Source: Methanosphaerula palustris E1-9c | GTDB lineage: Archaea > Halobacteriota > Methanomicrobia > Methanomicrobiales > Methanospirillaceae | Length of the DNA stretch: 64,000 bases | Reading direction: 5' to 3' | NCBI RefSeq assembly: GCF_000021965.1 | Contig: NC_011832.1 | Span: forward strand, 558,001 to 622,000 | Shown: positions 1 to 64,000 of the stretch, in pieces | Numbering within the stretch: the stretch's first letter is position 1 | Layout of the letters: every line of letters starts with the position of its first letter | Notes under the pieces: model-generated | Told to the model about the DNA's origin: nothing | What the model saw: the letters and a program-made list of their open reading frames with translations, nothing else | Databases searched by the model: none | Translations under genes and position numbers: made by a program

Positions 1-973
1 CTTGCAGGCTGGAGAGCGGTCCCATCTTCACCTCAGGCTTCATTCCGTCACCGATGGTGATCTGGCCGACCTTCTCGGTAATCTGTTCGATCACCTGGTC
101 GGCGACCGAGTCGACGACATAGAGGCGTTTCACCGCGGTGCAGATCTGTCCGGCATTATAGAACCTGCCGGCGACGGCTCCGGCGACGGCCTTAGGGATA
201 TCAGCATCCCCACAAACGATCATTGGATCACTCCCCCCAAGTTCGAGGGTCAACCTCTTGAGGTCATGGGCCGCCAGTGTCATGATCCGCTTGCCGGTCT
301 GGGTCGAGCCGGTGAACGAGACCTTCTGAATTTGTTTGGAACGGACGATCTCCTCCCCTACCTCGTCGCCTGAACCGGTCACCACGTTCAGAACGCCGTT
401 GGGAAGCCCGACATCGTGCAGAGCCGCAGCCAGCATCAGGGGGGTTAGCGGGGTTGCAGTGGCCGGCTTGAGTACGACGGTGTTCCCGGTCAGAAGAGCC
501 GGACCGACCTTCCAGGCCATCAACAGCGCCGGCATGTTCCAGGGGATGATCGCCCCACAGACCCCGATCGGCTCCCGCATTACCGTCGCTTCGGACCCGT
601 CCTCAAGATGCTGAACCGTGGCCGTGAGATTGGACGAGAGGCCGGCATAGTATTCAAAGACCCTGGCTGTACCCCGGATCTCATCAATTGCCTCACGCTG
701 CGGTTTTCCCTGCTCCGCCGTCAGAATTATCGCGATCTCCTCGGCCTGTTCCCGGATCCTGGCTGCAGCCCTGGTGAGGATCTGCCCCCGATGGTGGGAG
801 GAGGTGCCCCCCCATCGGGAGAGCGCCTCCTCTGCGGCATCGGCCGCCCGCTTCACATCATCCCGAACTCCGAGCGGGGCTGGGCCGACCGCCTCGCCAT
901 TCGCTGGATTCTTTACCGTATACGTTCTGTCTGAGAGCGAGCCGACCCACTCCCCATTGATCACCATCTTCAT
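1..973 (-). CDS. aldehyde dehydrogenase family protein (3' end off window)
   Basis: NAD(P)-dependent oxidation of an aldehyde to its acid; the substrate cannot be told from sequence. The 324 visible residues show the family's order of motifs: PWNMPALLMAWK near residue 143, FTGSTQTGK near 218, LELGGSDP near 245 (general-base Glu) and NAGQICTA near 275 (catalytic Cys). The start chosen is the ATG at 973 (MKMVINGEWVGS), preceded by a GGTGAT Shine-Dalgarno four bases upstream; a second in-frame ATG lies two codons in. The frame is open to base 1, so roughly the last third is missing. It lies downstream of the SAH hydrolase on the same strand, about 110 bp away, so probably a separate unit. Family assignment is secure, function within the family is not. 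Confidence 0.88.
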   Translation of the reverse strand, partial: MKMVINGEWVGSLSDRTYTVKNPANGEAVGPAPLGVRDDVKRAADAAEEALSRWGGTSSHHRGQILTRAAARIREQAEEIAIILTAEQGKPQREAIDEIRGTARVFEYYAGLSSNLTATVQHLEDGSEATVMREPIGVCGAIIPWNMPALLMAWKVGPALLTGNTVVLKPATATPLTPLMLAAALHDVGLPNGVLNVVTGSGDEVGEEIVRSKQIQKVSFTGSTQTGKRIMTLAAHDLKRLTLELGGSDPMIVCGDADIPKAVAGAVAGRFYNAGQICTAVKRLYVVDSVADQVIEQITEKVGQITIGDGMKPEVKMGPLSSLQ

Positions 974-1045
974 GCAGATCACCCGAAATGTAATCTACTG
1001 TTCCGCTGATCTTTAGAAATGTGCCGGTCTAAAAGAGATCTAGTT

Positions 1046-1060
1046 CCCCGATGACCGGGG
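1046..1060. terminator. small GC-rich hairpin between two minus-strand genes
   Basis: CCCCG, five bases, CGGGG: a perfect 5-bp stem, with a T-rich tract (ATTTTTAGTTTTTG) right after it on the plus strand. It lies between the end of the SAH hydrolase gene and the start of the aldehyde dehydrogenase gene. For minus-strand transcripts the T-rich tract falls on the wrong side, so a terminator role is uncertain. Confidence 0.3.
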
Positions 1061-1086
1061 ATTTTTAGTTTTTGTACTCTGTTGGT

Positions 1087-2319
1087 TCAGGTACCGGCGT
1101 CCCAGTTTGAGAGGTAGGTCTTCTGTTCATCGCTGAGTGTATCGATCGTGATCCCGAGTGAGGCCAGTTTCTGGTCGGCGACCTGCACATCGATCGCCTC
1201 TGGCACCTCGTAGACTCCGCCGGAGAGTTCTTTCCCGTGTTCGGTGATGTAACGTGCACAGAGCGCCTGAAGGGCGAATGAGAGATCCATCACTTCAGCC
1301 GGATGGCCCATCCCCTTCGGTGTCGCAAGGTTTACGAGCCTGCCCTCTGCAAGGATATGGATCCGCTTTCCATCCAGCAGGTAGGTGTCGATCCCATCAC
1401 GGCTCTCCTTTCCCGATGCATGCGCTTCGAGCCAGTCGATATCGATCTCCACGTTGAAGTGGCCGGCATTGGCGAGAATCGCCCCATCTTTCAACTGGCT
1501 GAAGTGAGTGCTGTTGATCACATGTGCGTTCCCTGAGACGGTGACGAAGATATCCCCGAGACGTGCGGCCTCCGCCATCGACATCACCAAAAATCCATCC
1601 ATATGCGCTTCGAGCGCCTTCCTCGGGTCGACCTCGGTGACGATCACCTTCGCACCGAGACCGTGCGCCTTGCGTGCAAGCCCGCGTCCGCAGAACCCGT
1701 AGCCTGCCACGACCAGGTACTTGCCGGCGATCAATACGTTGGTGGTGATCATCACAGCAGAGAGAACACTCTCGCCGGTCCCATGGACATTGTCGAAATG
1801 ATGCTTCATCGGGGTGTCATTGACGGCGACCACCGGGAACTCAAGTTTTCCTTCCGCGGCCATCGCATGTAACCGGTGGATCCCGGTGGTGGTCTCCTCG
1901 CACCCGCCGATCACCGTGCTGAGCAGTTCTCGCCGCTTGGTATGGATGTAGTGGATCAGATCCATCCCGTCGTCGATGGTGACGGACGGCTTTGCATCGA
2001 GGACCTTGTCGATCGCTGCGTAGTACTCCTCGACCGAGCATCCCCGCTCTGCAAAACAGTGGACATGCGGCACCCTGTTTAACGCCTGGGCGACATCATC
2101 CTGGGTGCTGAGCGGGTTGCAGCCGGTGATATAGACCTCTGCACCGCCCGCGGCCAGGGTCATAACCAGGTTGGCGGTCTTGGCTTCGACATGCAGGGCC
2201 ATCCCGATGGTGACTCCGTGAAGAGGCTGCTCTTTTACAAACTGTTCCCTGATGCGCGAGAGGACCGGCATGAACTGCCCTGCCCATTCGATCTTCAAAG
2301 TCCCTGTATCCTTCTCCAT
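1087..2319 (-). CDS. ahcY: adenosylhomocysteinase family (SAH or S-inosylhomocysteine hydrolase)
   Basis: NAD-dependent hydrolase that removes the product of SAM-dependent methylation. 410 residues, the short form usual in archaea, without the C-terminal Lys/Tyr tail of bacterial and eukaryotic enzymes. Seen: ALHVEAKTA near 41 (equivalent of the substrate-binding CLH motif), CEETTTG at about 140, KHHFDNVHGTGES near 172, and the Rossmann loop GYGFCGRG at about 206 followed by VIVTEVDP. Methanogen relatives (MJ1388 of Methanocaldococcus) were shown to prefer S-inosylhomocysteine after deamination of SAH; that may apply here but cannot be seen in the sequence. It diverges from hisF across about 130 bp, which must hold both promoters. 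Confidence 0.93.
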   Translation of the reverse strand: MEKDTGTLKIEWAGQFMPVLSRIREQFVKEQPLHGVTIGMALHVEAKTANLVMTLAAGGAEVYITGCNPLSTQDDVAQALNRVPHVHCFAERGCSVEEYYAAIDKVLDAKPSVTIDDGMDLIHYIHTKRRELLSTVIGGCEETTTGIHRLHAMAAEGKLEFPVVAVNDTPMKHHFDNVHGTGESVLSAVMITTNVLIAGKYLVVAGYGFCGRGLARKAHGLGAKVIVTEVDPRKALEAHMDGFLVMSMAEAARLGDIFVTVSGNAHVINSTHFSQLKDGAILANAGHFNVEIDIDWLEAHASGKESRDGIDTYLLDGKRIHILAEGRLVNLATPKGMGHPAEVMDLSFALQALCARYITEHGKELSGGVYEVPEAIDVQVADQKLASLGITIDTLSDEQKTYLSNWDAGT

Positions 2320-2452
2320 GCTGATATCCCGACTCGAATCACCTGTAAATAGCCATCTCTGGTCCTGCAGGGGATGGAGTCATCTCCTGATAGATTAGCG
2401 GTATAATTACTTAATCCATAACTCTGATATGGCCGCCCTCTCACCTGTATAT

Positions 2453-3259
2453 ATGGTTCTGACCAAACGGATCATCCCCTGCCTCGATCTCAAGGACGGG
2501 AGAGTGGTGAAAGGAACACACTTTGTCGACCTCAGGGATGCCGGCGACCCGGTTGAACTGGCCGAACGCTACAACGAACAAGGGGCTGACGAAGTGGTCT
2601 TTCTGGATATCACCGCCTCGAAGGAGCAGCGGGGTGCTATCCTCTCAGTGATCAGCCGGGCTGCAGACCAGCTCTTCCTTCCGCTGACGGTCGGCGGTGG
2701 GATCAGGACGATCGATGACATCCAGCAGCTCCTCCGGGCCGGCGCCGACAAAGTCAGCATTAACACCAGCGCGATCAAGGATCCCTCTCTGATCAGCGAC
2801 GGGGCCGTCCGGTTCGGTAATCAGTGTATCGTCGTCGCCGTGGACGTCCGGCGGTCCACCGCAGCGAACCCCGACGCTACAGTGATCCATCTCCCCGACG
2901 GTACCACCTGCTGGTACGAGGTGGTGATCTACGGCGGTTCGACCCCGACAGGGATCGATGCGGTCAGGTGGGTACAGGATGCAGAAGAGCGGGGCGCCGG
3001 CGAGATCCTGCTGACCAGCATGGAGACCGACGGTACGAAGAACGGGTTCGACCTGGCCATCACGGCCGCCGTCTCAGATGCGGTTTCGATTCCGGTGATC
3101 GCCAGCGGCGGGGTCGGAACCCTCGCAGACTTTTATGATGGGGTGACCGCAGGCAAGGCGGATGCCTGCCTGGCGGCCAGTGTCTTTCATTATGGTGAGT
3201 TCACGGTTCGGGACGTCAAGACCTATCTCGCTGGTCGCGGTGTGCCCGTACGGCTCTGA
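2453..3259 (+). CDS. hisF: imidazole glycerol phosphate synthase subunit HisF
   Basis: Cyclase subunit of histidine synthesis; takes ammonia from HisH and PRFAR to give imidazole glycerol phosphate and AICAR. The (beta/alpha)8 barrel shows its two half-barrel landmarks: [18 protein letters not shown] at the N-terminus with catalytic Asp12, and [11 protein letters not shown] with the second catalytic Asp. The start is placed at ATG 2453 ([10 protein letters not shown]), where the family begins; an ATG at 2429 would add eight unconserved residues. No clear ribosome site is seen before either. No hisH lies next to it. The last 44 bases overlap the end of pheT on the other strand. Confidence 0.95.
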
Positions 3260-4856
3260 GGTCCAGTTCAACGGCTGCAATCGGGTGGTCGAGTTCGAAC
3301 CCGAGGATCACCCTCGGGCTGATCTCCCCAAAGACCCCGACTGTGGTCCCGTCGACGATGATATCCCCTCTTCTTCCGTCGATGAAGGCAGGGTCTGTTG
3401 ACTCTGCTGTGGTATAGGGGAGGTTGAGATCTCTGCAGAGCGCGTCCGCAGCTGCGTAGGCCTCGCTGAAGTCTGCAGCCCCGTGGCAGGAGACGGCAGC
3501 CGCTTTCTGGTGGGTACTGATCCCCTCGACGACATCACCAGTGCAGAAGATTCTCTGGGGCAGTTCCCGGTACCTATTCATCTGGAGCAGTTCGAGGAGC
3601 AGCGGCAGCAGGTCAGTCCTGACGATCGTCTGGTCCTCGGTGATCGGGTGGAGCAGGTGGAGGGCGGTCGGCGACCGCTCGCGCTGCATCAGGTCGTAGG
3701 TCACCGTCTCGCTGGTCAGAGTGAACGGCATCACCTCGTGGTAGCCGAGCCCGGTCAGGATCTCCCTGACGGCGCCCCCGATCACTGAGACCTGGCTCTG
3801 CTCGCCGATCGTCGACGTCTCCGGCAGGGTCGCATCGAAGTTCTCATACCCGTACGCGACTGCGACATCCTCAAAGATGTCCCAGTCGTGCATGATGTCA
3901 GCCCGATAGCAGGGGACCTCGACTCTGATTCGGTCTGTCCCGTCCGGTGTCGCTTTAAAACGCATCTTCTCAAGCAGGGTGGCCATCTCCGGGGCGGTCA
4001 GTGAGAGGCCGAGCAGTTTATTCCCCTCATCCACCGAGACGGTCCTGACTGATGGCGACAGGTCTGGGGACTCCACACCGTCGATCGTCACGCTCTCCAC
4101 CGTCCCGCCGGCCTCGACGAGGGCGGCGCAGACGATCTTCACGGTCACCTCGACAGCCCGCTGGTCGGTGCCGGTGGTGTCGAGCAGGATGTTCTTCGTC
4201 TCGGTGGTGACCCTTGTGAGATCCCCGTTGATGATCGGTGGGAACGAGCAGACCCGGTCCTCGGCGTCGACGATCAGCGGATAGCGCGGGTGCTCCCTGA
4301 CCAGATGGGCATAGGCCCGCCCCTTGGGATGCTCGTCGAGCATCTGCTCCATCGTCATCGGTTCGGTGAAGTCGAGTGGCACGAAGGACCTACTCTTCTC
4401 TGCAGCGCAGTACCGAAAGGGCGGAGTGATCTTGTCCAGGTCATGGAGCCCGATAGCCATCTTCTTTCTGCCGCGTCCGATGGCCCAGTGGAGCGCCTCC
4501 TGAAGTCCCATCAGGCTCTGGATCGCCTCCTCCGAGAGGGAGAGCCCTCTGATCACGGCCGAACCGAGGAACGGCCGGATCTCTTTGAGGGCCGGGTCGA
4601 TGGTGAACGAGACCCCTGATGGCTTCACTTCGTAGGTGACCGACCCGGTCTCGATCCCGAGGAACCCCCTCATCGCCCTGGCGACCCCTTCTGTGGAGAA
4701 GAGGTCCGGTCGGTCCGGGAAGAACTCGACGTCTGCATGGTCGTCCTCGATCCGTTCGATATCTGACCCGATCATCGGCAGCCTGTCAAGGATCGTCTCC
4801 TTGTCCGTGCCGATGAGAGTTGTCAGGTAGGTGTAGGGTAGGGTGATAATTGTCAT
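3216..4856 (-). CDS. pheT: phenylalanine-tRNA ligase beta subunit
   Basis: Beta subunit of the alpha2-beta2 enzyme that charges tRNA-Phe. 546 residues, the compact archaeal/eukaryotic type lacking the N-terminal EMAP/OB tRNA-binding domain and C-terminal anticodon-binding domain of the roughly 800-residue bacterial subunit. Seen: [20 protein letters not shown] near 28 (archaeal start region), a B3/B4 editing domain with [20 protein letters not shown]5-like [20 protein letters not shown], and the core [13 protein letters not shown]. The ATG is 4 bp behind the pheS stop, indicating one transcript and probably coupled translation. The 3' end runs 44 bp into hisF. Confidence 0.96.
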
Positions 4857-4860
4857 CTGG

Positions 4861-6345
4861 TCACCGCCTCGTGGACGATTGGGTGTCCGCAGGGAGGATC
4901 GGGGCGTCCCGGATCCAGTCGATGTCGCTCCGGTAGAGCATACGGAGATCTTTAAGCCCCAATTTCAGCATCGCAACCCTTGAGACGCCGAGTCCCCATG
5001 CGAGCACTGGTGTCTTCACGCCCCAGGGGTCGGTCACCTCCTGGCGGAAGATCCCGGCCCCGCCGATCTCCACCCAGCCGAGGCCGTCGACATAAACCTC
5101 GGGCTCGACGCTCGGCTCGGTGTACGGGAAGTACGCCGGCCGGAACCGGACATCGGCGAAGCCCATCTTCAGGTAGAACTCTTTTAAGAAACCGAGCAGG
5201 TGCGAGAAGGTGACTTCCTTGTCCATCACGACCCCTTCGAGCTGTTCGAACTCTGGGGTGTGCGTCGGGTCGATCGCCTCGCGGCGGTAGACCCTGCTGA
5301 TACAGAAGGCTCTGACCGGGGGTTCCGGATGGGTGGCCAGGTACTGGATCGAGAGACCAGTGGTGTGCGTCCGGAGGACGCACTGTTCCGCCTTTTTCCC
5401 CGACCATACGCCGCCCCAGCCGCTCGAGGTGGTGTCGCCGCCATGCTCGTGCATCGCCTTGACCCGTTCGTACCCCTCGGGTAGGTCTGTCTCTTCGGCG
5501 AGGTAGAAGGTGTCCTGCATCTCCCTCGCCGGGTGGTCCTGAGGCTGGAAGAGGGCGTCGAAGTTCCAGAAGGCACTCTGGACCAGTTCCCCACTGATCT
5601 CGGTGAACCCCATCTCCAGCAGGATCTGGCGCATCTCGTTGATCAGGCGCTGGTAGGGGTGGATCTTCCCCGGGACGGCCCGCCGGGGCAGCCGGTCGAT
5701 TCGGTACCGCCGCAGGTTCAGGTGCTCCCACTCCCCGGTCAGCAGGTGCTCGTGAGTGATCTGCCCGGTCTCCTCCCGGAGATCGAGCCCCTCGTTGACT
5801 AGTGCCTCGCCGGCTGGGGTCAGCCTCATCGTCGTGACGGCCGACTCATGATCGACGATCAATCCGCGCCGGATCAGGGCGTTCAATCCTTCACCCTCGG
5901 TTAGTGGCCCCTTCAGGGCCAGTTCATCGATCCCCTCGGGTGCGTCCCCGTTCCTGCTGATCAAACCGTCCCTGATGGTGACCCAGCCCTTCTTCCGCAT
6001 CCAGCCGATCCCGATCTTTGAGAGCGGGTGCTGTTTGAGGGTCGCCATCTCGATCGAACCCTCGAAACTGTTCAGCAACTGCCGTTCCGGCAGCCCAGCA
6101 CGGGCATAGACCTCTCCCTCTTCGTTCAGTACATAGGTGTGGGTGACCGTCCTGGTCATCGTTGCAAACCCGTTCTCCTCTGCCAGGTGAGCCCACTGGA
6201 TCACCGCGTCGGTCGCGGTCTGCATCTCCTCGGCCACCGATTCGGCGGTCCTGTCCAGGTGGCCGGCCAGCACGGCCAGAAGCCTCTTCTCATTCTGGGT
6301 GACTCCTGTCGGCCCTCTCTTATCTGCTGATGGTTCTTTCTCCAT
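4861..6345 (-). CDS. pheS: phenylalanine-tRNA ligase alpha subunit
   Basis: Catalytic subunit of PheRS. 494 residues: an archaeal-type N-terminal half of winged-helix modules (about residues 10-190, e.g. [20 protein letters not shown]) followed by the class II core. Motif 2 is seen as [28 protein letters not shown], given here only as its core FCISRVYRR; motif 3 as [26 protein letters not shown]-type dimer interface and [12 protein letters not shown] are also present. It starts 2 bp after the trpS stop and ends 4 bp before pheT, so three synthetase genes form one operon. Confidence 0.97.
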
Positions 6346-6347
6346 GG

Positions 6348-7616
6348 TTATACCTCTACCAGATGCTCGACTGCATCCATCCGTTCTGAAAAGTCATGCA
6401 GGAATTCGCTGACCCGTGCAAAGGTCTCCTTCTTGCACGCCCCGCAGGTCAGTTCCCCCCCACAGCACCTGTCCCTGAGTTCCTGCAGTTCCCGGTCATC
6501 TTCGATCAGATGGAAGAGGTTGAGGAGATAGACCGGGCAGCGATCAGCCTCCCCACCCATTGCCTTCTGTTCCTCAAGAGTAGGTCGACCCCCGGTCACT
6601 GCCCCCATCACCTTCTTCTTCACGGCCGCTTCCGGTTCATGGAATCCAATGATACTCTCCGGAACTGATGAGGACATCTTCCCACCCTGCAGCCCCGGCA
6701 TGAACTGGTGATAGGTGGCTGACGGGGTGAAGAACCCGAAACCACCGTGTTCGATCTCCACCGCTCGGGTCCGCTCCTTCACCTCTTCGAGTGGGACTCC
6801 TCTGATATCGACATGCCCTTCGTACTTTTTGGATCCTTTATACGTCCGATGCACGGCCTCAAGGGCGGCGGCCGGGGCATTCTTGGACCTGACACTGACA
6901 TGATCCCCCCGGTCCTCGACGGTGAAGAATCTCAGTTTGCGGGCCACGTCCCGTGTCAGTCTGATATGCGGATCCTGGTCGATCCCGACCGGGACCACGG
7001 TTGGGGCCGGCACCCCTTCGACCTGTGGATCGAGGATGTCGGCGACCTGGTTGATCACACTCATCGCATGGGCCAGGGCGGTCTCGGAGCCGAAGCCATA
7101 GATCGCCGAGAGGTCCGAGAAGTTTACCCGGGTTGCCGCCTCAAAGGCTAGGTTCTTGAGCACCTCGTTTCGTGACTGGAAGTAGGTCCGTCCCTCAAAC
7201 CCGAGCGCATAGAGGCATTGCAGGTATTCGCGTCCGTACTTGTCACAGTCCTCCCAGGAGAGCCCCCGGACGGCATGGGCCTCGCAGTCTGCGATGGTGA
7301 TCGTCCCCTGGCCACCCTGCCGGATGTGCCAGACAACCTCTTTCATCACCATCAGGTGGCCGAGATGCGGGTGGCCTGAGGGCATGAACCCAGTCAGCAC
7401 ATGAAACGGTCTCTTTTCTCTGATCGCCGTGGCGATCTGTCCATAGTCCCGGTGACCGATCACGACACCCCGGCGCATAAAGGTCGGGATTTCCGGGAGG
7501 TCCCCGAGGACCGGACCGATTGGTTCGATCCCGAACTCTTCAAACAGTTTTTTCGTATCGATGGACTGGCCGCTCGACCAGGGGTTGATGGATGGCTGCA
7601 TGGATGGTACGCTCAT
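6348..7616 (-). CDS. trpS: tryptophan-tRNA ligase
   Basis: Class I synthetase charging tRNA-Trp. The HIGH-equivalent PSGHPHLGHL lies near residue 80 and the KMSKS-equivalent GGKMSSS near 310; a Cys cluster near the C-terminus (CCGGELTCGACKK) may bind metal. The start is set at 7616 (MSVPSMQPSINPW) because its ATG overlaps the endA stop in an ATGA quartet (7613-7616), the usual sign of translational coupling; the open frame goes 17 codons further upstream into endA but those residues look unlike the family. Length then is 422 residues, normal for archaea. Confidence 0.95.
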   Translation of the reverse strand: MSVPSMQPSINPWSSGQSIDTKKLFEEFGIEPIGPVLGDLPEIPTFMRRGVVIGHRDYGQIATAIREKRPFHVLTGFMPSGHPHLGHLMVMKEVVWHIRQGGQGTITIADCEAHAVRGLSWEDCDKYGREYLQCLYALGFEGRTYFQSRNEVLKNLAFEAATRVNFSDLSAIYGFGSETALAHAMSVINQVADILDPQVEGVPAPTVVPVGIDQDPHIRLTRDVARKLRFFTVEDRGDHVSVRSKNAPAAALEAVHRTYKGSKKYEGHVDIRGVPLEEVKERTRAVEIEHGGFGFFTPSATYHQFMPGLQGGKMSSSVPESIIGFHEPEAAVKKKVMGAVTGGRPTLEEQKAMGGEADRCPVYLLNLFHLIEDDRELQELRDRCCGGELTCGACKKETFARVSEFLHDFSERMDAVEHLVEV

Positions 7617-8659
7617 AACTTGATTCGTCCGAATTCGATGTACTGAATTCCGGTAGTATGTACACATCCAAACAACATCTTCTTTTTGACACTGTGGGCG
7701 AGCCTGACCGAACGGGATATCACACTCATCGGCAGTGCTGTACCTCTGGCGATCGCATGGATCAGCAGATCTGAATGGGACATGCCACAGACATAGACCC
7801 TGAAGTGGTGGCCGAACTTGTACCCGGTCCGAGGGATATATCCAAGGTCCCGGATCTGGTCATACACCGCAGCCTTCTCGGTGGCCTCGGCATCGTCTGC
7901 TTTGAAGAGTTCGGTATACTCTCCAGGAGAGAGGATCTGATCTCTATGATGCACGGTTAGAATTTCCCTCTTCTGCAGATAGCCCGCCTCGACCAGCGAG
8001 AGCATCAGTCTCTGATCATCGAACCGTTTCCCGTAACCGGCCGCTTCGAACACTGAGCCGGCCGCCCCCGGGATCAGCACCGATCTGCCGGTGAGGAGAC
8101 CATCCACTGGTTCAAGGGTGGGCTCAGGTTGGTCCTTCTGCAGGGGCTGGAGTTTGATCTCGTAGTAGGTCAGTTCCCCTTCGTCGTCGACAACGGCCAG
8201 CACATGCTGTTTGCGCATATTGATTGAGGCTGCCGCCTCGCTGATCAGCACCTCGAAGTCGATCAGGTCCCGTTCTGAAAGAACTCTGACCATGTACTGC
8301 GAGGTACCGACACCGGGCCGCTGCCCCCGCCGGAAGACCCGGAAATCATGGGGCCCGGTCTGGACCACGTACCCCCGTTCGCGGAGGTCCCGGTAGACGA
8401 TGAAACTTCGGAAGAACAACTCCTGTTCACAGAAGTATGAGATCAGGCTCTCCAGATCATATCCTTCAATGGTGATCTTGGACCGGTAGACCAGGTACAG
8501 CGCCTCCTGAGGGGCCAGCCGCAGCCCGTCCTTCTCCGGCCTTCCATAGCCACTCTGCTCATAGAGCACAAGCCCATCCATCCCGAGCCTCACCGAGGTC
8601 CCGTCGACGCTCCCCTTCACAAGGAACTTATTGGAGGGGCAGGTTTTAAAATGGTGCAC
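7613..8659 (-). CDS. endA: tRNA-splicing endonuclease EndA (two-repeat archaeal form)
   Basis: Cuts introns at bulge-helix-bulge motifs in pre-tRNA. 348 residues, about twice the size of the homotetrameric enzyme: two tandem EndA repeats, as in the homodimeric archaeal class. Repeat 1 (YEQSGYGRPEKDGLRLAPQE near 33; RDLRERGYVVQTGPHDFRVF near 88) has a degraded active site; repeat 2 carries Tyr in GYKFGHHFRVY near 285, His in MSHSDLLIHA, and Lys in SVKKKMLF. The ATG at 8659 is kept because GGATGG lies about nine bases upstream, but family homology begins only at VKGSVDG, so a GTG start near 8620 is possible. Gene order response regulator-endA-trpS-pheS-pheT is co-directional. Confidence 0.92.
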   Translation of the reverse strand: MHHFKTCPSNKFLVKGSVDGTSVRLGMDGLVLYEQSGYGRPEKDGLRLAPQEALYLVYRSKITIEGYDLESLISYFCEQELFFRSFIVYRDLRERGYVVQTGPHDFRVFRRGQRPGVGTSQYMVRVLSERDLIDFEVLISEAAASINMRKQHVLAVVDDEGELTYYEIKLQPLQKDQPEPTLEPVDGLLTGRSVLIPGAAGSVFEAAGYGKRFDDQRLMLSLVEAGYLQKREILTVHHRDQILSPGEYTELFKADDAEATEKAAVYDQIRDLGYIPRTGYKFGHHFRVYVCGMSHSDLLIHAIARGTALPMSVISRSVRLAHSVKKKMLFGCVHTTGIQYIEFGRIKL

Positions 8660-8694
8660 ATGCGGTTGCCATCCTGGGATCCCGCGCCTGTGAT

Positions 8695-9480
8695 TCAGGT
8701 GGTGAACAGTTTTCGCTCGGTCTGGGTGCGGGTATGGATCTTCACATAGACTGCGATCACATCGTCCCGGGTATCCCGGATCGGCCGTGCTGAGAGGGTG
8801 ATATGGCGCTTCTTCTTGTCGTTGGTGATCATAGCCAGATTGTTCTCGATCCCGATCACCATGCTCTCCTTCACCACTTCATAGATAGGGTCCTCGATCG
8901 GCTGCCCGGTCCTGATATCAATCAGAAAGAAAAGTTTGTTGATCGAGTGCATGATGGCCTGTCGGTAACTGACATTGATCAACTGCTCTGCGTACGGATT
9001 CATGAAGAAGATCCTGCCTCTCATATCTGTCATAATGATCGCATCGAGTGCGGCCATCACACTCTTCACCCCGCCATCCTTGAGATTCAGCACTCTCTTC
9101 CGCATCGTGTGGTTATACAGTGCGATCTCAATATTTGAGTAGAGATCTCTGTCATTGAACGGCTTGCTAATGAATCCCATCGGTTCGGCAATCTTTGCCC
9201 GTTCGATCGTTTCGTCGTCATAACTGCCAGTCAGGAATACGACCGGGATATTGAAGATGGTGTTGATATATCGGGCTGCATAGATCCCATCGATGACCCC
9301 CTTGAGGGTGATGTCCATCAGCACCAGATCGGGCCCGAGATCTGCGGTCTGATTCAGTGCCTCTTCACCGCTCGTGACCTTGGCCACGATGGTGTAGTCC
9401 TTCTTCTGAAGCATCCGTTCGATCAGGCTCGCAATGATCTCATCATCCTCGACGATCAGGATTTTTTTCAGTTTTGTCAT
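8695..9480 (-). CDS. response regulator with C-terminal PAS domain
   Basis: Soluble signalling protein. Receiver domain in the first 120 residues: KKILIVEDDEII with the acidic pocket, LVLMDITLKG with the phosphoacceptor Asp, VVFLTGSYDD, and Lys in FISKPF. Then a PAS domain (about 145-260: MAALDAIIMTDMRGRIFFMNPYAEQL). No DNA-binding or kinase output domain. The start is ATG 9480 (MTKLKKILIV); the open frame extends 16 codons upstream but without similarity to receivers. It is divergent from the histidine kinase at 9635, so the two may be partners. It ends 35 bp before endA. Confidence 0.9.
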   Translation of the reverse strand: MTKLKKILIVEDDEIIASLIERMLQKKDYTIVAKVTSGEEALNQTADLGPDLVLMDITLKGVIDGIYAARYINTIFNIPVVFLTGSYDDETIERAKIAEPMGFISKPFNDRDLYSNIEIALYNHTMRKRVLNLKDGGVKSVMAALDAIIMTDMRGRIFFMNPYAEQLINVSYRQAIMHSINKLFFLIDIRTGQPIEDPIYEVVKESMVIGIENNLAMITNDKKKRHITLSARPIRDTRDDVIAVYVKIHTRTQTERKLFTT

Positions 9481-9634
9481 GAATACAGAGCGGCAGAGGG
9501 ATAGCAGTTGCTTGCGCTCTTTCCCCAATATATATCAGTTTCTGTAATTATTATAACCCTGCGGTTTTCTCCTGGGAGAATGAAACCAAGAGTGGGCTCT
9601 ATCTTCTGTCCGTTCGACCGATCCATCGAAAGAT

Positions 9635-10807
9635 ATGAGTATTCAGTCTCCCAACTATCAGATATTACAGATTGATTCCATGTCATCCCTTCTCCCCTCG
9701 TCTGAAGATATTCTGTCTCTCCTCTGCAGCATGATAGATCAGTTACCAGACCCCGGGTTTGTGGTGGAGCGTTCTGGTCGTATCATCGGTTGGAATCGAC
9801 GGCTCGAAACGCTCTCGGGTGTTTCCCGTGATGATATGGTGGGGATGGATGGGACGGCGTGCGGAATCCTCTTCTATGGGGACGAACGTCCCCCTCTTGT
9901 CGACCTGATACTTCCATCCCGGACCCCTCCTGATCTGATCCCGTATGCCATCCTGGAACTGGATCCGGGGGCTGTATCAGCAGAAGTTCATCTGCCCTGT
10001 CTCAGGGGGGGGGCCGGTGGCCTGGTGCTCGCGAAGACTGCTGTGGTGACGGATCGTTCGGGGGCGGTGATAGGGGGGATCGAGACTTTGACCGATATCA
10101 GCGCTCAACGATCTGCTATTGAGCGTTTGCTCTCTGCCAATGCCAATCTCCAACAGGCCAACCGGGTGGTCAGGCATGACATTATGAACGAACTGACGAT
10201 TGTGCTCGGGTATCTCAATCTTGCAGGCGAATCGGTCACCGACCCCGAAGTGCAGGGGGATCTGGCCCGGGCAAGCCTTGGGGCGCGGCAGATTCAGCAA
10301 CTGATCGAGTTCACGCGTGAGATTCGGTCCCATGGCACAGTCCTCCCATCCTGGCAGCAACTCGACAAGGTGGTCGCTGCTGCGCTCAAGAACTCCACCT
10401 CCTGTGTCCCCACTGTTACGGTAAGGGGGGACGCGGTTCGTCTCCTTGCAGACTCACTCTTGGTAAGGGTGATCTCTACGCTCCTCACCGATACCTACCA
10501 GCGGGGAGGGAATCTGGTTGAACTCTGGACAGAAGAGCACGGGGATCATCTCTGTATCATCTATACTGATGATGGAGATGGGATCCCTGAATACGAAAAA
10601 GAGCGAATATTTGGTGAAAATTTTGATAAGGTGCGGGGATATGGCCTCTTCCTTGATCGTGAAATTCTGGCGGTGACCGGGATTACTCTACGGGAGACCG
10701 GGGATCCGGACAGGGGGGCCCATTTTGAGATAGTCGTGCCGGCCGGCGCATATCGGATCCTCACTGGCCAGGAAGTATCTGGTTCAGATTGGGTCGTTGA
10801 TCTTTAG
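9635..10807 (+). CDS. PAS-domain histidine kinase
   Basis: Cytosolic sensor kinase, no membrane segment seen. PAS domain about residues 30-155 (DQLPDPGFVVERSGRIIGWN), a phosphoacceptor helix with RHDIMNELTIVLGYL (His181), and an HATPase region at about 250-375 with DDGDGIPEYEKERIFGE and GYGLFLDREIL. The N-box, normally NLLxNA, reads RVISTLLTDTYQRGG, so the Mg-binding Asn seems absent. ATG 9635 is taken as the start; ATG 9680 (MSSLLPSSED) is possible. It is divergent from the receiver-PAS gene across about 150 bp with an AT-rich core (AATTATTATAAC) that probably holds both promoters. Confidence 0.85.
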   Translation: MSIQSPNYQILQIDSMSSLLPSSEDILSLLCSMIDQLPDPGFVVERSGRIIGWNRRLETLSGVSRDDMVGMDGTACGILFYGDERPPLVDLILPSRTPPDLIPYAILELDPGAVSAEVHLPCLRGGAGGLVLAKTAVVTDRSGAVIGGIETLTDISAQRSAIERLLSANANLQQANRVVRHDIMNELTIVLGYLNLAGESVTDPEVQGDLARASLGARQIQQLIEFTREIRSHGTVLPSWQQLDKVVAAALKNSTSCVPTVTVRGDAVRLLADSLLVRVISTLLTDTYQRGGNLVELWTEEHGDHLCIIYTDDGDGIPEYEKERIFGENFDKVRGYGLFLDREILAVTGITLRETGDPDRGAHFEIVVPAGAYRILTGQEVSGSDWVVDL

Positions 10808-10844
10808 ATCTGGCAGTCATATTCGTGAGATTACGAGTTGGTTC

Positions 10845-11250
10845 GATGAAACCTCCCCTGGGTCCGGCTCTGTGGCTATGGTAACTCCCTGCTCTGCCCA
10901 GGTGAAAGGGGGCCCGTCTGGACCATCTCATTGTCTTTGATGTCCCCCCAGTGCCTTTGCGTCTTCGGGTTAATCTCAACCCGGCCGGTCGGCTCTCACA
11001 TTCGATAGTCTCTGGGCTGCAGGTTATTGTCCCGGTGTGCAAGTGCCACATGCAGCGATTGGTGATGAGGTGGAGTGGGACCTCCGCATCCGGTACTTCT
11101 ATTGGTTAATTCCATTCGGAGGATGGGAGGATGTCTAGGCTGTCTAGTGTTCTGACTTTTCTTTGTGGAGGATCGGGGTTCCGGGGTGCTCCGTGGTTTG
11201 GGCACGGCCAGGGGAGGCCTTCGGCGCCAAACTCTGCAGATCTCATGCCG
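10845..11250 (-). pseudogene. collapsed fdhB-fdhA remnant
   Basis: A decayed second copy of the formate dehydrogenase genes that lie intact at 12349-15650. Bases about 10853-10916 match intact fdhB around 12847-12911 (shared words GGCTC-GTGGC-ATGG and CTGCTCTGCCC). Directly next to it, bases about 10917-11250 match intact fdhA around 13786-14115: CAGTGCCTTTGC, GTGCCACATGCAGCG, CTCCGCATCCGGTACTTCT, GTTCCGGGGTGCTC and CCTTCGGCGCC recur in order. The roughly 875 bases between those two points in the intact operon are missing, so the 3' part of fdhA and the 5' part of fdhB were deleted together. No long reading frame survives. Orientation is the same as the intact pair. Confidence 0.85.
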
Positions 11251-11368
11251 GTTTTTGTTCCGTTCCGACGGTATTTTTTTATGAAATCTACACGTAATTC
11301 GTGGGTATCACTGCGACAAATGTTAAATTAAAAAAATGTATTACTCATAAAATTAATACTAATTGATC

Positions 11369-11545
11369 ATGGGAGAAATTGAAAAGTGTGAATACTGTGG
11401 GAAGGATGCTATCGGTCTCCAGTCATTTGAGGGCAGTTTTGCCTATGTCTGCGAAGATCATGCTGACGGTCTCCTTCGTGCACTCAAGCCCGGTGAAAAA
11501 AAATCTTATGGTGTTTGTTATCTCGAACGATACGATAACAATTGA
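11369..11545 (+). CDS. small Cys-rich protein (putative metal-binding), unknown function
   Basis: 58 residues starting at ATG 11369 (MGEIEKCEYCGKDA); a TTG two codons upstream is less likely. The CxxC at positions 7-10 and later Cys-Glu-Asp-His (YVCEDH, about 29-34) would make a small zinc site, as in treble-clef or zinc-ribbon mini-proteins. An AT-rich tract just upstream (TTAAATTAAAAAAATG) can serve as promoter. A degraded paralogue lies 340 bp downstream (11889-11990), which shows the family was duplicated here. No function can be named. Confidence 0.65.
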   Translation: MGEIEKCEYCGKDAIGLQSFEGSFAYVCEDHADGLLRALKPGEKKSYGVCYLERYDNN

Positions 11546-11888
11546 TACTTGATTGTTCTCCAAAAATGATAGATGTAACTCCCCGGCGACCTAAAATCTT
11601 GGTGATGGGAGAGATCGTTCAATGCGCCATATGACGAACTCTCCCTTCAGAATACGTTCATCATTCCCTGAAATAAACTGCTGATCCTCTTTTTCAGATC
11701 AGGGTGATTTTACCTAATATCTGCATCTTGCCCAGTGGTTCCCTGGTTAGATTCGTGAGACAAAATTGATGAATTGGAAAAAAATGATAAGATTCTTGGA
11801 ATAATGATGGGTGAGGATGGTGGAAAAACCAGGGTGTGAAAGGATGTGAGGGGGATGCAATCATGATCCCGTCATTAGGGTAATGTGG
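11546..11888. other. spacer without recognised gene
   Basis: About 340 bp between the small Cys-rich gene and its decayed copy. I see no frame with a start, ribosome site and plausible composition. There is a short inverted repeat, CTGATC...GATCAG, around 11680-11702. The base composition is more AT-rich than the flanking genes, in keeping with a decaying region. Confidence 0.5.
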
Positions 11889-11990
11889 TGCCTATGTCTG
11901 CCGGGATTCTGCTGAGGACCTCCTTCTTTCATTCAAACCCAGTTATAAACAGGGGAATGATTATTATTACCCCGAACGATTCGATATCGC
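11889..11990 (+). pseudogene. decayed copy of the small Cys-rich gene
   Basis: Read in one frame this stretch gives AYVCRDSAEDLLLSFKP and then PERFD, which aligns with AYVCEDHADGLLRALKP and LERYD of the intact protein at 11369-11545. DNA identity is also plain (GCCTATGTCTGC, then CTCCTTC, then GAACGAT). The N-terminal half with the first CxxC is missing: an in-frame TAA sits just before the matching part, and the downstream reading runs past the normal end. A broken tandem duplicate. Confidence 0.75.
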
Positions 11991-12115
11991 CGATCACTGG
12001 TTTTTCTCAGGATGATGATGGATATTGTTCTCCTGCGGCCAGAAATAGGTGTACTGATAATAATTGTTCTTCTGTTCCTGATGGTTTAACGGAAGATTCC
12101 TTAGATTGCGAATGA

Positions 12116-12340
12116 AGCCTCCCTGAGGAAGGTGGGGGGAAGCACCCATACAACCGTAGGAGTGTCCCACATTTTGAGGTTGGGGTAATCCTAGGAGATA
12201 CCGGGATCCGTTTCCCTATTTCTGGCGTTGGAATAGATAAATTTGCTGATAATTCACATTTATCTGATCGAACACGGAAAATTGCAGTAAAAAATCCAGA
12301 CTTGTCAAAGAGAAAAGCCACTGATTTCACTCACTCCTAA
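12116..12340 (+). other. open frame without start codon, possible gene remnant
   Basis: From the TGA at 12113-12115 to the TAA at 12338-12340 one frame is open for 74 codons and lacks ATG. It contains RRSVPHFEVGVILGDTGIRF followed by PISGVGIDKFADNSHLSD and a Lys/Arg-rich end. The composition looks protein-like, but I cannot name a family; a transposase or other selfish-gene fragment is a guess. It lies between the decayed small gene and fdhB, in a region already shown to hold remnants. Confidence 0.25.
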
Positions 12341-12348
12341 AAAAGGGA

Positions 12349-13590
12349 TTATTTGTTGAAACAGTTCAGATAGATCATGTCGCTGCCGGTCTTCGCAAGC
12401 CGGTCGCGCTCTGCACGCTCTTCGACCAGTGCCAGTATCGGCAGTGTCATGTCGACACCCGGTTTGTGGCCGAAGAGATCTTCTAGCTCGACCTGCTGTG
12501 CATGCATGAAGAGGGCGTTCGGGATCTCTGCTGGGCAGAGTTCCTCACACTGTCCACAGTTCACGCAGGAGTCTGATATATGTGCGTATCTAATCAGGTG
12601 GAACATAAAGTTCGGTGGGATCTCTCCTGGAGTGACCAGTGCCGGGTTCTTTGTTGAGCAGTCCACGCAGTAACAGATCGGGCAGGCTTCGATGCATGAG
12701 TAGCACTTGATGCAGCGTGCGGTTGCCTTCATGATCTTTTCGAGCCGCGTCTGTCCCTGACCGAGTTCGGTGAAGTCCTTTGCTCGCCACTTGTCGCCGA
12801 GCTTCAGCATGGCGCCCTCGATCTTTCCCCGGATCTCGATCCCCTTTGCTGGGGCCGGCTCGGTGGCGATGGCGCCTGCCTGCTCTGCCCTGGTGAGGAG
12901 GTCTGCGCCCTTCTGGCTGCAGACTTCGACGAAGGTGGCCTTGCCTGCCTTGTCGCCAATAACACCCCAGTTTCCGCAGGCGAGGTCTGCCTGGCGGGGG
13001 ACCTTCAGCTTGCAGCGGCGACAGTTGGTCCTGCGGCCAAAACCCTCATCCTCAAGGATGTCCATGGCGATACCTTTGTGACCTTCCTCAGTTTCGATGA
13101 TGAACTGTCCCTTGTCGATCTCCTCCTTTTTAACGTCGTTCGGGTCGACTTCGTACTTCTCACGGATCATCGTGCGTGCGAGGGCCGGGCTTACTGAGCC
13201 GCCACAGTTCACCCCGATCATGGTGACATTGTCGAGGTTGATCTGCTTGCGCTTGGCCAGTTCGTATATCCCCATCATGTCGCAGCCCTTGACGGTGACA
13301 CCGAGTTTCATGTCGCTGGCGCCGTCGAGGTACTTCTTGATCAACTTGGAGAGCAGGAGCGTTCCGCAGTGGAGGGAACCTGCCGTGTTGTTCAGGTCTT
13401 CGGGGTTCGTGATCAGGACTGGCTGGGCATCATAGAGGTCAACCCCTCTCTGCACGGTCAGCACTGCATCGACGATCTTGTTTTCAAGTGCATATTTGAG
13501 AAGAGCGGTGACTGCACCCCCACACTCTGCTTTCTTCTGTAGGTCTGCATTGGTGGTCCAGGCCAGGACCATGTCGCCTTTTGCTGCCAT
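12349..13590 (-). CDS. fdhB: F420-dependent formate dehydrogenase beta subunit
   Basis: Passes electrons from the FdhA molybdopterin centre through Fe-S clusters and FAD to coenzyme F420 in the cytoplasm. 413 residues of the FrhB/FdhB family: N-terminal KAECGGAVTALLKYALE, VGVNCGGS-type segment near 145, a Cys group FGRRTNCRRCKLKVPRQADL near 185, and two ferredoxin-like clusters near the C-terminus (CIKCYSCIEACPICYC about 297-312 and CVNCGQCEELCP about 342-353). Its ATG overlaps the fdhA stop by one base (TAATG), so translation is coupled. A broken copy of part of this gene lies at 10853-10916. No fdhC formate transporter is adjacent. Confidence 0.95.
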   Translation of the reverse strand: MAAKGDMVLAWTTNADLQKKAECGGAVTALLKYALENKIVDAVLTVQRGVDLYDAQPVLITNPEDLNNTAGSLHCGTLLLSKLIKKYLDGASDMKLGVTVKGCDMMGIYELAKRKQINLDNVTMIGVNCGGSVSPALARTMIREKYEVDPNDVKKEEIDKGQFIIETEEGHKGIAMDILEDEGFGRRTNCRRCKLKVPRQADLACGNWGVIGDKAGKATFVEVCSQKGADLLTRAEQAGAIATEPAPAKGIEIRGKIEGAMLKLGDKWRAKDFTELGQGQTRLEKIMKATARCIKCYSCIEACPICYCVDCSTKNPALVTPGEIPPNFMFHLIRYAHISDSCVNCGQCEELCPAEIPNALFMHAQQVELEDLFGHKPGVDMTLPILALVEERAERDRLAKTGSDMIYLNCFNK

Positions 13591-15650
13591 TACTGTACCT
13601 CCGGAATCTTCTCAATCCTCACAGAGCACGCCTTGTACTCTGGAATGCTCGCTATCGGGTCGAGTGCATTGTTGGTCAGGATGTTTGCTGCGCACTCCTT
13701 GAAGTGGAATGGCATGAAGACAACACCTTTCTTTATGTCCTTTGTAACCCGTGCACCGATATTGATCTCTCCTCTGCGGGAGATTGCCCGGATCATCTCC
13801 TTGTCCTTGATGCCCAGTGCCTTTGCATCTTCAGGGTTCATCTCGACCCAGCCGGTCGGTTCCTCGCGTTCGAGACTCTCCGAGCGGCGGGTCATCGTCC
13901 CGGTATGCCAGTGCCACATGCAGCGGCCGGTGGTGAGGAGGAGTGGGTACTCCGCATCCGGTACTTCTGCCGGTTGTTTCCATTCGATGGGGGTGAGGAT
14001 GCCGAGACCATCAGGTGTTCCGAACTTCTCCTTGTGGAGGACCGGTGTTCCGGGGTGCTCTGCGGTTGGGCATGGCCAGTGGAGCCCTTCGGCGCCTAAG
14101 CGTGCATAGGTCATACCGCCATAGGATGGTGTGACCTTGGCCACTTCGTTGAAGATCTCTTCAGGACTCTTGAATGCAAACTGCTTCTCGTAACCCATTG
14201 CGGCCCCGAGTTCACAGATGATCTGCCAGTCGGGCTTTGCCTGTCCTGGTGCATCCTGCGCCTTTCTCCAGAGCTGGACACGCCGCTCGGTGTTGGTCTG
14301 GGTTCCGTCGCGCTCTGCGTAGCAGGAGCCCGGAAGGACAACGTCTGCAAGTTCAGCGGTCTCAGTCAGGAAGATATCCTGTACGACCATAAATTCGAGG
14401 TTTTTCAATCCCTTCTCGACGTGGTGAAGATCAGGATCAGAGATCATCGGATTCTCGCCCATGACGTACATGCATTTCAGGGTGCCAGGCTCATCAGCGA
14501 GAACGTTGATCATCTTGGTGACGGTGTACCCGACCTTGCCCTCGGCGATGTCGCATCCCCATGCCTCGGTCATCTTCTTGTGGAGATCTGAGTTGGCGAC
14601 CTGCTGGTAGCCTGAGTAGACGTTCGGCAGGCAGCCCATGTCGCAGGCTCCCTGCACATTGTTCTGGCCACGAAGTGCGCAGACGCCGGCGCCCCGCTTG
14701 CCGAGGTTTCCGGTGATCATCTGCAGGTTGGCTGTGGACTTCACATTATCGACACCAACGGTGTGCTGGGTGATGCCCATCGAATAGAGAAGTGCACTGG
14801 ACTCGGCCTTTGCGATCCACTCGGCTGCAGTGGCGATGTCCGCTGCCGGGAGACCGGTGACCTTTGCCACGTTTTCGAGGCTGTAAGTGTCCTTCATCAC
14901 GACCTCTTTGAGTTTGTCAAAGTCCTTGGTCCGCTTTGCAATGAACTCCTTATCCTCCCATCCATTCTTGATGATGTGCTGCATCAGCCCGTTCAGCAGG
15001 GCGACATCGGTGCCTGAGAAGAAGGGCAGGTACAGATCGGCCTGCTTGGCGGTGGGGGTGAACCTTGGATCTGCAACGATCACTTTTACCCCGTTCAGCC
15101 TGGCCATCATGATCCGGCGGCCGATCAGGGGATGCTGCTCAAAAGTGTTGGACCCGATCACAAAGATGCACTTTGCCTCGCTGATATCCTCGATCGAGTT
15201 GGTCATGGCCCCTGACCCGAAGACGGCTGCAAGGCCGGCGACGGTTGATGCGTGGCACAGCCTGGCGCAGTGGTCGACGTGTGGTGTTTTGAGGACGGCA
15301 CGAGCAAATTTCTGCAACAGGTAATTCTCTTCATTGGAGACACGGGCAGATGCAAGACACGCCATCTCTTCTGGCTTGTATGCTTTGAACTTGGAAACGA
15401 TCAGTGCGTATGCTTCGTCCCAGGATGCCTCGACGAACGTGCCATCCTTCTTGATCAGGGGGGTGGTCAGCCGGTCCGGGCTGTTTACAAACTCGGCTGC
15501 ATAATTCCCCTTTGCACATGTCTTGCCCTGGTTTACTGGGGCACGATGCCATGGTGCGGTGTCGACAACCTTCCCGTCTTTGACGACAAGATTGAACCCG
15601 CAACCTGTTCCGCAGTACGGACAGGTCGTTGGTACGTATTTCATCTCCAT
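13590..15650 (-). CDS. fdhA: formate dehydrogenase alpha subunit, cysteine form
   Basis: Catalytic subunit oxidising formate to CO2 with a bis-molybdopterin guanine dinucleotide cofactor. 686 residues. N-terminal [4Fe-4S] site CPYCGTGC (10-17) and GKTCAKGNY; the metal ligand is Cys132 in DHCARLCHAS, encoded TGC, not selenocysteine. Further family marks are FVIGSNTFEQHPLIGRR, MGITQHTVGVDNVK and the C-terminal dinucleotide-binding part LTTGRCMWHWHTGTMTRRSE. Ribosome site GAGGT nine bases before ATG 15650. Upstream TATA-like and palindromic sequences suggest regulation. Together with fdhB it lets the cell grow on, or equilibrate with, formate. Confidence 0.97.
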   Translation of the reverse strand: MEMKYVPTTCPYCGTGCGFNLVVKDGKVVDTAPWHRAPVNQGKTCAKGNYAAEFVNSPDRLTTPLIKKDGTFVEASWDEAYALIVSKFKAYKPEEMACLASARVSNEENYLLQKFARAVLKTPHVDHCARLCHASTVAGLAAVFGSGAMTNSIEDISEAKCIFVIGSNTFEQHPLIGRRIMMARLNGVKVIVADPRFTPTAKQADLYLPFFSGTDVALLNGLMQHIIKNGWEDKEFIAKRTKDFDKLKEVVMKDTYSLENVAKVTGLPAADIATAAEWIAKAESSALLYSMGITQHTVGVDNVKSTANLQMITGNLGKRGAGVCALRGQNNVQGACDMGCLPNVYSGYQQVANSDLHKKMTEAWGCDIAEGKVGYTVTKMINVLADEPGTLKCMYVMGENPMISDPDLHHVEKGLKNLEFMVVQDIFLTETAELADVVLPGSCYAERDGTQTNTERRVQLWRKAQDAPGQAKPDWQIICELGAAMGYEKQFAFKSPEEIFNEVAKVTPSYGGMTYARLGAEGLHWPCPTAEHPGTPVLHKEKFGTPDGLGILTPIEWKQPAEVPDAEYPLLLTTGRCMWHWHTGTMTRRSESLEREEPTGWVEMNPEDAKALGIKDKEMIRAISRRGEINIGARVTKDIKKGVVFMPFHFKECAANILTNNALDPIASIPEYKACSVRIEKIPEVQ

Positions 15651-15679
15651 AAGAAAACCTCAAACTGTTGAATTTTAAT

Positions 15680-15716
15680 TTACTTAAGTAACTTTACTTA
15701 TTTAACCATAATGGTT
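15680..15716. promoter_or_regulatory. palindromes in the fdhA promoter region
   Basis: Two perfect inverted repeats lie just upstream of fdhA: TTACTTAAGTAA at 15680-15691 (6+6) and AACCATAATGGTT at 15704-15716 (6-1-6). On the minus strand a TATA-like GTTAAATAAG sits between them, about 50 bases before the fdhA ATG, so the first repeat would cover the start-site region and the second the BRE/TATA edge. That is where archaeal repressors or activators bind. The regulator is not known. Confidence 0.5.
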
Positions 15717-15793
15717 CAATTCTTGAAAATTGTATATTTTTGGTGGGTATTATCCGGCGTCGGTTCGTGTTTATCGAGATAATTTTGAAAATG

Positions 15794-15840
15794 TTTATAT
15801 GGCTACTGTGGTACAACCTGTTCTAGCGCAGGATGTCCTG
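15794..15840 (+). promoter_or_regulatory. probable promoter of the zinc-ribbon gene
   Basis: TTTATAT at 15794-15800 is a good archaeal TATA core, placing a start site near 15825. Right after it CAGGATGTCCTG (15829-15840) is a 5-2-5 inverted repeat overlapping the first codon candidates, and CAGGATGT is repeated directly. Suggests regulated expression; inference only. Confidence 0.4.
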
Positions 15841-16433
15841 TGCAGGATGTGTCTGGACTGAAGAAGACTCCCATGTTCCCCCTGATGCTGGATCTAGTCC
15901 GGTCGGGTCTCTCTGCAATGGATGGTGTAGTCTTCACCGAACGACAGTGCTGCCCGTATTGTGGCGGGCCCTTACTCGTCCATGATTATAAGGATCGTAA
16001 GTTTGCAACTCTTCTCCAAGGGTCGGACCAGATGGATATCATGGTATCGGTCCGACGTTTTCACTGCCGGTCCTGTCACCGGCTGGTCACTGCCGAAGTT
16101 CCATTCTACCCGGACGTCCACCTCGGATCCCCTGTGGTGGATCTTTGTATCGTCCTCACCCACCAGTTGCCATACTCCCAGGCGGACCGGCTGATTCGTG
16201 ATCTGGGTGTCGTTCTCCACCGTGGCACGATCAGAAACTACGCGACTCTCCCGATCATGCCGGCCGTGACTGATAACCTCTTTGGGATCACCTTTCCTCG
16301 CTCGCTCCTGAACCTGTCATCGCTGGCTGCAGCCAGGAGTGCAGGAGAGCCGATCACCGGGGAGGATGCACTGGCTGCCTGCATGTCCGTGGATTTATCT
16401 AACCAGGAAGTCATCAGATCCTTATCAAAATAG
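15840..16433 (+). CDS. zinc-ribbon / helix-turn-helix protein, transposase-like N-terminal module
   Basis: 197 residues from GTG 15840; ATG 15873 (MFPLMLDLVRSGL) is an alternative. A four-Cys zinc ribbon is clear: CCPYCGGP near 38 and RRFHCRSCHRL near 74, followed by an HTH-like helix pair, SQADRLIRDLGVVLHRGTIR near 122-141. This layout resembles the N-terminal DNA-binding part of ISL3-type and related transposases, but no DDE catalytic domain follows: the protein stops 55 residues later. It may be a domesticated or truncated transposase serving as a DNA-binding protein. It is divergent from fdhA across 190 bp rich in palindromes. Confidence 0.55.
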   Translation: MQDVSGLKKTPMFPLMLDLVRSGLSAMDGVVFTERQCCPYCGGPLLVHDYKDRKFATLLQGSDQMDIMVSVRRFHCRSCHRLVTAEVPFYPDVHLGSPVVDLCIVLTHQLPYSQADRLIRDLGVVLHRGTIRNYATLPIMPAVTDNLFGITFPRSLLNLSSLAAARSAGEPITGEDALAACMSVDLSNQEVIRSLSK

Positions 16434-16469
16434 AGGATGTGTGGGAGATGGATCGGCTGTCACTCTCTG

Positions 16470-17405
16470 TCAGTGTGATCTGTTCTGCAACGCCATCTCG
16501 CGGACCGCCCAGGCTGGAAGGGCATCGGCGAGTTCTCCGAGTTCCTCTTCAAGGCTGGTACCGCCGAGTACCCCCGCAATGAGGCCGGCCCCAATCCCTG
16601 CAGTCAGCACCTCGTCTGCACCTGAAACCTCGGCTATCCGTTCCACCTCTCTTCTGATGGCATGACTCTGGATCGCCCAGCACTGTTCTGCGATTGATAG
16701 GACCCCGACCTCTCCAATCTCTTCCAGGTCTGCACAGACGACTCGGGCGAGCCTCCTCTGTGAGCCGACCAGGGTCTTCTCCCTGTGATCGGGAGCGTCG
16801 CAGGTATACTGCTCAGTGGTGATATGCCCCAGAACCAGGTGGAGATCGGCACTGGTCGCAAAGTATTCGCTTGAAATAGGAGTCCTGACTCCCTCAAGAT
16901 CAACCGAGTGAAGGATGGCTGCGACGTTGGTCCTGAGCATACCGGTATAGATCAGGTATCCCCGCTGTAGTCTGAGCAGATCGGTCAGTCCGGTCAGGTC
17001 AGAGAATCGGGTCAGCGGGATGATGTCGGTCGTCGTCGAGCCGAAGTCGACGAAGAGGGCGTTCGGGTGCTCTCTTCTGAGCCTGTCGGCAGAAGCGAGC
17101 CAGTTGGCCGCTGCCAGCGAGGGGTCTGAATCGTCATGAAAGGCCCCGTCCATGCCATAGAACCGGGATTGAGGGAATGCTGCCCTGACGGCGTTTACGA
17201 TGAACCGGATCCCCTGCTCCTTGGCTGGGAAGCAGTCGGCCAGTTCTCCACTCATCACGACGGCAGCTTCTTCGGTGAGGCCCGGGTTATAGGGCCTGAG
17301 CAGTGTTGTGATCGGGGCCTTCTCCCAGAGCGGGCAGTAATGAATCGCCACCCCTTTCTCGGTCACTACCTTGAGATTCGCACCGCCGACGTCGATCCCG
17401 ATCAT
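16470..17405 (-). CDS. mfnF: methanofuran biosynthesis protein MfnF
   Basis: Couples the aminomethylfuran phosphate unit to gamma-glutamyltyramine in methanofuran synthesis. 311 residues of an actin/hexokinase-like fold (older annotation: H4MPT-linked C1 transfer pathway protein). Seen: phosphate loop IGIDVGGANLKVV at the N-terminus and a second, FVDFGSTTTDIIPLT, near 120. Its ATG overlaps the stop of the ATP-grasp gene in an ATGA quartet (17402-17405). The pairing with MfnD, as in MJ0815/MJ0816 of Methanocaldococcus, supports the assignment. Confidence 0.85.
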   Translation of the reverse strand: MIGIDVGGANLKVVTEKGVAIHYCPLWEKAPITTLLRPYNPGLTEEAAVVMSGELADCFPAKEQGIRFIVNAVRAAFPQSRFYGMDGAFHDDSDPSLAAANWLASADRLRREHPNALFVDFGSTTTDIIPLTRFSDLTGLTDLLRLQRGYLIYTGMLRTNVAAILHSVDLEGVRTPISSEYFATSADLHLVLGHITTEQYTCDAPDHREKTLVGSQRRLARVVCADLEEIGEVGVLSIAEQCWAIQSHAIRREVERIAEVSGADEVLTAGIGAGLIAGVLGGTSLEEELGELADALPAWAVREMALQNRSH

Positions 17406-18289
17406 AATCTGGTGACTCCGCCGTGGGTATCGAACCGGACGCTGCCGGACAGGTGAACCGATCCGGGTCCCCTGCCGTGCGACGCATTGACCAGCACGTC
17501 GGCGATCTCCTCCTCCATACAGGCGGCGATACCGACCAGGCTCGTCGTGATCCTGGGGTTCACATCGACCACATAGCAGTGGTCCGCCACAACCATATCG
17601 ACCCCGGTATAACCCTGGCAGCCGAGCCGGTTCAATGCCAGTGCAGCAGTCGCAACGATTTCATCCTGGCGGGGGTGATCGATGGGGGTCTCACCGCCCA
17701 GGTATCGGATCTGGCCATCCGGTCCCTGGCTGATCGTCTGTCTGTTCACGGCCAGCAGCAGGGGCGGATCGCCTGAATAGTTGTCACAGGCATCCCCAAC
17801 GACACGGGAACCGACCATGCTGACCGAAATGTGCTCTCCCTCGATAAACCGCTCCCCAAACTCTACCTCCCCTGCCGGCTCGTCAGTCAGGCGCACCCCG
17901 GCACTACCGTATCCCCTGATCGGCTTTACGATTCGCAGCCCTGCCGTCATCAACTCCGGCACAGGGACACCATGTTTGGCGAGGACCGTTTTAGCTCGCA
18001 GTTTATTGGCACAGACTGCGACGCTCATCGAACCGCAACCAATGTTGTTGGTCAGGTGTTCAAGGGTCGCGCTGAACCCGGCGAGGAGTGGGTCGGGGGC
18101 GATCACCAGTCCAACATCGCAGAGGGGGGCGAGGCGTCGGATCTCCTCTGAAAAATCGTCCCCCTCAGGAGTCAGTACCTCGTAGCCGCACCGTTCAAAA
18201 GACGCTGAGAGCACCTCAAGCATCGCTCTCCCTTCCTCTGCACAGGCCGGCTCTCTCGTCATCGTATACTCTGCAATGAGCGCCTTCAT
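17402..18289 (-). CDS. mfnD: tyramine-L-glutamate ligase MfnD
   Basis: ATP-grasp enzyme that joins glutamate to tyramine in methanofuran synthesis. 295 residues from ATG 18289 (MKALIAEYTM). A GTG at 18304 would add five residues and is also possible; GGTGA lies 11 bases before the ATG. ATP-grasp marks: RAKTVLAKHGVPVPEL, KPIRGYGSAGVRL (nucleotide-binding Lys), EFGERFIEGEHISVSMVG, and the metal-binding VDVNPRITTSLVG near the C-terminus. It overlaps mfnF by four bases and is divergent from surE. Confidence 0.85.
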   Translation of the reverse strand: MKALIAEYTMTREPACAEEGRAMLEVLSASFERCGYEVLTPEGDDFSEEIRRLAPLCDVGLVIAPDPLLAGFSATLEHLTNNIGCGSMSVAVCANKLRAKTVLAKHGVPVPELMTAGLRIVKPIRGYGSAGVRLTDEPAGEVEFGERFIEGEHISVSMVGSRVVGDACDNYSGDPPLLLAVNRQTISQGPDGQIRYLGGETPIDHPRQDEIVATAALALNRLGCQGYTGVDMVVADHCYVVDVNPRITTSLVGIAACMEEEIADVLVNASHGRGPGSVHLSGSVRFDTHGGVTRL

Positions 18290-18391
18290 ATCCGATCCAT
18301 TCACCGTATATCCAGATGAGTGTGACGATCAGAACAGGGTAATCTCAGGTTCCGATGACTATTTCTGCAGTCCCTGCGCAGAGGTACTTGG

Positions 18392-19183
18392 ATGAAAAAA
18401 CCCAGGGTGCTGCTGACAAATGATGATGGAATCAACTCTGTCGGACTATGGGCGGCATATGAAGCCCTATCTGATATCTGTGAGGTGACGGTGGTGGCCC
18501 CCGCCTCTCAGCAGAGTGCCGTCGGGCGATCGATCTCGATCTTTGAGCCGATCCGGGCCGGCATGGTTTCGATGCATGGGATTTCTGCCTATGCTGTTGG
18601 TGGGAAACCAACTGATGCGGTGATCATTGGGTTATATGCCCTCGATCTGAAGCCCGATCTGGTTGTCAGCGGGATCAACATCGGAGAGAACCTCTCGTAC
18701 GAATCGATCATGACCTCGGGCACCGTCGGAGCTGCGCTGGAAGCGGCCAATCAGGGGACGCCTGCTGTGGCTTTTTCGCTGCAGGTTGAGGATCAGGGTG
18801 ATAAATTCGACGATCCTCGACGACCGAGCCAGAGTTTTTCCAGTGCAAAGCAGGTGGTCCGGGATGTATGTTCCAGGATTTTTGAACAGGGTTTTCCTCA
18901 GTCAACCGATGTGATCAATGTGAATGTTCCCTCGATGATCCGGGGCGGATACGTGGTCACCCGGCTCGCCAAGAAACTCTTTCGGACCGGGGTCGAAAAA
19001 AGGCTGGATCCCCGGGGTCGTCCGTACTTCTGGATCAATGGTCCGCTGCTCGATGATGCTGAAGAGGGGACTGATTTTCATGCGATCAAGAGCGGGGCGA
19101 TCTCGATCACCCCGATCACTCTGGACTGCACGGCCACCTGGGCCGTCGATGATATGAGTAGGCTCTTCTCTCTTGAGAAGTGA
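18392..19183 (+). CDS. surE: 5'-nucleotidase SurE
   Basis: Metal-dependent nucleoside 5'-monophosphate phosphatase. 263 residues with the N-terminal metal site VLLTNDDGI (7-15), the VVAPASQQSAVGRS loop near 35-48, and the second metal-site segment LVVSGINIGENL near 91, followed by TSGTVGAALEA. Length fits the family. rpiA follows 45 bp downstream on the same strand, so both may serve pentose/nucleotide turnover in one transcript. Confidence 0.95.
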   Translation: MKKPRVLLTNDDGINSVGLWAAYEALSDICEVTVVAPASQQSAVGRSISIFEPIRAGMVSMHGISAYAVGGKPTDAVIIGLYALDLKPDLVVSGINIGENLSYESIMTSGTVGAALEAANQGTPAVAFSLQVEDQGDKFDDPRRPSQSFSSAKQVVRDVCSRIFEQGFPQSTDVINVNVPSMIRGGYVVTRLAKKLFRTGVEKRLDPRGRPYFWINGPLLDDAEEGTDFHAIKSGAISITPITLDCTATWAVDDMSRLFSLEK

Positions 19184-19228
19184 ACCTGTGCCTACCCTTT
19201 CTTATCTGCAGACCTCCCACCTTGGTCT

Positions 19229-19942
19229 ATGGTTGATGCATCAGCACAGGCTGTAGGAAAGCGTGAGGCCGGGTATCGTGCCGCCGATATGGTCGCGGAT
19301 GGAATGGTTGTCGGGCTTGGAACGGGCTCGACGGTCTTCTTTGCGATGGAGCGGCTCGCTGCACGGATCCGGGAGGGGCTTGTTATCACTGGAATCCCGA
19401 CCTCGTTCCAGACCGCGATCCGGGCACGGGGTTGTGGAATTCCTCTGGCAACGCTGAACGACTATCCTGTGATCGATCTGGCCATCGATGGAGCTGATCA
19501 GGTCGACCCTGGTTTTGCTTTGATCAAGGGTCGGGGTGCTGCCCAGACCCAGGAGAAGTGCGTGGCCTTTGCGGCCAAATCTCTGGTTATTGTTGCGGAT
19601 CCCTCCAAACTAACCCGAAAACTGGATGCTGTGGTCCCGATCGAAGTTCTCTCCTCTGCTTATGTGCCCGTGATCCGATACCTCAAAACAATTGGTGGTG
19701 TCCCTGTACTTCGGGAAGGAATTAAAAAAGACGGGCCTGTCATCACCGACAATGGCAATATGGTGATCGACTGTGGCTTTGGTACTATCGGTGACCCCAC
19801 TGCCCTTGATATCCACCTCTCATCGATCCCCGGGGTTGTCACCTGTGGCCTCTTCACTACTTTTGCTGATAAGACGACAGTGGTCGTCGGTGATTCAAAC
19901 GGGTGTCAGGTACTCTCACGAAACGGTCAGTTCCCTCTGTGA
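19229..19942 (+). CDS. rpiA: ribose-5-phosphate isomerase A
   Basis: Interconverts ribose 5-phosphate and ribulose 5-phosphate; methanogens use it with the RuMP-type pathway for pentose supply. 237 residues. Motifs: VGLGTGSTVFF (28-38), LAIDGADQVDPGF near 86-98 with the catalytic acid, LIKGRGAAQTQEK near 99-111, and GFGTIGDPTALD near 184. The last 27 bases overlap the end of the opposite-strand regulator gene. Confidence 0.96.
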   Translation: MVDASAQAVGKREAGYRAADMVADGMVVGLGTGSTVFFAMERLAARIREGLVITGIPTSFQTAIRARGCGIPLATLNDYPVIDLAIDGADQVDPGFALIKGRGAAQTQEKCVAFAAKSLVIVADPSKLTRKLDAVVPIEVLSSAYVPVIRYLKTIGGVPVLREGIKKDGPVITDNGNMVIDCGFGTIGDPTALDIHLSSIPGVVTCGLFTTFADKTTVVVGDSNGCQVLSRNGQFPL

Positions 19943-20311
19943 GAGGAGATCGCGGAGTTGCTGCATCGTCTGACGCTGCAGTTCTGCCTCTGATCGTTTA
20001 TCCGCCTCAATTTGATCGACGATCGCATTGATCGGATGACCAAGCCGATAGATCTTCACCGGCCTTCCTTTGCTTTCAGCCTTGCTCTCTCTGCTCTCGA
20101 TCCATCCTTCGGTATGGAGCCTGCTCATTGCAATGCTCACCTCTGGCTGTCGGAGGTCGGTTCCACGCTCGATATCCCGTGAGGTCGCTTCACTGGTGCT
20201 GGAGAGGAAGACAAGAACCTTTGCTAGGTTCCGTCTGATCCCGATCCCGATCAGCAGGTCGACGAACTCCTCTTCCTTCTGAGTGAAGAATAATACCTGT
20301 TCAGATCTCAT
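19916..20311 (-). CDS. HTH transcriptional regulator, TrmB/MarR-like
   Basis: 131 residues with a winged-helix core: NLAKVLVFLSSTSEATSRDI (helices 1-2), LRQPEVSIAMSRLHTEGWI (recognition helix, about 52-70), a basic wing SKAESKGRPVKIYRL, then a C-terminal helix probably used for dimerisation. No effector domain is seen. Ribosome site GGGGATC precedes ATG 20311. A TATA-like TTTTATATAAC lies about 30 bases upstream, next to an imperfect inverted repeat AGAAG...CTTCT at 20352-20367 that could be an autoregulatory site. Target genes are unknown. Confidence 0.75.
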   Translation of the reverse strand: MRSEQVLFFTQKEEEFVDLLIGIGIRRNLAKVLVFLSSTSEATSRDIERGTDLRQPEVSIAMSRLHTEGWIESRESKAESKGRPVKIYRLGHPINAIVDQIEADKRSEAELQRQTMQQLRDLLSQRELTVS

Positions 20312-20382
20312 CTGATCCCCTTTCTTAATTTATTTGTGTGCGTTATATAAAAGAAGTATTATCTTCTCGATAATTAACTTGA

Positions 20383-21009
20383 TTACCAGTCTGCAAGGTG
20401 TTTGACGACTTCGAAGACTTCAGCGTACTTGGTGTTCACCTGGAACCCATGGTAACTGGCCCGCCCTTTGATCCCTTCCAGCCACCATGGTCCATAGGTG
20501 TCGAGTTGAGATTTGTGAGCCATGATACTCTCGAGCTTCTGGTCTATCGTCTCTGATATATCGATGAAATACTGCCCACGGAACGGCAACGGTGCGATAC
20601 CGCCAGGGATCGTCTGTTCGTACATGTAGAGCGAGCAGTCGTTCTTCCTGGTCGTCGCGATCACCGCATTGGTCACCGCGTTGTGATCCTGGTGTGAATC
20701 GTTGTTGGAGTGGGTGTAGACGACATTCGGTCTGAAATCTTTAAAAATCTGGTCGAACTGCCGCACCATCTCTCGGGAGAAGACCAGTTCATCGGGGGGC
20801 ACATCCATGACGATCAAATCTGCACCGAGGATCGCTGCAGCTTGCTCCGCCTCTGGTATCCTGATCTCTTTTCTGTTTGGGACGGTGGCGACTACCATCA
20901 GTACCTCATGCCCTCTGCTGATATGCCGGGCGATGGTCCCTCCCATCCCGATCTCCAGATCATCTGGATGTGCACCGAATGCGAGTATCTTCATTGAATT
21001 GTTCCTCAT
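20383..21009 (-). CDS. PIG-L family deacetylase
   Basis: Zinc-dependent deacetylase of the LmbE/PIG-L family acting on N-acetylglucosamine-type substrates. 208 residues from ATG 21009; ATG 20994 (MKILAFGAHPDD) fits the family start better. Metal-binding AHPDDLEIG near the N-terminus and THSNNDSHQDHNAV near 115-128 supply the His/Asp ligands. The neighbouring hexapeptide acetyltransferase and flippase, on the opposite strand, suggest a role in surface glycan or sugar-amine metabolism, which is inference. It lies 71 bp upstream of the TrmB-like gene. Confidence 0.9.
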   Translation of the reverse strand: MRNNSMKILAFGAHPDDLEIGMGGTIARHISRGHEVLMVVATVPNRKEIRIPEAEQAAAILGADLIVMDVPPDELVFSREMVRQFDQIFKDFRPNVVYTHSNNDSHQDHNAVTNAVIATTRKNDCSLYMYEQTIPGGIAPLPFRGQYFIDISETIDQKLESIMAHKSQLDTYGPWWLEGIKGRASYHGFQVNTKYAEVFEVVKHLADW

Positions 21010-21406
21010 AATGATTGATGTTGTATGAGTGGGGTACCGATCTTCTGGATTGTAAGACGCTGTGATTGGGCGTCTTCATCATGCATGACCGCTCCCTGAT
21101 GGGTATCTGTATATTTGATTGAACGATCGATCCTTTCTGGATACGTTTCAAACATGTCCTCGTGACCACGAGGGAATCTGCGAATTCAGAAAATACCTGT
21201 GATTCAAGTCTACTCTTCTTTCAGCGTTTCACATATGTTTCTCTTTACCCCAGTATAAAAGATCTGATCTCGGGGAGATACTGACCCTCTTGATGAGTTA
21301 TCTATCCTGGGGGTAGTGATCTTTATCTTGATTCGGATGCAAATGTATGGTCGTTATTCAATGGGGTGGCAGCAGATGCCATCCCTGAGGTGAACGGTGG
21401 TACCTG
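21010..21406. other. 397-bp intergenic region with two hairpins
   Basis: No gene seen. Two inverted repeats stand out: AAGACGC/GCGTCTT (7-bp stem, 9-base loop, 21054-21076) and CCTCGTG-AC-CACGAGG (7-2-7, 21158-21173). The region must carry the divergent promoters of the PIG-L and acetyltransferase genes; CCAGTATAAAAGATC near 21250 is a likely TATA element for the plus strand, but it lies about 150 bases before the annotated GTG start. Confidence 0.5.
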
Positions 21407-21973
21407 GTGATCAGATCTAAAGATGAGTATCTGTTCTATCTTGAGGCGGACCGGGTGGCACTCAACCGGCAGAGGAAGAGGCCAAAACTCTTTGGGGATG
21501 AGATCTGGAGGTTCCAGCGGTTGCTCCGAACAGTGGAATTCTATGAGAACTGTCGAACCTCGCTCTTCTGGAAGCCGTTCCTGGTCTATTATTCGATCAT
21601 GTTCCGGCTCTTTGGTCTGCTGCTCGGGTATACGATCCCCCAACATGTCTTTGGCCCGGGATTGGCGATCACCAGCGTGGGGACGATCGTTGTGAACAGT
21701 TGTGTACGGGTAGGTGAGAACTGCCGGCTTCATGTTTGTGTGAACATCGGTTCACGGGCCGGAACCGACACCGAGGCCCCCCAGATCGGAAACAATGTAT
21801 GTATTGGTCCTGGGGCGGTGCTCTTTGGGCAGATCTCCATCGCTGACAATATCACCATCGGCGCCAATGCTGTGGTGACCCGGTCGTTCACTGAAGAGGG
21901 GATCCTGATCGCTGGGGCGCCGGCCAAAAAAATAGAATGTAACGGCTCTGTACCCGCGGTGAAGACCCCCTAG
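21407..21973 (+). CDS. serine acetyltransferase-like hexapeptide transferase
   Basis: 188 residues, starting at GTG 21407. The C-terminal half is a left-handed beta helix of hexapeptide repeats: GPGLAITSVGTIVVNSCVRVG, given as its core LAITSVGTIVVN, then IGNNVCIGPGAVLFG and ISIADNITIGANAVVT, ending in IAGAPAKKIE, the standard end of CysE-type transferases. The N-terminal 85 residues are basic and helical. It probably acetylates a serine or sugar hydroxyl/amine. It lies 111 bp before a flippase gene, so a glycan function is favoured over cysteine synthesis. Confidence 0.8.
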   Translation: MIRSKDEYLFYLEADRVALNRQRKRPKLFGDEIWRFQRLLRTVEFYENCRTSLFWKPFLVYYSIMFRLFGLLLGYTIPQHVFGPGLAITSVGTIVVNSCVRVGENCRLHVCVNIGSRAGTDTEAPQIGNNVCIGPGAVLFGQISIADNITIGANAVVTRSFTEEGILIAGAPAKKIECNGSVPAVKTP

Positions 21974-22084
21974 ATCCCCTGCGATCCCTCCTGGTGACCG
22001 GCCTGGTTCCTGGTTACCTCTTCTATTCTTTATCGTTCCATTTTATCTTCTTGGGTCACCGATACTACTGTCACAAGGTATGCT

Positions 22085-23572
22085 ATGAGTGGGGCAGAAT
22101 CTGAGGAGGAGAAGAATGCACGGATCGATGGCGAGAAAAGTTTCTCGACTGATGTCCTCAAACTCGTAACTGGGACCACCCTGGCACAGGTGATAGTGGT
22201 CCTTGCTTCACCAGTGCTGACGCGGATGTATACGCCTGAGGCTTTCGGCCTACTGGCGGTCTTCACTGCGATCACCAAGATCCTGAGCGTCGTCGCCTGC
22301 CTGCGGTACGAGTTCTCGATCATGCTCCCTGAGCGGGAGGAGGATGCGGCCAACCTGCTTGGTCTCTGTCTGCTCGTGGTGACTGTCATCTCGGTGCTGA
22401 CAGTTCCACTGATCTGGATTGGGGAAGGACCATTCCTGGAACTGCTCAATGCGGAGTCCCTCGCCGGTTATCTCTGGCTCATTCCGCCGTTCATCTTTAT
22501 GACCGGTGTTTTTCTGGCGCTCAACTACTGGAACTCGCGATCCCGCCACTATGGGCGTCTCTCGATGGCGCGAATGGTATCTTCCCTGGCGATCACCGGC
22601 GCACAGGTGGGCGCCGGCGGGGTTGGGATGGCGACCAGCGGCAGCCTGATCGGTGCGAATGTCTTCGGAACAACGGTGGCCACCCTGATCCTCGGCTGGC
22701 AGATCGCCCGAGACGACCTCGCCCTGCTTCGGCGGGAGATCTCCTGGAGTGGGATGAAGGCCGGGATGATCCGGTACAAGAAGTTCCCCCTCTTTGAGTC
22801 CTGGTCCGGGCTGCTCAATGTTGCCTCCTGGCAGCTCCCCTCGTTTCTGCTCGCAGCCTACTTCTCGACGACGGTGGTCGGATATTATTCACTTGGGTTC
22901 AGGCTGATCCAGATGCCGATGGATCTGATCGGCGGCGCTATTCAGCAGGTCTTCTTTCAGCGAGCTTCGGACGCCCAGAAGCATGGATCGCTCAGTGTCC
23001 TGACCGAGAGCGTCTTTGGGGTGCTGCTGAAGATAGGTCTATTTCCAATGCTGCTGCTCTCAATGATGGGGGAGGAGCTCTTTGTCCTGGTCTTTGGGAG
23101 TGCCTGGGGGGAGGCTGGTTTCTATACTCAGTTGCTCAGTGTATGGGCCCTTATCTGGTTCATTACCTCTCCACTATCGACCATCTACATGGTGCAGGAG
23201 AAGCAGGGTTTTGGTTTGAAAGTCAATATTGCGAACTTTGTTACCCGACTGCTCGCCCTGGTCGTCGGGGGAATGCTCGGCAGCGCCCGTCTTGCAATCT
23301 TCCTCTTTGCGGTCTCAGGGATCGCTGTGTACGGGTATCTCTGTCTGCAGCTCCTCTCATTCAGTGGAGTGCCGCTCAGAAGGACGTTCAGGATTGTTCT
23401 CTCCAATGTGGCACTTTTTGTGCCGGCTGGGGTGCTGATCATGATTCTCAAATGTTGGGGTATCTCTCCTCTTATCCAGATGGTCGTGGCCGGTGCCTGC
23501 GCCCTGGTCTATTACCTGTATACACTCAAGACAGATCCCCAGATCAAGGAATTGCTGGCGGGTTTCGCCTGA
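22085..23572 (+). CDS. polysaccharide flippase (Wzx/PST family)
   Basis: Integral membrane protein of 495 residues with about 12-14 hydrophobic segments, beginning TTLAQVIVVLASPVLTRMYTP (about 31-51, the family's first helix and the RMYTPEAFGLLAVF signature). It should flip lipid-linked oligosaccharides for surface polysaccharide or protein glycosylation. The N-terminus before the first helix is acidic and soluble. Preceded by the acetyltransferase and, on the other strand, a PIG-L deacetylase. Confidence 0.9.
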   Translation: MSGAESEEEKNARIDGEKSFSTDVLKLVTGTTLAQVIVVLASPVLTRMYTPEAFGLLAVFTAITKILSVVACLRYEFSIMLPEREEDAANLLGLCLLVVTVISVLTVPLIWIGEGPFLELLNAESLAGYLWLIPPFIFMTGVFLALNYWNSRSRHYGRLSMARMVSSLAITGAQVGAGGVGMATSGSLIGANVFGTTVATLILGWQIARDDLALLRREISWSGMKAGMIRYKKFPLFESWSGLLNVASWQLPSFLLAAYFSTTVVGYYSLGFRLIQMPMDLIGGAIQQVFFQRASDAQKHGSLSVLTESVFGVLLKIGLFPMLLLSMMGEELFVLVFGSAWGEAGFYTQLLSVWALIWFITSPLSTIYMVQEKQGFGLKVNIANFVTRLLALVVGGMLGSARLAIFLFAVSGIAVYGYLCLQLLSFSGVPLRRTFRIVLSNVALFVPAGVLIMILKCWGISPLIQMVVAGACALVYYLYTLKTDPQIKELLAGFA

Positions 23573-23847
23573 TCCTCGGCAAATTATAATCCTTTTTTTA
23601 ATATTTGATGGTATGGTGATAGATAGTTAAAAACCTGAAAATAGATATGTGCATGAGGCGATCTCTCTCCCCTTTTTTGTAGTCAATCTGAATCGCATCT
23701 CAAGTTTGTGGGATTGGGCAGACGAACTTCTCTCTTTTTGATTGGGCTGAACTGTATGGTTGTGCTGAAGAACTCCTGACATTTGGGATGAAATGATCAG
23801 ACATTCGTCTGAAGAAGAAAATGTCAAAAGAAAGTATGAACAATCGA
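23573..23847. other. spacer between flippase gene and tRNA
   Basis: 275 bp, AT-rich. TTATAATCCTTTTTTTAATATTTG right after the flippase stop is T-rich and probably terminates that transcript. Nothing else is recognised. Confidence 0.4.
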
Positions 23848-23922
23848 TAGCGAGGGATGGATTTGAACCATCGGTCTACGGGTTATGAGCCCGTCGGGAT
23901 CTCCTGACTACCCTACCTCGCT
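23848..23922 (-). tRNA. initiator tRNA-Met (CAT)
   Basis: Folds as a full cloverleaf on the minus strand: acceptor AGCGAGG/CCTCGCT with the A1:U72 pair, anticodon stem ACGGG/CCCGT giving three G:C pairs next to loop CTCATAA, and T loop TTCAAAT. A1:U72 and the three G:C pairs mark the archaeal initiator rather than the elongator. The CCA end is not encoded. It stands alone, with a T-rich stretch at its 3' side. Confidence 0.95.
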
Positions 23923-24030
23923 TCCTATGCAGGTTACTACTATATGAGACACTGAGATATATAATTTTTGGTTAATTGATGGCTAACTTATGAGATATCT
24001 CTAAATAGGGCGTCCTCGTATACCGACGAC

Positions 24031-24456
24031 ATGGATGATGAACTTCAGCATCTGCGGGAGGAGCGCATCAAAGAGATCATGCAGCAGAGGGCGCATGTAC
24101 TGGAACCAGTCCTAGAACCCGTGTTGGTGAGTGTCCTCCCGATCACGGTGATGAATATGGAACAGACGCTGACTTCGCACCCGTTGCTCGTGATGGACTG
24201 CTGGGCACCCTGGTGCGGTCCCTGCAGGAGGGTCGGTCCGATCATCGAGTCCCTGGCGAGAGAGATGGCTCCGACAGTCACCTTTGCAAAGTGCAACACC
24301 GATGAGAACCATCAGATCAGTGCCAGGTTCCAGATCTCTGCCATTCCGACGATCCTGCTCTTCTCTTCTGGTAAACTGGTCGGGCGGATCACCGGTGCCT
24401 ATCCGCAGGAGGTTCTCCGGTCCAAGATCGTTCGGACGTTTGGTCTCCGGCACTGA
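24031..24456 (+). CDS. trxA: thioredoxin with N-terminal extension
   Basis: Disulfide reductase. 141 residues; the thioredoxin fold begins at about 40 and holds WAPWCGPCRRVGPI (active site CGPC near 61-64), KCNTDENHQISARFQISAIPT with the cis-Pro, and LLFSSGKLVGRITGA. The first 35 or so residues (MDDELQHLREERIKEIMQQ...) form a charged helix outside the fold; a similar extension is known from other Methanomicrobiales thioredoxins, from memory. The start is the only ATG near the promoter. No reductase gene is adjacent. Confidence 0.92.
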   Translation: MDDELQHLREERIKEIMQQRAHVLEPVLEPVLVSVLPITVMNMEQTLTSHPLLVMDCWAPWCGPCRRVGPIIESLAREMAPTVTFAKCNTDENHQISARFQISAIPTILLFSSGKLVGRITGAYPQEVLRSKIVRTFGLRH

Positions 24457-24511
24457 CCGCTTCTCCCTCTACCCCTAATCCAATATGCGATCGCGATCAA
24501 TGTTCTAGTAT

Positions 24512-26662
24512 ATGCCTCCCTCCTGCTTCGCCGCTCTCCACCCGACGCTCCGGCAGACTCTCCAGCACCGGCTCGGCTGGGATGATCTTCGGCCTCTGCA
24601 GGAACAGGCCTGGCAAGCAGCCTCTGGCGGCGATGATCTGCTGGTACTCGCTCCGACTGCCGGAGGAAAGACTGAAGCCGCCATGATCCCGGTGATCGAT
24701 CGGATCCTCAGGGAGGGGTTGGCAGGGATCGCCTGTCTCTATCTCTCCCCTTTGAAGGCACTGATCAACGATCAGGAGGAACGGATCACCACCCTGGCCA
24801 GGCCGGCCGGGATCACCGTCCAGATGTGGCACGGAGATGTTCCGAAAGGGGAACGCCGATGGGAAGATCCTCCGCAGATCCTGATGATCACGCCCGAATC
24901 GCTGGAAGTGCTGCTGCTCGATCCGGTGCTCTCTGAGGATCTCGCCCAGCTTCGCGCGGTCGTGATCGATGAGGTTCATGCGTTCGTCCCGGATCCTCGA
25001 GGTGTCCATCTGAAGGTCCTCCTCGATCGGCTCGACACGATTACAGGGGGGAAAGTACAGCGTATCGGACTTTCCGCGACCGTTGGGAACCCTGAATCGA
25101 TCCTCGGGTGGCTCTCGGGACCGGGTCGACAGGGGCAGGTGGTGCGGTCCACGGGTCTCCCTGCGGAGAAGCGTTTCTCCTTTATCGTTCGGGAGGACCC
25201 GATAGAACGGTACCAGTTGCTGACGGGGGTGGTCGCCGGCCGGCGGGCTCTGGTCTTCGTCAAGAGCCGGAGCGAGGCTGAGAAGGTCCGACGTTCCATC
25301 GGTGCGGAGATTCCCCATGCCTATGTCCACCACTCGGCACTCGCACCAGATCTGCGGCGTGCAGCAGAGGAAGCGACCACCCGGCCGGGTCCGGTGTGTA
25401 TTATCTGCACCTCCACCCTCGAGTTAGGGATCGACATCGGGGATCTCGACCTGATTGTCCAGGTCGGTCCGCCTACTTCGGTCTCCTCGTTTCTGCAGCG
25501 GCTTGGGCGGAGCGGCCGGCGGGGCTCTCCTGCCACGATGACCTTTCTGTTGGGCCCTGAGGATCTCCTTATCACGCTTGCGGTGATCGAGGCGGCGGCG
25601 GTACATCAGGTGGAACCCCTCTCCCCGCCAGAGAAGCCGTATGCTGTGGTCCTTCAGCAGATGCTCCTGTACCTGATAAAATCCGGGCGAACGTCCCGTT
25701 CATCGCTCTCCCGTCATATCTTTCCGCTCTTTCCGTTTCTATCGGCAAATCCGGAGACGATCGATCGCCTGATCGATAACCTGATCGAACTTGGGATTAT
25801 GGCGACCGATGGGGGGCTACTGATGCTCGGTGATGCAGGCGAAACGACCTTCGGGGGAGCCGGAAGAAAGGATCTCTTCTCGGTTCTCTCCTCAGTGAGT
25901 GAGTACCAGGTGATCACCCCTGATGGTGATCGCATCGGCCGGCTTGACGGTCGTTCGTTGCATCTCATGCCCGGGGATGCGTTTCCGCTCGGAGGGCGTC
26001 TCTGGTCGGTGGCAGGGTGCGATCAACAGCACCATCTGGTGATCGTGACCCGCGCGTCAGCCGGTCAGTGTTCGACCCCGATCTTCTGGATCGGATCGCG
26101 TTCATCGCTGACTCCATTAGTCGCCCGTGGCATGCTTGAGATCATTGCGGCCGGGAAGACGAATGTTCCGATCGATGGGGAGGAGCAGGCATTGCTGGCT
26201 GAAATCTGTTCTACCTATCCGTCCGGTGTACGGCAGAGCGGCCTGCAGGTCTGGGAGGAGCCCCTCGCCACCGGCTTTCGGGTGGTGGTCCTCTCGTTCC
26301 AGGGCAGCCTCTTCAACCAGGTGCTGGCTACATTGCTCGAAGACCGTCTCTCATGCAGGGTGAGGTATACCGACACCCACCTGATCGTCGAACAGAAGGG
26401 CCGACCCGGTGCCGGAAGGCGGGTGGCAGAGGTGCTGAGGGATCTGCAATCGGTGACTGCAGGCCAGGTCGCCCCCTTTCTCCCTCTGCCCCCCCGGGAA
26501 GCCTGGAAGTTCGCATCACTGTTGCCGGACGATCTCTATTCAGAGATGGTCGTCGAGGACTTTTACCACCTGCAGACCTTTCTCTCCTCCCTTTCGCAGG
26601 CAGATGTCCTGGAGTTGCAGGTCACCTCTCCCAGCCTTCAACCCTGGTCTCCCTCTTTCTAA
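24512..26662 (+). CDS. Lhr-like superfamily 2 DNA/RNA helicase
   Basis: ATP-dependent helicase, 716 residues. Motif I LAPTAGGKTEAA (46-57), Ia SPLKALINDQEER, TPESLE, motif II VIDEVHAF (about 151-158), motif III LSATVGN, motif IV-V TSTLELGIDIGDLDLIVQ (about 302-319) and motif VI LQRLGRSGRRG. The C-terminal third corresponds to the winged-helix and beta-barrel parts of the Lhr core but is shorter than the usual 850 or so residues, without a clear Domain-4 end. Likely role in repair or fork processing. Its last 41 bases overlap the opposite-strand hydrolase gene. Confidence 0.9.
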   Translation: MPPSCFAALHPTLRQTLQHRLGWDDLRPLQEQAWQAASGGDDLLVLAPTAGGKTEAAMIPVIDRILREGLAGIACLYLSPLKALINDQEERITTLARPAGITVQMWHGDVPKGERRWEDPPQILMITPESLEVLLLDPVLSEDLAQLRAVVIDEVHAFVPDPRGVHLKVLLDRLDTITGGKVQRIGLSATVGNPESILGWLSGPGRQGQVVRSTGLPAEKRFSFIVREDPIERYQLLTGVVAGRRALVFVKSRSEAEKVRRSIGAEIPHAYVHHSALAPDLRRAAEEATTRPGPVCIICTSTLELGIDIGDLDLIVQVGPPTSVSSFLQRLGRSGRRGSPATMTFLLGPEDLLITLAVIEAAAVHQVEPLSPPEKPYAVVLQQMLLYLIKSGRTSRSSLSRHIFPLFPFLSANPETIDRLIDNLIELGIMATDGGLLMLGDAGETTFGGAGRKDLFSVLSSVSEYQVITPDGDRIGRLDGRSLHLMPGDAFPLGGRLWSVAGCDQQHHLVIVTRASAGQCSTPIFWIGSRSSLTPLVARGMLEIIAAGKTNVPIDGEEQALLAEICSTYPSGVRQSGLQVWEEPLATGFRVVVLSFQGSLFNQVLATLLEDRLSCRVRYTDTHLIVEQKGRPGAGRRVAEVLRDLQSVTAGQVAPFLPLPPREAWKFASLLPDDLYSEMVVEDFYHLQTFLSSLSQADVLELQVTSPSLQPWSPSF

Positions 26663-27341
26663 AGACAAATCCCCCGAGAATTGCGCCGGCGACTGCTGAG
26701 GATCCGAGGATCAGGTTGTCGAGCGGAGTTGTCAGTCCGGTCAGTATGGTGTCACTCCCCATGAATCCGGCGAGCAGCGCAGCGGCACCGGCGCACCCGA
26801 TCAGGGCAAGGATCAGTGTTCTGAACTGCCGTTCGTATCGGATGAGTGGGGCAGGGGTCAGCGACCGTATCCATTCTCCCCTGTACCATGAGAAGAGGCA
26901 GATCAGGATCCCCGCAAAAAAGAGCCACTCGGTTGGGGTGGTCAGTTCGACCAGGAGCATGTGGAGGAAGAAGTCCGGGTATGACTGTTTGGTATACTGG
27001 CCGAGCAGTGGGTAGTACCAGAGTTCTGGCTGTGTCCACATCGCATCGAGGATCTGGTGGGAGAGGACGCCGACTCCGATTCCCATGAGCAGTGGTCCCT
27101 TTCTTCGAGAGATCAGCAGTCCGGCGATCAGAAACAGAATGAGGCAGAGGAGGAGGCTGTGGGTAAAGAGTCTGCCATTGTCGATCGTTGCTTTGAATAG
27201 CAGGTGACCGAGCGGCTTGTCGATCAGGTCCGGGAGCACGGCGCCGGCCATGCATGCAGCGACCAGGCGCCGATCCCCGAGTAGATCGGAGAGGACCAGT
27301 CCGAGGATGGTTCCCACAAAGAGGTGACAGAGGATCAGCAT
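26622..27341 (-). CDS. membrane-bound metal-dependent hydrolase (YdjM/DUF457-like)
   Basis: 239 residues, five to six membrane segments. Typical conserved acidic/His sites lie at the membrane face: GAVLPDLIDKPLGH (about 33-46), RLFTHSLLLC near 57-66, and GVLSHQILDAMWTQPE near 89-104. This is the pattern of the YdjM/LexA-regulated inner-membrane hydrolase family, whose substrate is unknown. The C-terminus is read antisense to the last 41 bases of the helicase gene. The substrate is unknown. Confidence 0.75.
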   Translation of the reverse strand: MLILCHLFVGTILGLVLSDLLGDRRLVAACMAGAVLPDLIDKPLGHLLFKATIDNGRLFTHSLLLCLILFLIAGLLISRRKGPLLMGIGVGVLSHQILDAMWTQPELWYYPLLGQYTKQSYPDFFLHMLLVELTTPTEWLFFAGILICLFSWYRGEWIRSLTPAPLIRYERQFRTLILALIGCAGAAALLAGFMGSDTILTGLTTPLDNLILGSSAVAGAILGGFVFRKRETRVEGWER

Positions 27342-27376
27342 GAAAAGAAAGGTGGGTCTGTTTCCCCTAAAGTCTT

Positions 27377-28549
27377 TCAGACTGAGTACTCTCTCATAAT
27401 CCGGGCATAGATCCTGGAGGCCGTTTCCAGTTGATCGATCGAGACCCGTTCGTCAATCGCGTGCATAGTGCTGATCTCGCCGGGTCCATACTCGACCACG
27501 TCGAACCCTTCCGGTCGCAGCGCCCTGGCATCGCTGGCAGCCCACTGGACGATCGGAATTGCTGGGGTGCTGTACTCGCTGCTGACGGCTCTGCAGACTG
27601 CTGTAGTTATCCGTGCATCTGCTGGGGTGAAACTTGGCTCTGCACTGCTCTGAATGGTCATGGTGGCGTTCTGGGCGTGCTCCTGGATACCCGTGACCAG
27701 TTGTTCGAGCCCACATCCCCAGGGGAGGCGGAGATCGAGTTCGAGCATGCACTGCTGGGCTACGATGTTCGCCTTCTCGCCCCCTTCGATCCGTCCGGGG
27801 TTGAACATCACCCGTCTGAGCACGTGACTGAGCCCCTGTATCGAGAAGGTCTCTTCCAGGACAGCCGTCGACTGATCGAGGATCTCGTCGAGAAGATCGC
27901 CGGCCTCGAACTCCTGTTCATGGACTTCGTCGAGGTATTTGAGGAGGTTCATCGCCTCCATGATCGCACTGACCCCCCTGTCGGGATACAGCGAACTGTG
28001 CCCGGGGTTCCCGGAGAAGTTCAGGGTCATCCTGCAGAGTCCTTTCTGGCCGATGCATGGATTCCTGGCTGGTGTCGGTTCGGCGATCACACAATCCATC
28101 GGGGAGAGGAGTCCTGCTTTGAGCAGGTGTCGGATTCCTTTACCACCGATCTCCTCATCACAGACGAAGGCCAGGTCCACGGGGGGTTCGAGCCCTTCCT
28201 CGATCACCGCGGCGAGGGCACTGATGACAGCCGCACAGCCGCCTTTCATATCGGTGGACCCCCGTCCCCAGATGAATCCTCCCACGCTATCCCCCTCGAA
28301 CGGGGGATAGGTCCACCCCTGATCGATTGCAGGAACCACATCCAGATGACCGCAGAAGAGGAGGGTGGCATCCTTCTGACTGGAGATGAGGTTGGCCTTT
28401 TTTGGCTCTTCGCCGGCGATCATGGACCTGACGCCGAGGCCTTCGAGCAGGTTTCTGATGTACTCAACGGCGTCCCGGGTATCCCCGGGTGGATTGTCTG
28501 TTCTGATCTGAACCAGCGAAGCACAGAGGTCGGCGGGATCGATCTGCAT
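27377..28549 (-). CDS. M20 family metallopeptidase (ArgE/DapE-like)
   Basis: Di-zinc amidohydrolase, 390 residues. Metal-binding FCGHLDVVP near 66-74, WGRGSTDMKGG near 93-103, and FVCDEEIGGKG near 127-137 with the catalytic Glu pair; a dimerisation domain lies between about 180 and 290; the C-terminal His is within YGPGEISTMHAIDE. It could be succinyl-diaminopimelate desuccinylase, acetylornithine deacetylase or a dipeptidase; sequence alone does not settle it. It begins 4 bp after the stop of the 168-residue unknown gene, so they are cotranscribed. Confidence 0.88.
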   Translation of the reverse strand: MQIDPADLCASLVQIRTDNPPGDTRDAVEYIRNLLEGLGVRSMIAGEEPKKANLISSQKDATLLFCGHLDVVPAIDQGWTYPPFEGDSVGGFIWGRGSTDMKGGCAAVISALAAVIEEGLEPPVDLAFVCDEEIGGKGIRHLLKAGLLSPMDCVIAEPTPARNPCIGQKGLCRMTLNFSGNPGHSSLYPDRGVSAIMEAMNLLKYLDEVHEQEFEAGDLLDEILDQSTAVLEETFSIQGLSHVLRRVMFNPGRIEGGEKANIVAQQCMLELDLRLPWGCGLEQLVTGIQEHAQNATMTIQSSAEPSFTPADARITTAVCRAVSSEYSTPAIPIVQWAASDARALRPEGFDVVEYGPGEISTMHAIDERVSIDQLETASRIYARIMREYSV

Positions 28550-28553
28550 GTAT

Positions 28554-29060
28554 TCAACCTGTCCTGGTCAAGAATTCGTTCAGCAGGGTTGAGAGCGATG
28601 CCTCGTCGTACAGACTCTTTAAAAATGCCTTCCCAAAGAACTCCTCGATGGCATCTCTGAAGAATCTGGCGGGTATTGGTGCCTTGCTATCTGGATTGAG
28701 GATGATCCGAAACGAACGGTAATGGGCAGGGTCGGCAGAGTCATAGATCATCTGCCAGAGCGTTGGCAATTTTTCAAAGGATTCCGGGTGCTCTACCTTG
28801 AGCCACTCGATAAAAGCCCCAAACCGTGGACGATCGCCTTTCTTCTCTTCATCGATCCGCCAGCGGAGGTACTCGCCGGCCATGATGTTCTTGGGCGACT
28901 GGATATTGTAGGCATAGGTCCCGAGGGTGTAGTCGAGGTGTGCCAGGGAGTCGATGAAGTAGAACTTCAGCACAGGGTGGAAGAGACCGATGTCCTGAAG
29001 GATCAGTGATTTCTGGTAGAGGTGTTGCAAGATCGCAACGTACTCGTTCTCTCTCTGCAT
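28554..29060 (-). CDS. unknown conserved-looking protein
   Basis: 168 residues, helical, rich in aromatic and acidic residues, no signal peptide or membrane segment. Not recognised. The frame has a credible start (ATG 29060, followed by MQRENEYVAILQHLYQKS) and its stop is 4 bp before the M20 peptidase ATG, which argues for a real gene in one operon. Stretches such as IDSLAHLDYTLGTYAYNI and LWQMIYDSADPAHYRS look like a structured all-alpha domain. Confidence 0.7.
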   Translation of the reverse strand: MQRENEYVAILQHLYQKSLILQDIGLFHPVLKFYFIDSLAHLDYTLGTYAYNIQSPKNIMAGEYLRWRIDEEKKGDRPRFGAFIEWLKVEHPESFEKLPTLWQMIYDSADPAHYRSFRIILNPDSKAPIPARFFRDAIEEFFGKAFLKSLYDEASLSTLLNEFLTRTG

Positions 29061-29131
29061 ATGCTCCTTATTGGCCGGAGACTGATAAATTAATTATGCT
29101 GCCGGGCGTTGCCCTGTTGAAAAAAAAAGGA

Positions 29132-29299
29132 TTAGAATCTTGGCTTTCTGTGCTTTGGAAGGCAGTCCCTGCAATAAACCGGTCTGTCCTGTGTTGGCTT
29201 GAACGGAACCTCGCACTCTTTTCCACAGTCTGAACAGATCGTTTTTGTCATTTCTCGTGGCCCAAAGTTCCTTGGACCTCCGAATCCTCTTTCGCTCAT
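29132..29299 (-). CDS. CxxC-x17-CxxC zinc-ribbon protein
   Basis: 55 residues (MSERGFGGPRNFGPREM at the start). Two CxxC pairs, CSDC (22-25) and CRDC (43-46), are separated by 17 residues, which matches a known small putative DNA/RNA-binding zinc-ribbon family. The Gly/Arg/Phe-rich N-terminus and basic C-terminus (KHRKPRF) fit nucleic-acid binding. A perfect 18-bp palindrome lies ten bases upstream of its ATG. Function is not known. Confidence 0.85.
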   Translation of the reverse strand: MSERGFGGPRNFGPREMTKTICSDCGKECEVPFKPTQDRPVYCRDCLPKHRKPRF

Positions 29300-29309
29300 G
29301 ATTTACTCT

Positions 29310-29327
29310 TACAGAATTTATTCTGTA
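29310..29327. promoter_or_regulatory. 18-bp perfect palindrome before the CxxC gene
   Basis: TACAGAAT-TT-ATTCTGTA, an 8-2-8 inverted repeat ten bases upstream of the ATG at 29299. On the minus strand its centre (GAATAAATTC) is AT-rich, so it covers the transcription start or the leader. A likely repressor operator; the binding protein is unknown, and the small zinc-ribbon protein itself is a candidate. Confidence 0.5.
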
Positions 29328-29395
29328 TTAGAACCTACGTTCCTCTGGTTAATAATGGTATGTATTGAATCTAGCCGGTTTAAAAAGGAGATGTA

Positions 29396-29469
29396 TGGGC
29401 TCGCTGAGATTCGAACTCAGGACCTCCGCCGTGTGAAGGCGACGTCATAACCAACTAGACCACGGGCCC
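29396..29469 (-). tRNA. tRNA-Val (CAC)
   Basis: Cloverleaf on the minus strand: acceptor GGGCCCG with CGAGCCC and discriminator A, anticodon stem TCGCC/GGCGG... with loop TTCACAC, T arm CTGAG TTCGAAT CTCAG. All acceptor pairs are regular except position 5 (C) opposite 68 (A). CCA is not encoded. It follows tRNA-Gly after three bases, so both are cut from one precursor. Confidence 0.93.
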
Positions 29470-29472
29470 GAA

Positions 29473-29543
29473 TGCATCGACCGGGAATTGAACCCGGGCT
29501 ATTGGCTTGGAAGGCCAAAGTCATGCCACTAGACCATCGATGC
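29473..29543 (-). tRNA. tRNA-Gly (TCC)
   Basis: Cloverleaf on the minus strand: acceptor GCATCGA/TCGATGC, anticodon stem TTGGC/GCCAA with loop CTTCCAA, T arm CCGGG TTCAATT CCCGG, 71 bases with discriminator A. CCA is not encoded. First gene of a Gly-Val tandem. Confidence 0.95.
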
Positions 29544-29618
29544 GATGTGCCTTTCATATATGGCACGCTGCGTTATTATTCTTTTCCCATTGTATCTGTA
29601 AAATTGAGGGGGTGTACC

Positions 29619-30494
29619 TCAGTACCCCTTCATTTCATCCTCGATCGCTTCGAGTGCAGCGATACGCTTCTCAAGTGGGGGGTGGGTCGAGAAGAGCTGT
29701 TGCAGGGTCGAAGTCGAGAGGACCGGGAGGATGAAGAAGGCGTTGGCCCCTTCGATCTCTCGCTGCTTCTCCGGAGAAACCCGGGAGATTCTGCCGCTGA
29801 TCTTCTCGAGTGCAGAGATCAGAGACTGGGGGTTCTGAGTGATCAGGGCACTGCCCCGGTCGGCTGCAAACTCCCGGTAGCGAGAGAGTGTCCGAATCAG
29901 GATGGTGCTGATCACCCAGACGATGATCGCAACGATCCAGGCGATCAACCATGGGTTTCCTTCTCTTCGGTCGCCCAGGCTCATGAAGATTCCATTCTGC
30001 ATGATGATCGAGGCGATCATCCCGATGAACGAGGCGATAGTCAGGGTCAACATATCCCGGTTCTTCACGTGGCTCAGTTCATGGGCCAGCACGGCTTCGA
30101 GTTCCTTGGGTGTGAGGAGCTGGTAGATCGAATCGGTCACGGCGACGACTGCATGGCGAGGGGACCGTCCGGTCGCGAATGCGTTCGGGACGGGGCTTGG
30201 CATGATGGCGATTCGCGGCATGGGCAGATCCGCCGTGGCACAGAGGCGGCTGACCATCTGGTGGAGTTCCGGGTACTCATCTGCATCGACTACCCTGGCC
30301 CGAGTGCTCATCAGCACCAGTTTGTCAGAGAAGAAATACTGGATGAATGCTATGCCTACTGATATGATGACCAGCCAGCCCAGACCGACGCCGAGCGCGG
30401 AGAGTATACTGATAAAGACCAGGTAGATGATGAACAGGAGGAACATCGTCAGCCAGACTCTCATGGTGAGTCCAAGGTCACGCTGCCATTTCAT
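29619..30494 (-). CDS. htpX: M48 family zinc protease HtpX
   Basis: Membrane-embedded heat-shock protease for misfolded membrane proteins. 291 residues: two N-terminal helices (MFLLFIIYLVFISIL and GWLVIISVGIAFIQYFF), zinc site LAHELSHVKNRDM near 139-151, two further helices, then the third ligand in REFAADRGSAL. The C-terminus ends STHPPLEKRIAALEAI, typical of HtpX. A 23-bp AT-rich palindrome touches its start codon. Confidence 0.95.
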   Translation of the reverse strand: MKWQRDLGLTMRVWLTMFLLFIIYLVFISILSALGVGLGWLVIISVGIAFIQYFFSDKLVLMSTRARVVDADEYPELHQMVSRLCATADLPMPRIAIMPSPVPNAFATGRSPRHAVVAVTDSIYQLLTPKELEAVLAHELSHVKNRDMLTLTIASFIGMIASIIMQNGIFMSLGDRREGNPWLIAWIVAIIVWVISTILIRTLSRYREFAADRGSALITQNPQSLISALEKISGRISRVSPEKQREIEGANAFFILPVLSTSTLQQLFSTHPPLEKRIAALEAIEDEMKGY

Positions 30495-30515
30495 ACTTAT
30501 AAAATATATAAGTAT
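30493..30515. promoter_or_regulatory. AT-rich 9-5-9 palindrome at the htpX start
   Basis: ATACTTATA, five bases, TATAAGTAT; it overlaps the first bases of the htpX start codon on the minus strand. It is too close to the ATG to be an ordinary TATA box for htpX, so it may be an operator for stress control, or a promoter element serving the opposite direction. Confidence 0.4.
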
Positions 30516-30680
30516 ATTCAGTTAAATGGATCGTTGGGGGCAGATCTCCCTATAACCCTGCATCTGGGTGTCTTCTGTCAGATACGTACTCCTTGCAGGG
30601 CGTCTCTCTTCTCCACGAGTACTCTGGATCTCTTCAGGAGATCGTATACCTTTTATTTCGAATACATGCTATCCATACTT

Positions 30681-31331
30681 ATGGTAGATGTCGAACCTGA
30701 AGCGCTGGCTGATGTGGCATATGGGATCTTTGAGATCGTGCTGAACAGGGATCTCCGTGCAGCCGGCCGGCCGCTCTTCAAACTCGTTGAGGAGCAGGTC
30801 GACTTTGCAGATGACTTCTCCCGAATCTTCACCGAATTTTCTGATGAATACCCGTTACTGGCCGAGGCTCTCCTCGAACGGTCCCTGACTCCTGGTGCTA
30901 TCTATGCGATGCTCTGTGCTGGCGAAGGGGTGGTTCCGACCCGGACCACCCAGATGTACTGGATCGTTCTTGACGCCCCACAGGGCCGGCCTGAAGCGGT
31001 GGATGATGAACAGGCAGGCAAGTGGCTGATCTTTCTTGAGAAGGACCGGGTTGATGAAGCCTGGAAGTGTGTGCGCGATATGACTGCTGAGGGAATCCTG
31101 GGGATCTCGGCCAAGGTCAGTACGGCTAAACCGAACCCCGATGCCCGCGACGATCGCTTTGTGATCTACGTTTATACGCCTGACTGGCAGAATGAAGGGG
31201 ATGTGATGCGAGTTCGTGAGGAACTGCGCAGTGCAGGTTTTGTCGACAGGCTTGGCTATAAGCGGAACCTTGAGACATTTCGGGGTGAATATAGTAAAAA
31301 AGGGAAGAAAGTTACCTATTATAGCAGTTGA
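30681..31331 (+). CDS. DUF1917 protein (Bles03 / phosphothreonine-lyase-like fold)
   Basis: 216 residues from ATG 30681 (MVDVEPEALADVAYGI). The C-terminal part, from about 100, has the DUF1917 pattern: MYWIVLDAP, then KWLIFLEKDRVDEAWKCVRD, GILGISAKVSTAKPNP and RFVIYVYTPDW. This eIF4E-like fold is found in archaea and eukaryotes (Bles03) and is annotated by similarity as a putative phosphothreonine lyase domain; its biological role is not established. The N-terminal 90 residues are helical and acidic. CTTTTATTTCG near 30649 gives a TATA box with a start site just before the ATG; the open frame extends 49 codons upstream but would start within the promoter. Confidence 0.75.
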   Translation: MVDVEPEALADVAYGIFEIVLNRDLRAAGRPLFKLVEEQVDFADDFSRIFTEFSDEYPLLAEALLERSLTPGAIYAMLCAGEGVVPTRTTQMYWIVLDAPQGRPEAVDDEQAGKWLIFLEKDRVDEAWKCVRDMTAEGILGISAKVSTAKPNPDARDDRFVIYVYTPDWQNEGDVMRVREELRSAGFVDRLGYKRNLETFRGEYSKKGKKVTYYSS

Positions 31332-31478
31332 TTAGGCCTTTCGTTCCTTGTTCTTGGGCCGCAGGTTCTGGTATCCGCACTTGCGGCAGGTGGTTGCACG
31401 TACTGCATTCCTTGCATTGCAGCGCATACAGATCTTCACATTGAGTAAACGTTCTTCTGCTTCAGGAAATTTGCCCAT
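31332..31478 (-). CDS. rpl40e: large-subunit ribosomal protein eL40
   Basis: 48 residues: [12 protein letters not shown], then a four-Cys zinc ribbon, CMRCNARN and [12 protein letters not shown]. Archaeal L40e lacks the ubiquitin fused in eukaryotes. The start at 31478 matches the family; the upstream extension in the open frame has no similarity. It lies at the end of the minus-strand superoperon with about 70 bp of AT-rich spacer behind rdgB, and may have its own promoter. Confidence 0.95.
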
Positions 31479-31550
31479 TCTATATACTCCACTCTGTAAG
31501 TCTACAATATTGTGTTCTGGTTTCACTTAACAGTTTTGTAGGATAACTGC

Positions 31551-32108
31551 TCAGTCCCCTGCTGGTTCCTCTGTTCTGATGATCCACGTCCGGAACGCAT
31601 CGAGCGCCCTCGCGCGGTGGGAGATCATACTCTTCTCATTGAGAGGGATCTCTGCGAGTGTCCGCCCCTCATAGAGGAAGATCGGGTCATACCCAAACCC
31701 ATCTCTCCCTCTGGGCGAAACGACAGTCCCTTCGATAATCCCGGGGAAGGACTTGACTCCCTCTGCCGAGGCATAGGCGATCACCGTCTCGAAGTGGGCC
31801 CTGCGGTCGGTCACACCGGCCATCAACTTCAGGATCCCCCGGTTTCCGATCGTCTCGAAGACATACGCGGCGTTTGGGCCGGGAAACCCGTTCAGCGCAT
31901 CGATGAAGAATCCTGTATCATCGACGATCAGGGGGCGTTGGAGTGTTCGGTACGCATACCTGGCCTTCTCCTCTGCGATCTCCCTGACCTTTGGGAACCG
32001 GTATTCCGGGATCTCCAGGCTCACATGTTCGACCTCTGCGATCCCGGAGAAGAAGGCGGCGACCTCCCCTGCTTTGTGTACATTGCTGGTGACGACGATC
32101 AGTTTCAC
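31551..32108 (-). CDS. rdgB: XTP/dITP pyrophosphatase (RdgB/HAM1)
   Basis: House-cleaning enzyme that hydrolyses non-canonical purine triphosphates (ITP, XTP). 185 residues: VTSNVHKAGEVAAFF (6-20), VDDTGFFIDALNGFPGPNAA near 62-81 with the metal-binding Asp, GRDGFGYDPIF near 133-143, and EKSMISHRARAL near the end. The ATG overlaps the kae1-bud32 stop in an ATGA quartet (32105-32108), so it is coupled to that gene. Confidence 0.96.
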   Translation of the reverse strand: MKLIVVTSNVHKAGEVAAFFSGIAEVEHVSLEIPEYRFPKVREIAEEKARYAYRTLQRPLIVDDTGFFIDALNGFPGPNAAYVFETIGNRGILKLMAGVTDRRAHFETVIAYASAEGVKSFPGIIEGTVVSPRGRDGFGYDPIFLYEGRTLAEIPLNEKSMISHRARALDAFRTWIIRTEEPAGD

Positions 32109-33664
32109 AGATATCTCCCCCGATGTATGATCTCCTCCTCCCGTTCGATTACCTCGGCGGCTCCGTCAAAGGTGGCGGTGTATCCTTTAATGAATGCTGC
32201 TCTCAGGGGTGCTGCTTCGCTGGTGGTACTCTGGAGGGTCTGGAAGAGCACATGGAGGTCGACACCTCTGTTTTCGATCTCGTGGGTTGCATGGGCTAGT
32301 CCGAAATCGATCAGCACGCATTCCTGATCCCTGATGATCAGGTTGGAGGTGGTCAGGTCGCCATGGACGATTCCGGCGGTGTGAAGCCGGCCTATAGCTT
32401 CTCCTGTCAGGGTCAGGTTCTCCCTGGTCAGGACCTCCTTCAACTGCTGGCCTCTGATCTCTTCCATTACGATTGTATCCCGGGTGATGTCTCGGATCAC
32501 CGGCGTCGAGACCCCCCCTGACCTGGCCTGCACGATCAGTTTCGCCTCGGCACGGGTCCGTTCGGTGAGCAGCCGGTGATCGAGTCCGGGCATCCGGTAG
32601 CGCTTGCTGGACCTGCACTTGGTGGCTTCATGTCCGTTCAGGGTCACCACGGCCTCGGCCCCCTGGTTTGTGGGACCTGTTGTGCGGCTCTCTCTCTCTC
32701 CGCTGCGCCAGGTGACCGTCACCTCATCCGACCGGAAGTTCGGGTTGACGGTGGAGTCGGAGAGCGGCAGGGGGTCTCCGTGGGAGAGCATCAGCCGGCC
32801 GGTGTAGGCGATCATCGCCCCGTTATCTCCGAGGAAGGTGTTCTCCGGAACATAAAACGATGCCCCCCGGTCCTCGCACATCGTCCGAAGCATCTGCTGC
32901 AGCCGCCGGTTTGCTCCGACTCCGCCGACCAGCAGTACTTCGTCCTTCCCGGTCTGGGCCAGCGCCCGCTCGGTCACCTCGACGCACATGGCGAAGGCAG
33001 TCTCCTGCAGGCTGAAGCAGACGTCTTCAAGGGAGTCTCTACTCTCCTTTGCAGCGCTGACCAGCCCGGAGAAGGCGAGGTCCATCCCCTTCACGGTGTA
33101 GGGGAGATCGATGTAACTCCCTTTAACTGCGAATTTTTCGATCAGTGGGCCCCCGGGGTGGGGCAGGTTCTTACTCCTGGCGAACTTGTCGAGGGCATTC
33201 CCGATGCCGATGTCCAGAGTCTCCCCGAAGATCCGGTACCGGTTGTTCAGGTAGCCGATCACCTGTGTGTTCGCTCCGCTCGCATAGAGGACGATCGGGT
33301 CCTCGCAACCGGTGGTAAACCTCCCGATCTCCACATGTGCCACACAATGGTTAACTCCGATCAGGGGAAGGTTGCGGGCCACGGCGAGCGCCCTGGCTGC
33401 GGTGGCGACGGTGCGGAGGCATGGGCCAAGGCCCGGACCCTGGGAGAAAGCGATCCCCTGGAGATCGTCTGCTTCATCGAGCACCTTGCCGATCACGCTG
33501 GCTGCAACTGAAGCATGGTGCTGGGCAGCCTCGCGCGGATGGATCCCCCCGGTGGGAGGCCTGTATGGATCCGACTCTAATGCGCAGAGATGATCGTTGA
33601 AAAGTGCGGCACTGAGGTTCCAGGCTGTTCCCTCAATGCCCAGTACCTGCCCGGAAAAAGGCAT
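32105..33664 (-). CDS. Kae1-Bud32 fusion (tRNA t6A synthase / KEOPS kinase)
   Basis: Bifunctional KEOPS core protein of 519 residues that makes N6-threonylcarbamoyladenosine at position 37 of ANN-decoding tRNAs. Kae1 domain (1-325): metal-binding NHCVAHVEIG near 106, YASGANTQVIGY, GNALDKFAR, LLVGGVGANRRL and the last ligand in GDNGAMIAYTG. A linker of about 25 residues leads to the Bud32 kinase domain (about 350-519): GAEAVVTLN, AKLIVQA-type lysine segment, HGDLTTSNLII (catalytic loop, Asp) and LIDFGLAH (DFG). The fusion is common in euryarchaea. Confidence 0.97.
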   Translation of the reverse strand: MPFSGQVLGIEGTAWNLSAALFNDHLCALESDPYRPPTGGIHPREAAQHHASVAASVIGKVLDEADDLQGIAFSQGPGLGPCLRTVATAARALAVARNLPLIGVNHCVAHVEIGRFTTGCEDPIVLYASGANTQVIGYLNNRYRIFGETLDIGIGNALDKFARSKNLPHPGGPLIEKFAVKGSYIDLPYTVKGMDLAFSGLVSAAKESRDSLEDVCFSLQETAFAMCVEVTERALAQTGKDEVLLVGGVGANRRLQQMLRTMCEDRGASFYVPENTFLGDNGAMIAYTGRLMLSHGDPLPLSDSTVNPNFRSDEVTVTWRSGERESRTTGPTNQGAEAVVTLNGHEATKCRSSKRYRMPGLDHRLLTERTRAEAKLIVQARSGGVSTPVIRDITRDTIVMEEIRGQQLKEVLTRENLTLTGEAIGRLHTAGIVHGDLTTSNLIIRDQECVLIDFGLAHATHEIENRGVDLHVLFQTLQSTTSEAAPLRAAFIKGYTATFDGAAEVIEREEEIIHRGRYL

Positions 33665-33670
33665 TCTGGT

Positions 33671-33826
33671 CTATTTTCTAAATTCAGTATAGCCGCACTT
33701 GCCGCATGCGCTGCGGTCCTTGTGCTCTGCCATGATCACGCCAGCCCCACACCGGGGACAGTAGCGCTTGTTCAGTGTCACACCTGATCCTTCGACCTTG
33801 AAGTATGCACTTCGCTTGTCTGCCAT
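33671..33826 (-). CDS. rps27ae: small-subunit ribosomal protein eS31 (S27ae)
   Basis: 51 residues, MADKRSAYFKVEGSGVTLNK then a zinc ribbon with CPRCG (23-27) and CGKCGYTEFRK (41-51). It lies 2 bp behind S24e, the usual archaeal order S24e-S27ae-Kae1. Start ATG 33826 has GGAGG six bases upstream (GGAGGCCTGATC), a strong ribosome site. Confidence 0.96.
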   Translation of the reverse strand: MADKRSAYFKVEGSGVTLNKRYCPRCGAGVIMAEHKDRSACGKCGYTEFRK

Positions 33827-33828
33827 GA

Positions 33829-34125
33829 TCAGGCCTCCTCTTCTTCCTTCTTGGGTTCTCCTCTGTTCAAGAGATAGGACCGTTCTGTTCTCTGTCTCCC
33901 CTCTTCAGTATCATAGATGCGCATGAAACCGTCCAGCTGCATCCTTCCGTATCCGGTCCGAAGCGAGTCCAGGACCACAAGGTTTTCATTGATATTGTTG
34001 AGTGCACAGAGTTTGCCCCTGATCTCTTTGCGTGAAGGGGTTGCGCCGTCATAGGTGAGGATAAACCGGAGTTCTCTCCTGCCTAACAACTCATTCCGTG
34101 TATCACTGGTGATCTCAAATTCCAT
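33829..34125 (-). CDS. rps24e: small-subunit ribosomal protein eS24
   Basis: 98 residues, MEFEITSDTRNELLGRRELR, with the family core DGATPSRKEIRGKLCA and GYGRMQLDGFMRIYD. The acidic C-terminal tail (PKKEEEEA) is typical. Upstream is a 54-bp gap with a strong TATA element, so it can be transcribed apart from the genes before it. Confidence 0.96.
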   Translation of the reverse strand: MEFEITSDTRNELLGRRELRFILTYDGATPSRKEIRGKLCALNNINENLVVLDSLRTGYGRMQLDGFMRIYDTEEGRQRTERSYLLNRGEPKKEEEEA

Positions 34126-34163
34126 CGATATCCTCTAATTATTAGAAACGAGTTTATTTAAAA
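34126..34163 (-). promoter_or_regulatory. internal promoter for eS24
   Basis: TTTTAAATAAA on the minus strand (34163-34153) is a consensus archaeal TATA box about 30 bases before the eS24 ATG. Start-site spacing predicts a very short leader holding GAGGATATC. It gives the S24e-S27ae-Kae1 part independent expression inside the superoperon. Confidence 0.6.
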
Positions 34164-34179
34164 CATAGGGCTCTTCTGA

Positions 34180-34665
34180 TCAGACCTGTTCGAAGAGGGC
34201 CAGCATCTCGCGGGCCCGTTCTTTTGCCTGCTGATCGACGGTGCAGAGCACCGCTCCTTCTCCAGGCTGCCCATACAGGAGAAAGCCGCCATCTGGCACC
34301 GCCAGAATCACTGGGAGCACAGCAAGGTCTTCCTCACCTTCCACCACGATCAGGGCCGGCGGATTCGCCGCCGCATCCCCGATGGCAGCGATCAGTTCGT
34401 CGGTGATTGCTCCTGCCGGGTTCTTCACCAGGATCTGCCTGGCCTGATGGAGCAACGCCGGGGGGCATGGAAGGCGGCGGGTATATCCATCGATGATCGC
34501 GATCGCAGGGAGGATGCCTGCAGCAAGGATGTTTGCCGTGACCACGTCCCCTACCGTGTAGATCGCTCTTCCAGCGAGGTGAGGTAGGACCATGCTGAAC
34601 TCAGGATAGAGCGTTCCGAACGGGTTCCGAAAGAGTGCCCGGTGCTCGTCCGGCAACCTGAGCAT
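34180..34665 (-). CDS. GTP-dependent dephospho-CoA kinase (DUF359)
   Basis: Last step of coenzyme A synthesis in archaea, using GTP (activity established for the Thermococcus member of this family). 161 residues from ATG 34665 ([17 protein letters not shown]), which overlaps the spt4 stop as TGATG. Conserved segments: [12 protein letters not shown] near 40, IIDGYTRR near 62, [10 protein letters not shown], and [12 protein letters not shown] near 110-121 followed by [10 protein letters not shown]. The open frame upstream of 34665 lies in spt4 and is not part of the protein. Confidence 0.92.
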
Positions 34666-34871
34666 CAGCGAACCTTCAGCGCATATCGGCCGGGGAGGTT
34701 GATGTTGACCTTTTTGGCCACCTCTGAATTGATCGGATCGATCACAACCAGATATCCTGACCAGTCGGTGGAGAGATTCGAGGTGCTGCAGATCACACAG
34801 GTCTCGCCATCGACAACCCGGTGACATTCTCTGCAGACCTTGGGGAGCTGCTTCTTAGTGCTCACTGCCAT
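34665..34871 (-). CDS. spt4: transcription elongation factor Spt4 (RpoE'')
   Basis: 68 residues with the Spt4 zinc site VCRECHRVV (12-20) and [10 protein letters not shown] (25-34), then [19 protein letters not shown], the segment that binds the Spt5 NGN domain. It overlaps the C-terminus of the Rpo7 gene by 17 bases and couples to the DUF359 kinase. Order rpo7-spt4 is standard in archaea. Confidence 0.96.
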
Positions 34872-35454
34872 GCTCTACTCCCCCTTTTTCCTTGTTCTCT
34901 TCCTTCTCGCGTTTCAGTTCCTCTTCAAGCCAGAGTTCAGTTCCCAGCCCAGCCTGCCGCATCGTGAGTCCGATCTTGCTATCTCGGGGTTCACGTTCGT
35001 TCAGACTCAGTGTCACGACACGCGCTCTGATCCGATCGCCGACGCCGATGAATCTTCCTGAATCCTTGCAAATCAGGCGGGCGTTCTTCTCATCATAGTT
35101 GATGAACTCGTCTGAAATCTGGCTCACATGGAGCATGGCATCGATCGGTCCGAGACTGACGAAGGCACCAAAGGTCGTGGTCTCGACGACCACTCCTTCG
35201 AGCACCTCCTGCAGAGAGAGGCGGAGTCCGAGCGCCTCGAACTTCACATCATAATAGACGGCCCCGTCGCCCGGAACCATCTCGCCCTCGCCGACCTCGA
35301 TCACCTTCGTGACTGCAATGAAGATCCCGATCTCCTTGTCGATGGATCCCTCAAGCTGCTCCTGCAGCACATCGAGGATCACCTTGATCAGATCCTCACC
35401 CAGTCGGTGGGGGGGGACCCGCACCTTGTCTTCGAGCAACAGTTTGTAATACAT
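34855..35454 (-). CDS. rpoE: RNA polymerase subunit Rpo7 (RpoE')
   Basis: Stalk subunit of the archaeal RNA polymerase. 199 residues: N-terminal RNP-like part (MYYKLLLEDKVRVPPHRLGE), then an S1/OB domain from about 80 (VLEGVVVETTTFGAFVSLGP, DAMLHVSQIS). The C-terminal 25 residues are very rich in Glu and Lys, a low-complexity tail. Eight bases separate it from the PIN gene upstream. No rpo4 (rpoF) is adjacent. Confidence 0.96.
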   Translation of the reverse strand: MYYKLLLEDKVRVPPHRLGEDLIKVILDVLQEQLEGSIDKEIGIFIAVTKVIEVGEGEMVPGDGAVYYDVKFEALGLRLSLQEVLEGVVVETTTFGAFVSLGPIDAMLHVSQISDEFINYDEKNARLICKDSGRFIGVGDRIRARVVTLSLNEREPRDSKIGLTMRQAGLGTELWLEEELKREKEENKEKGGVEHGSEH

Positions 35455-35461
35455 GCTTCTT

Positions 35462-35842
35462 CTATCCCCTGATAAATTCCATAGTTCTCTGTTTTCTCAT
35501 CCCAATAACAGGGATGCCCTCGATCAAGAGCAACCTGCGCATCCGTCGGTCGTTGGTGACTACAGGGCACTGGTGTTCGTACGCATACGCAATGATCCGA
35601 TCATCCACCTGAGGGGCTGTGCAGGTGCTGGTGACGATTGTACACTGTTCTGCCATCGCCAGCCCGTATCGAGCAGCAGCCCCGTTCTTTCCCCTGCAGA
35701 GGGAGAGTCCGCGCAGTTCAGTGACGACATCCTCCAGCACCAGCGGCTCGTGCGCCCCGATCAGCCGTGTCAACTCACCGAAGAGATCGACCCGGAACTG
35801 GGCCGGCATCATCAGTGCATTGGCATCGATCAGAACCTTCAC
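35462..35842 (-). CDS. PIN-domain protein (Fcf1/VapC9-like rRNA-processing nuclease)
   Basis: 126 residues from GTG 35842: [15 protein letters not shown] at the N-terminus with the first acidic residue, [11 protein letters not shown] in the middle, [14 protein letters not shown] near 98-111 with the later acids. This is the stand-alone archaeal PIN family found between aIF2 gamma and rpo7, related to eukaryotic Fcf1/Utp24, not a toxin with adjacent antitoxin. GTG is preferred to ATG 35875 because it overlaps the aIF2 gamma stop as GTGA (35842-35839) and matches the family start. Confidence 0.88.
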
Positions 35843-37074
35843 TCGAGCAGAATCCCCATCCCGATCAGTCGCCATCGTGCACCGACCTGGCGGCTGATAG
35901 CGATCCGCTCTCCGGCTGCGACACAGACCGGCCTCTTCAGGGTCACCTCGATCGCCTCCTTCTTGGTGGTGGAGACGACCCCGACCGTCACTGCAGTTCC
36001 CACCGAGAGCATCAGCGGTTCATTGAACTTCAGCGGTTCGATCTTCAACTCGCTGGTGGCGCCGACCACGCGCTCCATCAGCATCACCTTGAACTTCAGT
36101 TTGTCCCGGATGGGGGGAAGTGACCCGGCGAGACCTGCCACCTGGCCGGCGAGGGTATCGCTCTTGGTCAGGGCTGGGTCAAGTTTTGTTGCGATCCCGA
36201 GCAGTCCGCCAGGGGTCGCTTCAATGACCTTCTTCGAACCGGTATTGATCGAGACGATCTTGGTTTCGATGGGTTCCCAGCGGACTCTGTTCTCGACCTG
36301 GACCTGGCGCCCCGGCCGGATCTCGATGTCATCGCCCTCTTTGAGAACGCCTGCGATCAGAGATCCACCAATAACCCCACCTTTCACATCCTTCCAGGAA
36401 CCTCCGGGCTTATTGATATCGAACGAACGTGCGATCAGCATGAAGGGTGTAGCTGCAGGATCGCGTTCTGGGATGGGAATCGTCTGATCGAGCGCCTCGA
36501 CAAGTGCTCCCATATTGATATTCTTCTGTGCAGAGATTGGGACGATTGGGGCTCCTTCGGCGATCGTGCCCTTGATAAAGTCCTTGATCTGCTGGTAATG
36601 CTGCAGCGCGTCCTTCTGCGTCACCACATCGATCTTGTTCTGGACGATGACGATCTTCTTGATCCCGACCAGTTCCAGCGCCATCAGGTGCTCCTTGGTC
36701 TGTGGCTGCGGGCAGTGTTCATTGGCGGAGATGACCAGCATGGCCCCATCCATCAGGGCTGACCCTGAGAGCATCGTGGCCATCAGTGTCTCGTGGCCAG
36801 GTGCGTCCACGAATGAGACTGCACGGAACGGGGTGGCAGGACCGCCACAGTTCGGGCAGGTTGGGGATGTGGTGTAGGCGTCGGAACCTTCGCAGGCGCT
36901 GCATTTATAGAATGTTGCATCTGCATAGCCAAGACGAATCGAGATCCCTCGTTTCATCTCTTCACTGTGCCGGTCGGTCCATGTACCGGTCAGCGCATTG
37001 ACAAGGGTGGTCTTGCCATGGTCGACGTGTCCCACGACCCCTATGTTGACACTGGGTATTGTTTCATCAGGCAA
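35839..37074 (-). CDS. eif2g: translation initiation factor aIF2 subunit gamma
   Basis: GTPase subunit that delivers initiator tRNA-Met. 411 residues: G1 [13 protein letters not shown] (12-24), zinc knuckle CSACEGSD...CPNCGGPA near 58-77, G3 DAPGHETL near 90, G4 NKID near 149, then domains 2 and 3 with [15 protein letters not shown] and [18 protein letters not shown] at the end. First gene of the superoperon; promoter TATA-like TGTATAAGTATC lies about 35 bases upstream on the minus strand. Confidence 0.97.
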
Positions 37075-37119
37075 AAACTTCGAACCTCCTTATTCTATGT
37101 ATAATGCTGATACTTATAC

Positions 37120-37132
37120 ATGCACGGTGCAT
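37120..37132. promoter_or_regulatory. 13-bp palindrome upstream of aIF2 gamma
   Basis: ATGCAC-G-GTGCAT (6-1-6), located just upstream of the likely TATA box of aIF2 gamma and 153 bp before nikR. Nearby, ATCTGGATCAT occurs twice (37131-37141 and 37177-37187) as an 11-bp direct repeat 46 bases apart. Could be a transcription-factor site for either divergent gene. Confidence 0.4.
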
Positions 37133-37285
37133 CTGGATCATACCCTCTCAACAGCCGGTGCAAGAACCTGCCAGGGATCTGGATCATTATGAGTAACACA
37201 AATGGCGTCCTTTTTTAAAAATTATTAATACGTTGAAACCCAACAAAATAACAGCGCAGACAGATGTCTGGTCAGGTAGTGCCAT

Positions 37286-37708
37286 ATGCCTATGGAAACA
37301 GAACTTTCACGGATCGGAATATCACTTCCGAAGAACTTGCTTGATAAGTTCGATGAGATCATCACGATCCGGGGATACTCCTCGCGGTCAGAAGGGATCC
37401 GCGATGCGATCAGGAATTATATCACCTATTACCGGTGGATGTCGGATGTGAAGGGTGACCGGCAGGGAGTGATCACGATGATCTATGATCATGATCAGCG
37501 GGGACTCCTCCCGACACTGACCGATATCCAGCACGATTTCATGGGGATCATCCAGGCCTCGCTCCACTCCCATGTCTCGCATAATCGGTGTCTTGAGGTG
37601 ATCCTGGTCCATGGAGATGGAGCACAACTCAAAGATCTTGCAGAACGGTTGATGTCTCAGAAAGGGGTTGAATCGGTGAAATTGACCACGATCCCCATAG
37701 AAGATTGA
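37286..37708 (+). CDS. nikR: nickel-responsive regulator NikR
   Basis: Ribbon-helix-helix repressor that senses Ni(II). 140 residues: RHH domain (ISLPKNLLDKFDEIITIRGY, RSEGIRDAIRNYI) and an ACT-like metal domain with the square-planar ligand set in SLHSHVSHNRCLEVIL (His, His, Cys, plus His from IYDHDQ-type strand upstream). Start ATG 37286; an alternative Met is two codons in. TATA-like TTTAAAAATTATTAATA lies about 60-75 bases upstream. Methanogens need much nickel for F430, hydrogenases and CODH. Confidence 0.95.
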   Translation: MPMETELSRIGISLPKNLLDKFDEIITIRGYSSRSEGIRDAIRNYITYYRWMSDVKGDRQGVITMIYDHDQRGLLPTLTDIQHDFMGIIQASLHSHVSHNRCLEVILVHGDGAQLKDLAERLMSQKGVESVKLTTIPIED

Positions 37709-37830
37709 AGAGAGATCGATGATCGGTATTCCTTCTTTTTTGTGATCCAAAAAAACTTGAAAATTCTGGCTGATCTTCGGAGATGACAGAGAGCCGTGTC
37801 CATCGCCTCCGGCTCATCACCAGATAGGTT

Positions 37831-38118
37831 CTATCCGCCACCCTCGCAGCTGTTGTCGGTATCAATCTGCGAGCCGTCTACCCGGGTCAGGGCAGCCCGC
37901 TCCTTATCGAGCAAGGTCCTGAAATCCTGCTTCTTCGCCTCGCCGGTCTGCGCCTTTACCTCTGCAGCGATCAGTTGATCGACCCGGTAGAAGAGATGAG
38001 AAGACTCAACCTCGGCATACAGGTTCCCCTTGATCGTGGCGAGCGAGATGACTGCACCGGTGGTACCCGTCCGTGGGTATCGCACCTGCATCCCAACAGC
38101 GATCTGATCCTGATCCAT
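37831..38118 (-). CDS. DUF2098 family protein (methanogen-specific)
   Basis: 95 residues from ATG 38118 (MDQDQIAVGMQVRYPRTG). The core VRYPRTGTTGAVISLATIKG, then AEVESSHLFYRVDQL, is the DUF2098 signature, a small beta-barrel-like domain found mainly in methanogens and often near methanogenesis marker genes. Function not known. It is divergent from the YcaO gene across about 50 bp, so they probably share control. An upstream extension of the frame to 38232 runs antisense into YcaO and is rejected. Confidence 0.85.
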   Translation of the reverse strand: MDQDQIAVGMQVRYPRTGTTGAVISLATIKGNLYAEVESSHLFYRVDQLIAAEVKAQTGEAKKQDFRTLLDKERAALTRVDGSQIDTDNSCEGGG

Positions 38119-38168
38119 AGAGGAGCATTGCGACGAGAACATATAAAATTTGAGCATGCTGACTATTG

Positions 38169-39335
38169 ATGATGAATCAACTCCTGCACCAGCGAAAAGA
38201 ATTCTATGCCGGAACTCACCGGGCAGTCCCACCAGAGGAGACCGATCGGCGGGTGCAGCCGCTGATGGAGGGGATCGGGCTCGAATCGATCAGGGAGATC
38301 ACCGATATCGACCGGCTCGGGATCCCCTGTGTGGCCGCAGAGCGAGCGAGCGCCCGGGATATTGTAATGCTGGTCCATGCCGGCCAGACCCTCCTGCAGG
38401 CGAAGGTGGCGCTGAAGATGGAGGCAATTGAGCGCTATTCTGCAGAGTACCGACATGAACCTCTGCAATTCGGCAGTCTCGAACAGATCGGTATCGCCAG
38501 GGCCGTCGACCCTGAGGAACTGATTCTTCCGCGGACCGTCGACATGTGCGAGCCGCTCCACTGGTCTGATGGCTGGGACCTGATCGGTCGGGAGGAGGTG
38601 GTCGTCCCCTCCAATGCTGTGATTCACCCCTACGACACCCGGGGGATGACGACCGCACTCTATCCGAGCGACCCCTGGGGGCTCGCAGCAGGAAATGTAC
38701 CTGAAGAGGCGATCGTTGAAGGTATCTGCGAGGTGATCGAGCTGGACGCGCTGAGTGTTGCCGAGCGGACTCACTCGATGGGCCGGCGACTGCAGGTCGA
38801 TGACGACCCTGCAGCGGCGGCGCTGATGGATAAGTTTGATGAGGCGGGGGTCGTTGTCACCCTCTGGTTGCTCGATGGAAGGACCGGGGTGCCGACGGTC
38901 GCGGCAGTGGCAGACGATCAGCAGACCCGGGATCCCACCCTGCTGGTGATGGGGGCAGCGACTCATCCTTCCCCCTCGATCGCGGCTCAGCGCGCCCTGA
39001 TCGAGGCTGTACAGGGACGGGCGGTCAGACTTTACTATCGCGACAACGAACCTGAACGGGATGCGCTGATCCGGAGGGCAGGATACGACCGTATGAAGCG
39101 GATCAACCACGAATGGTTCGCTCCAGCTGGTTCGGTCTCCATCGCTGACGTTCCCGATCTCTCCACCGAGTATCTCGATGACGATGTCAGAGCGCTCTGC
39201 GGCGCGGTCGAGGGGCATGCCGAGCGGATCTGTGTCTGTGACCTGCAGAAGACCGACATCCCGGTGGTGCGCGTGGTGATCCCCGGGTTTGAGGTCACCC
39301 ATCAGAACCCGGATCGGGTCCGGCGCTCCCGGTGA
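38169..39335 (+). CDS. ycaO: YcaO-domain protein, methanogenesis marker 1 (McrA thioamidation)
   Basis: ATP-dependent cyclodehydratase-type enzyme. In methanogens the YcaO/TfuA pair installs thioglycine in McrA of methyl-coenzyme M reductase, a result established genetically in Methanosarcina. 388 residues. YcaO marks: RASARDIVMLVHAGQTLL, ALKMEAIERYSAEY near 85-98 (ATP/Mg acids), EGICEVIELDALSV near 178 and SIAAQRALIEAVQGR near 273. Starts ATG 38169 or 38172. No tfuA is seen next to it. It faces the deacetylase-like gene with 4 bp between the stops. Confidence 0.9.
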   Translation: MMNQLLHQRKEFYAGTHRAVPPEETDRRVQPLMEGIGLESIREITDIDRLGIPCVAAERASARDIVMLVHAGQTLLQAKVALKMEAIERYSAEYRHEPLQFGSLEQIGIARAVDPEELILPRTVDMCEPLHWSDGWDLIGREEVVVPSNAVIHPYDTRGMTTALYPSDPWGLAAGNVPEEAIVEGICEVIELDALSVAERTHSMGRRLQVDDDPAAAALMDKFDEAGVVVTLWLLDGRTGVPTVAAVADDQQTRDPTLLVMGAATHPSPSIAAQRALIEAVQGRAVRLYYRDNEPERDALIRRAGYDRMKRINHEWFAPAGSVSIADVPDLSTEYLDDDVRALCGAVEGHAERICVCDLQKTDIPVVRVVIPGFEVTHQNPDRVRRSR

Positions 39336-39339
39336 TCGG

Positions 39340-40326
39340 TCAGATCAGTCGCTTCAACAACGATACAATCTCCCTTGTAGACCTGAGCGGGGCGGCGCTG
39401 ACCTCTCCCTCTTCACGCACCCTGCTCTTTCCCTGCAGTGTTTTGAGCACCTCGGCGATCGCCAGGTGGTGGGACGGGCCATACCCCCCTTCCAGCACCA
39501 GGGCGAGCGGGGTCTCCACCGTCCCCGCGAGGATCCCGGCCATCGTCCCGAAGTCCTGGGGGCGAAGGAGCATCCCGCTTTTGGGATCGTCGCCGAGCGG
39601 ATCCTGCCCTGCAGAGACGATCACCAGGTCCGGTCTGAACCGCTTGATCGCAGCACCAAATATCTCTTCCAGGACCAGTCGGTAATCGGTGATGGTCGCG
39701 CCGGGTTGGAGGGGGGCGTTCAGGGTGAATCCCTTGCCGGCTCCGGTGCCGATCTCATCGACCCAGCCTGTGCGGGGGAATGTGTTCTGCTGATGAATAG
39801 AACAGTAGAGGACCTGATCTGAACTGTAGAAGATCTTCTGGGTTCCGTTGCCATGATGCAGATCCCAGTCCACGATCGCGACTCGCATCCCTTCTCTCTG
39901 CAGATGGGTCGCAGCGATCGCTGCGTTGTTGAAGAGGCAGAATCCCATCCCCCTGTCGGGTTCTGCATGGTGTCCGGGTGGCCTGACCAGGGCGAAACAA
40001 TGCTCCCCGTCCAGTGCCCTTTGAGCAGCATCGATGGCGGATCCTGCTGCGAATGAAGCGACGGTGAACGATTCTGCGGTCAGGTAGGTGGAGGGGTCGA
40101 GGTAATATACGCCGCCATCACAGCAGAGCGACCTGATCCTCCTGACATAATGGTAATCGTGAACCGTCAGGAGGTCGGCCTCTGTGGCCATCACCGGGTC
40201 GTGCGTCACCACACCCCGGGGAATCCCGGCCTCCACTTCGCGGAGCCGTGTGCTGCACTCGTCATGGAGGCAGAGGTCGTGAGCCGAGAAGACCTGTCCC
40301 TGGATCACCGAGCAGCGTGGGGACAT
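39340..40326 (-). CDS. histone deacetylase superfamily protein
   Basis: Zinc-dependent amidohydrolase of the arginase/deacetylase fold; substrates may be acetyl-lysine, acetylpolyamines or others. 328 residues from ATG 40326 (MSPRCSVIQGQVFS) with GGAGAG ribosome site. Motifs: RPPGHHAEPDRGMGFCLFNN near 119-138 (charge-relay His pair), IVDWDLHHGNGTQ near 152-164 (zinc Asp/His), and GQDPLGDDP near 238 (second zinc Asp), LEGGYG near 291. The frame extends upstream to 40464 without similarity. Confidence 0.92.
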   Translation of the reverse strand: MSPRCSVIQGQVFSAHDLCLHDECSTRLREVEAGIPRGVVTHDPVMATEADLLTVHDYHYVRRIRSLCCDGGVYYLDPSTYLTAESFTVASFAAGSAIDAAQRALDGEHCFALVRPPGHHAEPDRGMGFCLFNNAAIAATHLQREGMRVAIVDWDLHHGNGTQKIFYSSDQVLYCSIHQQNTFPRTGWVDEIGTGAGKGFTLNAPLQPGATITDYRLVLEEIFGAAIKRFRPDLVIVSAGQDPLGDDPKSGMLLRPQDFGTMAGILAGTVETPLALVLEGGYGPSHHLAIAEVLKTLQGKSRVREEGEVSAAPLRSTREIVSLLKRLI

Positions 40327-40472
40327 GTTCTCTCCTCTCTCCTCACACGAAGGGTGACTATTTTTTTCTGGATCTGTATGGGTGCCATATGTCTTGATCC
40401 TCAGATCGGAATTCACTAATAGGCCTGCAAGCCGATCAATATGAGGATCTCGATCCAGGAACAAATAATACT

Positions 40473-41603
40473 GTGGTGCTATCTGACGTGCGAATCTGTA
40501 TGATCTCGTTTCCAGTCATTAAGGCTTTTTCAACCCCTCTCCGGAACCTTGAGCGGACGCTCCGTTTGGCAGGGTTCACCGTGACCGGGATCGTCGGCTA
40601 CGAGGAGATGCCCGAGCTTGGAGACAGTGCTAATAATCTACGTTACCTGATCCAGTATAATCGATGGACCAGATCTCAGGTTCTTCACCAGGTCTCCTTT
40701 CTCATGCTCCAGTTCCGTATCGGACTCCGGATGCTCCTGCTCTCACGAGAGACCGATCGCTTCTTCTTCTTCATGCAGACAGGGCCGATCATTCCGCTCA
40801 TCGTCGCCAGGCTTCTTGGAAAGAAGACTGTCTGGATGCTCCCTTCCTCAATGGAGCGGATGACGCAGTACCAACAGTATGCACTCTCCGGTCTGATCCT
40901 CCGGCTTCAGCACATCTGTTATTCTCTTACCAATGTACTCGTCCTCTACTCGGCTGACCTGATCGATGAATGGGGGCTTCGTGCCTATCAGGGGAAGATC
41001 AGGATCGCCCATGAGCACATCGTCGACACCACCCGTTTCAGCGTTGAGGTTCCGTTCTCCCTTCGTGGGCCGGTCATCGGGTTCGTGGGCCGGTTCAGTG
41101 AGGAGAAGGGGATCCTCTCCCTGCTCGAGGCTATTGGGGAGGTACACCTGAAACGGGACGATCTTAGATTCCTGTTGATCGGAGACGGGCCATGCATCGG
41201 GGCGGTCAGAGCGTATATCGGGGAACACCATCTTGAGAACACTGTCTCCCTCCCGGGCTGGGTCGATTCCGTCGACCTTCCGCAATACTTGAACCAGATG
41301 GCCCTGCTGGTCCTCCCTTCAGCGACCGAGGGCCTTCCGAATGTGATGTTAGAGGCGATGGCCTGTGGCACTCCGGTACTCGCCTCAAGCGTCGGTGCGA
41401 TACCTGCGGTGATCAACGATGGGCTGAATGGTTATCTGCTGAAGGAGATCTCTGCAACTGGTATCATAGCGGGTTTGCTCTCAGCACTATCGGATCCAGC
41501 TCGTGGAGAGATTGCTGTGGCGGCACGCACAAGTATTGAAGAGTCTTTCTCAATCGAGCGGACTGCTGCAGGGATGAAGGATCTCCTTTCTACGATCGAC
41601 TGA
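40473..41603 (+). CDS. GT4-type glycosyltransferase
   Basis: GT-B transferase, 376 residues from GTG 40473. C-terminal Rossmann half is clear: GPVIGFVGRFSEEKGILSLLEA near 194, LLIGDGP, then the sugar-nucleotide site PSATEGLPNVMLEAMACGTPV near 287-307 (EX7E). The N-terminal half holds hydrophobic stretches (FMQTGPIIPLIVARLLG) suggesting membrane association. Donor and acceptor are not known. The next two genes make UDP-ManNAc and another transferase. Confidence 0.9.
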   Translation: MVLSDVRICMISFPVIKAFSTPLRNLERTLRLAGFTVTGIVGYEEMPELGDSANNLRYLIQYNRWTRSQVLHQVSFLMLQFRIGLRMLLLSRETDRFFFFMQTGPIIPLIVARLLGKKTVWMLPSSMERMTQYQQYALSGLILRLQHICYSLTNVLVLYSADLIDEWGLRAYQGKIRIAHEHIVDTTRFSVEVPFSLRGPVIGFVGRFSEEKGILSLLEAIGEVHLKRDDLRFLLIGDGPCIGAVRAYIGEHHLENTVSLPGWVDSVDLPQYLNQMALLVLPSATEGLPNVMLEAMACGTPVLASSVGAIPAVINDGLNGYLLKEISATGIIAGLLSALSDPARGEIAVAARTSIEESFSIERTAAGMKDLLSTID

Positions 41604-41623
41604 ACCTGAATCAGAGGGCCACC

Positions 41624-42703
41624 TCATCTCTCCAGTTCGGCTGTGCAGACCTGCAGGATTCGTTCCCCTGCCTTCCCATCTCCGAACGGGTTGACCCAGT
41701 CCCGGGTACGCCCAAGCATCATGGCGGCTGCCTGCTCGATCCTCGCCGGGTCGGTGCCGGCCAGCAGGTTGGCACCGACAGTGATCGTCTCTGGCCGCTC
41801 GGTGTTCTCCCGCAGGGTTACGCAGGGGACCTTTAAGATGCAGGTCTCCTCCTGTACGCCCCCTGAGTCCGTCAGCACCAGGGCGGCCTCGGCCTCGAGC
41901 TGCAGAAACTCTAAAAATCCCTGCGGCGGGACCAGTGTGACGCCCTTCGGATCGAGGTTGAACTGATCGATCATCTTCGCAGTCCTCGGATGGACCGGCA
42001 CGATCACCGGAAGCCCGGTGTCGGCATGGACCCTGGCCAGCCCTTCCAGCACGCCGGCCAGGCGTACCTGGTTGTCCACGTTCTCTGCGCGGTGGAACGT
42101 TGCCAGCAGATAGTCCCTGCTCTCCAGTCCCATCGCCTGCAGGGTGGAGCACTTCTCCTCTGCGATCTCCCTGTTCTGGTACAACGCGTCCACGATCGTA
42201 TTGCCGGTGACCGTGATCGTATCGTCAGCGATCCCTTCTGCAAGCAGGTTGCTCCGGGATGTCTCCGTCGGGGCGAAGAGGTGATCGGCGATATGGTCGG
42301 CGACCACCCGGTTGATCTCCTCGGGCATCGTCCGGTCGAAGGATCTGAGGCCGGCCTCGACATGGCCGACCCTGATCTGGAGTTTTTTGGCTGCCAGCGC
42401 CCCGGCGAGGACGGTGTTGGTATCCCCCTGCACCAGCACCTCGCTACAGTTCTTTTCCATCAGAACCCGCTCGACTCCTGCCATGATGGCCCCGGTCTGA
42501 ACCGCATGGGTGCCCGAACCGACATCCAGGTTGAAGGTTGGCGCCGGCAGGTCCAGCTCGGCGAAGAAGACCTGATCCATCTCAAATGAGTAGTGCTGAC
42601 CGGTGTGAATCACGCAATAGTCGATCGTTGCTGCTTCAGCAGCCCGGATCACAGGGGAGAATTTGATGATCTCAGGCCTGGTGCCTAGAACGAGAGTGAT
42701 CAT
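41624..42703 (-). CDS. wecB: UDP-N-acetylglucosamine 2-epimerase
   Basis: Makes UDP-ManNAc for surface glycans or S-layer glycosylation. 359 residues: VLGTRPEIIKFSPVI (4-18), HTGQHYSFEMDQVFF near 34-48, VQGDTNTVLAGALAAKK near 92-108, VEAGLRSFDRTMPEE near 115, and LTDSGGVQEETCILKVP near 275, all family marks. It converges with the GT4 gene (20 bp apart) and is divergent from the GT gene at 42869. Confidence 0.96.
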   Translation of the reverse strand: MITLVLGTRPEIIKFSPVIRAAEAATIDYCVIHTGQHYSFEMDQVFFAELDLPAPTFNLDVGSGTHAVQTGAIMAGVERVLMEKNCSEVLVQGDTNTVLAGALAAKKLQIRVGHVEAGLRSFDRTMPEEINRVVADHIADHLFAPTETSRSNLLAEGIADDTITVTGNTIVDALYQNREIAEEKCSTLQAMGLESRDYLLATFHRAENVDNQVRLAGVLEGLARVHADTGLPVIVPVHPRTAKMIDQFNLDPKGVTLVPPQGFLEFLQLEAEAALVLTDSGGVQEETCILKVPCVTLRENTERPETITVGANLLAGTDPARIEQAAAMMLGRTRDWVNPFGDGKAGERILQVCTAELER

Positions 42704-42868
42704 GATAGCTCCAGATACTGAAATTATTCGTCCTCTTCGCAGATATAACCCCGGTGTTCCCTATGGATCCTGCGAAACCATTTACCGACCACACCTCCAT
42801 CACTGTATACAGATACCGGCAGATTGGTCACGGTGTTACCATCATATCCTCCGTGATCAGGAGTATTT

Positions 42869-44005
42869 ATGAAGATCCTCGTCATTCCGACCACCGACTG
42901 GCTACGGCACCCTGTCCCGAACAGGCTCAACTTCATCTTTGATATCCTTGCAGAAGAGCATGCGATCTATGTGCTGAACTTTCACCTCAAACAGTTCGAC
43001 GGTCTCCCCGCCCGGACCACCCGGTGCACACTGGTGGATGGGGACGCCTTCTCACCTGCCGGCCTCTCCTCCCATTATCTGCTCAACGGCCCGGCCCACC
43101 TGAAGAAGATTCGGGAGGTGGTGAAGCGGGAGAAGATCGACCTGATCCTCTCGAGCAACATCCTCCCCTCGCTGGTCGCGAACTTTGCCGGCGTCCCGGT
43201 GGTCTTTGACTATCTTGACCATCTAGAGGAGTCTGCTGCGATCTACTATCCGGACTCCTTCGTTGGCACGGTCGTCCGCACCGGTGTGGCTGTTCTCAGC
43301 CACTTCAACCTGAAGCGGGCGCGGGCTGTGATCACCGTCACCGAGGTCTTCAAACAGTACCTGCAGACCCTTGGGGTGAAGGACGTCACGGTGATCCCGA
43401 ACGGTGTCGACACCACCCTGCTTCATCCGGTCCCCAAAGAGGTGGCCAAACAGAACCTCGGGTTTTCAGGTCCCGTGATTGGGTACCTCGGTTCGCTGGA
43501 ATACTGGATCGATCTGGAGACTGTGGTGAAGGCACTGCCGTCGCTGCCGGACGTGACGCTGATGATCGTTGGCCCCGGTCTCTTCACCGATTATGGGGAG
43601 ACGATCCAGCACCTCGCAGCAGATCTCGGGGTCACCGAGCGGGTCCAGTTCATGGGATCCGTTCCGTATGCCGAACTGAGCGGCTACCTCTCTGCGATGG
43701 ACATCGGCCTCAACCCCCGAAAGCCGATGAAGATGAACGAGTATACCGTCGGCGGTAAGGTCTTCAACTACCTCTCCTGTGGGATACCGGTCCTCTCCAG
43801 CAGGACCGAGGCGCTCGAGCAGTTGTTGCCGACCGAGATCACCTACTACGATGATCAGCAGGGTTTCATCACGGCGGTGCAGTCCCTGCTCAAAGACCCC
43901 GGAGATGCAGAGCAGCATCGTGCCGTTGCAGAGCGGTTCGACTGGCATACCCTTGCAGCCACCTACGCTGACGTGCTCAAGCGGGTCGCAGAGAAGAAAA
44001 AGTAA
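42869..44005 (+). CDS. GT4-type glycosyltransferase
   Basis: 378 residues, GT-B fold. N-terminal VIPTTDWLRHPVPNRLNFIF; linker to the C-terminal domain at VIPNGVDTTLLHPV near 172; donor domain GPVIGYLGSLEYWIDLETVV near 197-216, LMIVGPGLF and LNPRKPMKMNEYTVGGKVFNY near 284 (motif with K instead of the classic EX7E first Glu). The ATG has AGGAG eight bases upstream. Probably part of the same glycan pathway as wecB, which is divergent. Confidence 0.88.
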   Translation: MKILVIPTTDWLRHPVPNRLNFIFDILAEEHAIYVLNFHLKQFDGLPARTTRCTLVDGDAFSPAGLSSHYLLNGPAHLKKIREVVKREKIDLILSSNILPSLVANFAGVPVVFDYLDHLEESAAIYYPDSFVGTVVRTGVAVLSHFNLKRARAVITVTEVFKQYLQTLGVKDVTVIPNGVDTTLLHPVPKEVAKQNLGFSGPVIGYLGSLEYWIDLETVVKALPSLPDVTLMIVGPGLFTDYGETIQHLAADLGVTERVQFMGSVPYAELSGYLSAMDIGLNPRKPMKMNEYTVGGKVFNYLSCGIPVLSSRTEALEQLLPTEITYYDDQQGFITAVQSLLKDPGDAEQHRAVAERFDWHTLAATYADVLKRVAEKKK

Positions 44006-44025
44006 AAAAAGCGAGGGTCGGGCGT

Positions 44026-44406
44026 TCAGGCCCTGTTGGTCCAGAGCCCGTGCACGCTGCAGTACTCACGTGCCTTGACGTTGATATCAGGGATGCAGAA
44101 CTCTGCCTCTGGTTTATCCCCGGCATTGAGTCTCTTGATGTAGAGTTTGTTCTGGTATCGGACCTCGATCCATTCGATGTGATGCTCAGGGAGCATCGGG
44201 TGCGCTACGGCCCCGACCTTTACCAGGATTCCGTTCGCCGTCTTCTCAATTACAGGCACGTGCTTTTCGTTGCCCTGGTCTGTCATCTTCTCCGGTTCGA
44301 GAAGCATCGGCTGGCCGCAGCAGACCAGATCACCTTCACCACCCCGAACAACCTTTACGATGTTGCCGCACTTCTCACATCGATAGACCTGAAGCATCTC
44401 AGTCAT
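44026..44406 (-). CDS. dfx: desulfoferrodoxin (superoxide reductase)
   Basis: Reduces superoxide to hydrogen peroxide with electrons from rubredoxin. 126 residues: N-terminal desulforedoxin centre YRCEKCGNIVKVV with CCG (FeCys4), then the SOR domain with KHVPVIE near 50, AHPMLPEHHIEWIEV near 68-82 and the last ligands in CSVHGLW at the C-terminus (Fe-His4-Cys). Starts at ATG 44406 (MTEMLQVYRC). Third gene of the rub-fprA-dfx set, 14 bp after fprA. Confidence 0.95.
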   Translation of the reverse strand: MTEMLQVYRCEKCGNIVKVVRGGEGDLVCCGQPMLLEPEKMTDQGNEKHVPVIEKTANGILVKVGAVAHPMLPEHHIEWIEVRYQNKLYIKRLNAGDKPEAEFCIPDINVKAREYCSVHGLWTNRA

Positions 44407-44420
44407 TTTTATCACACTCC

Positions 44421-45608
44421 TTACAGGACTCCTATACTCTCCTTATGCTTCTTAAAAATTTCGTCGGCGAGCCTGGTCAGATCCTTCTGGGTCTCCTCGG
44501 TCGGATACCCTTTCACGGTCACCGGCTCGAGCACCTCGACCTTCAGATGGTTCAGCATCCCGACCAGGGTGTCGACGGTCTTCCCACCCCACCCATACGA
44601 GGTGATCACCGAGACGAACCGGGTCTTGGGCTTGAGGATGTTGGCCAGATAGGCTGCGTATACCACCTTGGGATGCGGGCCGAAGAGGACCGTCGGGGTC
44701 GCGATCACGATCGTGGCCGCGTCGACGAGTGCCATCGCCAGGTCTCCGGTATCGGTCAGGGAGAGCTGGAACTGTTTTACTCCTACACCCCGCTCGGTCA
44801 GAGCCCTGACCAGAAAGTCGACCATCGCCTTGGTCGATCCGTGCATCGAGATGTACGGGATCACGACGGTGTTCTTCACCTCGTCCGAGGTCCAGTCCGC
44901 ATAGGCCTCCAGCACCGTCTCCGGTCGGTCATGGATGGGACCGTGGCTCGGGCAGATGATCGCGATCGGATAAGCCTTCAATCGTTCCAGGTAGCCTTTG
45001 ATGCTGTTGCGGAACGGCATCATGATCTCTGCATAATACCGCTTTGCGTGCGTGTACCACTCTCGGGCGTCACTCATGAACAGATCGCTGGTTGCCATGT
45101 GGGCCCCGAAGAGGTCGCATGAGAAGAGAATTTTGTCCTCCCGCAGGTACGTCAGCATCGTGTCGGGCCAGTGGACCCAGGGGGTGATCAGAAACTCAAG
45201 GGTCTTATCGCCGAGGGAGAGAGTCTCACCGTCCTTGATGACGATGATCTTCTCGTCTTCGATCCCGAGGAAACTTTTGAGCAGGTCCTTGCAGGTCGCA
45301 TTGGTCACCACCTTCGCATCAGAATAGAGTTCAAGGACCAGGGGGAGCAGTCCGGAATGGTCCTGCTCGGCATGATTGACCACCACATAGTCGATATGCC
45401 CAACCCCACCCTTCATCAGGTTGGTGATGAACGGCAGTTCCATCTCCGGGTCGGATGCATCAATCAGAGCGACCTTTTCACTCCCCTGGACCAGGTACGC
45501 ATTGTAACTGGTGCCATGTGGGAGGGGGACCAGTTCGTCGAAGAGCCGGCGATCCCAGTCGACGGTCCCGACAGCGTGGACACCAGGTACGATCTCATTC
45601 GCAGTCAT
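44421..45608 (-). CDS. fprA: F420H2 oxidase FprA (flavodiiron protein)
   Basis: Four-electron reduction of O2 to water, using F420H2 in methanogens (established for FprA of Methanothermobacter and Methanobrevibacter). 395 residues from ATG 45608 (MTANEIVPGVHAVG). Beta-lactamase-like domain with diiron ligands NHAEQDHSG near 83-91, PWVHWPDTML near 148 and CDLFGAH; then a flavodoxin domain from about 250 (VIPYISMHGSTKAMV, FMN-binding; SVITSYGWGG). The longer open frame to 45749 covers the rubredoxin gene and is not used. Confidence 0.96.
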   Translation of the reverse strand: MTANEIVPGVHAVGTVDWDRRLFDELVPLPHGTSYNAYLVQGSEKVALIDASDPEMELPFITNLMKGGVGHIDYVVVNHAEQDHSGLLPLVLELYSDAKVVTNATCKDLLKSFLGIEDEKIIVIKDGETLSLGDKTLEFLITPWVHWPDTMLTYLREDKILFSCDLFGAHMATSDLFMSDAREWYTHAKRYYAEIMMPFRNSIKGYLERLKAYPIAIICPSHGPIHDRPETVLEAYADWTSDEVKNTVVIPYISMHGSTKAMVDFLVRALTERGVGVKQFQLSLTDTGDLAMALVDAATIVIATPTVLFGPHPKVVYAAYLANILKPKTRFVSVITSYGWGGKTVDTLVGMLNHLKVEVLEPVTVKGYPTEETQKDLTRLADEIFKKHKESIGVL

Positions 45609-45615
45609 GATCGTA

Positions 45616-45774
45616 TCAGGCCTTCCGGAACATTGCCTTGCCTGCACCGCAGACCGGGCATGTCCAGTCCTCGGGGAGATCTTCAAAGGCAATGCCCGGG
45701 GTGATGTTCTGCTTCTCTTCTCCGACTGCTGGGTCATAGGTATGGCCACAGATTGTGCAAATGTACATTTCCAT
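45616..45774 (-). CDS. rub: rubredoxin
   Basis: 52 residues, one-iron electron carrier: YICTICGHTYDPAVG near 4-18 and WTCPVCGAGKAMF near 38-50, giving FeCys4. Donates electrons to desulfoferrodoxin and possibly FprA. ATG 45774 (MEMYICTICG) or ATG 45768. First gene of the oxidative-defence operon; the fprA ATG follows 7 bp after its stop. Confidence 0.95.
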   Translation of the reverse strand: MEMYICTICGHTYDPAVGEEKQNITPGIAFEDLPEDWTCPVCGAGKAMFRKA

Positions 45775-46202
45775 CGTAACTCTCCCTCTGGATATATCTC
45801 CTTCTGGATATCATCTATCAGAAGGCCGGATGATTGGATCCTCTCCGGCCTGTCTTTTCGTGGTCGACACGGAATTAAATGTTTCCTGATGGTTCCCTGC
45901 TGGATCCATAACAGGTTCCCACTTGATACTCTGAAACGGAAAAGTGTAATGTGAATGACAATGATAAGCGTTTCTATCCCGGTCAGATTGTCGGTTCTCC
46001 CGATCCTGTGACGTCGCTGCCTGAAATGACTGGGGTTCGTTTCGATCCGTGGCCTCCTGGATCTGATATGCCCTGGTAAAGAACGCGAAGAAACGGTTCT
46101 GGATACTGGCAGTCCTGATCGAAAAACTCTCCAGCAGTGCGATCATAAATTCTATCCGGGAGGTGAACTGCCCCGGGATCCGGGCGTTGAATGCCTCCTT
46201 GG
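45775..46202. other. spacer with an unidentified open frame
   Basis: 428 bp upstream of the rubredoxin gene. The minus strand is open from 46278 to 45811 and reads TKEAFNARIPGQFTSRIEFM, then IALLESFSIRTASIQNRF and FFAFFTRAYQIQEATDR around 46040-46210, which looks like a helical protein segment; the part below about 46030 turns low in quality (Ser, Gln and Arg rich). There is no ribosome site. I read it as a gene remnant continuing the decayed ATPase region. The rubredoxin promoter must lie just above 45774; ATATATCCAGAGGG there may supply it. Confidence 0.3.
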
Positions 46203-47190
46203 TCAGGTCGTCTGTGGAGTGAACGGGGTCAGACCGAAGGTCTGTTGCTGATCGCCGTCGATACCTGCCAGGTACCATCCTTCGATCTCTTTGATCACGA
46301 TGATCACCTTCCGTGGATTCAGGTTCGGGTGCACCGGGGTCCCCGGGTCCTTGAAGACCCTCAGTGGGTGGTTGGTGAAGTAGAGGGTCGCGATCAGCAC
46401 CAGCAGGGTGATCGTGCCATCGGAGAGGGACGAGGCGGGGATCTCCACCACCTGCAGAGCCTGATCCGGTGACTGGCTGACGGTCACTGCTTCGATGAAG
46501 GGTAGCAGGTCCTGCACCAGGGTCATAAAACGTTTCTCTGTCGCCGGCATGGCCAGGATCATGTCCAGCATTGCAGCCATGCTTGCTCCGCCCTCGTCAA
46601 GGTCGGTGGTCAGGCCATCTATGGCCCTCAGTTTCAGCGGCGGGTGTCAAGGTGGTAGATGGCGAAATCTGAAAAGAATGTCGTAATGTCGGACATCGGA
46701 TACACGTTGCTCTTGAGGAGGAGAGAGCCGGCGTCCAGATGCTGGCTTCTATTCTCTGGATAATCACCTCTTCATTGATCATCCCGGCATCGGTCGGCAG
46801 GTCGAAGGTGTACTCGACCCGATCCTTCTGGTGGAGGATCGTTCCTGTCTCACGGGCATCTGGATCACTTCCTCCAAGCATCGGGATCTCGAGGATCATG
46901 CGGTCATCAGCGATGATGTATTCGTCCCCTGAACAGAGCAGGGAGAAGGAATAGGTGCCGGCCGGGTTTCCTCCTGTGGGTGGAATGGGATGTAGGTGCT
47001 GGTCGGGGGGAGGGCGAACCCGACCGCGATGTCCCGCAGCAGCCGGATCACCTGGATCCAGTTGGATTTGTTGGTAGCACTCTGTCCGATCACCACCGAG
47101 ATCTGATGAAGGTCAATGGTTGCCTCGCGAAAACTCTTGAAATTTTTATGAAGAGATGATCCGCCGGCATAAGGATCGGATCTGAACCCG
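46203..47190 (-). pseudogene. AAA-family ATPase (RecF/SMC-like) pseudogene
   Basis: Pieces of one protein occur in different minus-strand frames in the right order. First: KNFKSFREATIDLHQISVVI then GQSATNKSNWIQVIRLLRDI near 47030-47145, the usual start of RecF-like ATPases but with Walker A degraded (NKS for GKS). Then, shifted, GGNPAGTYSFSLLCSGDEYI to RVEYTFDLPTDAGMINEE near 46780-46985. Then DAGSLLLKSNVYPMSD and FFSDFAIYHLDTRR ending in TGA. Then LKLRAIDGLTTDLDEGGASM through SLSDGTITLLVLIATLYF and DPGTPVHPNLNPR near 46270-46640, the SDGT and EEPE-HP motifs with the acids lost. At least three frameshifts or stops. Confidence 0.8.
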
Positions 47191-47227
47191 GAATGATAAA
47201 AATTCTGTCTGACCTGGAGATCCGGGA

Positions 47228-48607
47228 TCAGTTCTCCAGGTCCTGCTGGAATGGAATGGCCCGGGACTGTTTACTGATCAGCAGGTTGTAGGCCCCGGTC
47301 TTTCTGTTCTGCCGGACCAGGACCCCCTGCAGAACCATTCCCTCTCCATATCCGCAGGTTCGAATCGCCCTGTTCTCTTCAGTCTCGTGGTACGCAGGGA
47401 GGACTGCAAAGACCGGCACTGGTGAGGTGCCGTCGCAGAGAAGGAAGACATGATTCTTCGGATCGCCGAGATCAGCCGACATCTTCATGGCCGCACACGA
47501 GACCCGGTGGTTCTCGTGGCTGGCGAGATGAGAGAAGCGTGCATATTTCTTTTCAGAGAGGGGCTCAAAGCGAGTCCTGGTTTTTTTATCCATTCTTATG
47601 ATCGCAGAGGAGAACTTGATGTCCGTGTTCAGGTACCGGTACCCTTCCGGATCGTCAGCCAGCACCTCCATCAGATGGGTCGGTCGGATCGAGCGCCGCT
47701 CTTCAAAGGTCCAGCAGTCCTGGCAGCTGCACCGGCTCCTCCAGAGGTCCGGGCAGGGGCTGTAGACGGTGAGTCCGGCTGCTGCCAGCATCTGCGTGGT
47801 CTTTCTGAGCGCAGAGGAGGCCACCCGTTCTGCGGGTTCGATCAACAGAATAATTCCATCGGGTGCAAGCCGCGAGGTCCATCTCCTGATCAGGTCTGCC
47901 CGGTCCTGGATGCTGCTCTCGTGCAACTCGTTCAAGACGTTTGAGAAGACCAGCAGATCGATCGACACCGGCAGATCCTCCGGCTTCACCTTTGTGATGT
48001 CCTTATTCATCGGTGGAGTCAGGGTGACGGCAGGAACTTCTTTCCCGTAGCCTTCGACCAGATAGCGGTAGGCTTCCCGGTGCTCTTCAGACTGTTCGAT
48101 GGCATGGATCGTGGCGTGACATCCGTGCAAACGCTTCATCAGGTCGATGACCGCGAGCGGGACTACTCCTGGCCCGGATCCTGCATCGACGATCACCATC
48201 TCCTTCTTCAACAGTCCGGCTGCTGCCAGTTCAGAGAAGATGCTGGCAAACTGCAGGTAGTAGACCGGGAACTGGTAGGCGAGATAAGCGATCACACTGT
48301 ACCCGCCCTTGTAGGTGATCGGTTTTTTTGCCTTCTCGTTCCAGTACCGGATCTTCTGTGTAACGATCGCCCGCCTGATCCGGTCGAGGATCACCGGGTC
48401 ATGCCAGTCCTTATCGATCTTTCTGACGATATACTGTTCGATCAGGTTCTGCAGGGCTGTGGGGACAGCGTCGGCTGCCAGGAACGACTGGATCGCTGTC
48501 CGCTCCTGTTCGTCCGGCACGAGTACCGCTGCCTGTTCGCTGACCTTTTGTCCACCTTCTGAATCGGGCAGCGGCCTGTTCTCATTCATCTCTTTCTTAT
48601 GGGCCAT
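47228..48607 (-). CDS. Rsm22-family methyltransferase-like protein with Cys cluster
   Basis: 459 residues related to mitochondrial ribosome assembly factor Rsm22/METTL17. SAM-binding region: KKEMVIVDAGSGPGVVPLAV near 134-153, LLVFSNVLNELHE near 205-217, GIILLIEPAERVAS near 241. A Cys group PCPDLWRSRCSCQDCW near 284-299 and a further Cys near 365 match the family's proposed Fe-S site. Bacterial and archaeal members are thought to act on the small ribosomal subunit, but this is inference. The first 20 residues are unconserved; ATG 48589 is an alternative start. GT2 gene ends 5 bp upstream. Confidence 0.85.
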   Translation of the reverse strand: MAHKKEMNENRPLPDSEGGQKVSEQAAVLVPDEQERTAIQSFLAADAVPTALQNLIEQYIVRKIDKDWHDPVILDRIRRAIVTQKIRYWNEKAKKPITYKGGYSVIAYLAYQFPVYYLQFASIFSELAAAGLLKKEMVIVDAGSGPGVVPLAVIDLMKRLHGCHATIHAIEQSEEHREAYRYLVEGYGKEVPAVTLTPPMNKDITKVKPEDLPVSIDLLVFSNVLNELHESSIQDRADLIRRWTSRLAPDGIILLIEPAERVASSALRKTTQMLAAAGLTVYSPCPDLWRSRCSCQDCWTFEERRSIRPTHLMEVLADDPEGYRYLNTDIKFSSAIIRMDKKTRTRFEPLSEKKYARFSHLASHENHRVSCAAMKMSADLGDPKNHVFLLCDGTSPVPVFAVLPAYHETEENRAIRTCGYGEGMVLQGVLVRQNRKTGAYNLLISKQSRAIPFQQDLEN

Positions 48608-48612
48608 AGGGT

Positions 48613-49545
48613 TCAGTTATCGATCTCCTTATCGCGTGCCTGGTATGCACTGATCATTCGGTTGAAGATTGTCTCGCCGAAGAGAGAGAGGAGGGCGACA
48701 CCCTGATACTTCAGGTTGCCGCGGTTCAGGGCGGCCCCCTTCTTCAGGTAGGTTCTGCCCTTTGCAAACTCTCCGACCGAGGCGAACTGGATCCCAAGCC
48801 TGATGTAATGCTCGGCGAGCAGGGCCGGGAACATCTTGAACTCGTCATAGTGCTTATTGAGTACCATCTCCATCCCGCGGTAGACACTGGTGTTGGTATT
48901 GGAGATGCCGGTCTCAGTGAAGTTGGAGTTGAGCAGCGGTTCATCAATATACGCAAACTTGTAATCCTTGCTGATCCGCAGGAACAGTTCCCACTCCTGC
49001 TTAGCTGGCAGCCCCTCCATCCAGAGTCCGGACTTTTCAAAGCACTCTTTTCTAACCACGGCTGCCTGCGTTGTCACAAAGTTGCCACGCATCAGTTCAT
49101 GGTGAACGTCTCCGTCCCTCTGTTTCACCCAGGTGAACGGGATGTACATCTTCTGGTTGTTGCCCATATGCTTCCAGTAGCCTGAGTAGACGACGCCCAC
49201 CTCCGGGCCCACCATCTCAAAGAGTTTCATATTTTTCTCGAGTTTGTCAGGGAACCAGTCGTCGTCGCTGTCCTGGAAGGCGATGAACGGTCCGCGGGCA
49301 GCCTGGATACCCACATTCCTGGCGTGGTTAGCTCCCTGGTTCGGCTCGTACCTGATATATCTGAGCCGTTCGTCGGTGATGGTCCTGATCACCTCCTCTG
49401 TGGAGTCCTTCGATCCATCATCAACCACGATCAGTTCCAGGTCCCTGTATGTCTGGTTCAGTACACTCTCGATAGCCGTGGGGAGCAGGTGTGCTCTGTT
49501 ATAGGTAGGGAGAATGACACTGACCGTGGGAGTTGTACTCGCCAT
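48613..49545 (-). CDS. family 2 glycosyltransferase
   Basis: GT-A transferase of 310 residues: VSVILPTYNRAHLLPTAIES (8-27), LELIVVDDGSKDSTEEVIR near 35-53, RNVGIQAARGPFIAFQDSDD near 78-97 (DXD-like metal site). The C-terminal half lacks membrane helices, so it is probably a soluble or peripheral enzyme adding a sugar to a lipid- or protein-linked glycan. It has its own promoter (TTCTTTTATACG about 25 bases before the ATG). Confidence 0.92.
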   Translation of the reverse strand: MASTTPTVSVILPTYNRAHLLPTAIESVLNQTYRDLELIVVDDGSKDSTEEVIRTITDERLRYIRYEPNQGANHARNVGIQAARGPFIAFQDSDDDWFPDKLEKNMKLFEMVGPEVGVVYSGYWKHMGNNQKMYIPFTWVKQRDGDVHHELMRGNFVTTQAAVVRKECFEKSGLWMEGLPAKQEWELFLRISKDYKFAYIDEPLLNSNFTETGISNTNTSVYRGMEMVLNKHYDEFKMFPALLAEHYIRLGIQFASVGEFAKGRTYLKKGAALNRGNLKYQGVALLSLFGETIFNRMISAYQARDKEIDN

Positions 49546-49813
49546 ATCAGATCATGTATCGTATAAAAGAATAAACCCTCTCCAATGCCGAATTATTCAG
49601 GTTCTACCCAACTCTCATGTTCACGTTTTTGATCGGTTGACGCGCCGGTGCGACCCGATTGTACCTATCCGTCTTCTGCCTTAAAATTGCATGATATAGG
49701 GGAGGAATCCTTGGTATCCGGTTCCCTTGAACGTTGCACAGGCAGTGCCTGACATTATAAAAAAGCGGTGAGGATTACCCGGGTTGGGTGGCCGCCGGCA
49801 GCCTCCCTGTCCT
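49546..49813. other. intergenic region, no gene seen
   Basis: 268 bp between the GT2 gene promoter and the end of the small gene behind mrp. Holds the GT2 TATA box near 49565-49575 on the minus strand. ATTATAAAAAAG near 49755 is T/A-rich and may end the mrp transcript. Otherwise nothing recognised. Confidence 0.4.
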
Positions 49814-50122
49814 TCACTCTGCCGATCGTTCGGTCACCTCGAGGAGGAGACTGCCGAAGATGACCCGCTCAAGCACCTGAGCCGCGTACCTGATTCGCTG
49901 TGCCTTCTCCATATCCTGGGTGCTATGGATATCTGTATAGATCTGAACCCGGACCAGGGCAAACCTGAGTTGTTCGAGCTCTGGCTCATTGAAGAGTTGG
50001 GCTGAACGGACGATTGGTTCGACTCTGTCAGGCAACTGGTTGAGGTCCTCTAAACAGATGACGATCTCCTTGTAGATCTCCATCTCCTCGCCAGTGCCCT
50101 GCAGCACCCGCATGAACTCCAT
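49814..50122 (-). CDS. unknown small helical protein downstream of mrp
   Basis: 102 residues, all-alpha in appearance (KEIVICLEDLNQLPDRVEPI, RVQIYTDIHSTQDMEKAQRI). Not recognised. The ATG follows the mrp stop with no base between (TGAATG), so it is translated with mrp and likely has a related function, perhaps in Fe-S or nucleotide-protein assembly. No Cys clusters. Confidence 0.7.
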   Translation of the reverse strand: MEFMRVLQGTGEEMEIYKEIVICLEDLNQLPDRVEPIVRSAQLFNEPELEQLRFALVRVQIYTDIHSTQDMEKAQRIRYAAQVLERVIFGSLLLEVTERSAE

Positions 50123-51028
50123 TCAGTTCTCAACTCGCTTGACCAGTTCTTCCATCACGCTGTCGACCGCCTTCCAGGTCGGGCTGTCGCTGTGGCGAAG
50201 CACATAGGGTCTCCCCTCGTCGCCGGCCTCCCGCATGGCCAGGTCGAGCGGGATACTGCCGAGGAACGGAACACTGAACTCTTTTGCGGCTTTCTCTCCT
50301 CCTCCTTTGCCAAAAACGTCGATCTCGGTCTTGCAGTGCGGACAGATCAGCCCGCTCATATTCTCGACGATCCCGAGCACCGGGAGATCGAGTTTCTCGA
50401 TGAACTTGATCGTCTTGCGTGAGTCGAGGATCGCGACCTCCTGTGGCGTCGTCACGATCACAGCGCCCCGAACATTCGGTGCCAGCTGAGCGATCGTCAG
50501 CGCCTCGTCCCCGGTGCCCGGCGGCAGGTCCACGACCAGGTAATCCAGCTGCCCCCAGTTCACTTCGTTTAAGAACTGGCTGATCACACTCATCTTCATC
50601 GGTCCACGCCAGATCACGGGAGTACTGGTGTCCGGGAGCAGGAATGCCATCGAGAGTGCACTCAGTGAACCGGTGATCCGTGCCGGCTCGATCAGATTCC
50701 CGATCACCTGCAGTTTGTAGTCTTCGATTCCGAGCATCTTTGCTACGCTCGGTCCATGCAGGTCCAGGTCGAGAAGACCTACATTAAAGCCGTGGTTTGA
50801 GAGTGCGTACGCGAGATTCACTGCCACTGTGGACTTGCCAACACCACCCTTTCCGCTCAGCACCAGGATCACATGTTTGACATCGATCTTCGCCTTCTCC
50901 GGGAGATGAGATGGTGCACCCTGCGCTCCATGTTCGCTGGCACTCGGGCAGCTCCCGCAGTCCCCGCTGCAGTTCTCCTGTTTCTCCGGTTCAGTACAAA
51001 GTTCACGTTGATCTTGATTATCTGCCAT
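50123..51028 (-). CDS. apbC: Mrp/NBP35 family Fe-S cluster carrier ATPase
   Basis: P-loop ATPase that binds and passes on Fe-S clusters. 301 residues from ATG 51028 (MADNQDQRELCTEPEK). N-terminal NBP35-like Cys group CSGDCGSCP near 20-28; deviant Walker A VLSGKGGVGKSTVAVNLA near 58-75; switch I LLDLDLHGPS; LVVDLPPGTGDEAL near 164; and the CxxC cluster ligands in GLICPHCKTEID near 226-237. The open frame extends 29 codons upstream without similarity. Confidence 0.95.
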   Translation of the reverse strand: MADNQDQRELCTEPEKQENCSGDCGSCPSASEHGAQGAPSHLPEKAKIDVKHVILVLSGKGGVGKSTVAVNLAYALSNHGFNVGLLDLDLHGPSVAKMLGIEDYKLQVIGNLIEPARITGSLSALSMAFLLPDTSTPVIWRGPMKMSVISQFLNEVNWGQLDYLVVDLPPGTGDEALTIAQLAPNVRGAVIVTTPQEVAILDSRKTIKFIEKLDLPVLGIVENMSGLICPHCKTEIDVFGKGGGEKAAKEFSVPFLGSIPLDLAMREAGDEGRPYVLRHSDSPTWKAVDSVMEELVKRVEN

Positions 51029-51232
51029 TGTCATCATCCTCTCTGTTGATCTGGTAGATGATGGTACTGTAGTGACCTGTCTTGGAGATCGCCTGAACAG
51101 GTGTATGATCAACATCCTGAACTGTCGATCTTAGAAACAAGATGAAAGAATCTACAGTGATCCCTACCTGGTTGGTATATAAATCAATTCGTCATGATCG
51201 GATAAAAAACCGAGCATAAGAGCAGATTACCC
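51029..51232. other. intergenic region between mrp and response regulator
   Basis: 204 bp. Contains the mrp promoter region (GGTTGGTATATAAATC near 51170-51186 includes a TATA-like TATATAAAT read on the plus strand) and AT-rich sequence. No gene seen. Confidence 0.35.
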
Positions 51233-52555
51233 TCAATTTGCACTGGGATTCTCTGGTGACCTGGTGAGATTGTTGTCGATCTCCCTGCCCACAATCTGAA
51301 ACTCAACCACAGTCCGGTTCCGGTCGGTGATCGCTCTGCAGACCCAGTGGACTGCTTTGATGCCTTGCGGAGTCGGGAGATGAGCTTCGAGGGCGATGAG
51401 CGGTTCATCTGCTGTCAGGGCTATAATCCTGGATCTGACTGTCTCCCGCTCCTCAGGGGCGAGCAGGTGATAGAGGTCCGCACCGATCAGGTCCTCCCGG
51501 AACCTGTTGCAGGACGTGATGAACGAGGTGTTCACAAAAGTCAGGAGACCGTCCGGGGTGAACCTTGCGACCATGTCGGTCTGATCTTCGATGATCGCCC
51601 GGTACCGGGCCTCACTGATCTCCAGGGCTTTCCGTGTTGTTCTGCGCTCTCTCTCTGTTCTGAGGGAGAAGATCCCATGTGCCATATCCCGTGCCAAACC
51701 CGTCAGGAGGTCCACCTCTTCTGGGTCGAATGCATCGGTCTCGATCGCATAGACCTTCAGAACCCCCCAGACGAATTCGTCATCGATCATTGGGATCGCT
51801 ATTGAGGAGGCATATCCCCGGGCAGCAGCTTCTTTTCGCCAGGCCGCATTGAAGTTGGTCTGAAGGTTTCTGGCTACAGCCGGGGTTCTGGTCCTGATCG
51901 CTGTTCTGGTATGCCCATCACCATCGGCAGTCTCCCGCCAGGAGATGGTCCCGGCTGAGAGGTATCCGTCCTCAAATCCGGCGTAAGCCAGGGGGTGTAT
52001 GATCTTCTCGTCACCTTCGACGGAACCGACCCATGAGAACCGGTATCCTCCGAGGTTTACCAGGGTCTCGCAGATCTGGTGCAACAGTTCCTGTTCATCG
52101 GTGGTTCGGACGATGATCTGGTTGCAGGCCAGAATCATTCTGAGAGCACGATTGTACCGGGTGATCTTCTCATTATCCTTTCGTCGGGTGATCGCAGTCT
52201 GGAGCATATTACGCAGTTCTGCGAACTGCGGGGTAGCATTCCCTCCTTTCTGAAGATAGAAGTCCGCTCCGCAGTTCAGTGCCTCGATCACCACCTCCTC
52301 CCGTCCCCGGCCGGTGAAGAGGACGAACGGAACCTGTTTATCCTGTTTTCGTAGTTCTTTGAGAAAGGAGAGGCCATCCATATCAGGCATCTGATAGTCT
52401 GATATGATCGCATCAAAGGGATGCTCTCTGATCACCTGCAGCGCCTCAGTTGCAGAGGTGAGTGTCTCCACCTGCATATCCCCCCTCTTTTCAAGGAACA
52501 ACTTTCCAATGTCCAGGAGTGATCGCTCATCATCAACATAGAGAACAGAGATCAT
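51233..52555 (-). CDS. response regulator with GAF and PAS domains
   Basis: 440 residues. Receiver domain (SVLYVDDERSLLDIGKLFLE, Asp in AIISDYQMPDMDG, Thr in FVLFTGRG) then a GAF domain (about 150-305: LLHQICETLVNLGGYRFSWV, SSIAIPMIDDEFVWGVLKVY) and a PAS domain (about 318-435: YRAIIEDQTDMVARFTPDGL). No kinase or DNA-binding output, a common methanogen layout. It is divergent from the giant glucan synthetase gene with 294 bp between the starts. Confidence 0.9.
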   Translation of the reverse strand: MISVLYVDDERSLLDIGKLFLEKRGDMQVETLTSATEALQVIREHPFDAIISDYQMPDMDGLSFLKELRKQDKQVPFVLFTGRGREEVVIEALNCGADFYLQKGGNATPQFAELRNMLQTAITRRKDNEKITRYNRALRMILACNQIIVRTTDEQELLHQICETLVNLGGYRFSWVGSVEGDEKIIHPLAYAGFEDGYLSAGTISWRETADGDGHTRTAIRTRTPAVARNLQTNFNAAWRKEAAARGYASSIAIPMIDDEFVWGVLKVYAIETDAFDPEEVDLLTGLARDMAHGIFSLRTERERRTTRKALEISEARYRAIIEDQTDMVARFTPDGLLTFVNTSFITSCNRFREDLIGADLYHLLAPEERETVRSRIIALTADEPLIALEAHLPTPQGIKAVHWVCRAITDRNRTVVEFQIVGREIDNNLTRSPENPSAN

Positions 52556-52849
52556 GGCGGCTCCTCCTGTAATTAATAACGTACTATTTCACTTTCAGCG
52601 TAAAAAAGGGTCTGTTTTGTCTCAGGAGCCTTTTGAAAGACCGTCTTCTGTCTGTTGATTGGATCATTCATCGCTTCTTATTTATACTTCTGGAACCCTC
52701 TGAAACATACTAACTACCCTGATATATTCCGTGGAACAACCGGGAAAACCTTATTTGAGGAGAGGGGTATTATCGGAGAGCGTGGAAAGGTCTGTTGAAT
52801 GCATCGATCGGAAGGGATGGTTCCTTCATGAGTCGGGGAAGGCTGTAGA
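52556..52849 (+). promoter_or_regulatory. divergent promoter region of the response regulator and glucan synthetase
   Basis: No protein gene is seen in this 294 bp. CTTATTTATACTTC near 52676-52689 is a good plus-strand TATA region, leaving a leader of about 140 bases; GATATATTCC near 52720 is an alternative. A seven-codon minicistron, ATG 52828 to TAG (MSRGRL), ends just before the GTG start of the glucan gene, and GGGGAAGG serves as the ribosome site. A stop 21 bases upstream in the gene's own frame confirms that the GTG is the start. Confidence 0.45.
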
Positions 52850-55800
52850 GTGAGGGACTGGGTCGATACACTGCTTCGTGCGATCACCAGGAAGACGATA
52901 CCGGTCGGTGACGTAGTTTTGAGGGATCAGACCGATTTGAGTACAGACCCTCTCCGTGCAGAACTCTTCAGTGTCGATCAGTTGGCCCAGCATGCACAGG
53001 AGATAGCCGGTTGGTACAGCGTTGAAACCCGAAAGAAGGGTATCGACCGGCTTCTTCCCCGGCTTATTGAGAATGAGACGGTGCTGCTTGAGACCTATGA
53101 ACTGATCTCGGCTGCCGTCGAAGTGAACCGACGTATCGCTCCGGCCGGGGAATGGCTGCTCGACAACTTCTACCTTGTCGAGGAGCAGATCCGGACTGCC
53201 CGCCGACACCTTCCGAAAGGCTACAGCAAGGAACTGCCCCACCTGATGAAAGGGCCGCTCAAAGGCTATCCCAGGGTCTATTTCATCGCACGGGAACTGA
53301 TTGCCCATGTCGACGGACGTGTCGATACCGCGAGCCTCTCCGGTTTCATCGAAGCATATCAGAATGTCACACCCCTGCTGATCGGGGAACTCTGGGCGGT
53401 GCCGATCATGCTCAGGCTCTCGCTGATCGAGAACCTGAGGAGGGTCGCCGATAGAATTGCAGCAAACCGGCGGGATAGTGACGTTGCCAGTTACTGGGCA
53501 GATCGGATTGTCAAAACAGTGGAGACCGACCCGAAGTGCCTGATCCAGGTCGTCGCAGAGATGGCTTCCTCTGATCCTCCAATGACCAGTGCCTTTGTCG
53601 CTGAACTGGCCCGGCGGCTCCAGGGATGGTCAGCTGCGCTGGCCTTTCCTCTGACCTGGATCGAGCAGCGTCTCTCTGAGATGAACATGACCATCGAACA
53701 GATGGTCCAGGCCGAATCCCAGTCCCAGGCTGCAGATCAGGTTTCCATCGGGAACAGTATCAACAGTTTTCGCCTTCTCGACGCGATGGACTGGCGCGAA
53801 TTCGTTGAACGAATGAGCGTCGTCGAGCGTACGCTTCGGGAGAATCCGGCGGACGAGTACGGGGATATGGACTTTGCCACCCGTGACCGGTACCGGCATG
53901 TGGTCGAGGCGATCGCAAAAGAGTCCGGGATCGCTGAGGAGAAGGTGGCGCTGAAGGCGATGGAACTCGCCCTCGACAACCGGATCCAACATGGTGGAGC
54001 CGGACGAGCCTCTCATGTCGGGTATTACCTGATCGACGAAGGACGACCCTCACTTCTTTCGGCTCTATCTGTCCCTCCCTCAATCGGGGATCGATGCCGG
54101 GCGTTTGGGTATGCCCATTCGCTGGGGCTCTACCTCGGTGGTATTGCACTGATCACCGGCTCTATCGTTCTCCTTGGGTATCGGTTCACCTCACCTCTCT
54201 TTTTTGGGATTGATCTCCTGGCCCTGCTGTTGCTGTTGATCCCTGCCAGTCAGGCCGGCGTCACGCTGATCAACTGGCTGGTGACGCTGCTGGTCAACCC
54301 TGTCCTCCTCCCCCGGATGGACTTCTCTGACGGAATCCCGTTTGAGATGCGCACCCTTGTGGTGATCCCCACGGTGCTGGCCGAGCCTGGCGACGTGGAT
54401 GACCTGCTCGAGTCCCTCGAGGTCAGGTACCTGGCCAATCGGGATAAAAATCTGTACTTTGCCCTGTTGACCGACCTCGTCACTGCAAAAGAGGAGACGT
54501 TGCCTGGTGATGAAGCGATGGTCCTTCGTCTGGGCCAGGGGATCGAGGAACTGAACGAGCGGTACCGTGAAGAGAAGGCAGGAACCTTCTTCCTGATGCA
54601 CCGGCCGCGCACCTGGAACCCTGTGGAAGGGGAGTGGATGGGATATGAACGGAAGCGGGGGATCATCAGTGCCCTGAACCGTCTTCTCCGTGAGAACATG
54701 ATCGATGAGTTCTCAGTGATCATCGGCGATCAGTCCCTCCTCTCAGGTGTGAAGTACGTGATCACGCTCGATACCGATACCCAGTTACCCCGTGATATGG
54801 CCAGGCAGATGGTAGGAACGATGGCTCATCCGTTGAACCAACCGGTGATCGATCCGATGACCAAGTCTGTCTGTGATGGTTATAGCCTCCTCCAGCCTCG
54901 TGTGGGGCTGCTTCTCCCCGATATTGGTCTCTCCCGTTTTGTGCGGTACTTTGGCGGTGAGCCGGGGATCGATCCCTATACCCGGGCGATCTCTGATGTC
55001 TATCAGGATCTCTTCTTTGAAGGTTCGTTCATTGGAAAAGGGATCTATGATGTCGATATCTTTGCCCAATCAGCAGAAGGAAGGTTTCCTGAGAACCTGA
55101 TCCTGAGCCATGACCTGCTCGAAGGGTGCTATGCCCGGACCGGGCTGGTCAGCGATCTCCAGGTCTTTGAGGAGTACCCTGCCAGGTATCTGACCGACAT
55201 CAAACGGAGGCATCGCTGGATCCGCGGGGACTGGCAGATTGCGCCGTGGGTCTTATCAAAGGTGCCTGGTCCGGATGGTGTCAAAGTGAAAAATTCCCTC
55301 TCCCTCCTCTCCCGCTGGAAGATCTTTGACAACCTGCGCAGAAGTATTGTTCCTCCGGCCATGCTGCTGCTGCTGGTCATATCATGGGCTTTTCTCCCGC
55401 AGGTCTGGACCTGGCTGATCATCGGGGTCTATCTGGTCCCGCCAGCCCTCATGTATCTCTGGAGGGTGGTCAGAAAGTCACCGGATCAGTCACTGCCTTT
55501 CCATCTGCGCGAGGTCTTATCCTCACTTCCGGTTCAATTTGCGGTCCCCGTTATCTCACTGGCTCTGCTGCCGTACGAGGCCTTTATCAGCCTTGATGCA
55601 GTGCTCCGAACCTGGTGGCGGATGCTGATCAGCCACCGTTGTTTGTTGAACTGGACGACCTACCGGGAGGCTGACCGAAGCGGACAGAGCGATCTGATCG
55701 GGTCGTATTACACCATGTGGACCGCTCCACTGGTAGCCGTGCTCTCACTGTCTGGCCTTGTCCTGTTTCGTCCGTCAGCTCTGATGTCGGCCGGTCTCTT

Positions 55801-58800
55801 TGTGGTGGCATGGATTGCCTCTCCAGGATTGGCCTGGTGGCTCAGCCAACCGATCCCTACCAAGACGACTGCCCTGACCCCTGATCAGATGCTCTTTTTA
55901 CGAGCAATCTCTCGGAGAACCTGGAGGTTCTTTGAGACGTTTGTGACAGCGAATGAGCACTGGCTCCCACCGGATAATTATCAGGAGGAGCCGATTGCAG
56001 TGATCGCCCATCGTACGTCCCCGACCGATATCGGCCTCTCGCTGCTGGCAGACCTGGGCGCGTATGACTCCGGGTACATCTCGGCTAGACGGCTGGTCGA
56101 GCGGACAGGAAAGACTCTGCAGACGATGGCAGGGATGAAAAGGTTCCGTGGACATTTTTATAACTGGTACGACACCGTTACCCTTGAACCGCTCCTTCCA
56201 CTGTACATATCCACAGTGGACAGTGGGAACCTGACTGCTCACCTGCTGATTTTACGACAGGGTCTCTCTGACCTCTCCGAAGCCCCGGTTGTCTCAAATA
56301 TGGCTTTTGAGGGGATTGCTGATACGCTCGCTCTCTTGAACGAAGCAGTGCTGGCAGCCGTCAAGGCTGAAGCGGGTGCAGTCTCTGATGAGACCAGGGC
56401 CTGGATTGCAGAGATAGACGTTGCCTGTACTGTGATGCCAAAGACGCTTCATGAAGTATGGCAGGGGCTTGTGGTGCTCAGGGATCTTTCGTCAAAGGTG
56501 GCGGGGGATCTCCGCTCGCATTCTGACGATGAGATCCGGTGGTGGGCCCAGGCCGTAGAACAGCAGGTTCATGACCATCTGGAGGACCTGAAGTCACTCG
56601 CTTCGTGGGTTACCGTTGAACTGCCTCGAAACACGCCTACGATCGCTCCTTTCCCTGAGTATCAGGAGATCTGGGATAGAATTCTGAATCTGAAAGAATC
56701 TATTCCCACCCTGGCAGAGGTCACGGATCTTGAAGAGGGTCTGCTCGGCCCCCTGGATACCCTGCTGAGCCGGATTCTGGCGCTCAGCCCTGGTGGTGAG
56801 GGGGTCTCCGATGAGACCAGATCCTGGCTCCTTTCTCTGCGGAAGAAGATCCAATCCTCGAGTGAAGAGGTGGGTGAGCGTCTGAAGCTGGTTGATAATC
56901 TGATCGCCCTCTGCACGAACTTCAGTGGGATCGAGTACGAGTTTCTCTATGACCGGACCAGTGAACTCCTTTCGATCGGGTACAATGCCACCGATCTCCG
57001 GCGGGATGCCAGTTCCTATGATCTGCTCGCCTCTGAGGCCCGGCTTGCCAGTTATGTCGCGATTGCGCAGGGTAGCCTCCCGCAGGAGCACTGGTTTGCC
57101 CTCGGCCGGTTACTGACGGCCGGGAGCACCGGTGAACCGATCCTTCTCTCCTGGAGCGGCTCGATGTTCGAGTATCTGATGCCTCTGCTGGTGATGCCGA
57201 CCTATGAGAATACGCTCCTCGATCGGACCTATCATGCCATGGTGGCCAGGCAGATCGAGTACGGGCGGAGACGGGGTGTCCCCTGGGGAGTTTCCGAGTC
57301 CGGGTACAACATCACTGATGCCAACCTGAACTACCAGTATCGGGCGTTCGGGGTTCCCGGACTCGGGTTCAAGCGAGGGCTCGCCGAGGACCTGGTGATC
57401 ACCCCCTATGCATCGGCGATGGCGTTGATGGTCGACCCCCGTGCTGCCTGTCAGAACCTGGAACAGCTGGCCTTATCTGGATTTGTCGGCCAGTACGGGT
57501 TCTACGAGGCGATTGATTTCACCCCGTCCCGGGTTAGCCCAGGTCAGTCTTATGCTGTGGTCAGATCCTACATGGTGCATCATCAGGGGATGACCCTCCT
57601 CTCCCTCCTCTATCTTCGGGGTCGTCCGATGCAACGGCGGTTTGAAGCCGAGCCGCTCTTAAAAGCCACCTCATTGCTGCTCCAGGAGAAGGTGCCGAAG
57701 GTGGCGCCGTTCTATCCGCATGCCGGTGAGGTACAGGGAATCCATAAGATGCTCGGCGAACCTGAATCGATGATGCGGGTCTATACGACCCCAAATACCC
57801 CGCGACCTGAAGTCCAGCTCCTCTCCAATGGCAGATACCATGTGATGGTCAATAATGCCGGGGCCGGGTACAGCCGGTGGAAGGACCTGGCTGTGACCAG
57901 GTGGCGGGAGGATCCGACAGCGGACTGTGCCGGCACCTTCTGTTATGTCAGGGATGTGGAGAGTGGGGTCTTCTGGTCGACGGCCTTCCAGCCAGCCTGC
58001 AGGCCCACCTCCTCCTATCAGGCGATCTTTCAGCAACCCCGTGCAGAGTTCCGGCGACGCGATCCGGATATCGATACCCATGTCGAGGTGATCGTCTCTC
58101 CCGAGGATGATGTAGAACTGCGCAGAGTCCGGATCACGAACCGTTCATGGCGCCGGCGGACGATCGAACTGACCAGTTATGCCGAGGTGGTGCTGGCGCC
58201 ACAGGGTGCCGACGAGTCCCACCCCGCCTTCAGCAACCTGTTCGTCCAGACCGAACTGGTCCGGAGCCGGAATGGGATCCTTGCCACCCGCAGGCCGCGT
58301 TCAGATGGGGAGCATCCGCCATGGCTCTTCCATATGATGACCCTGCATGGCACCACGTCGGTCAGGAAGATTTCGTATGAGACCGATCGGGCCCGGTTCA
58401 TCGGCCGTGGACGGACGCTCCGGGATCCGGTCGCGATGACCGACTCCTCAACCCTTTCGGATACGGCAGGGTCTGTACTCGATCCGGTGGTGGCGATCCG
58501 GTGCACGATCACGATCGAGCCCCAGGAGACGGCGGTGGTGAATATCTTCACCGGGGTCAGTGAGACCCGGGTCGGTGCAGAGGGACTGATCGAGAAGTAT
58601 TATGATGCCTATATCGGGGAGCGGGTCGCAGAACTGGCCTGGACACATGCCCAGGTGGTGCTCAGACAGTTGAATGCCACTGAGAGTCAGGCGCGGGACT
58701 TTGCATCACTGGCTGCCTCGGTGGTCTATGCCAACCCGACCCGTCGTGCTTCCCCCGAGGTGCTGATACAGAACCGGCGAGGTCAGTCCGGGCTCTGGGG

Positions 58801-61639
58801 ATATGGGATCTCCGGGGATTATCCGATCGTGCTGGTCCGGATCCGCGACCGTTCTGGTCTCGCCCTGGTCAGGGAGATGGTGCAGGCGCATGCTTACTGG
58901 CGTGTGAAAGGGTTGATGGTGGACCTGGTGATCTGGAACGAAGACCAGTCCGGATACCGACAGGAGTTGCAGGACGAGATCCATCGGCAGATGGCCGGCA
59001 GTCCTGATATCCAGCAGATCGACCGGCCGGGAGGGATCTTTGTTCGGCGGCTCGAACAGATGTCTGATGAGGATCGCGTGCTGATGCAGACCGTAGCACG
59101 GGTGATCATCACAGATCGGGGTGGATCCCTGGCCGAACAGATGGAGCGGGGAGGGTGGAGCGACCTGGCTGTGCCGCCTCTTATACCCGTGAAGACCTGG
59201 CGTCCGGAGCGGCCGTCTCTCCTCGCAGATGCTGAGGATGGCCTCCGTTTCTTCAATGGATACGGTGGGTTTACCGAGGACGGGCATGAGTACCGGATCA
59301 TCTCTGGGGCTGGGAAGGAGACGCCTGCCCCCTGGGTGAATGTGCTGGCCAACCCGATCTTCGGGACTGTCATCTCGGAGAGTGGCGGTTCCTATACCTG
59401 GAGTGAGAACGCTCACGAGTTCAGACTGACCCCCTGGTACAACGACCCGGTCAGGGATCTGAGCGGTGAGGCGCTGTACATCCGGGATGAAGAGACCGGG
59501 CGGTTCTGGTCGCCGACGCCCCTTCCGGCCCGTGGCACCCACCAGTACCTGACCCGACATGGATTCGGATACTCGGTCTTTGAATATGCTGAAAGCGGGA
59601 TCCACACGAAACTGACGGTCTTTGTGCCGGTGGACAGTTCAGTGAAGTTCCTCGTGCTGAAGATCAGGAACACCTCCGGGCGTGTACGGGCGCTCTCGGT
59701 GACTGGATATGTGGAATGGGTGCTCGGGGAGCTCCGACAGCGGTCCCTGCTGCATGTGACCACCGAGATCGATCCGATCAGCGGGGCTCTCTTTGCGAGG
59801 AATCCCTACAATAACGAGTTCCCCGATCGGGTGGCATTCTTCGACGCCAACGAGTTGAACCGGACGGTGACCGGCGATCGCCATGAGTTCCTCGGCAGGA
59901 ACGGGACTCCTGCAGCGCCGGCAGCGATGGGACGGGCCCGGCTCTCAGGCAAGGTCGGGCCGGGTCTGGACCCCTGTGCCGCGATACAGGTTCCGTTCTC
60001 TCTCGCTGACGGACAGGAGCATGAGATCGTCTTTATGCTCGGGGTCGGTCATGATCTCGATGCTGCTCGGAACCTTATCCAGCGGTACCGCGGTGTCGGG
60101 CCGGCCAGAACTGAACTCGAAGCGGTCAGGCAATACTGGACATGGACCCTCGGTGCAGTACACATTTCGACTCCTGATCCTTCGGTGGACCTGCTCGCCA
60201 ACGGCTGGTTGATGTACCAGACCCTGGCCTGCCGTATCTGGGGGAGGACCGGGTTCTACCAGTCCGGTGGGGCGTTCGGTTTTCGTGACCAGCTTCAGGA
60301 TGTGATGCCTATACTCCATGCCGAGCCCCGGCTGGCGCGCAAGCATCTTCTCCTCTGTGCCGGTCATCAGTTCGTTGAAGGGGATGTGCAGCACTGGTGG
60401 CACCCGCCGATGGACCGGGGTGTCAGAACGCACTGTTCTGATGATTACCTCTGGCTGCCGCTGGTCACCTGCAGGTATGTTCTCGGCACCCGGGATACCG
60501 GGGTCCTGAATGAGCGGATACCGTTCCTTGAAGGCAGGCCGCTGAAACCTGAGGAGGAATCTTATTATGATCTGCCGAGGGTCTCACCGGAGTCAGGGAC
60601 GCTCTATGAGCACTGTGTCAGGGCGATCCGGTGGGGACTGAAGTTCGGTTCTCACGGGCTTCCGCTGATCGGGAGTGGGGATTGGAATGACGGGATGAAC
60701 CTGGTCGGCGCTCATGGCCAGGGTGAGAGTGTCTGGCTCGGGTTCTTCCTGTATGACGTCCTTTTCCAGTTTGCCGAGGTGGCCCGGATCCGCGAGGATA
60801 CCGAGTTTGCAGACCTCTGCATGGTCAATGCCGAACGGTTGCGGCAGAATCTGGAACAGAACGGTTGGGATGGAAGATGGTACCGGCGTGCGTACTTCGA
60901 CTCCGGGGAGCCGCTCGGTTCAAATCAGAACCAGGAGTGCTTCATCGACTCGATCGCACAATCCTGGTCTGTGCTCTCAGGTGCGGGTGACAAAGAACGG
61001 GTCAGAACGGCGATGGAGTCAGTCGAGGAGCATCTGGTCCGGCACCAGGATAGACTGATCGCGCTGTTGACCCCGCCATTTGATAAATCGACGCCGAATC
61101 CAGGGTATATCAAGGGATATGTGCCCGGGGTGCGGGAGAATGGCGGACAATACACCCATGCGGCTATCTGGGTGGTGATGGCCTTTGCGGCTCTCGGGGA
61201 CCAGCGACGTTCCTGGGACCTCTTTAACCTGATCAACCCGATCAACCATAGCAGCACCCCGGAGGATGCCAAGAGGTACCGGGTCGAGCCGTACGTCGCT
61301 GCTGCTGATGTGTATGCAGTTGAACCGCATATTGGTCGTGGGGGCTGGACCTGGTATACCGGGTCGGCTGGATGGATGTACAGGCTGATCCTCGAGTCGC
61401 TCCTCGGTGTGCGACTGGAGGTGGACACCCTTCACTTCTCACCGTGCATTCCAGTAGGCTGGTCCTCGTTTACGATGGATTACCGGTTCCATGAGACCGT
61501 CCATCACATTGTGATCACGGCGACAGGGACGGCCTGTGGGGTTCGGTCTGTGACGGTCGACGGACTGCTGCAGCCGGACAGGACGGTGCGCCTGGTCAAT
61601 GACCATCGAGAGCACATGGTCGAGGTGGTCCTTGGGTAA
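52850..61639 (+). CDS. ndvB: cyclic beta-1,2-glucan synthetase-like giant protein (GT84-glycoamylase-GH94)
   Basis: 2929 residues, like bacterial NdvB/ChvB (about 2800). Order: soluble helical N-terminus (1-410); membrane segments near 417-485; GT84 transferase domain from about 495 (MRTLVVIPTVL, ITLDTDTQLPRDMA near 640, KRRHRWIRGDWQIAPWVL near 786); further membrane helices at about 832-870, 890-905 and 955-998; a glycoamylase-like domain (about 1010-1585: SPTDIGLSLLADLGAYDSG, MVHHQGMTLLSLLYLRG); then GH94-type phosphorylase modules with catalytic GSGDWNDGMNLVG near 2607. In bacteria this enzyme builds, trims and closes periplasmic cyclic glucans for osmotic adaptation. Start GTG 52850. No ABC exporter (NdvA) is nearby. 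The product in an archaeon is inference. Confidence 0.9.
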   Translation: MRDWVDTLLRAITRKTIPVGDVVLRDQTDLSTDPLRAELFSVDQLAQHAQEIAGWYSVETRKKGIDRLLPRLIENETVLLETYELISAAVEVNRRIAPAGEWLLDNFYLVEEQIRTARRHLPKGYSKELPHLMKGPLKGYPRVYFIARELIAHVDGRVDTASLSGFIEAYQNVTPLLIGELWAVPIMLRLSLIENLRRVADRIAANRRDSDVASYWADRIVKTVETDPKCLIQVVAEMASSDPPMTSAFVAELARRLQGWSAALAFPLTWIEQRLSEMNMTIEQMVQAESQSQAADQVSIGNSINSFRLLDAMDWREFVERMSVVERTLRENPADEYGDMDFATRDRYRHVVEAIAKESGIAEEKVALKAMELALDNRIQHGGAGRASHVGYYLIDEGRPSLLSALSVPPSIGDRCRAFGYAHSLGLYLGGIALITGSIVLLGYRFTSPLFFGIDLLALLLLLIPASQAGVTLINWLVTLLVNPVLLPRMDFSDGIPFEMRTLVVIPTVLAEPGDVDDLLESLEVRYLANRDKNLYFALLTDLVTAKEETLPGDEAMVLRLGQGIEELNERYREEKAGTFFLMHRPRTWNPVEGEWMGYERKRGIISALNRLLRENMIDEFSVIIGDQSLLSGVKYVITLDTDTQLPRDMARQMVGTMAHPLNQPVIDPMTKSVCDGYSLLQPRVGLLLPDIGLSRFVRYFGGEPGIDPYTRAISDVYQDLFFEGSFIGKGIYDVDIFAQSAEGRFPENLILSHDLLEGCYARTGLVSDLQVFEEYPARYLTDIKRRHRWIRGDWQIAPWVLSKVPGPDGVKVKNSLSLLSRWKIFDNLRRSIVPPAMLLLLVISWAFLPQVWTWLIIGVYLVPPALMYLWRVVRKSPDQSLPFHLREVLSSLPVQFAVPVISLALLPYEAFISLDAVLRTWWRMLISHRCLLNWTTYREADRSGQSDLIGSYYTMWTAPLVAVLSLSGLVLFRPSALMSAGLFVVAWIASPGLAWWLSQPIPTKTTALTPDQMLFLRAISRRTWRFFETFVTANEHWLPPDNYQEEPIAVIAHRTSPTDIGLSLLADLGAYDSGYISARRLVERTGKTLQTMAGMKRFRGHFYNWYDTVTLEPLLPLYISTVDSGNLTAHLLILRQGLSDLSEAPVVSNMAFEGIADTLALLNEAVLAAVKAEAGAVSDETRAWIAEIDVACTVMPKTLHEVWQGLVVLRDLSSKVAGDLRSHSDDEIRWWAQAVEQQVHDHLEDLKSLASWVTVELPRNTPTIAPFPEYQEIWDRILNLKESIPTLAEVTDLEEGLLGPLDTLLSRILALSPGGEGVSDETRSWLLSLRKKIQSSSEEVGERLKLVDNLIALCTNFSGIEYEFLYDRTSELLSIGYNATDLRRDASSYDLLASEARLASYVAIAQGSLPQEHWFALGRLLTAGSTGEPILLSWSGSMFEYLMPLLVMPTYENTLLDRTYHAMVARQIEYGRRRGVPWGVSESGYNITDANLNYQYRAFGVPGLGFKRGLAEDLVITPYASAMALMVDPRAACQNLEQLALSGFVGQYGFYEAIDFTPSRVSPGQSYAVVRSYMVHHQGMTLLSLLYLRGRPMQRRFEAEPLLKATSLLLQEKVPKVAPFYPHAGEVQGIHKMLGEPESMMRVYTTPNTPRPEVQLLSNGRYHVMVNNAGAGYSRWKDLAVTRWREDPTADCAGTFCYVRDVESGVFWSTAFQPACRPTSSYQAIFQQPRAEFRRRDPDIDTHVEVIVSPEDDVELRRVRITNRSWRRRTIELTSYAEVVLAPQGADESHPAFSNLFVQTELVRSRNGILATRRPRSDGEHPPWLFHMMTLHGTTSVRKISYETDRARFIGRGRTLRDPVAMTDSSTLSDTAGSVLDPVVAIRCTITIEPQETAVVNIFTGVSETRVGAEGLIEKYYDAYIGERVAELAWTHAQVVLRQLNATESQARDFASLAASVVYANPTRRASPEVLIQNRRGQSGLWGYGISGDYPIVLVRIRDRSGLALVREMVQAHAYWRVKGLMVDLVIWNEDQSGYRQELQDEIHRQMAGSPDIQQIDRPGGIFVRRLEQMSDEDRVLMQTVARVIITDRGGSLAEQMERGGWSDLAVPPLIPVKTWRPERPSLLADAEDGLRFFNGYGGFTEDGHEYRIISGAGKETPAPWVNVLANPIFGTVISESGGSYTWSENAHEFRLTPWYNDPVRDLSGEALYIRDEETGRFWSPTPLPARGTHQYLTRHGFGYSVFEYAESGIHTKLTVFVPVDSSVKFLVLKIRNTSGRVRALSVTGYVEWVLGELRQRSLLHVTTEIDPISGALFARNPYNNEFPDRVAFFDANELNRTVTGDRHEFLGRNGTPAAPAAMGRARLSGKVGPGLDPCAAIQVPFSLADGQEHEIVFMLGVGHDLDAARNLIQRYRGVGPARTELEAVRQYWTWTLGAVHISTPDPSVDLLANGWLMYQTLACRIWGRTGFYQSGGAFGFRDQLQDVMPILHAEPRLARKHLLLCAGHQFVEGDVQHWWHPPMDRGVRTHCSDDYLWLPLVTCRYVLGTRDTGVLNERIPFLEGRPLKPEEESYYDLPRVSPESGTLYEHCVRAIRWGLKFGSHGLPLIGSGDWNDGMNLVGAHGQGESVWLGFFLYDVLFQFAEVARIREDTEFADLCMVNAERLRQNLEQNGWDGRWYRRAYFDSGEPLGSNQNQECFIDSIAQSWSVLSGAGDKERVRTAMESVEEHLVRHQDRLIALLTPPFDKSTPNPGYIKGYVPGVRENGGQYTHAAIWVVMAFAALGDQRRSWDLFNLINPINHSSTPEDAKRYRVEPYVAAADVYAVEPHIGRGGWTWYTGSAGWMYRLILESLLGVRLEVDTLHFSPCIPVGWSSFTMDYRFHETVHHIVITATGTACGVRSVTVDGLLQPDRTVRLVNDHREHMVEVVLG

Positions 61640-61873
61640 AAGGGGAGCTGGTCTGCCACCTCTGTTGGTACCAGCGTATGAAGAGTTCTGCTGGTGGTTA
61701 TGAGGTGTTCTGCAGGGTTCGATTTTCTCTTGTTCGAAAACGAAGGGACGCGGAAATCAGCGTCGACATGGGGGATGCCATCCTGTTCCCAGGGTGATGT
61801 TCATCTCTTCCAACCTGGAACGGGATCTCTCTCCTAAAAATACCAGAGAACTGTGCAGACCGCTACGCAGTTC
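61640..61873. other. intergenic region after the glucan synthetase gene
   Basis: 234 bp without a recognisable gene. Convergent end of the glucan gene and the 72-residue gene. Contains CGATTTTCTCTTGTTCGAAAACG, weakly self-complementary, and the hairpin annotated separately. Confidence 0.35.
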
Positions 61874-61875
61874 TC
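61846..61875. terminator. hairpin at the end of the 72-residue gene
   Basis: GAGAACTG...CAGTTCTC forms an 8-bp perfect stem, extended to ten by a G:U and a G:C pair, with a ten-base loop. It overlaps the TGA of the minus-strand gene, and could stabilise or end transcripts from either convergent gene. Confidence 0.45.
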
Positions 61876-62092
61876 ACCTGCCCTTTTGATCATGTCCCTC
61901 GGCTTCCATGGTGATCAGCTGCTTGTAGATGGTGAACAACCGCCCTAAACGCTCTCCTGTCGTTGCTTCAAGGCGTGCATCCCGAATATACTGTTCATCA
62001 TCCCCTATTGATCTTGTCACCGTCTCGAATAGGGGAATCCAGGCCCCGTTCTCGAAATGGCCTGATTCTCCCTGGTACTCTATCATCTTCAT
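61874..62092 (-). CDS. unknown small protein
   Basis: 72 residues, MKMIEYQGESGHFENGAWIP then EATTGERLGRLFTIYKQLIT. Not recognised. The ATG has GGGAATGAG directly before it, a weak but usable ribosome site. The N-terminal half looks like a beta-strand module and the C-terminal half a helix. It might follow the helicase-nuclease gene in the same transcript, 131 bp downstream, or stand alone. Confidence 0.55.
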   Translation of the reverse strand: MKMIEYQGESGHFENGAWIPLFETVTRSIGDDEQYIRDARLEATTGERLGRLFTIYKQLITMEAEGHDQKGR

Positions 62093-62171
62093 CTCATTCC
62101 CTGGTATCGTCTTTTTTATAGGCCGTTATGGCCCGGAGAGGCAGCCTCTGGCTGGCTGCACCTGCCGGCAT

Positions 62172-62189
62172 CAGGTCACACATGACCTG
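62172..62189. promoter_or_regulatory. 18-bp inverted repeat upstream of the small gene
   Basis: CAGGTCA-CACA-TGACCTG, a perfect 7-2-base-pair-rich repeat (7-4-7), 80 bases before the small gene's ATG and 35 bases after the helicase-nuclease stop. Could be an operator for the small gene or a transcript-end hairpin. Confidence 0.4.
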
Positions 62190-62223
62190 TCTGTCTCTGT
62201 CTAGATGTAGGATGGCCAGTATA

Positions 62224-64000
62224 TTAGCCTTTCAGATCTGTACCACAGAGGGGTCGGTACGCACACCACTGGCATCTCTGATTGTCCGACTTGGGTGGAA
62301 ACTCTTCCCTGGTGATCCCTCCGATCAGGGTGCTGAGTGTCCCAGTGAAGACCTGGATCGTCTCCTCGGTCGGGAGATACGAGACCCGTTTTCCATCCTT
62401 TAAGTAGAAGAGCTCGGCCTTCTCCGGGAGTACCTGATACATCTGCTGGACAGCCATGGAGTAAAGGTTCAGCTGGATATGTTCGCCGACCGCTTTCTTC
62501 GTGAGGGAGTCGGGTTTCTTGCCTGACTTGAAGTCGATCACCACATAATTTCCGTCCGGAGTTTGCTCGAGCCGGTCGATAAATCCATGGATGCTATGAC
62601 CGGCGAAGGAGAAGGTGAACTCCTTCTCGACCCCGATCACGGTATTTGGGTTTCCTGCCTGCCATGCCAGATAGGTGTCGAGGAGAGCCGATGCCGAATC
62701 GTGGGCCTCCGACTCCTGGGTCTTCGATTCGTACGGCTCTGGGGACCAGTACTCTTCGAGGAGTGCGAGCCCCTGGTCGCGGAGCGACTGTGAGGGGTCG
62801 GGGTTCCTGGTGAGGTGCTCGATCACCGAATGGAGGGTGGAACCGAAGACCAGCTGGGGCTGCCTGGGCAGCGGGACCCGGTAGAGGTTGGCGAACTTGA
62901 ACTGAAGCGGGCAGTCCTGGTAGGTCGAGAGGGCTGAGGCGGAGAACCGGTAGTTCGGTGGGATGAGCGACTGGTGGGGCGGGTCGAGGAGGGTTGTGAT
63001 CCTGGTGTCGGCCCCGACCCGGCTCCCTGCTTTCGCGAGGAAGGCGTCCCGGTCGAAGTCATCGGTACCCTGCTCTGCGTACTCCCGCACTCCTTCGAGG
63101 GTCACAAGGGTCTGGATGGCCGTGGAGATGCGCATCTCCGAGACAGCCCGGACCACCTCCTCCTGCAGCGAGGTTCGGAGATCCTCGACAGGGTCTCCTG
63201 CCGTCACCGGCAGGGCCGGGGCGCAGGCCGGGGGCTCGACGACCGTGATGAGCGGGTTCTCCCGGAAGTTGAGTTCCTCCAGGAACGGGGACGGCTTCCT
63301 CTCACGTTTGTTGTCACCGTACCACTTCGCATAGGTCAGGTACAGCCGCTCCTCGGCTCGGGTCATCGCGACGTACAGGAGCCGGCGTTCCTCCTGAACA
63401 AAGAGTGCCTTCTCATCGTCGCCGGTCCGGAGCCCCCGGGCCAGGTCGCCGGGGACCCGGAACCGCTTGGGACTGTACCTGAGTGGGAACTTCTCCCTGG
63501 CCAGGTCTGCGACGAAGACCACCGGGAACTCCTTCCCCTTGCTCTTGTGGGCGGTCAGGATCTGCACTGCGTCACCTGCCTCCTTCTGCTCTCTGACGAC
63601 TTCCACGGGGAAGGCGCCGAGCAGCTCCAAATACTGGAGAAGGCCGGGGATGGTCGCCTCGGGAGTCGTCCGGTCGAACTCCAGGACGATCTCGTGGAAG
63701 GTCGCGAGGTAGAGCCTGACCATGTCTGCCGTATCGGTGAGCGCCGAGCGGTACAGCCCGGAGGCCTGCATCATCACTGCATGGACCAGTTCCGGGAGGG
63801 TGTACCGCTCCTTCTGCTCGATGAAGGGGGCGAGCATCCGGACGACCTCTCCGACCGGCTCTGCATGATCAGGGACGATACTAGCCGCGTCCTGCATCGT
63901 CTCATAGACGCCGTCATCGTCGTCATCACCCCTCTTTATCGCTGCCGCATTGATCTTCTGCACCACGGTCTCAGGGATGGAGCAGATCTTCATGACCCGG
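62224..64000 (-). CDS. UvrD/REP helicase with C-terminal Fe-S RecB-type nuclease (5' end off window)
   Basis: The visible 590 or so residues are the C-terminal half of an SF1A helicase-nuclease. Helicase motif V ILTAHKSKGKEFPVVFVADL near 145-164 and motif VI EERRLLYVAMTRAEERLYL near 199-217 (counted from the internal Met at 63993). Then a PD-(D/E)XK nuclease: SALSTYQDCPLQFKFAN with the first Cys, FGSTLHSVIEHL, GFIDRLEQTPDGNYVVIDFK with active-site Asp and Asp/Lys, QLNLYSMAV, and CQWCAYRPLC giving the other three Fe-S cysteines, as in AddB, AdnB and Cas4. The frame stays open to base 64000. Role: double-strand-break end processing, by analogy with AddAB. Confidence 0.88.
   Translation of the reverse strand, partial: RVMKICSIPETVVQKINAAAIKRGDDDDDGVYETMQDAASIVPDHAEPVGEVVRMLAPFIEQKERYTLPELVHAVMMQASGLYRSALTDTADMVRLYLATFHEIVLEFDRTTPEATIPGLLQYLELLGAFPVEVVREQKEAGDAVQILTAHKSKGKEFPVVFVADLAREKFPLRYSPKRFRVPGDLARGLRTGDDEKALFVQEERRLLYVAMTRAEERLYLTYAKWYGDNKRERKPSPFLEELNFRENPLITVVEPPACAPALPVTAGDPVEDLRTSLQEEVVRAVSEMRISTAIQTLVTLEGVREYAEQGTDDFDRDAFLAKAGSRVGADTRITTLLDPPHQSLIPPNYRFSASALSTYQDCPLQFKFANLYRVPLPRQPQLVFGSTLHSVIEHLTRNPDPSQSLRDQGLALLEEYWSPEPYESKTQESEAHDSASALLDTYLAWQAGNPNTVIGVEKEFTFSFAGHSIHGFIDRLEQTPDGNYVVIDFKSGKKPDSLTKKAVGEHIQLNLYSMAVQQMYQVLPEKAELFYLKDGKRVSYLPTEETIQVFTGTLSTLIGGITREEFPPKSDNQRCQWCAYRPLCGTDLKG

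Follow-up and report, generated by a model that had tools for sequence, protein, structure and literature searches.

A decayed partial copy of the formate dehydrogenase genes fdhBA beside the intact operon in Methanosphaerula palustris

Tandem arrays in which fdhA-fdhB units are repeated in one direction are found in several Methanomicrobiales, as at the loci L098, L113 and L140 and in Methanospirillum hungatei (PMC4704411), and all of these arrays are intact. Pseudogenised tandem duplicates of prokaryotes are commonly recognised as a partial copy next to its parent, with strand and order unchanged, marked by frameshifts, stop codons, an internal deletion and neutral codon changes. Here we describe a scar of the fdhBA operon in the archaeon Methanosphaerula palustris E1-9c that resembles both. 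It shares direction and unit order with the arrays but, unlike them, retains only about 12% of the operon length, and the best tree places the event within this lineage. It shows all the listed marks of a pseudogenised tandem duplicate, although it differs from the usual case in that a pair of small genes separates it from the parent operon. The genome announcement of M. palustris (PMC4645200) reports formate dehydrogenase genes and 137 pseudogenes and does not mention the scar, and a literature search on gene remnants returned nothing on its locus. The window that we analysed comprises 64,000 nucleotides (NC_011832.1, positions 558,001 to 622,000 of the forward strand), and all coordinates refer to it unless noted otherwise.

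Structure and edges of the scar

The region from 10841 to 11250 is a decayed copy of about 410 bases, consisting of two joined pieces of the intact fdhBA operon (12349-15650, minus strand; Table 1). In pairwise alignment with 13790-14118, the fdhA piece showed 62 differences at 326 aligned sites, an identity of 81%, together with several indels of 1-4 nt, and its local score of 306 compares with a maximum of 29 among 200 dinucleotide-preserving shuffles. The core of the fdhB piece (10858-10909) matches 12849-12901 with a local score of 57, against a maximum that was again 29 in 200 dinucleotide shuffles, and is 83% identical across 48 nt (10858-10905 versus 12849-12896). Gene order and strand are the same in scar and operon, and the spacing between the fdhA part and its counterpart is constant at 2866-2869. 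Used as a DNA query against the whole genome, the scar retrieved the adjacent fdhA first (E 1.7e-73) and the adjacent fdhB separately (E 3.2e-7). The other fdhA paralogue of the genome (C1:226904-228943, 54% protein identity) was rejected as a source, as it gave just a 52-bp match, at C1:227336. The original prediction had placed a dead second fdhBA copy at 10845-11250, in operon order and strand, and had proposed alignment with the operon as a check; its location is right to within a few bases, and its identification is borne out by the alignments, by the best match to the genome's own operon and by the position of the scar in the best tree.

Table 1. Features at the fdhBA locus of M. palustris (window coordinates)
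Feature	Position	Strand	Description and evidence
Kinase gene	9635-10807	+	PAS/histidine-kinase-like; convergent with fdhBA, ends 34 bp before the scar
Pseudo-fdhB piece	10841-~10919	-	Middle of fdhB, ~codons 225-253; matches ~12832-12916
Internal deletion junction	10915-10922	n/a	fdhB ~12916 joined to fdhA ~13790; alignments, three-way view
Pseudo-fdhA piece	10920-11250	-	~codons 511-620; frameshifted, with stops; matches 13790-14118
Outer homology edge	11245-11255	n/a	119 bp upstream of sm1; sliding test, constant spacing
sm1	11369-11545	+	58 aa, CxxC/CxxH, zinc-ribbon-like; kept beside fdhBA in relatives
sm2, decayed second copy of sm1	11842-11985	+	tblastn 42%, internal TAA; DNA alignment
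fdhB	12349-13590	-	F420-linked formate dehydrogenase beta; Pfam PF04432 1e-38, PF04422 9.8e-27
fdhA	13590-15650	-	Formate dehydrogenase alpha; NCBIfam TIGR01591 880.7 vs cut-off 666 bits

At the internal joint, which shares at most 2-3 nt between its two sides, about 873 bp are absent between fdhB 12916 and fdhA 13790, in agreement with the roughly 875 bp predicted. Sliding tests of 40 bp placed sharp homology edges at ~10841 and ~11250 and the joint near 10920, and detected no remnant at the scar site of either fdhA codons 1-510 or the fdhB codons that follow ~253. The material missing from the scar thus includes some 1.5 kb of 5' fdhA (~510 codons) and some 0.5 kb of 3' fdhB (~160 codons). 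The proposal that the copy was lost by one internal deletion plus drift therefore holds for the drift but not for the single deletion, because both operon ends are gone as well; either at least three losses occurred or, more simply, the duplicated segment started inside fdhA.

Origin and decay

As evidenced by the BLAST table, which covers 61 genomes, the scar is matched best by the fdhA of its own genome, at 79% identity compared with about 71% over similar length for the best relatives. In the best maximum-likelihood tree of 63 fdhA fragments the two are sisters (bootstrap 100, SH-aLRT 87); the end branch of the scar measures 0.37 and that of the intact gene 0.01. Constraining the intact fdhA to group with its nearest relatives, and the scar to stay outside this group, cost 30-32 log-likelihood units, with p values of 0.08 and 0.051 in the AU test. 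A scar older than the split from the near relatives, and with it an ancestral second copy that was lost elsewhere, is therefore unlikely, although the test falls just short of rejecting the older trees. The best tree nevertheless suggests that the scar derives from the neighbouring operon by a local duplication specific to this lineage. Note that with one Methanosphaerula genome sampled, all that can be said of the date of such a duplication is that it followed the divergence from the genera sampled.

Translation in the frame of fdhA reveals frameshifts and stops in the scar, which retains no intact reading frame. To polarise the changes between the fdhA piece and the intact gene we used 32 homologues of relatives; those assigned to the scar are spread over codon positions 1/2/3 as 14/13/11, those assigned to the intact fdhA as 3/1/3, while 22, mostly at third positions, were left unassigned. 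In columns conserved in at least 95% of the relatives, 24 changes fall on the scar versus one on the intact gene. The even spread over codon positions, together with the frameshifts and stops, identifies the scar as a neutrally decaying pseudogene. Judged from its sequence it is a real but ordinary pseudogene of fdhBA, for which we propose no present function.

The corresponding site in related genomes

The two small genes between scar and operon carry information on how the copy may have arisen. sm1 has no Pfam match and matches NCBIfam TIGR04129 below threshold only. Both genes are intact in many Methanoregulaceae, in the order fdhA, fdhB, sm2, sm1 and with the small genes running opposite to fdhAB, so that the pair is taken to be ancestral; the decay of sm2 is present in this genome and absent from most relatives. 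As the pair next to fdhB is ancestral, a relic located beyond it is what would be expected for a tandem copy of a unit fdhA-fdhB-sm2-sm1. To the left of the scar, no leftover copies of sm1 or sm2 or of the intergenic stretch were found. This conserved zinc-ribbon-like pair beside fdhAB is perhaps a more useful lead than the scar itself.

With a DNA profile of fdhAB we searched the sequence upstream of sm1 at 27 loci that have the order fdhB-sm2-sm1; one of them (L014) is too short and a few repeat a genome, and 23 loci from relatives were usable. The original prediction had proposed looking for an intact second fdhAB here in related genomes; none was found in the 23. Strong matches were obtained only in M. 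palustris, at 119-460 bp from sm1, and in one Methanoregula MAG, at 62-330 bp. The latter relic (JANXYM010000043.1, locus L135, 1838-2115; L173 is the same stretch) lies on the upstream side of sm1, about 61 bp away, and comprises the fdhB 3' end together with its stop codon; it is frameshifted, on the same strand as the fdhB of its own genome and 80.8% identical to it, and its polarised changes are distributed as 10/12/17 over the codon positions. In the best tree it falls within a clade of eight rows that includes this fdhB (99/96). L097 and L131 gave weak profile matches at 3.9-4.9 kb; their protein identity to fdhA is only about 25%, and we take them to represent another molybdopterin oxidoreductase and not relics.

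The relics of M. palustris and L135 thus have in common their position upstream of sm1, the strand of the host fdhB, an identity of about 80% to the host gene and the presence of frameshifts, but differ in content, the former combining 3' fdhA with the middle of fdhB and the latter consisting of the fdhB 3' end. As they share no stretch of sequence a direct comparison is impossible, and the trees favour them probably being separate events. That Methanoregulaceae have a duplication hotspot just upstream of sm1, where truncated copies of the neighbouring fdh genes have been taken up again and again, is a generalisation we consider quite unlikely.

Proposed history, alternatives and neighbouring genes

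The scar is most likely the non-functional relic of a tandem duplication, with a unit of about 2.87 kb, that would have been truncated inside fdhA from the start and subsequently underwent deletions and drift. In the Methanosphaerula lineage a segment reaching from the interior of fdhA (~14118) through fdhB, sm2 and sm1 to ~11250 would have been duplicated, corresponding to a unit of 2868 bp (14118 minus 11250), with the second copy located beyond sm1. This copy would then have lost about 873 bp spanning its fdhA'/fdhB' boundary as well as all sequence past the middle of fdhB', along with any second set of small genes, and the remainder would have drifted without selection. A loss on the fdhA side is not needed in this scheme, since a copy that began inside fdhA would never have produced FdhA. 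It is the sharp edge at 11250 from which we infer a start within fdhA, and this outer edge could equally reflect a later deletion instead of the duplication breakpoint. The end of the proposed unit is not seen directly, as no second sm2/sm1 survives to the left of the scar. The relic in L135 indicates that such events recur at this site, and we count it in favour of a duplication.

The original prediction had gone further and read the scar as a sign of past dosage selection on formate metabolism. A full second fdhBA operon that was once present here, kept for dosage and then collapsed through several deletions, would fit the frequent occurrence of complete tandem fdhAB copies in the order (L098, L113, L127, L140, L141, L155, L156, L160), and also the five nearly identical fdh clusters of Methanospirillum hungatei JF1 (PMC4704411). 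Such a history is nonetheless unlikely: the missing ends of fdhA and fdhB have left no trace at the site, none of the 23 usable loci of relatives with the order fdhB-sm2-sm1 has an intact copy beyond sm1, the at least three losses required are more events than a copy truncated from the beginning would need, and the changes in the scar look neutral and give no hint of a prolonged period of function. A complete fdhA may never have been part of the copy, so that past dosage selection is without support here, and the scar is no evidence for it. The existence of full tandem fdhAB copies in the order does make selection on fdh copy number plausible in general. What the scar provides is a bound on one small duplication event in methanogen formate genes, and it cautions that gene scars alone are poor ground for inferring dosage selection.

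The presence of two relics in the same place, one 119 bp and the other ~61 bp upstream of sm1, which derive from different pieces, would also be explained by an ancient second fdhAB beyond sm1 that was common to the family and decayed independently in M. palustris and the L135 MAG, a history that the AU values of 0.05-0.08 would tolerate. The best trees speak against it, in that they place the scar beside its own fdhA (100/87) and the L135 relic in the clade of its own fdhB (99/96), and no other relative in the profile search shows either a relic or an intact copy at the site, so that we regard a common ancient origin as distinctly improbable. A function of the scar in antisense control was considered as well, since the kinase gene on the plus strand ends 34 bp before it, and a rightward transcript of this gene entering the scar would carry RNA with about 81% complementarity to the fdhA mRNA across some 330 nt. 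The drift is even at all codon positions, however, with 24 conserved columns broken; the scar is not conserved among relatives, has no Rfam match and, in a scan for bacterial-type signals, shows no promoter or terminator signal beyond what chance would give. We give this possibility hardly any credence and retain the truncated tandem duplicate as the preferred origin of the scar.

Two neighbouring genes have counterparts in other genomes. Homologues of the kinase gene (30-34%) directly follow fdhB in L088-L091, where the small genes are absent. At 15840-16433, divergent from fdhA, lies the gene for a 197-aa protein with an ISL3-type zinc finger (PF14690), and a PF14690 protein is encoded at the same position next to fdhA in many relatives. 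Given its occurrence at the same place in so many genomes, it is probably not a passing insertion but a conserved DNA-binding protein or a domesticated piece of a transposase.

Follow-up and report, generated by a model that had tools for sequence, protein, structure and literature searches.

The 197-aa zinc-ribbon protein encoded back to back with fdhA in Methanosphaerula palustris is probably a dedicated regulator of fdhAB, derived from a transposase, that binds a 23-bp element in the shared spacer and most likely activates fdhA. We analysed a 64,000-nucleotide stretch of DNA (the window), which corresponds to bases 558001-622000 of the single 2,922,917-bp contig of strain E1-9c, together with the equivalent loci of other Methanomicrobiales. 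The original prediction had taken three inverted repeats of the spacer as the arrangement expected if a divergently encoded DNA-binding protein regulates both genes. Sequence comparison puts a stronger reading in place of the palindromes, namely a candidate regulator found across the order, with a site of its own. The near-universal back-to-back pairing with fdh genes, combined with a site at a fixed distance, makes this protein the probable candidate for the missing switch that controls formate use.

Within the window, fdhA and fdhB lie to the left of the spacer, the zinc-ribbon gene diverges from them, and an mfnF-like gene converges on it further to the right (Table 1); the extents of fdhA and of the 197-aa open reading frame (ORF) agree with the earlier description. 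Because homologues align from approximately residue 7 of this ORF, the true start may be the GTG at position 15849, in which case CAGGATGTCCTG would fall in the leader and not at the gene start. Separately, an ORF of 60 aa at 11363-11545 (+) of the window contains a CxxC pair (CEYCG) and gave no match in a Pfam search.

Table 1 Features of the fdh locus in window coordinates.
Feature	Position	Strand	Basis or remark
fdhB, F420-dependent beta subunit	12349..13590	-	FrhB_FdhB_N and _C
fdhA, formate dehydrogenase alpha subunit	13590..15650	-	TIGR01591, 880.7 bits (cut-off 666)
GAGG, presumed fdhA ribosome-binding site	15658..15661	-	relatives with ...CGAGGT before ATG, by eye
Palindrome TTACTTAAGTAA, between TATA box and presumed transcription start	15680..15691	.	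perfect, arms of 6
TATA box TTAAATA of fdhA	15699..15705	-	conserved in relatives' aligned spacers
Inverted repeat AACCATAATGGTT, over presumed BRE	15704..15716	.	arms of 6, 1-nt centre
Conserved fdh element ACCCACCAAAAATATACAATTTT, candidate upstream activating site	15726..15748	-	order-wide footprint
TTTATATG, presumed TATA box of zinc-ribbon gene	15794..15801	+	sequence only
Imperfect inverted repeat CAGGATGTCCTG, zinc-ribbon gene start	15829..15840	.	arms of 5, 2-nt centre
Zinc-ribbon/HTH gene, candidate formate dehydrogenase regulator, 197 aa	15840..16433	+	start may be 15849
mfnF-like gene, convergent neighbour right of zinc-ribbon gene	16470..17405	-	TIGR03123, 304 bits

The protein family is present in 60 of the 61 genomes of the order, in 72 copies. 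When 294 genomes from the phylum were searched with the family profile, 55 matched, all within the order, and none of the 239 other genomes did so at E <= 1e-10. A scan of named species genomes, which used one short peptide pattern and thus finds close relatives only, returned 43 loci, 41 from named Methanomicrobiales and two under the bare title 'Euryarchaeota archaeon'. Divergence from fdhA within 900 bp was observed for 51/72 copies and divergence from fdhC for 8/72. The remaining 13 comprised three with less than 500 bp of upstream sequence, one with fdhA further off, three with fdhB and one with fdhC on the other side, and five without an fdh gene in the stretch examined. Counted by genome, 46 of 60 carried the divergent fdhA arrangement, seven fdhC only and seven neither. 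By itself, adjacency says less than it seems to, since fdhBA, the zinc-ribbon gene and mfnF are kept as a whole block; tblastn placed an mfnF-like gene (methanofuran synthesis) convergently beside the zinc-ribbon gene in 50 of the 72 loci. Among the 22 copies lacking mfnF, however, 17 still lie beside fdhA (11), fdhC (3) or fdhB (3), indicating that duplicates follow fdh and that the tie is to fdh. Two copies that are not divergent to fdhA (L075 and L090) are located near fdhB and, approximately 2.6 kb off, a carbonic-anhydrase-like ORF. Shortened FdhA-like proteins are encoded divergently from the zinc-ribbon genes of L065 and L106 (~620 aa) and of L102, L114, L119 and L129 (~500-560 aa).

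Alignment of 71 of the 72 copies (alignment A1; one copy is cut by a contig end) revealed ten invariant columns, namely C38, C41, C76 and C79, which are the cysteines of the zinc ribbon, and D49, R73, P88, F89, Y90 and P153. A structure model built from 44 sequences (mean pLDDT 89.7, pTM 0.84) shows an N-terminal helix, the zinc ribbon with a long hairpin, helices in helix-turn-helix (HTH) order at residues 97-135, predicted at 97-109, 112-121 and 128-135, and a small C-terminal part. The window protein carries 19 K+R and 19 D+E residues and is not net basic. Searching the PDB by sequence gave 0 matches, and searching it by fold gave none with E <= 0.001. A second PDB fold comparison yielded four rows, at Z 2.0-2.3 only; one of these placed modelled residues 97-137 on the ISCth4 transposase 6xgx (1.5 A over 41 residues, Z 2.1), a match that is suggestive and no more.

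Profile comparisons identified the N-terminal zinc ribbon and HTH of IS66/ISL3 transposases in the family (NF033517 and NF033550 for IS66/ISL3; Pfam PF14690). Window residues 32-133 match IS66 positions 23-127, residues 35-91 match ISL3 positions 10-67, and at E <= 0.01 the N-terminal parts of the models match 67/71 members for ISL3 and 63/71 for IS66. We ruled out that the window protein is itself a transposase: its IS66/ISL3 scores of 28.6 and 33.9 bits are far below the curated cut-off of 180, its open frame stops after 197 aa without a catalytic DDE domain, and the family is not scattered as mobile multi-copy elements are, with 72 copies in 60/61 genomes and 59 of these divergent at fdhA or fdhC. 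In contrast to IS66/ISL3 transposases, the family has no catalytic domain, is mostly single copy and is vertically kept. In the reverse direction, the family profile found no significant match among local full-length IS66 transposases. DUF6431 (PF20020), a domain of unknown function, matches 61/71 members when counted at E <= 0.01 and not by gathering score; the window protein reaches 26.3 bits, 0.3 bit short of the gathering score of 26.6, and the match covers the ribbon half only (profile positions 1-41 of 82).

The candidate target emerged from unsupervised expectation maximization (EM) on 51 fdhA-linked spacers, in which one motif dominated with a log-likelihood of 491.5, compared to 72.0-77.4 in three shuffled control sets. 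Its 23-bp consensus is ACCCACC(A/G)NTA(A/T)T(C/A)ATCAATTT, and its 5' end lies approximately 43 bp ahead of the 5' end of the fdhA TATA box. We re-fitted the motif to a 20-bp matrix and scored it on the same 51 spacers, which are thus its training set; it exceeded a score of 10 in 48/51, 46 of these at the fdhA promoter, and 41/51 surpassed the best of 2040 shuffles (17.9). The best match lay beside the zinc-ribbon gene and not fdhA in L122 and L132, and scores were low in L093, L114 and L119. In an independent set, 28 of 30 further loci scored at least 14. Spacers of copies adjoining fdhC lack the element. At fdhA promoters away from the zinc-ribbon gene, a hand-picked subset in which 39 of 40 fetched upstream regions were scored, 19/39 exceeded 12 and 20/39 were at or below 12; in 16 of the 19, the element lies 84-90 bp from the start of the fdhA match. 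The HTH at L114, L119 and L129 carries NPGSVR or NPSTIR in place of DRGTVR, and the element at these loci is degenerate in its second half.

We then anchored the spacers on the element, using 47 of the 51 (two low scorers and two with their best match next to the zinc-ribbon gene were left out), or 38 after redundancy filtering. Across these 38, clear conservation was confined to the element (columns 0-22), a single A at column 32 and the TATA box. Measured from the element's 5' end, the TATA box began at 42-43 bp in 37 of the 47 aligned spacers. The 3' end of the element lies approximately 20 bp upstream of TATA, beyond the BRE, which is the conserved, fixed-spacing position of an archaeal upstream-site activator's target; judged by this placement, the candidate would act like such an activator and is a putative member of the class. 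The copy in the window is deviant, with a leave-one-out score of 14.6, and is still the top site in 64 kb (next best 9.8). No other site of the 2.92-Mb genome comes within two mismatches of the consensus; the sole further match, with 3 mismatches, falls inside a transposase-like ORF. A direct repeat, CAYCAAT N3 CAYCAAT, is visible inside the element with a 10-bp period; we considered it too weak to claim (self-overlap 0.47 at shift 10 and 0.44 at shift 13, the latter over fewer columns).

The same footprinting decided the fate of the palindromes. All three repeats named in the original prediction are present, the first two flanking the TATA-like TTAAATA, which the second overlaps by 2 bp; the assignment of this TATA box to fdhA gained support from its conservation in relatives. 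The spacer is also modestly palindrome-rich, with six inverted repeats (arm >=5, loop <=2) where 5000 dinucleotide shuffles gave 0.91 (P 0.0034) and three with arm >=6 where they gave 0.26 (P 0.0084), a generous estimate because overlapping repeats were counted separately. Conservation upstream of fdhA, in contrast, failed: TTACTTAAGTAA and AACCATTATGGTT, the fdhA-side pair, each occur in 1/51 fdhA/zinc-ribbon spacers of Methanomicrobiales, namely the window's own, an exact copy of AACCATAATGGTT likewise occurs in 1/51, and dyad symmetry at the AACC..GGTT position was not significant across the 38 non-redundant relatives (P 0.077). The idea that the palindromes themselves are the operators, favoured by their presence and over-representation in the window's spacer, is rejected on the footprint, whose conserved columns form a non-palindromic 23-mer and the TATA box, and we give it almost no credence. 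Control of fdhA by the divergent, DNA-binding-like protein finds support in the order-wide pairing and the conserved site at a fixed position, the trace expected of a dedicated regulator, without the palindromes as its operators.

Regulation of both genes, the wider form of that claim, found backing in one genus (g21; L112, L117, L122, L127 and L132), where a second element lies approximately 45 bp from the zinc-ribbon start in 5/5 genomes (scores 8.8-16.9), a position that would suit autorepression. Genome-wide, a strict element pattern gave 41 matches in the 61 order genomes, compared to six for a reversed-pattern control, and 30 of the 41 lie, by coordinates, at fdhA or in the fdhA/zinc-ribbon spacer. 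We listed the flanking ORFs of the 11 non-fdhA matches as candidates for a wider regulon and set the idea aside, as most look like chance matches within genes. In the phylum sample, a hand tally of the strict pattern gave 41 matches and four controls for 55 order genomes, compared to 49 matches and 31 controls for the remaining 239; the element and the zinc-ribbon protein are both bound to the order. Promoter-like matches away from fdhA occur in two genomes of the same genus (L133, G058:C110; L134, G053:C1), where TATA-like boxes follow the element-like sequence and a common stretch, AAACCCCGAAAACCCCTTT..TTTCCACTGGAGGG, runs without a clear gene; this could be a small RNA or an unannotated locus. 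At L081 (G018:C4), which no longer has fdhA, an element scoring 18.2 lies 135 bp upstream of a zinc-ribbon gene and is apparently left over from an operon that was lost or moved; the same genome carries fdhA with an element elsewhere (L146).

To compare the divergence of element and protein, we applied partial Mantel tests to 42 of the 47 loci, five being dropped for too little FdhA. These tests are liberal, and by them element distance correlated with protein distance after removal of FdhA (partial r 0.34, P 0.0005; 42 pairs), compared to 0.09 (P 0.16) with FdhA distance after removal of the protein. The spacer outside the element correlated more weakly, at 0.23 with the protein (P 0.0005) and 0.21 with FdhA (P 0.001). 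Divergence of the element tracks the zinc-ribbon protein rather than FdhA, a result that favours reading of the element by the protein but is no proof of it.

It seems rather unlikely that a different order-wide factor binds the element and that the zinc-ribbon protein is a neighbour with another formate role, such as enzyme maturation. Such a factor would accommodate the conservation of fdhBA, the zinc-ribbon gene and mfnF as a block, the element at fdhA promoters far from any zinc-ribbon copy, and the fdhC-linked spacers without it, but it sits poorly with the family's resemblance to the DNA-binding end of transposases (ISL3 67/71, IS66 63/71), the coinciding distribution boundaries of protein and element, their co-divergence, and the duplicates that follow fdh without mfnF.

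Still less probable is a role as repressor or dual regulator, in which the protein, bound to the element, would block or tune initiation, with the species-specific palindromes over the BRE and around TATA as additional sites in the window. As described in passages of two papers, archaeal activators bind upstream of the BRE and repressors over the promoter or downstream (PMC5512572, PMC4158304). By the relevant passage of PMC5512572, the palindromes occupy repressor territory, one over the BRE and the other lying between the TATA box and the presumed transcription start, and the inverted-repeat excess (P 0.003-0.008) and the second element near the regulator's own start in g21 also favour repression. 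The palindromes are not conserved, however, and the site that is conserved ends approximately 20 bp before TATA, making activation the likelier direction; an activator is accordingly more likely than a repressor. We consider it very improbable that the element belongs to the core promoter as an extended BRE read by a special TFB or TBP: the rigid spacing to TATA would fit, but the element ends beyond the BRE and is essentially confined to fdhA promoters (30/41 pattern matches).

Returning to the zinc-ribbon protein as the regulator, we propose that its zinc ribbon and HTH come from the DNA-binding front end of an IS66/ISL3-like transposase, whose catalytic domain it lacks, and that it would bind the 23-bp element upstream of BRE/TATA. 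Weighing against the proposal are the conservation of the neighbourhood as a block, the element-free fdhC spacers, the 20/39 fdhA promoters at or below 12, the low scores of L093, L114 and L119, the correlation of the outer spacer with the protein, the window protein's lack of net basic charge and the weak PDB fold matches. Activation of fdhA would most likely proceed through help with TBP/TFB loading, and in one genus the protein probably also represses its own gene. The signal might be the presence of formate or a scarcity of H2; fdh is described as induced under H2 limitation in Methanococcus in part of a review (PMC3600222). Extending this response to the fdh genes of Methanomicrobiales is a guess by analogy. 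As to origin, we tentatively suggest, at somewhat under even confidence, that an ancestor of the Methanomicrobiales captured a transposase front end as a one-target fdh regulator, that the pair was co-inherited and co-duplicated with fdh operons, that single cells hold several matched regulator-site pairs, and that both partners drifted in M. palustris. In this species, otherwise near-invariant positions have changed in the protein (T93, R94 and D127) and in the element (positions 9 and 14).

Formate is a main carrier of electrons from one partner to the other between syntrophic bacteria and Methanomicrobiales; we found no described regulator of methanogen fdh in the open-access literature. 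A named candidate protein and a named 23-bp target make this regulation directly testable; if the proposal is true, it would provide a clear example from the archaea in which the DNA-binding part of a transposase became a pathway-specific regulator. The closest parallels are EarA, which we take to be of a different protein family from the zinc-ribbon candidate, and Ptr2 and TFB-RF1, which are presumably not transposase-like zinc-ribbon proteins. In the passages on the fla promoter of Methanococcus maripaludis, EarA is likewise a methanogen regulator with short sites directly upstream of BRE/TATA and one operon as its target; that system has four 6-bp sites, with binding and mutants proven, whereas ours has one 23-bp element and putative binding (PMC5512572). 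Ptr2 of Methanocaldococcus jannaschii and TFB-RF1 of Pyrococcus furiosus are described, in parts of two papers, as activators that bind upstream of the BRE and recruit TBP or TFB (PMC5512572, PMC4158304), and their targets, unlike that of our candidate, are not formate dehydrogenase.
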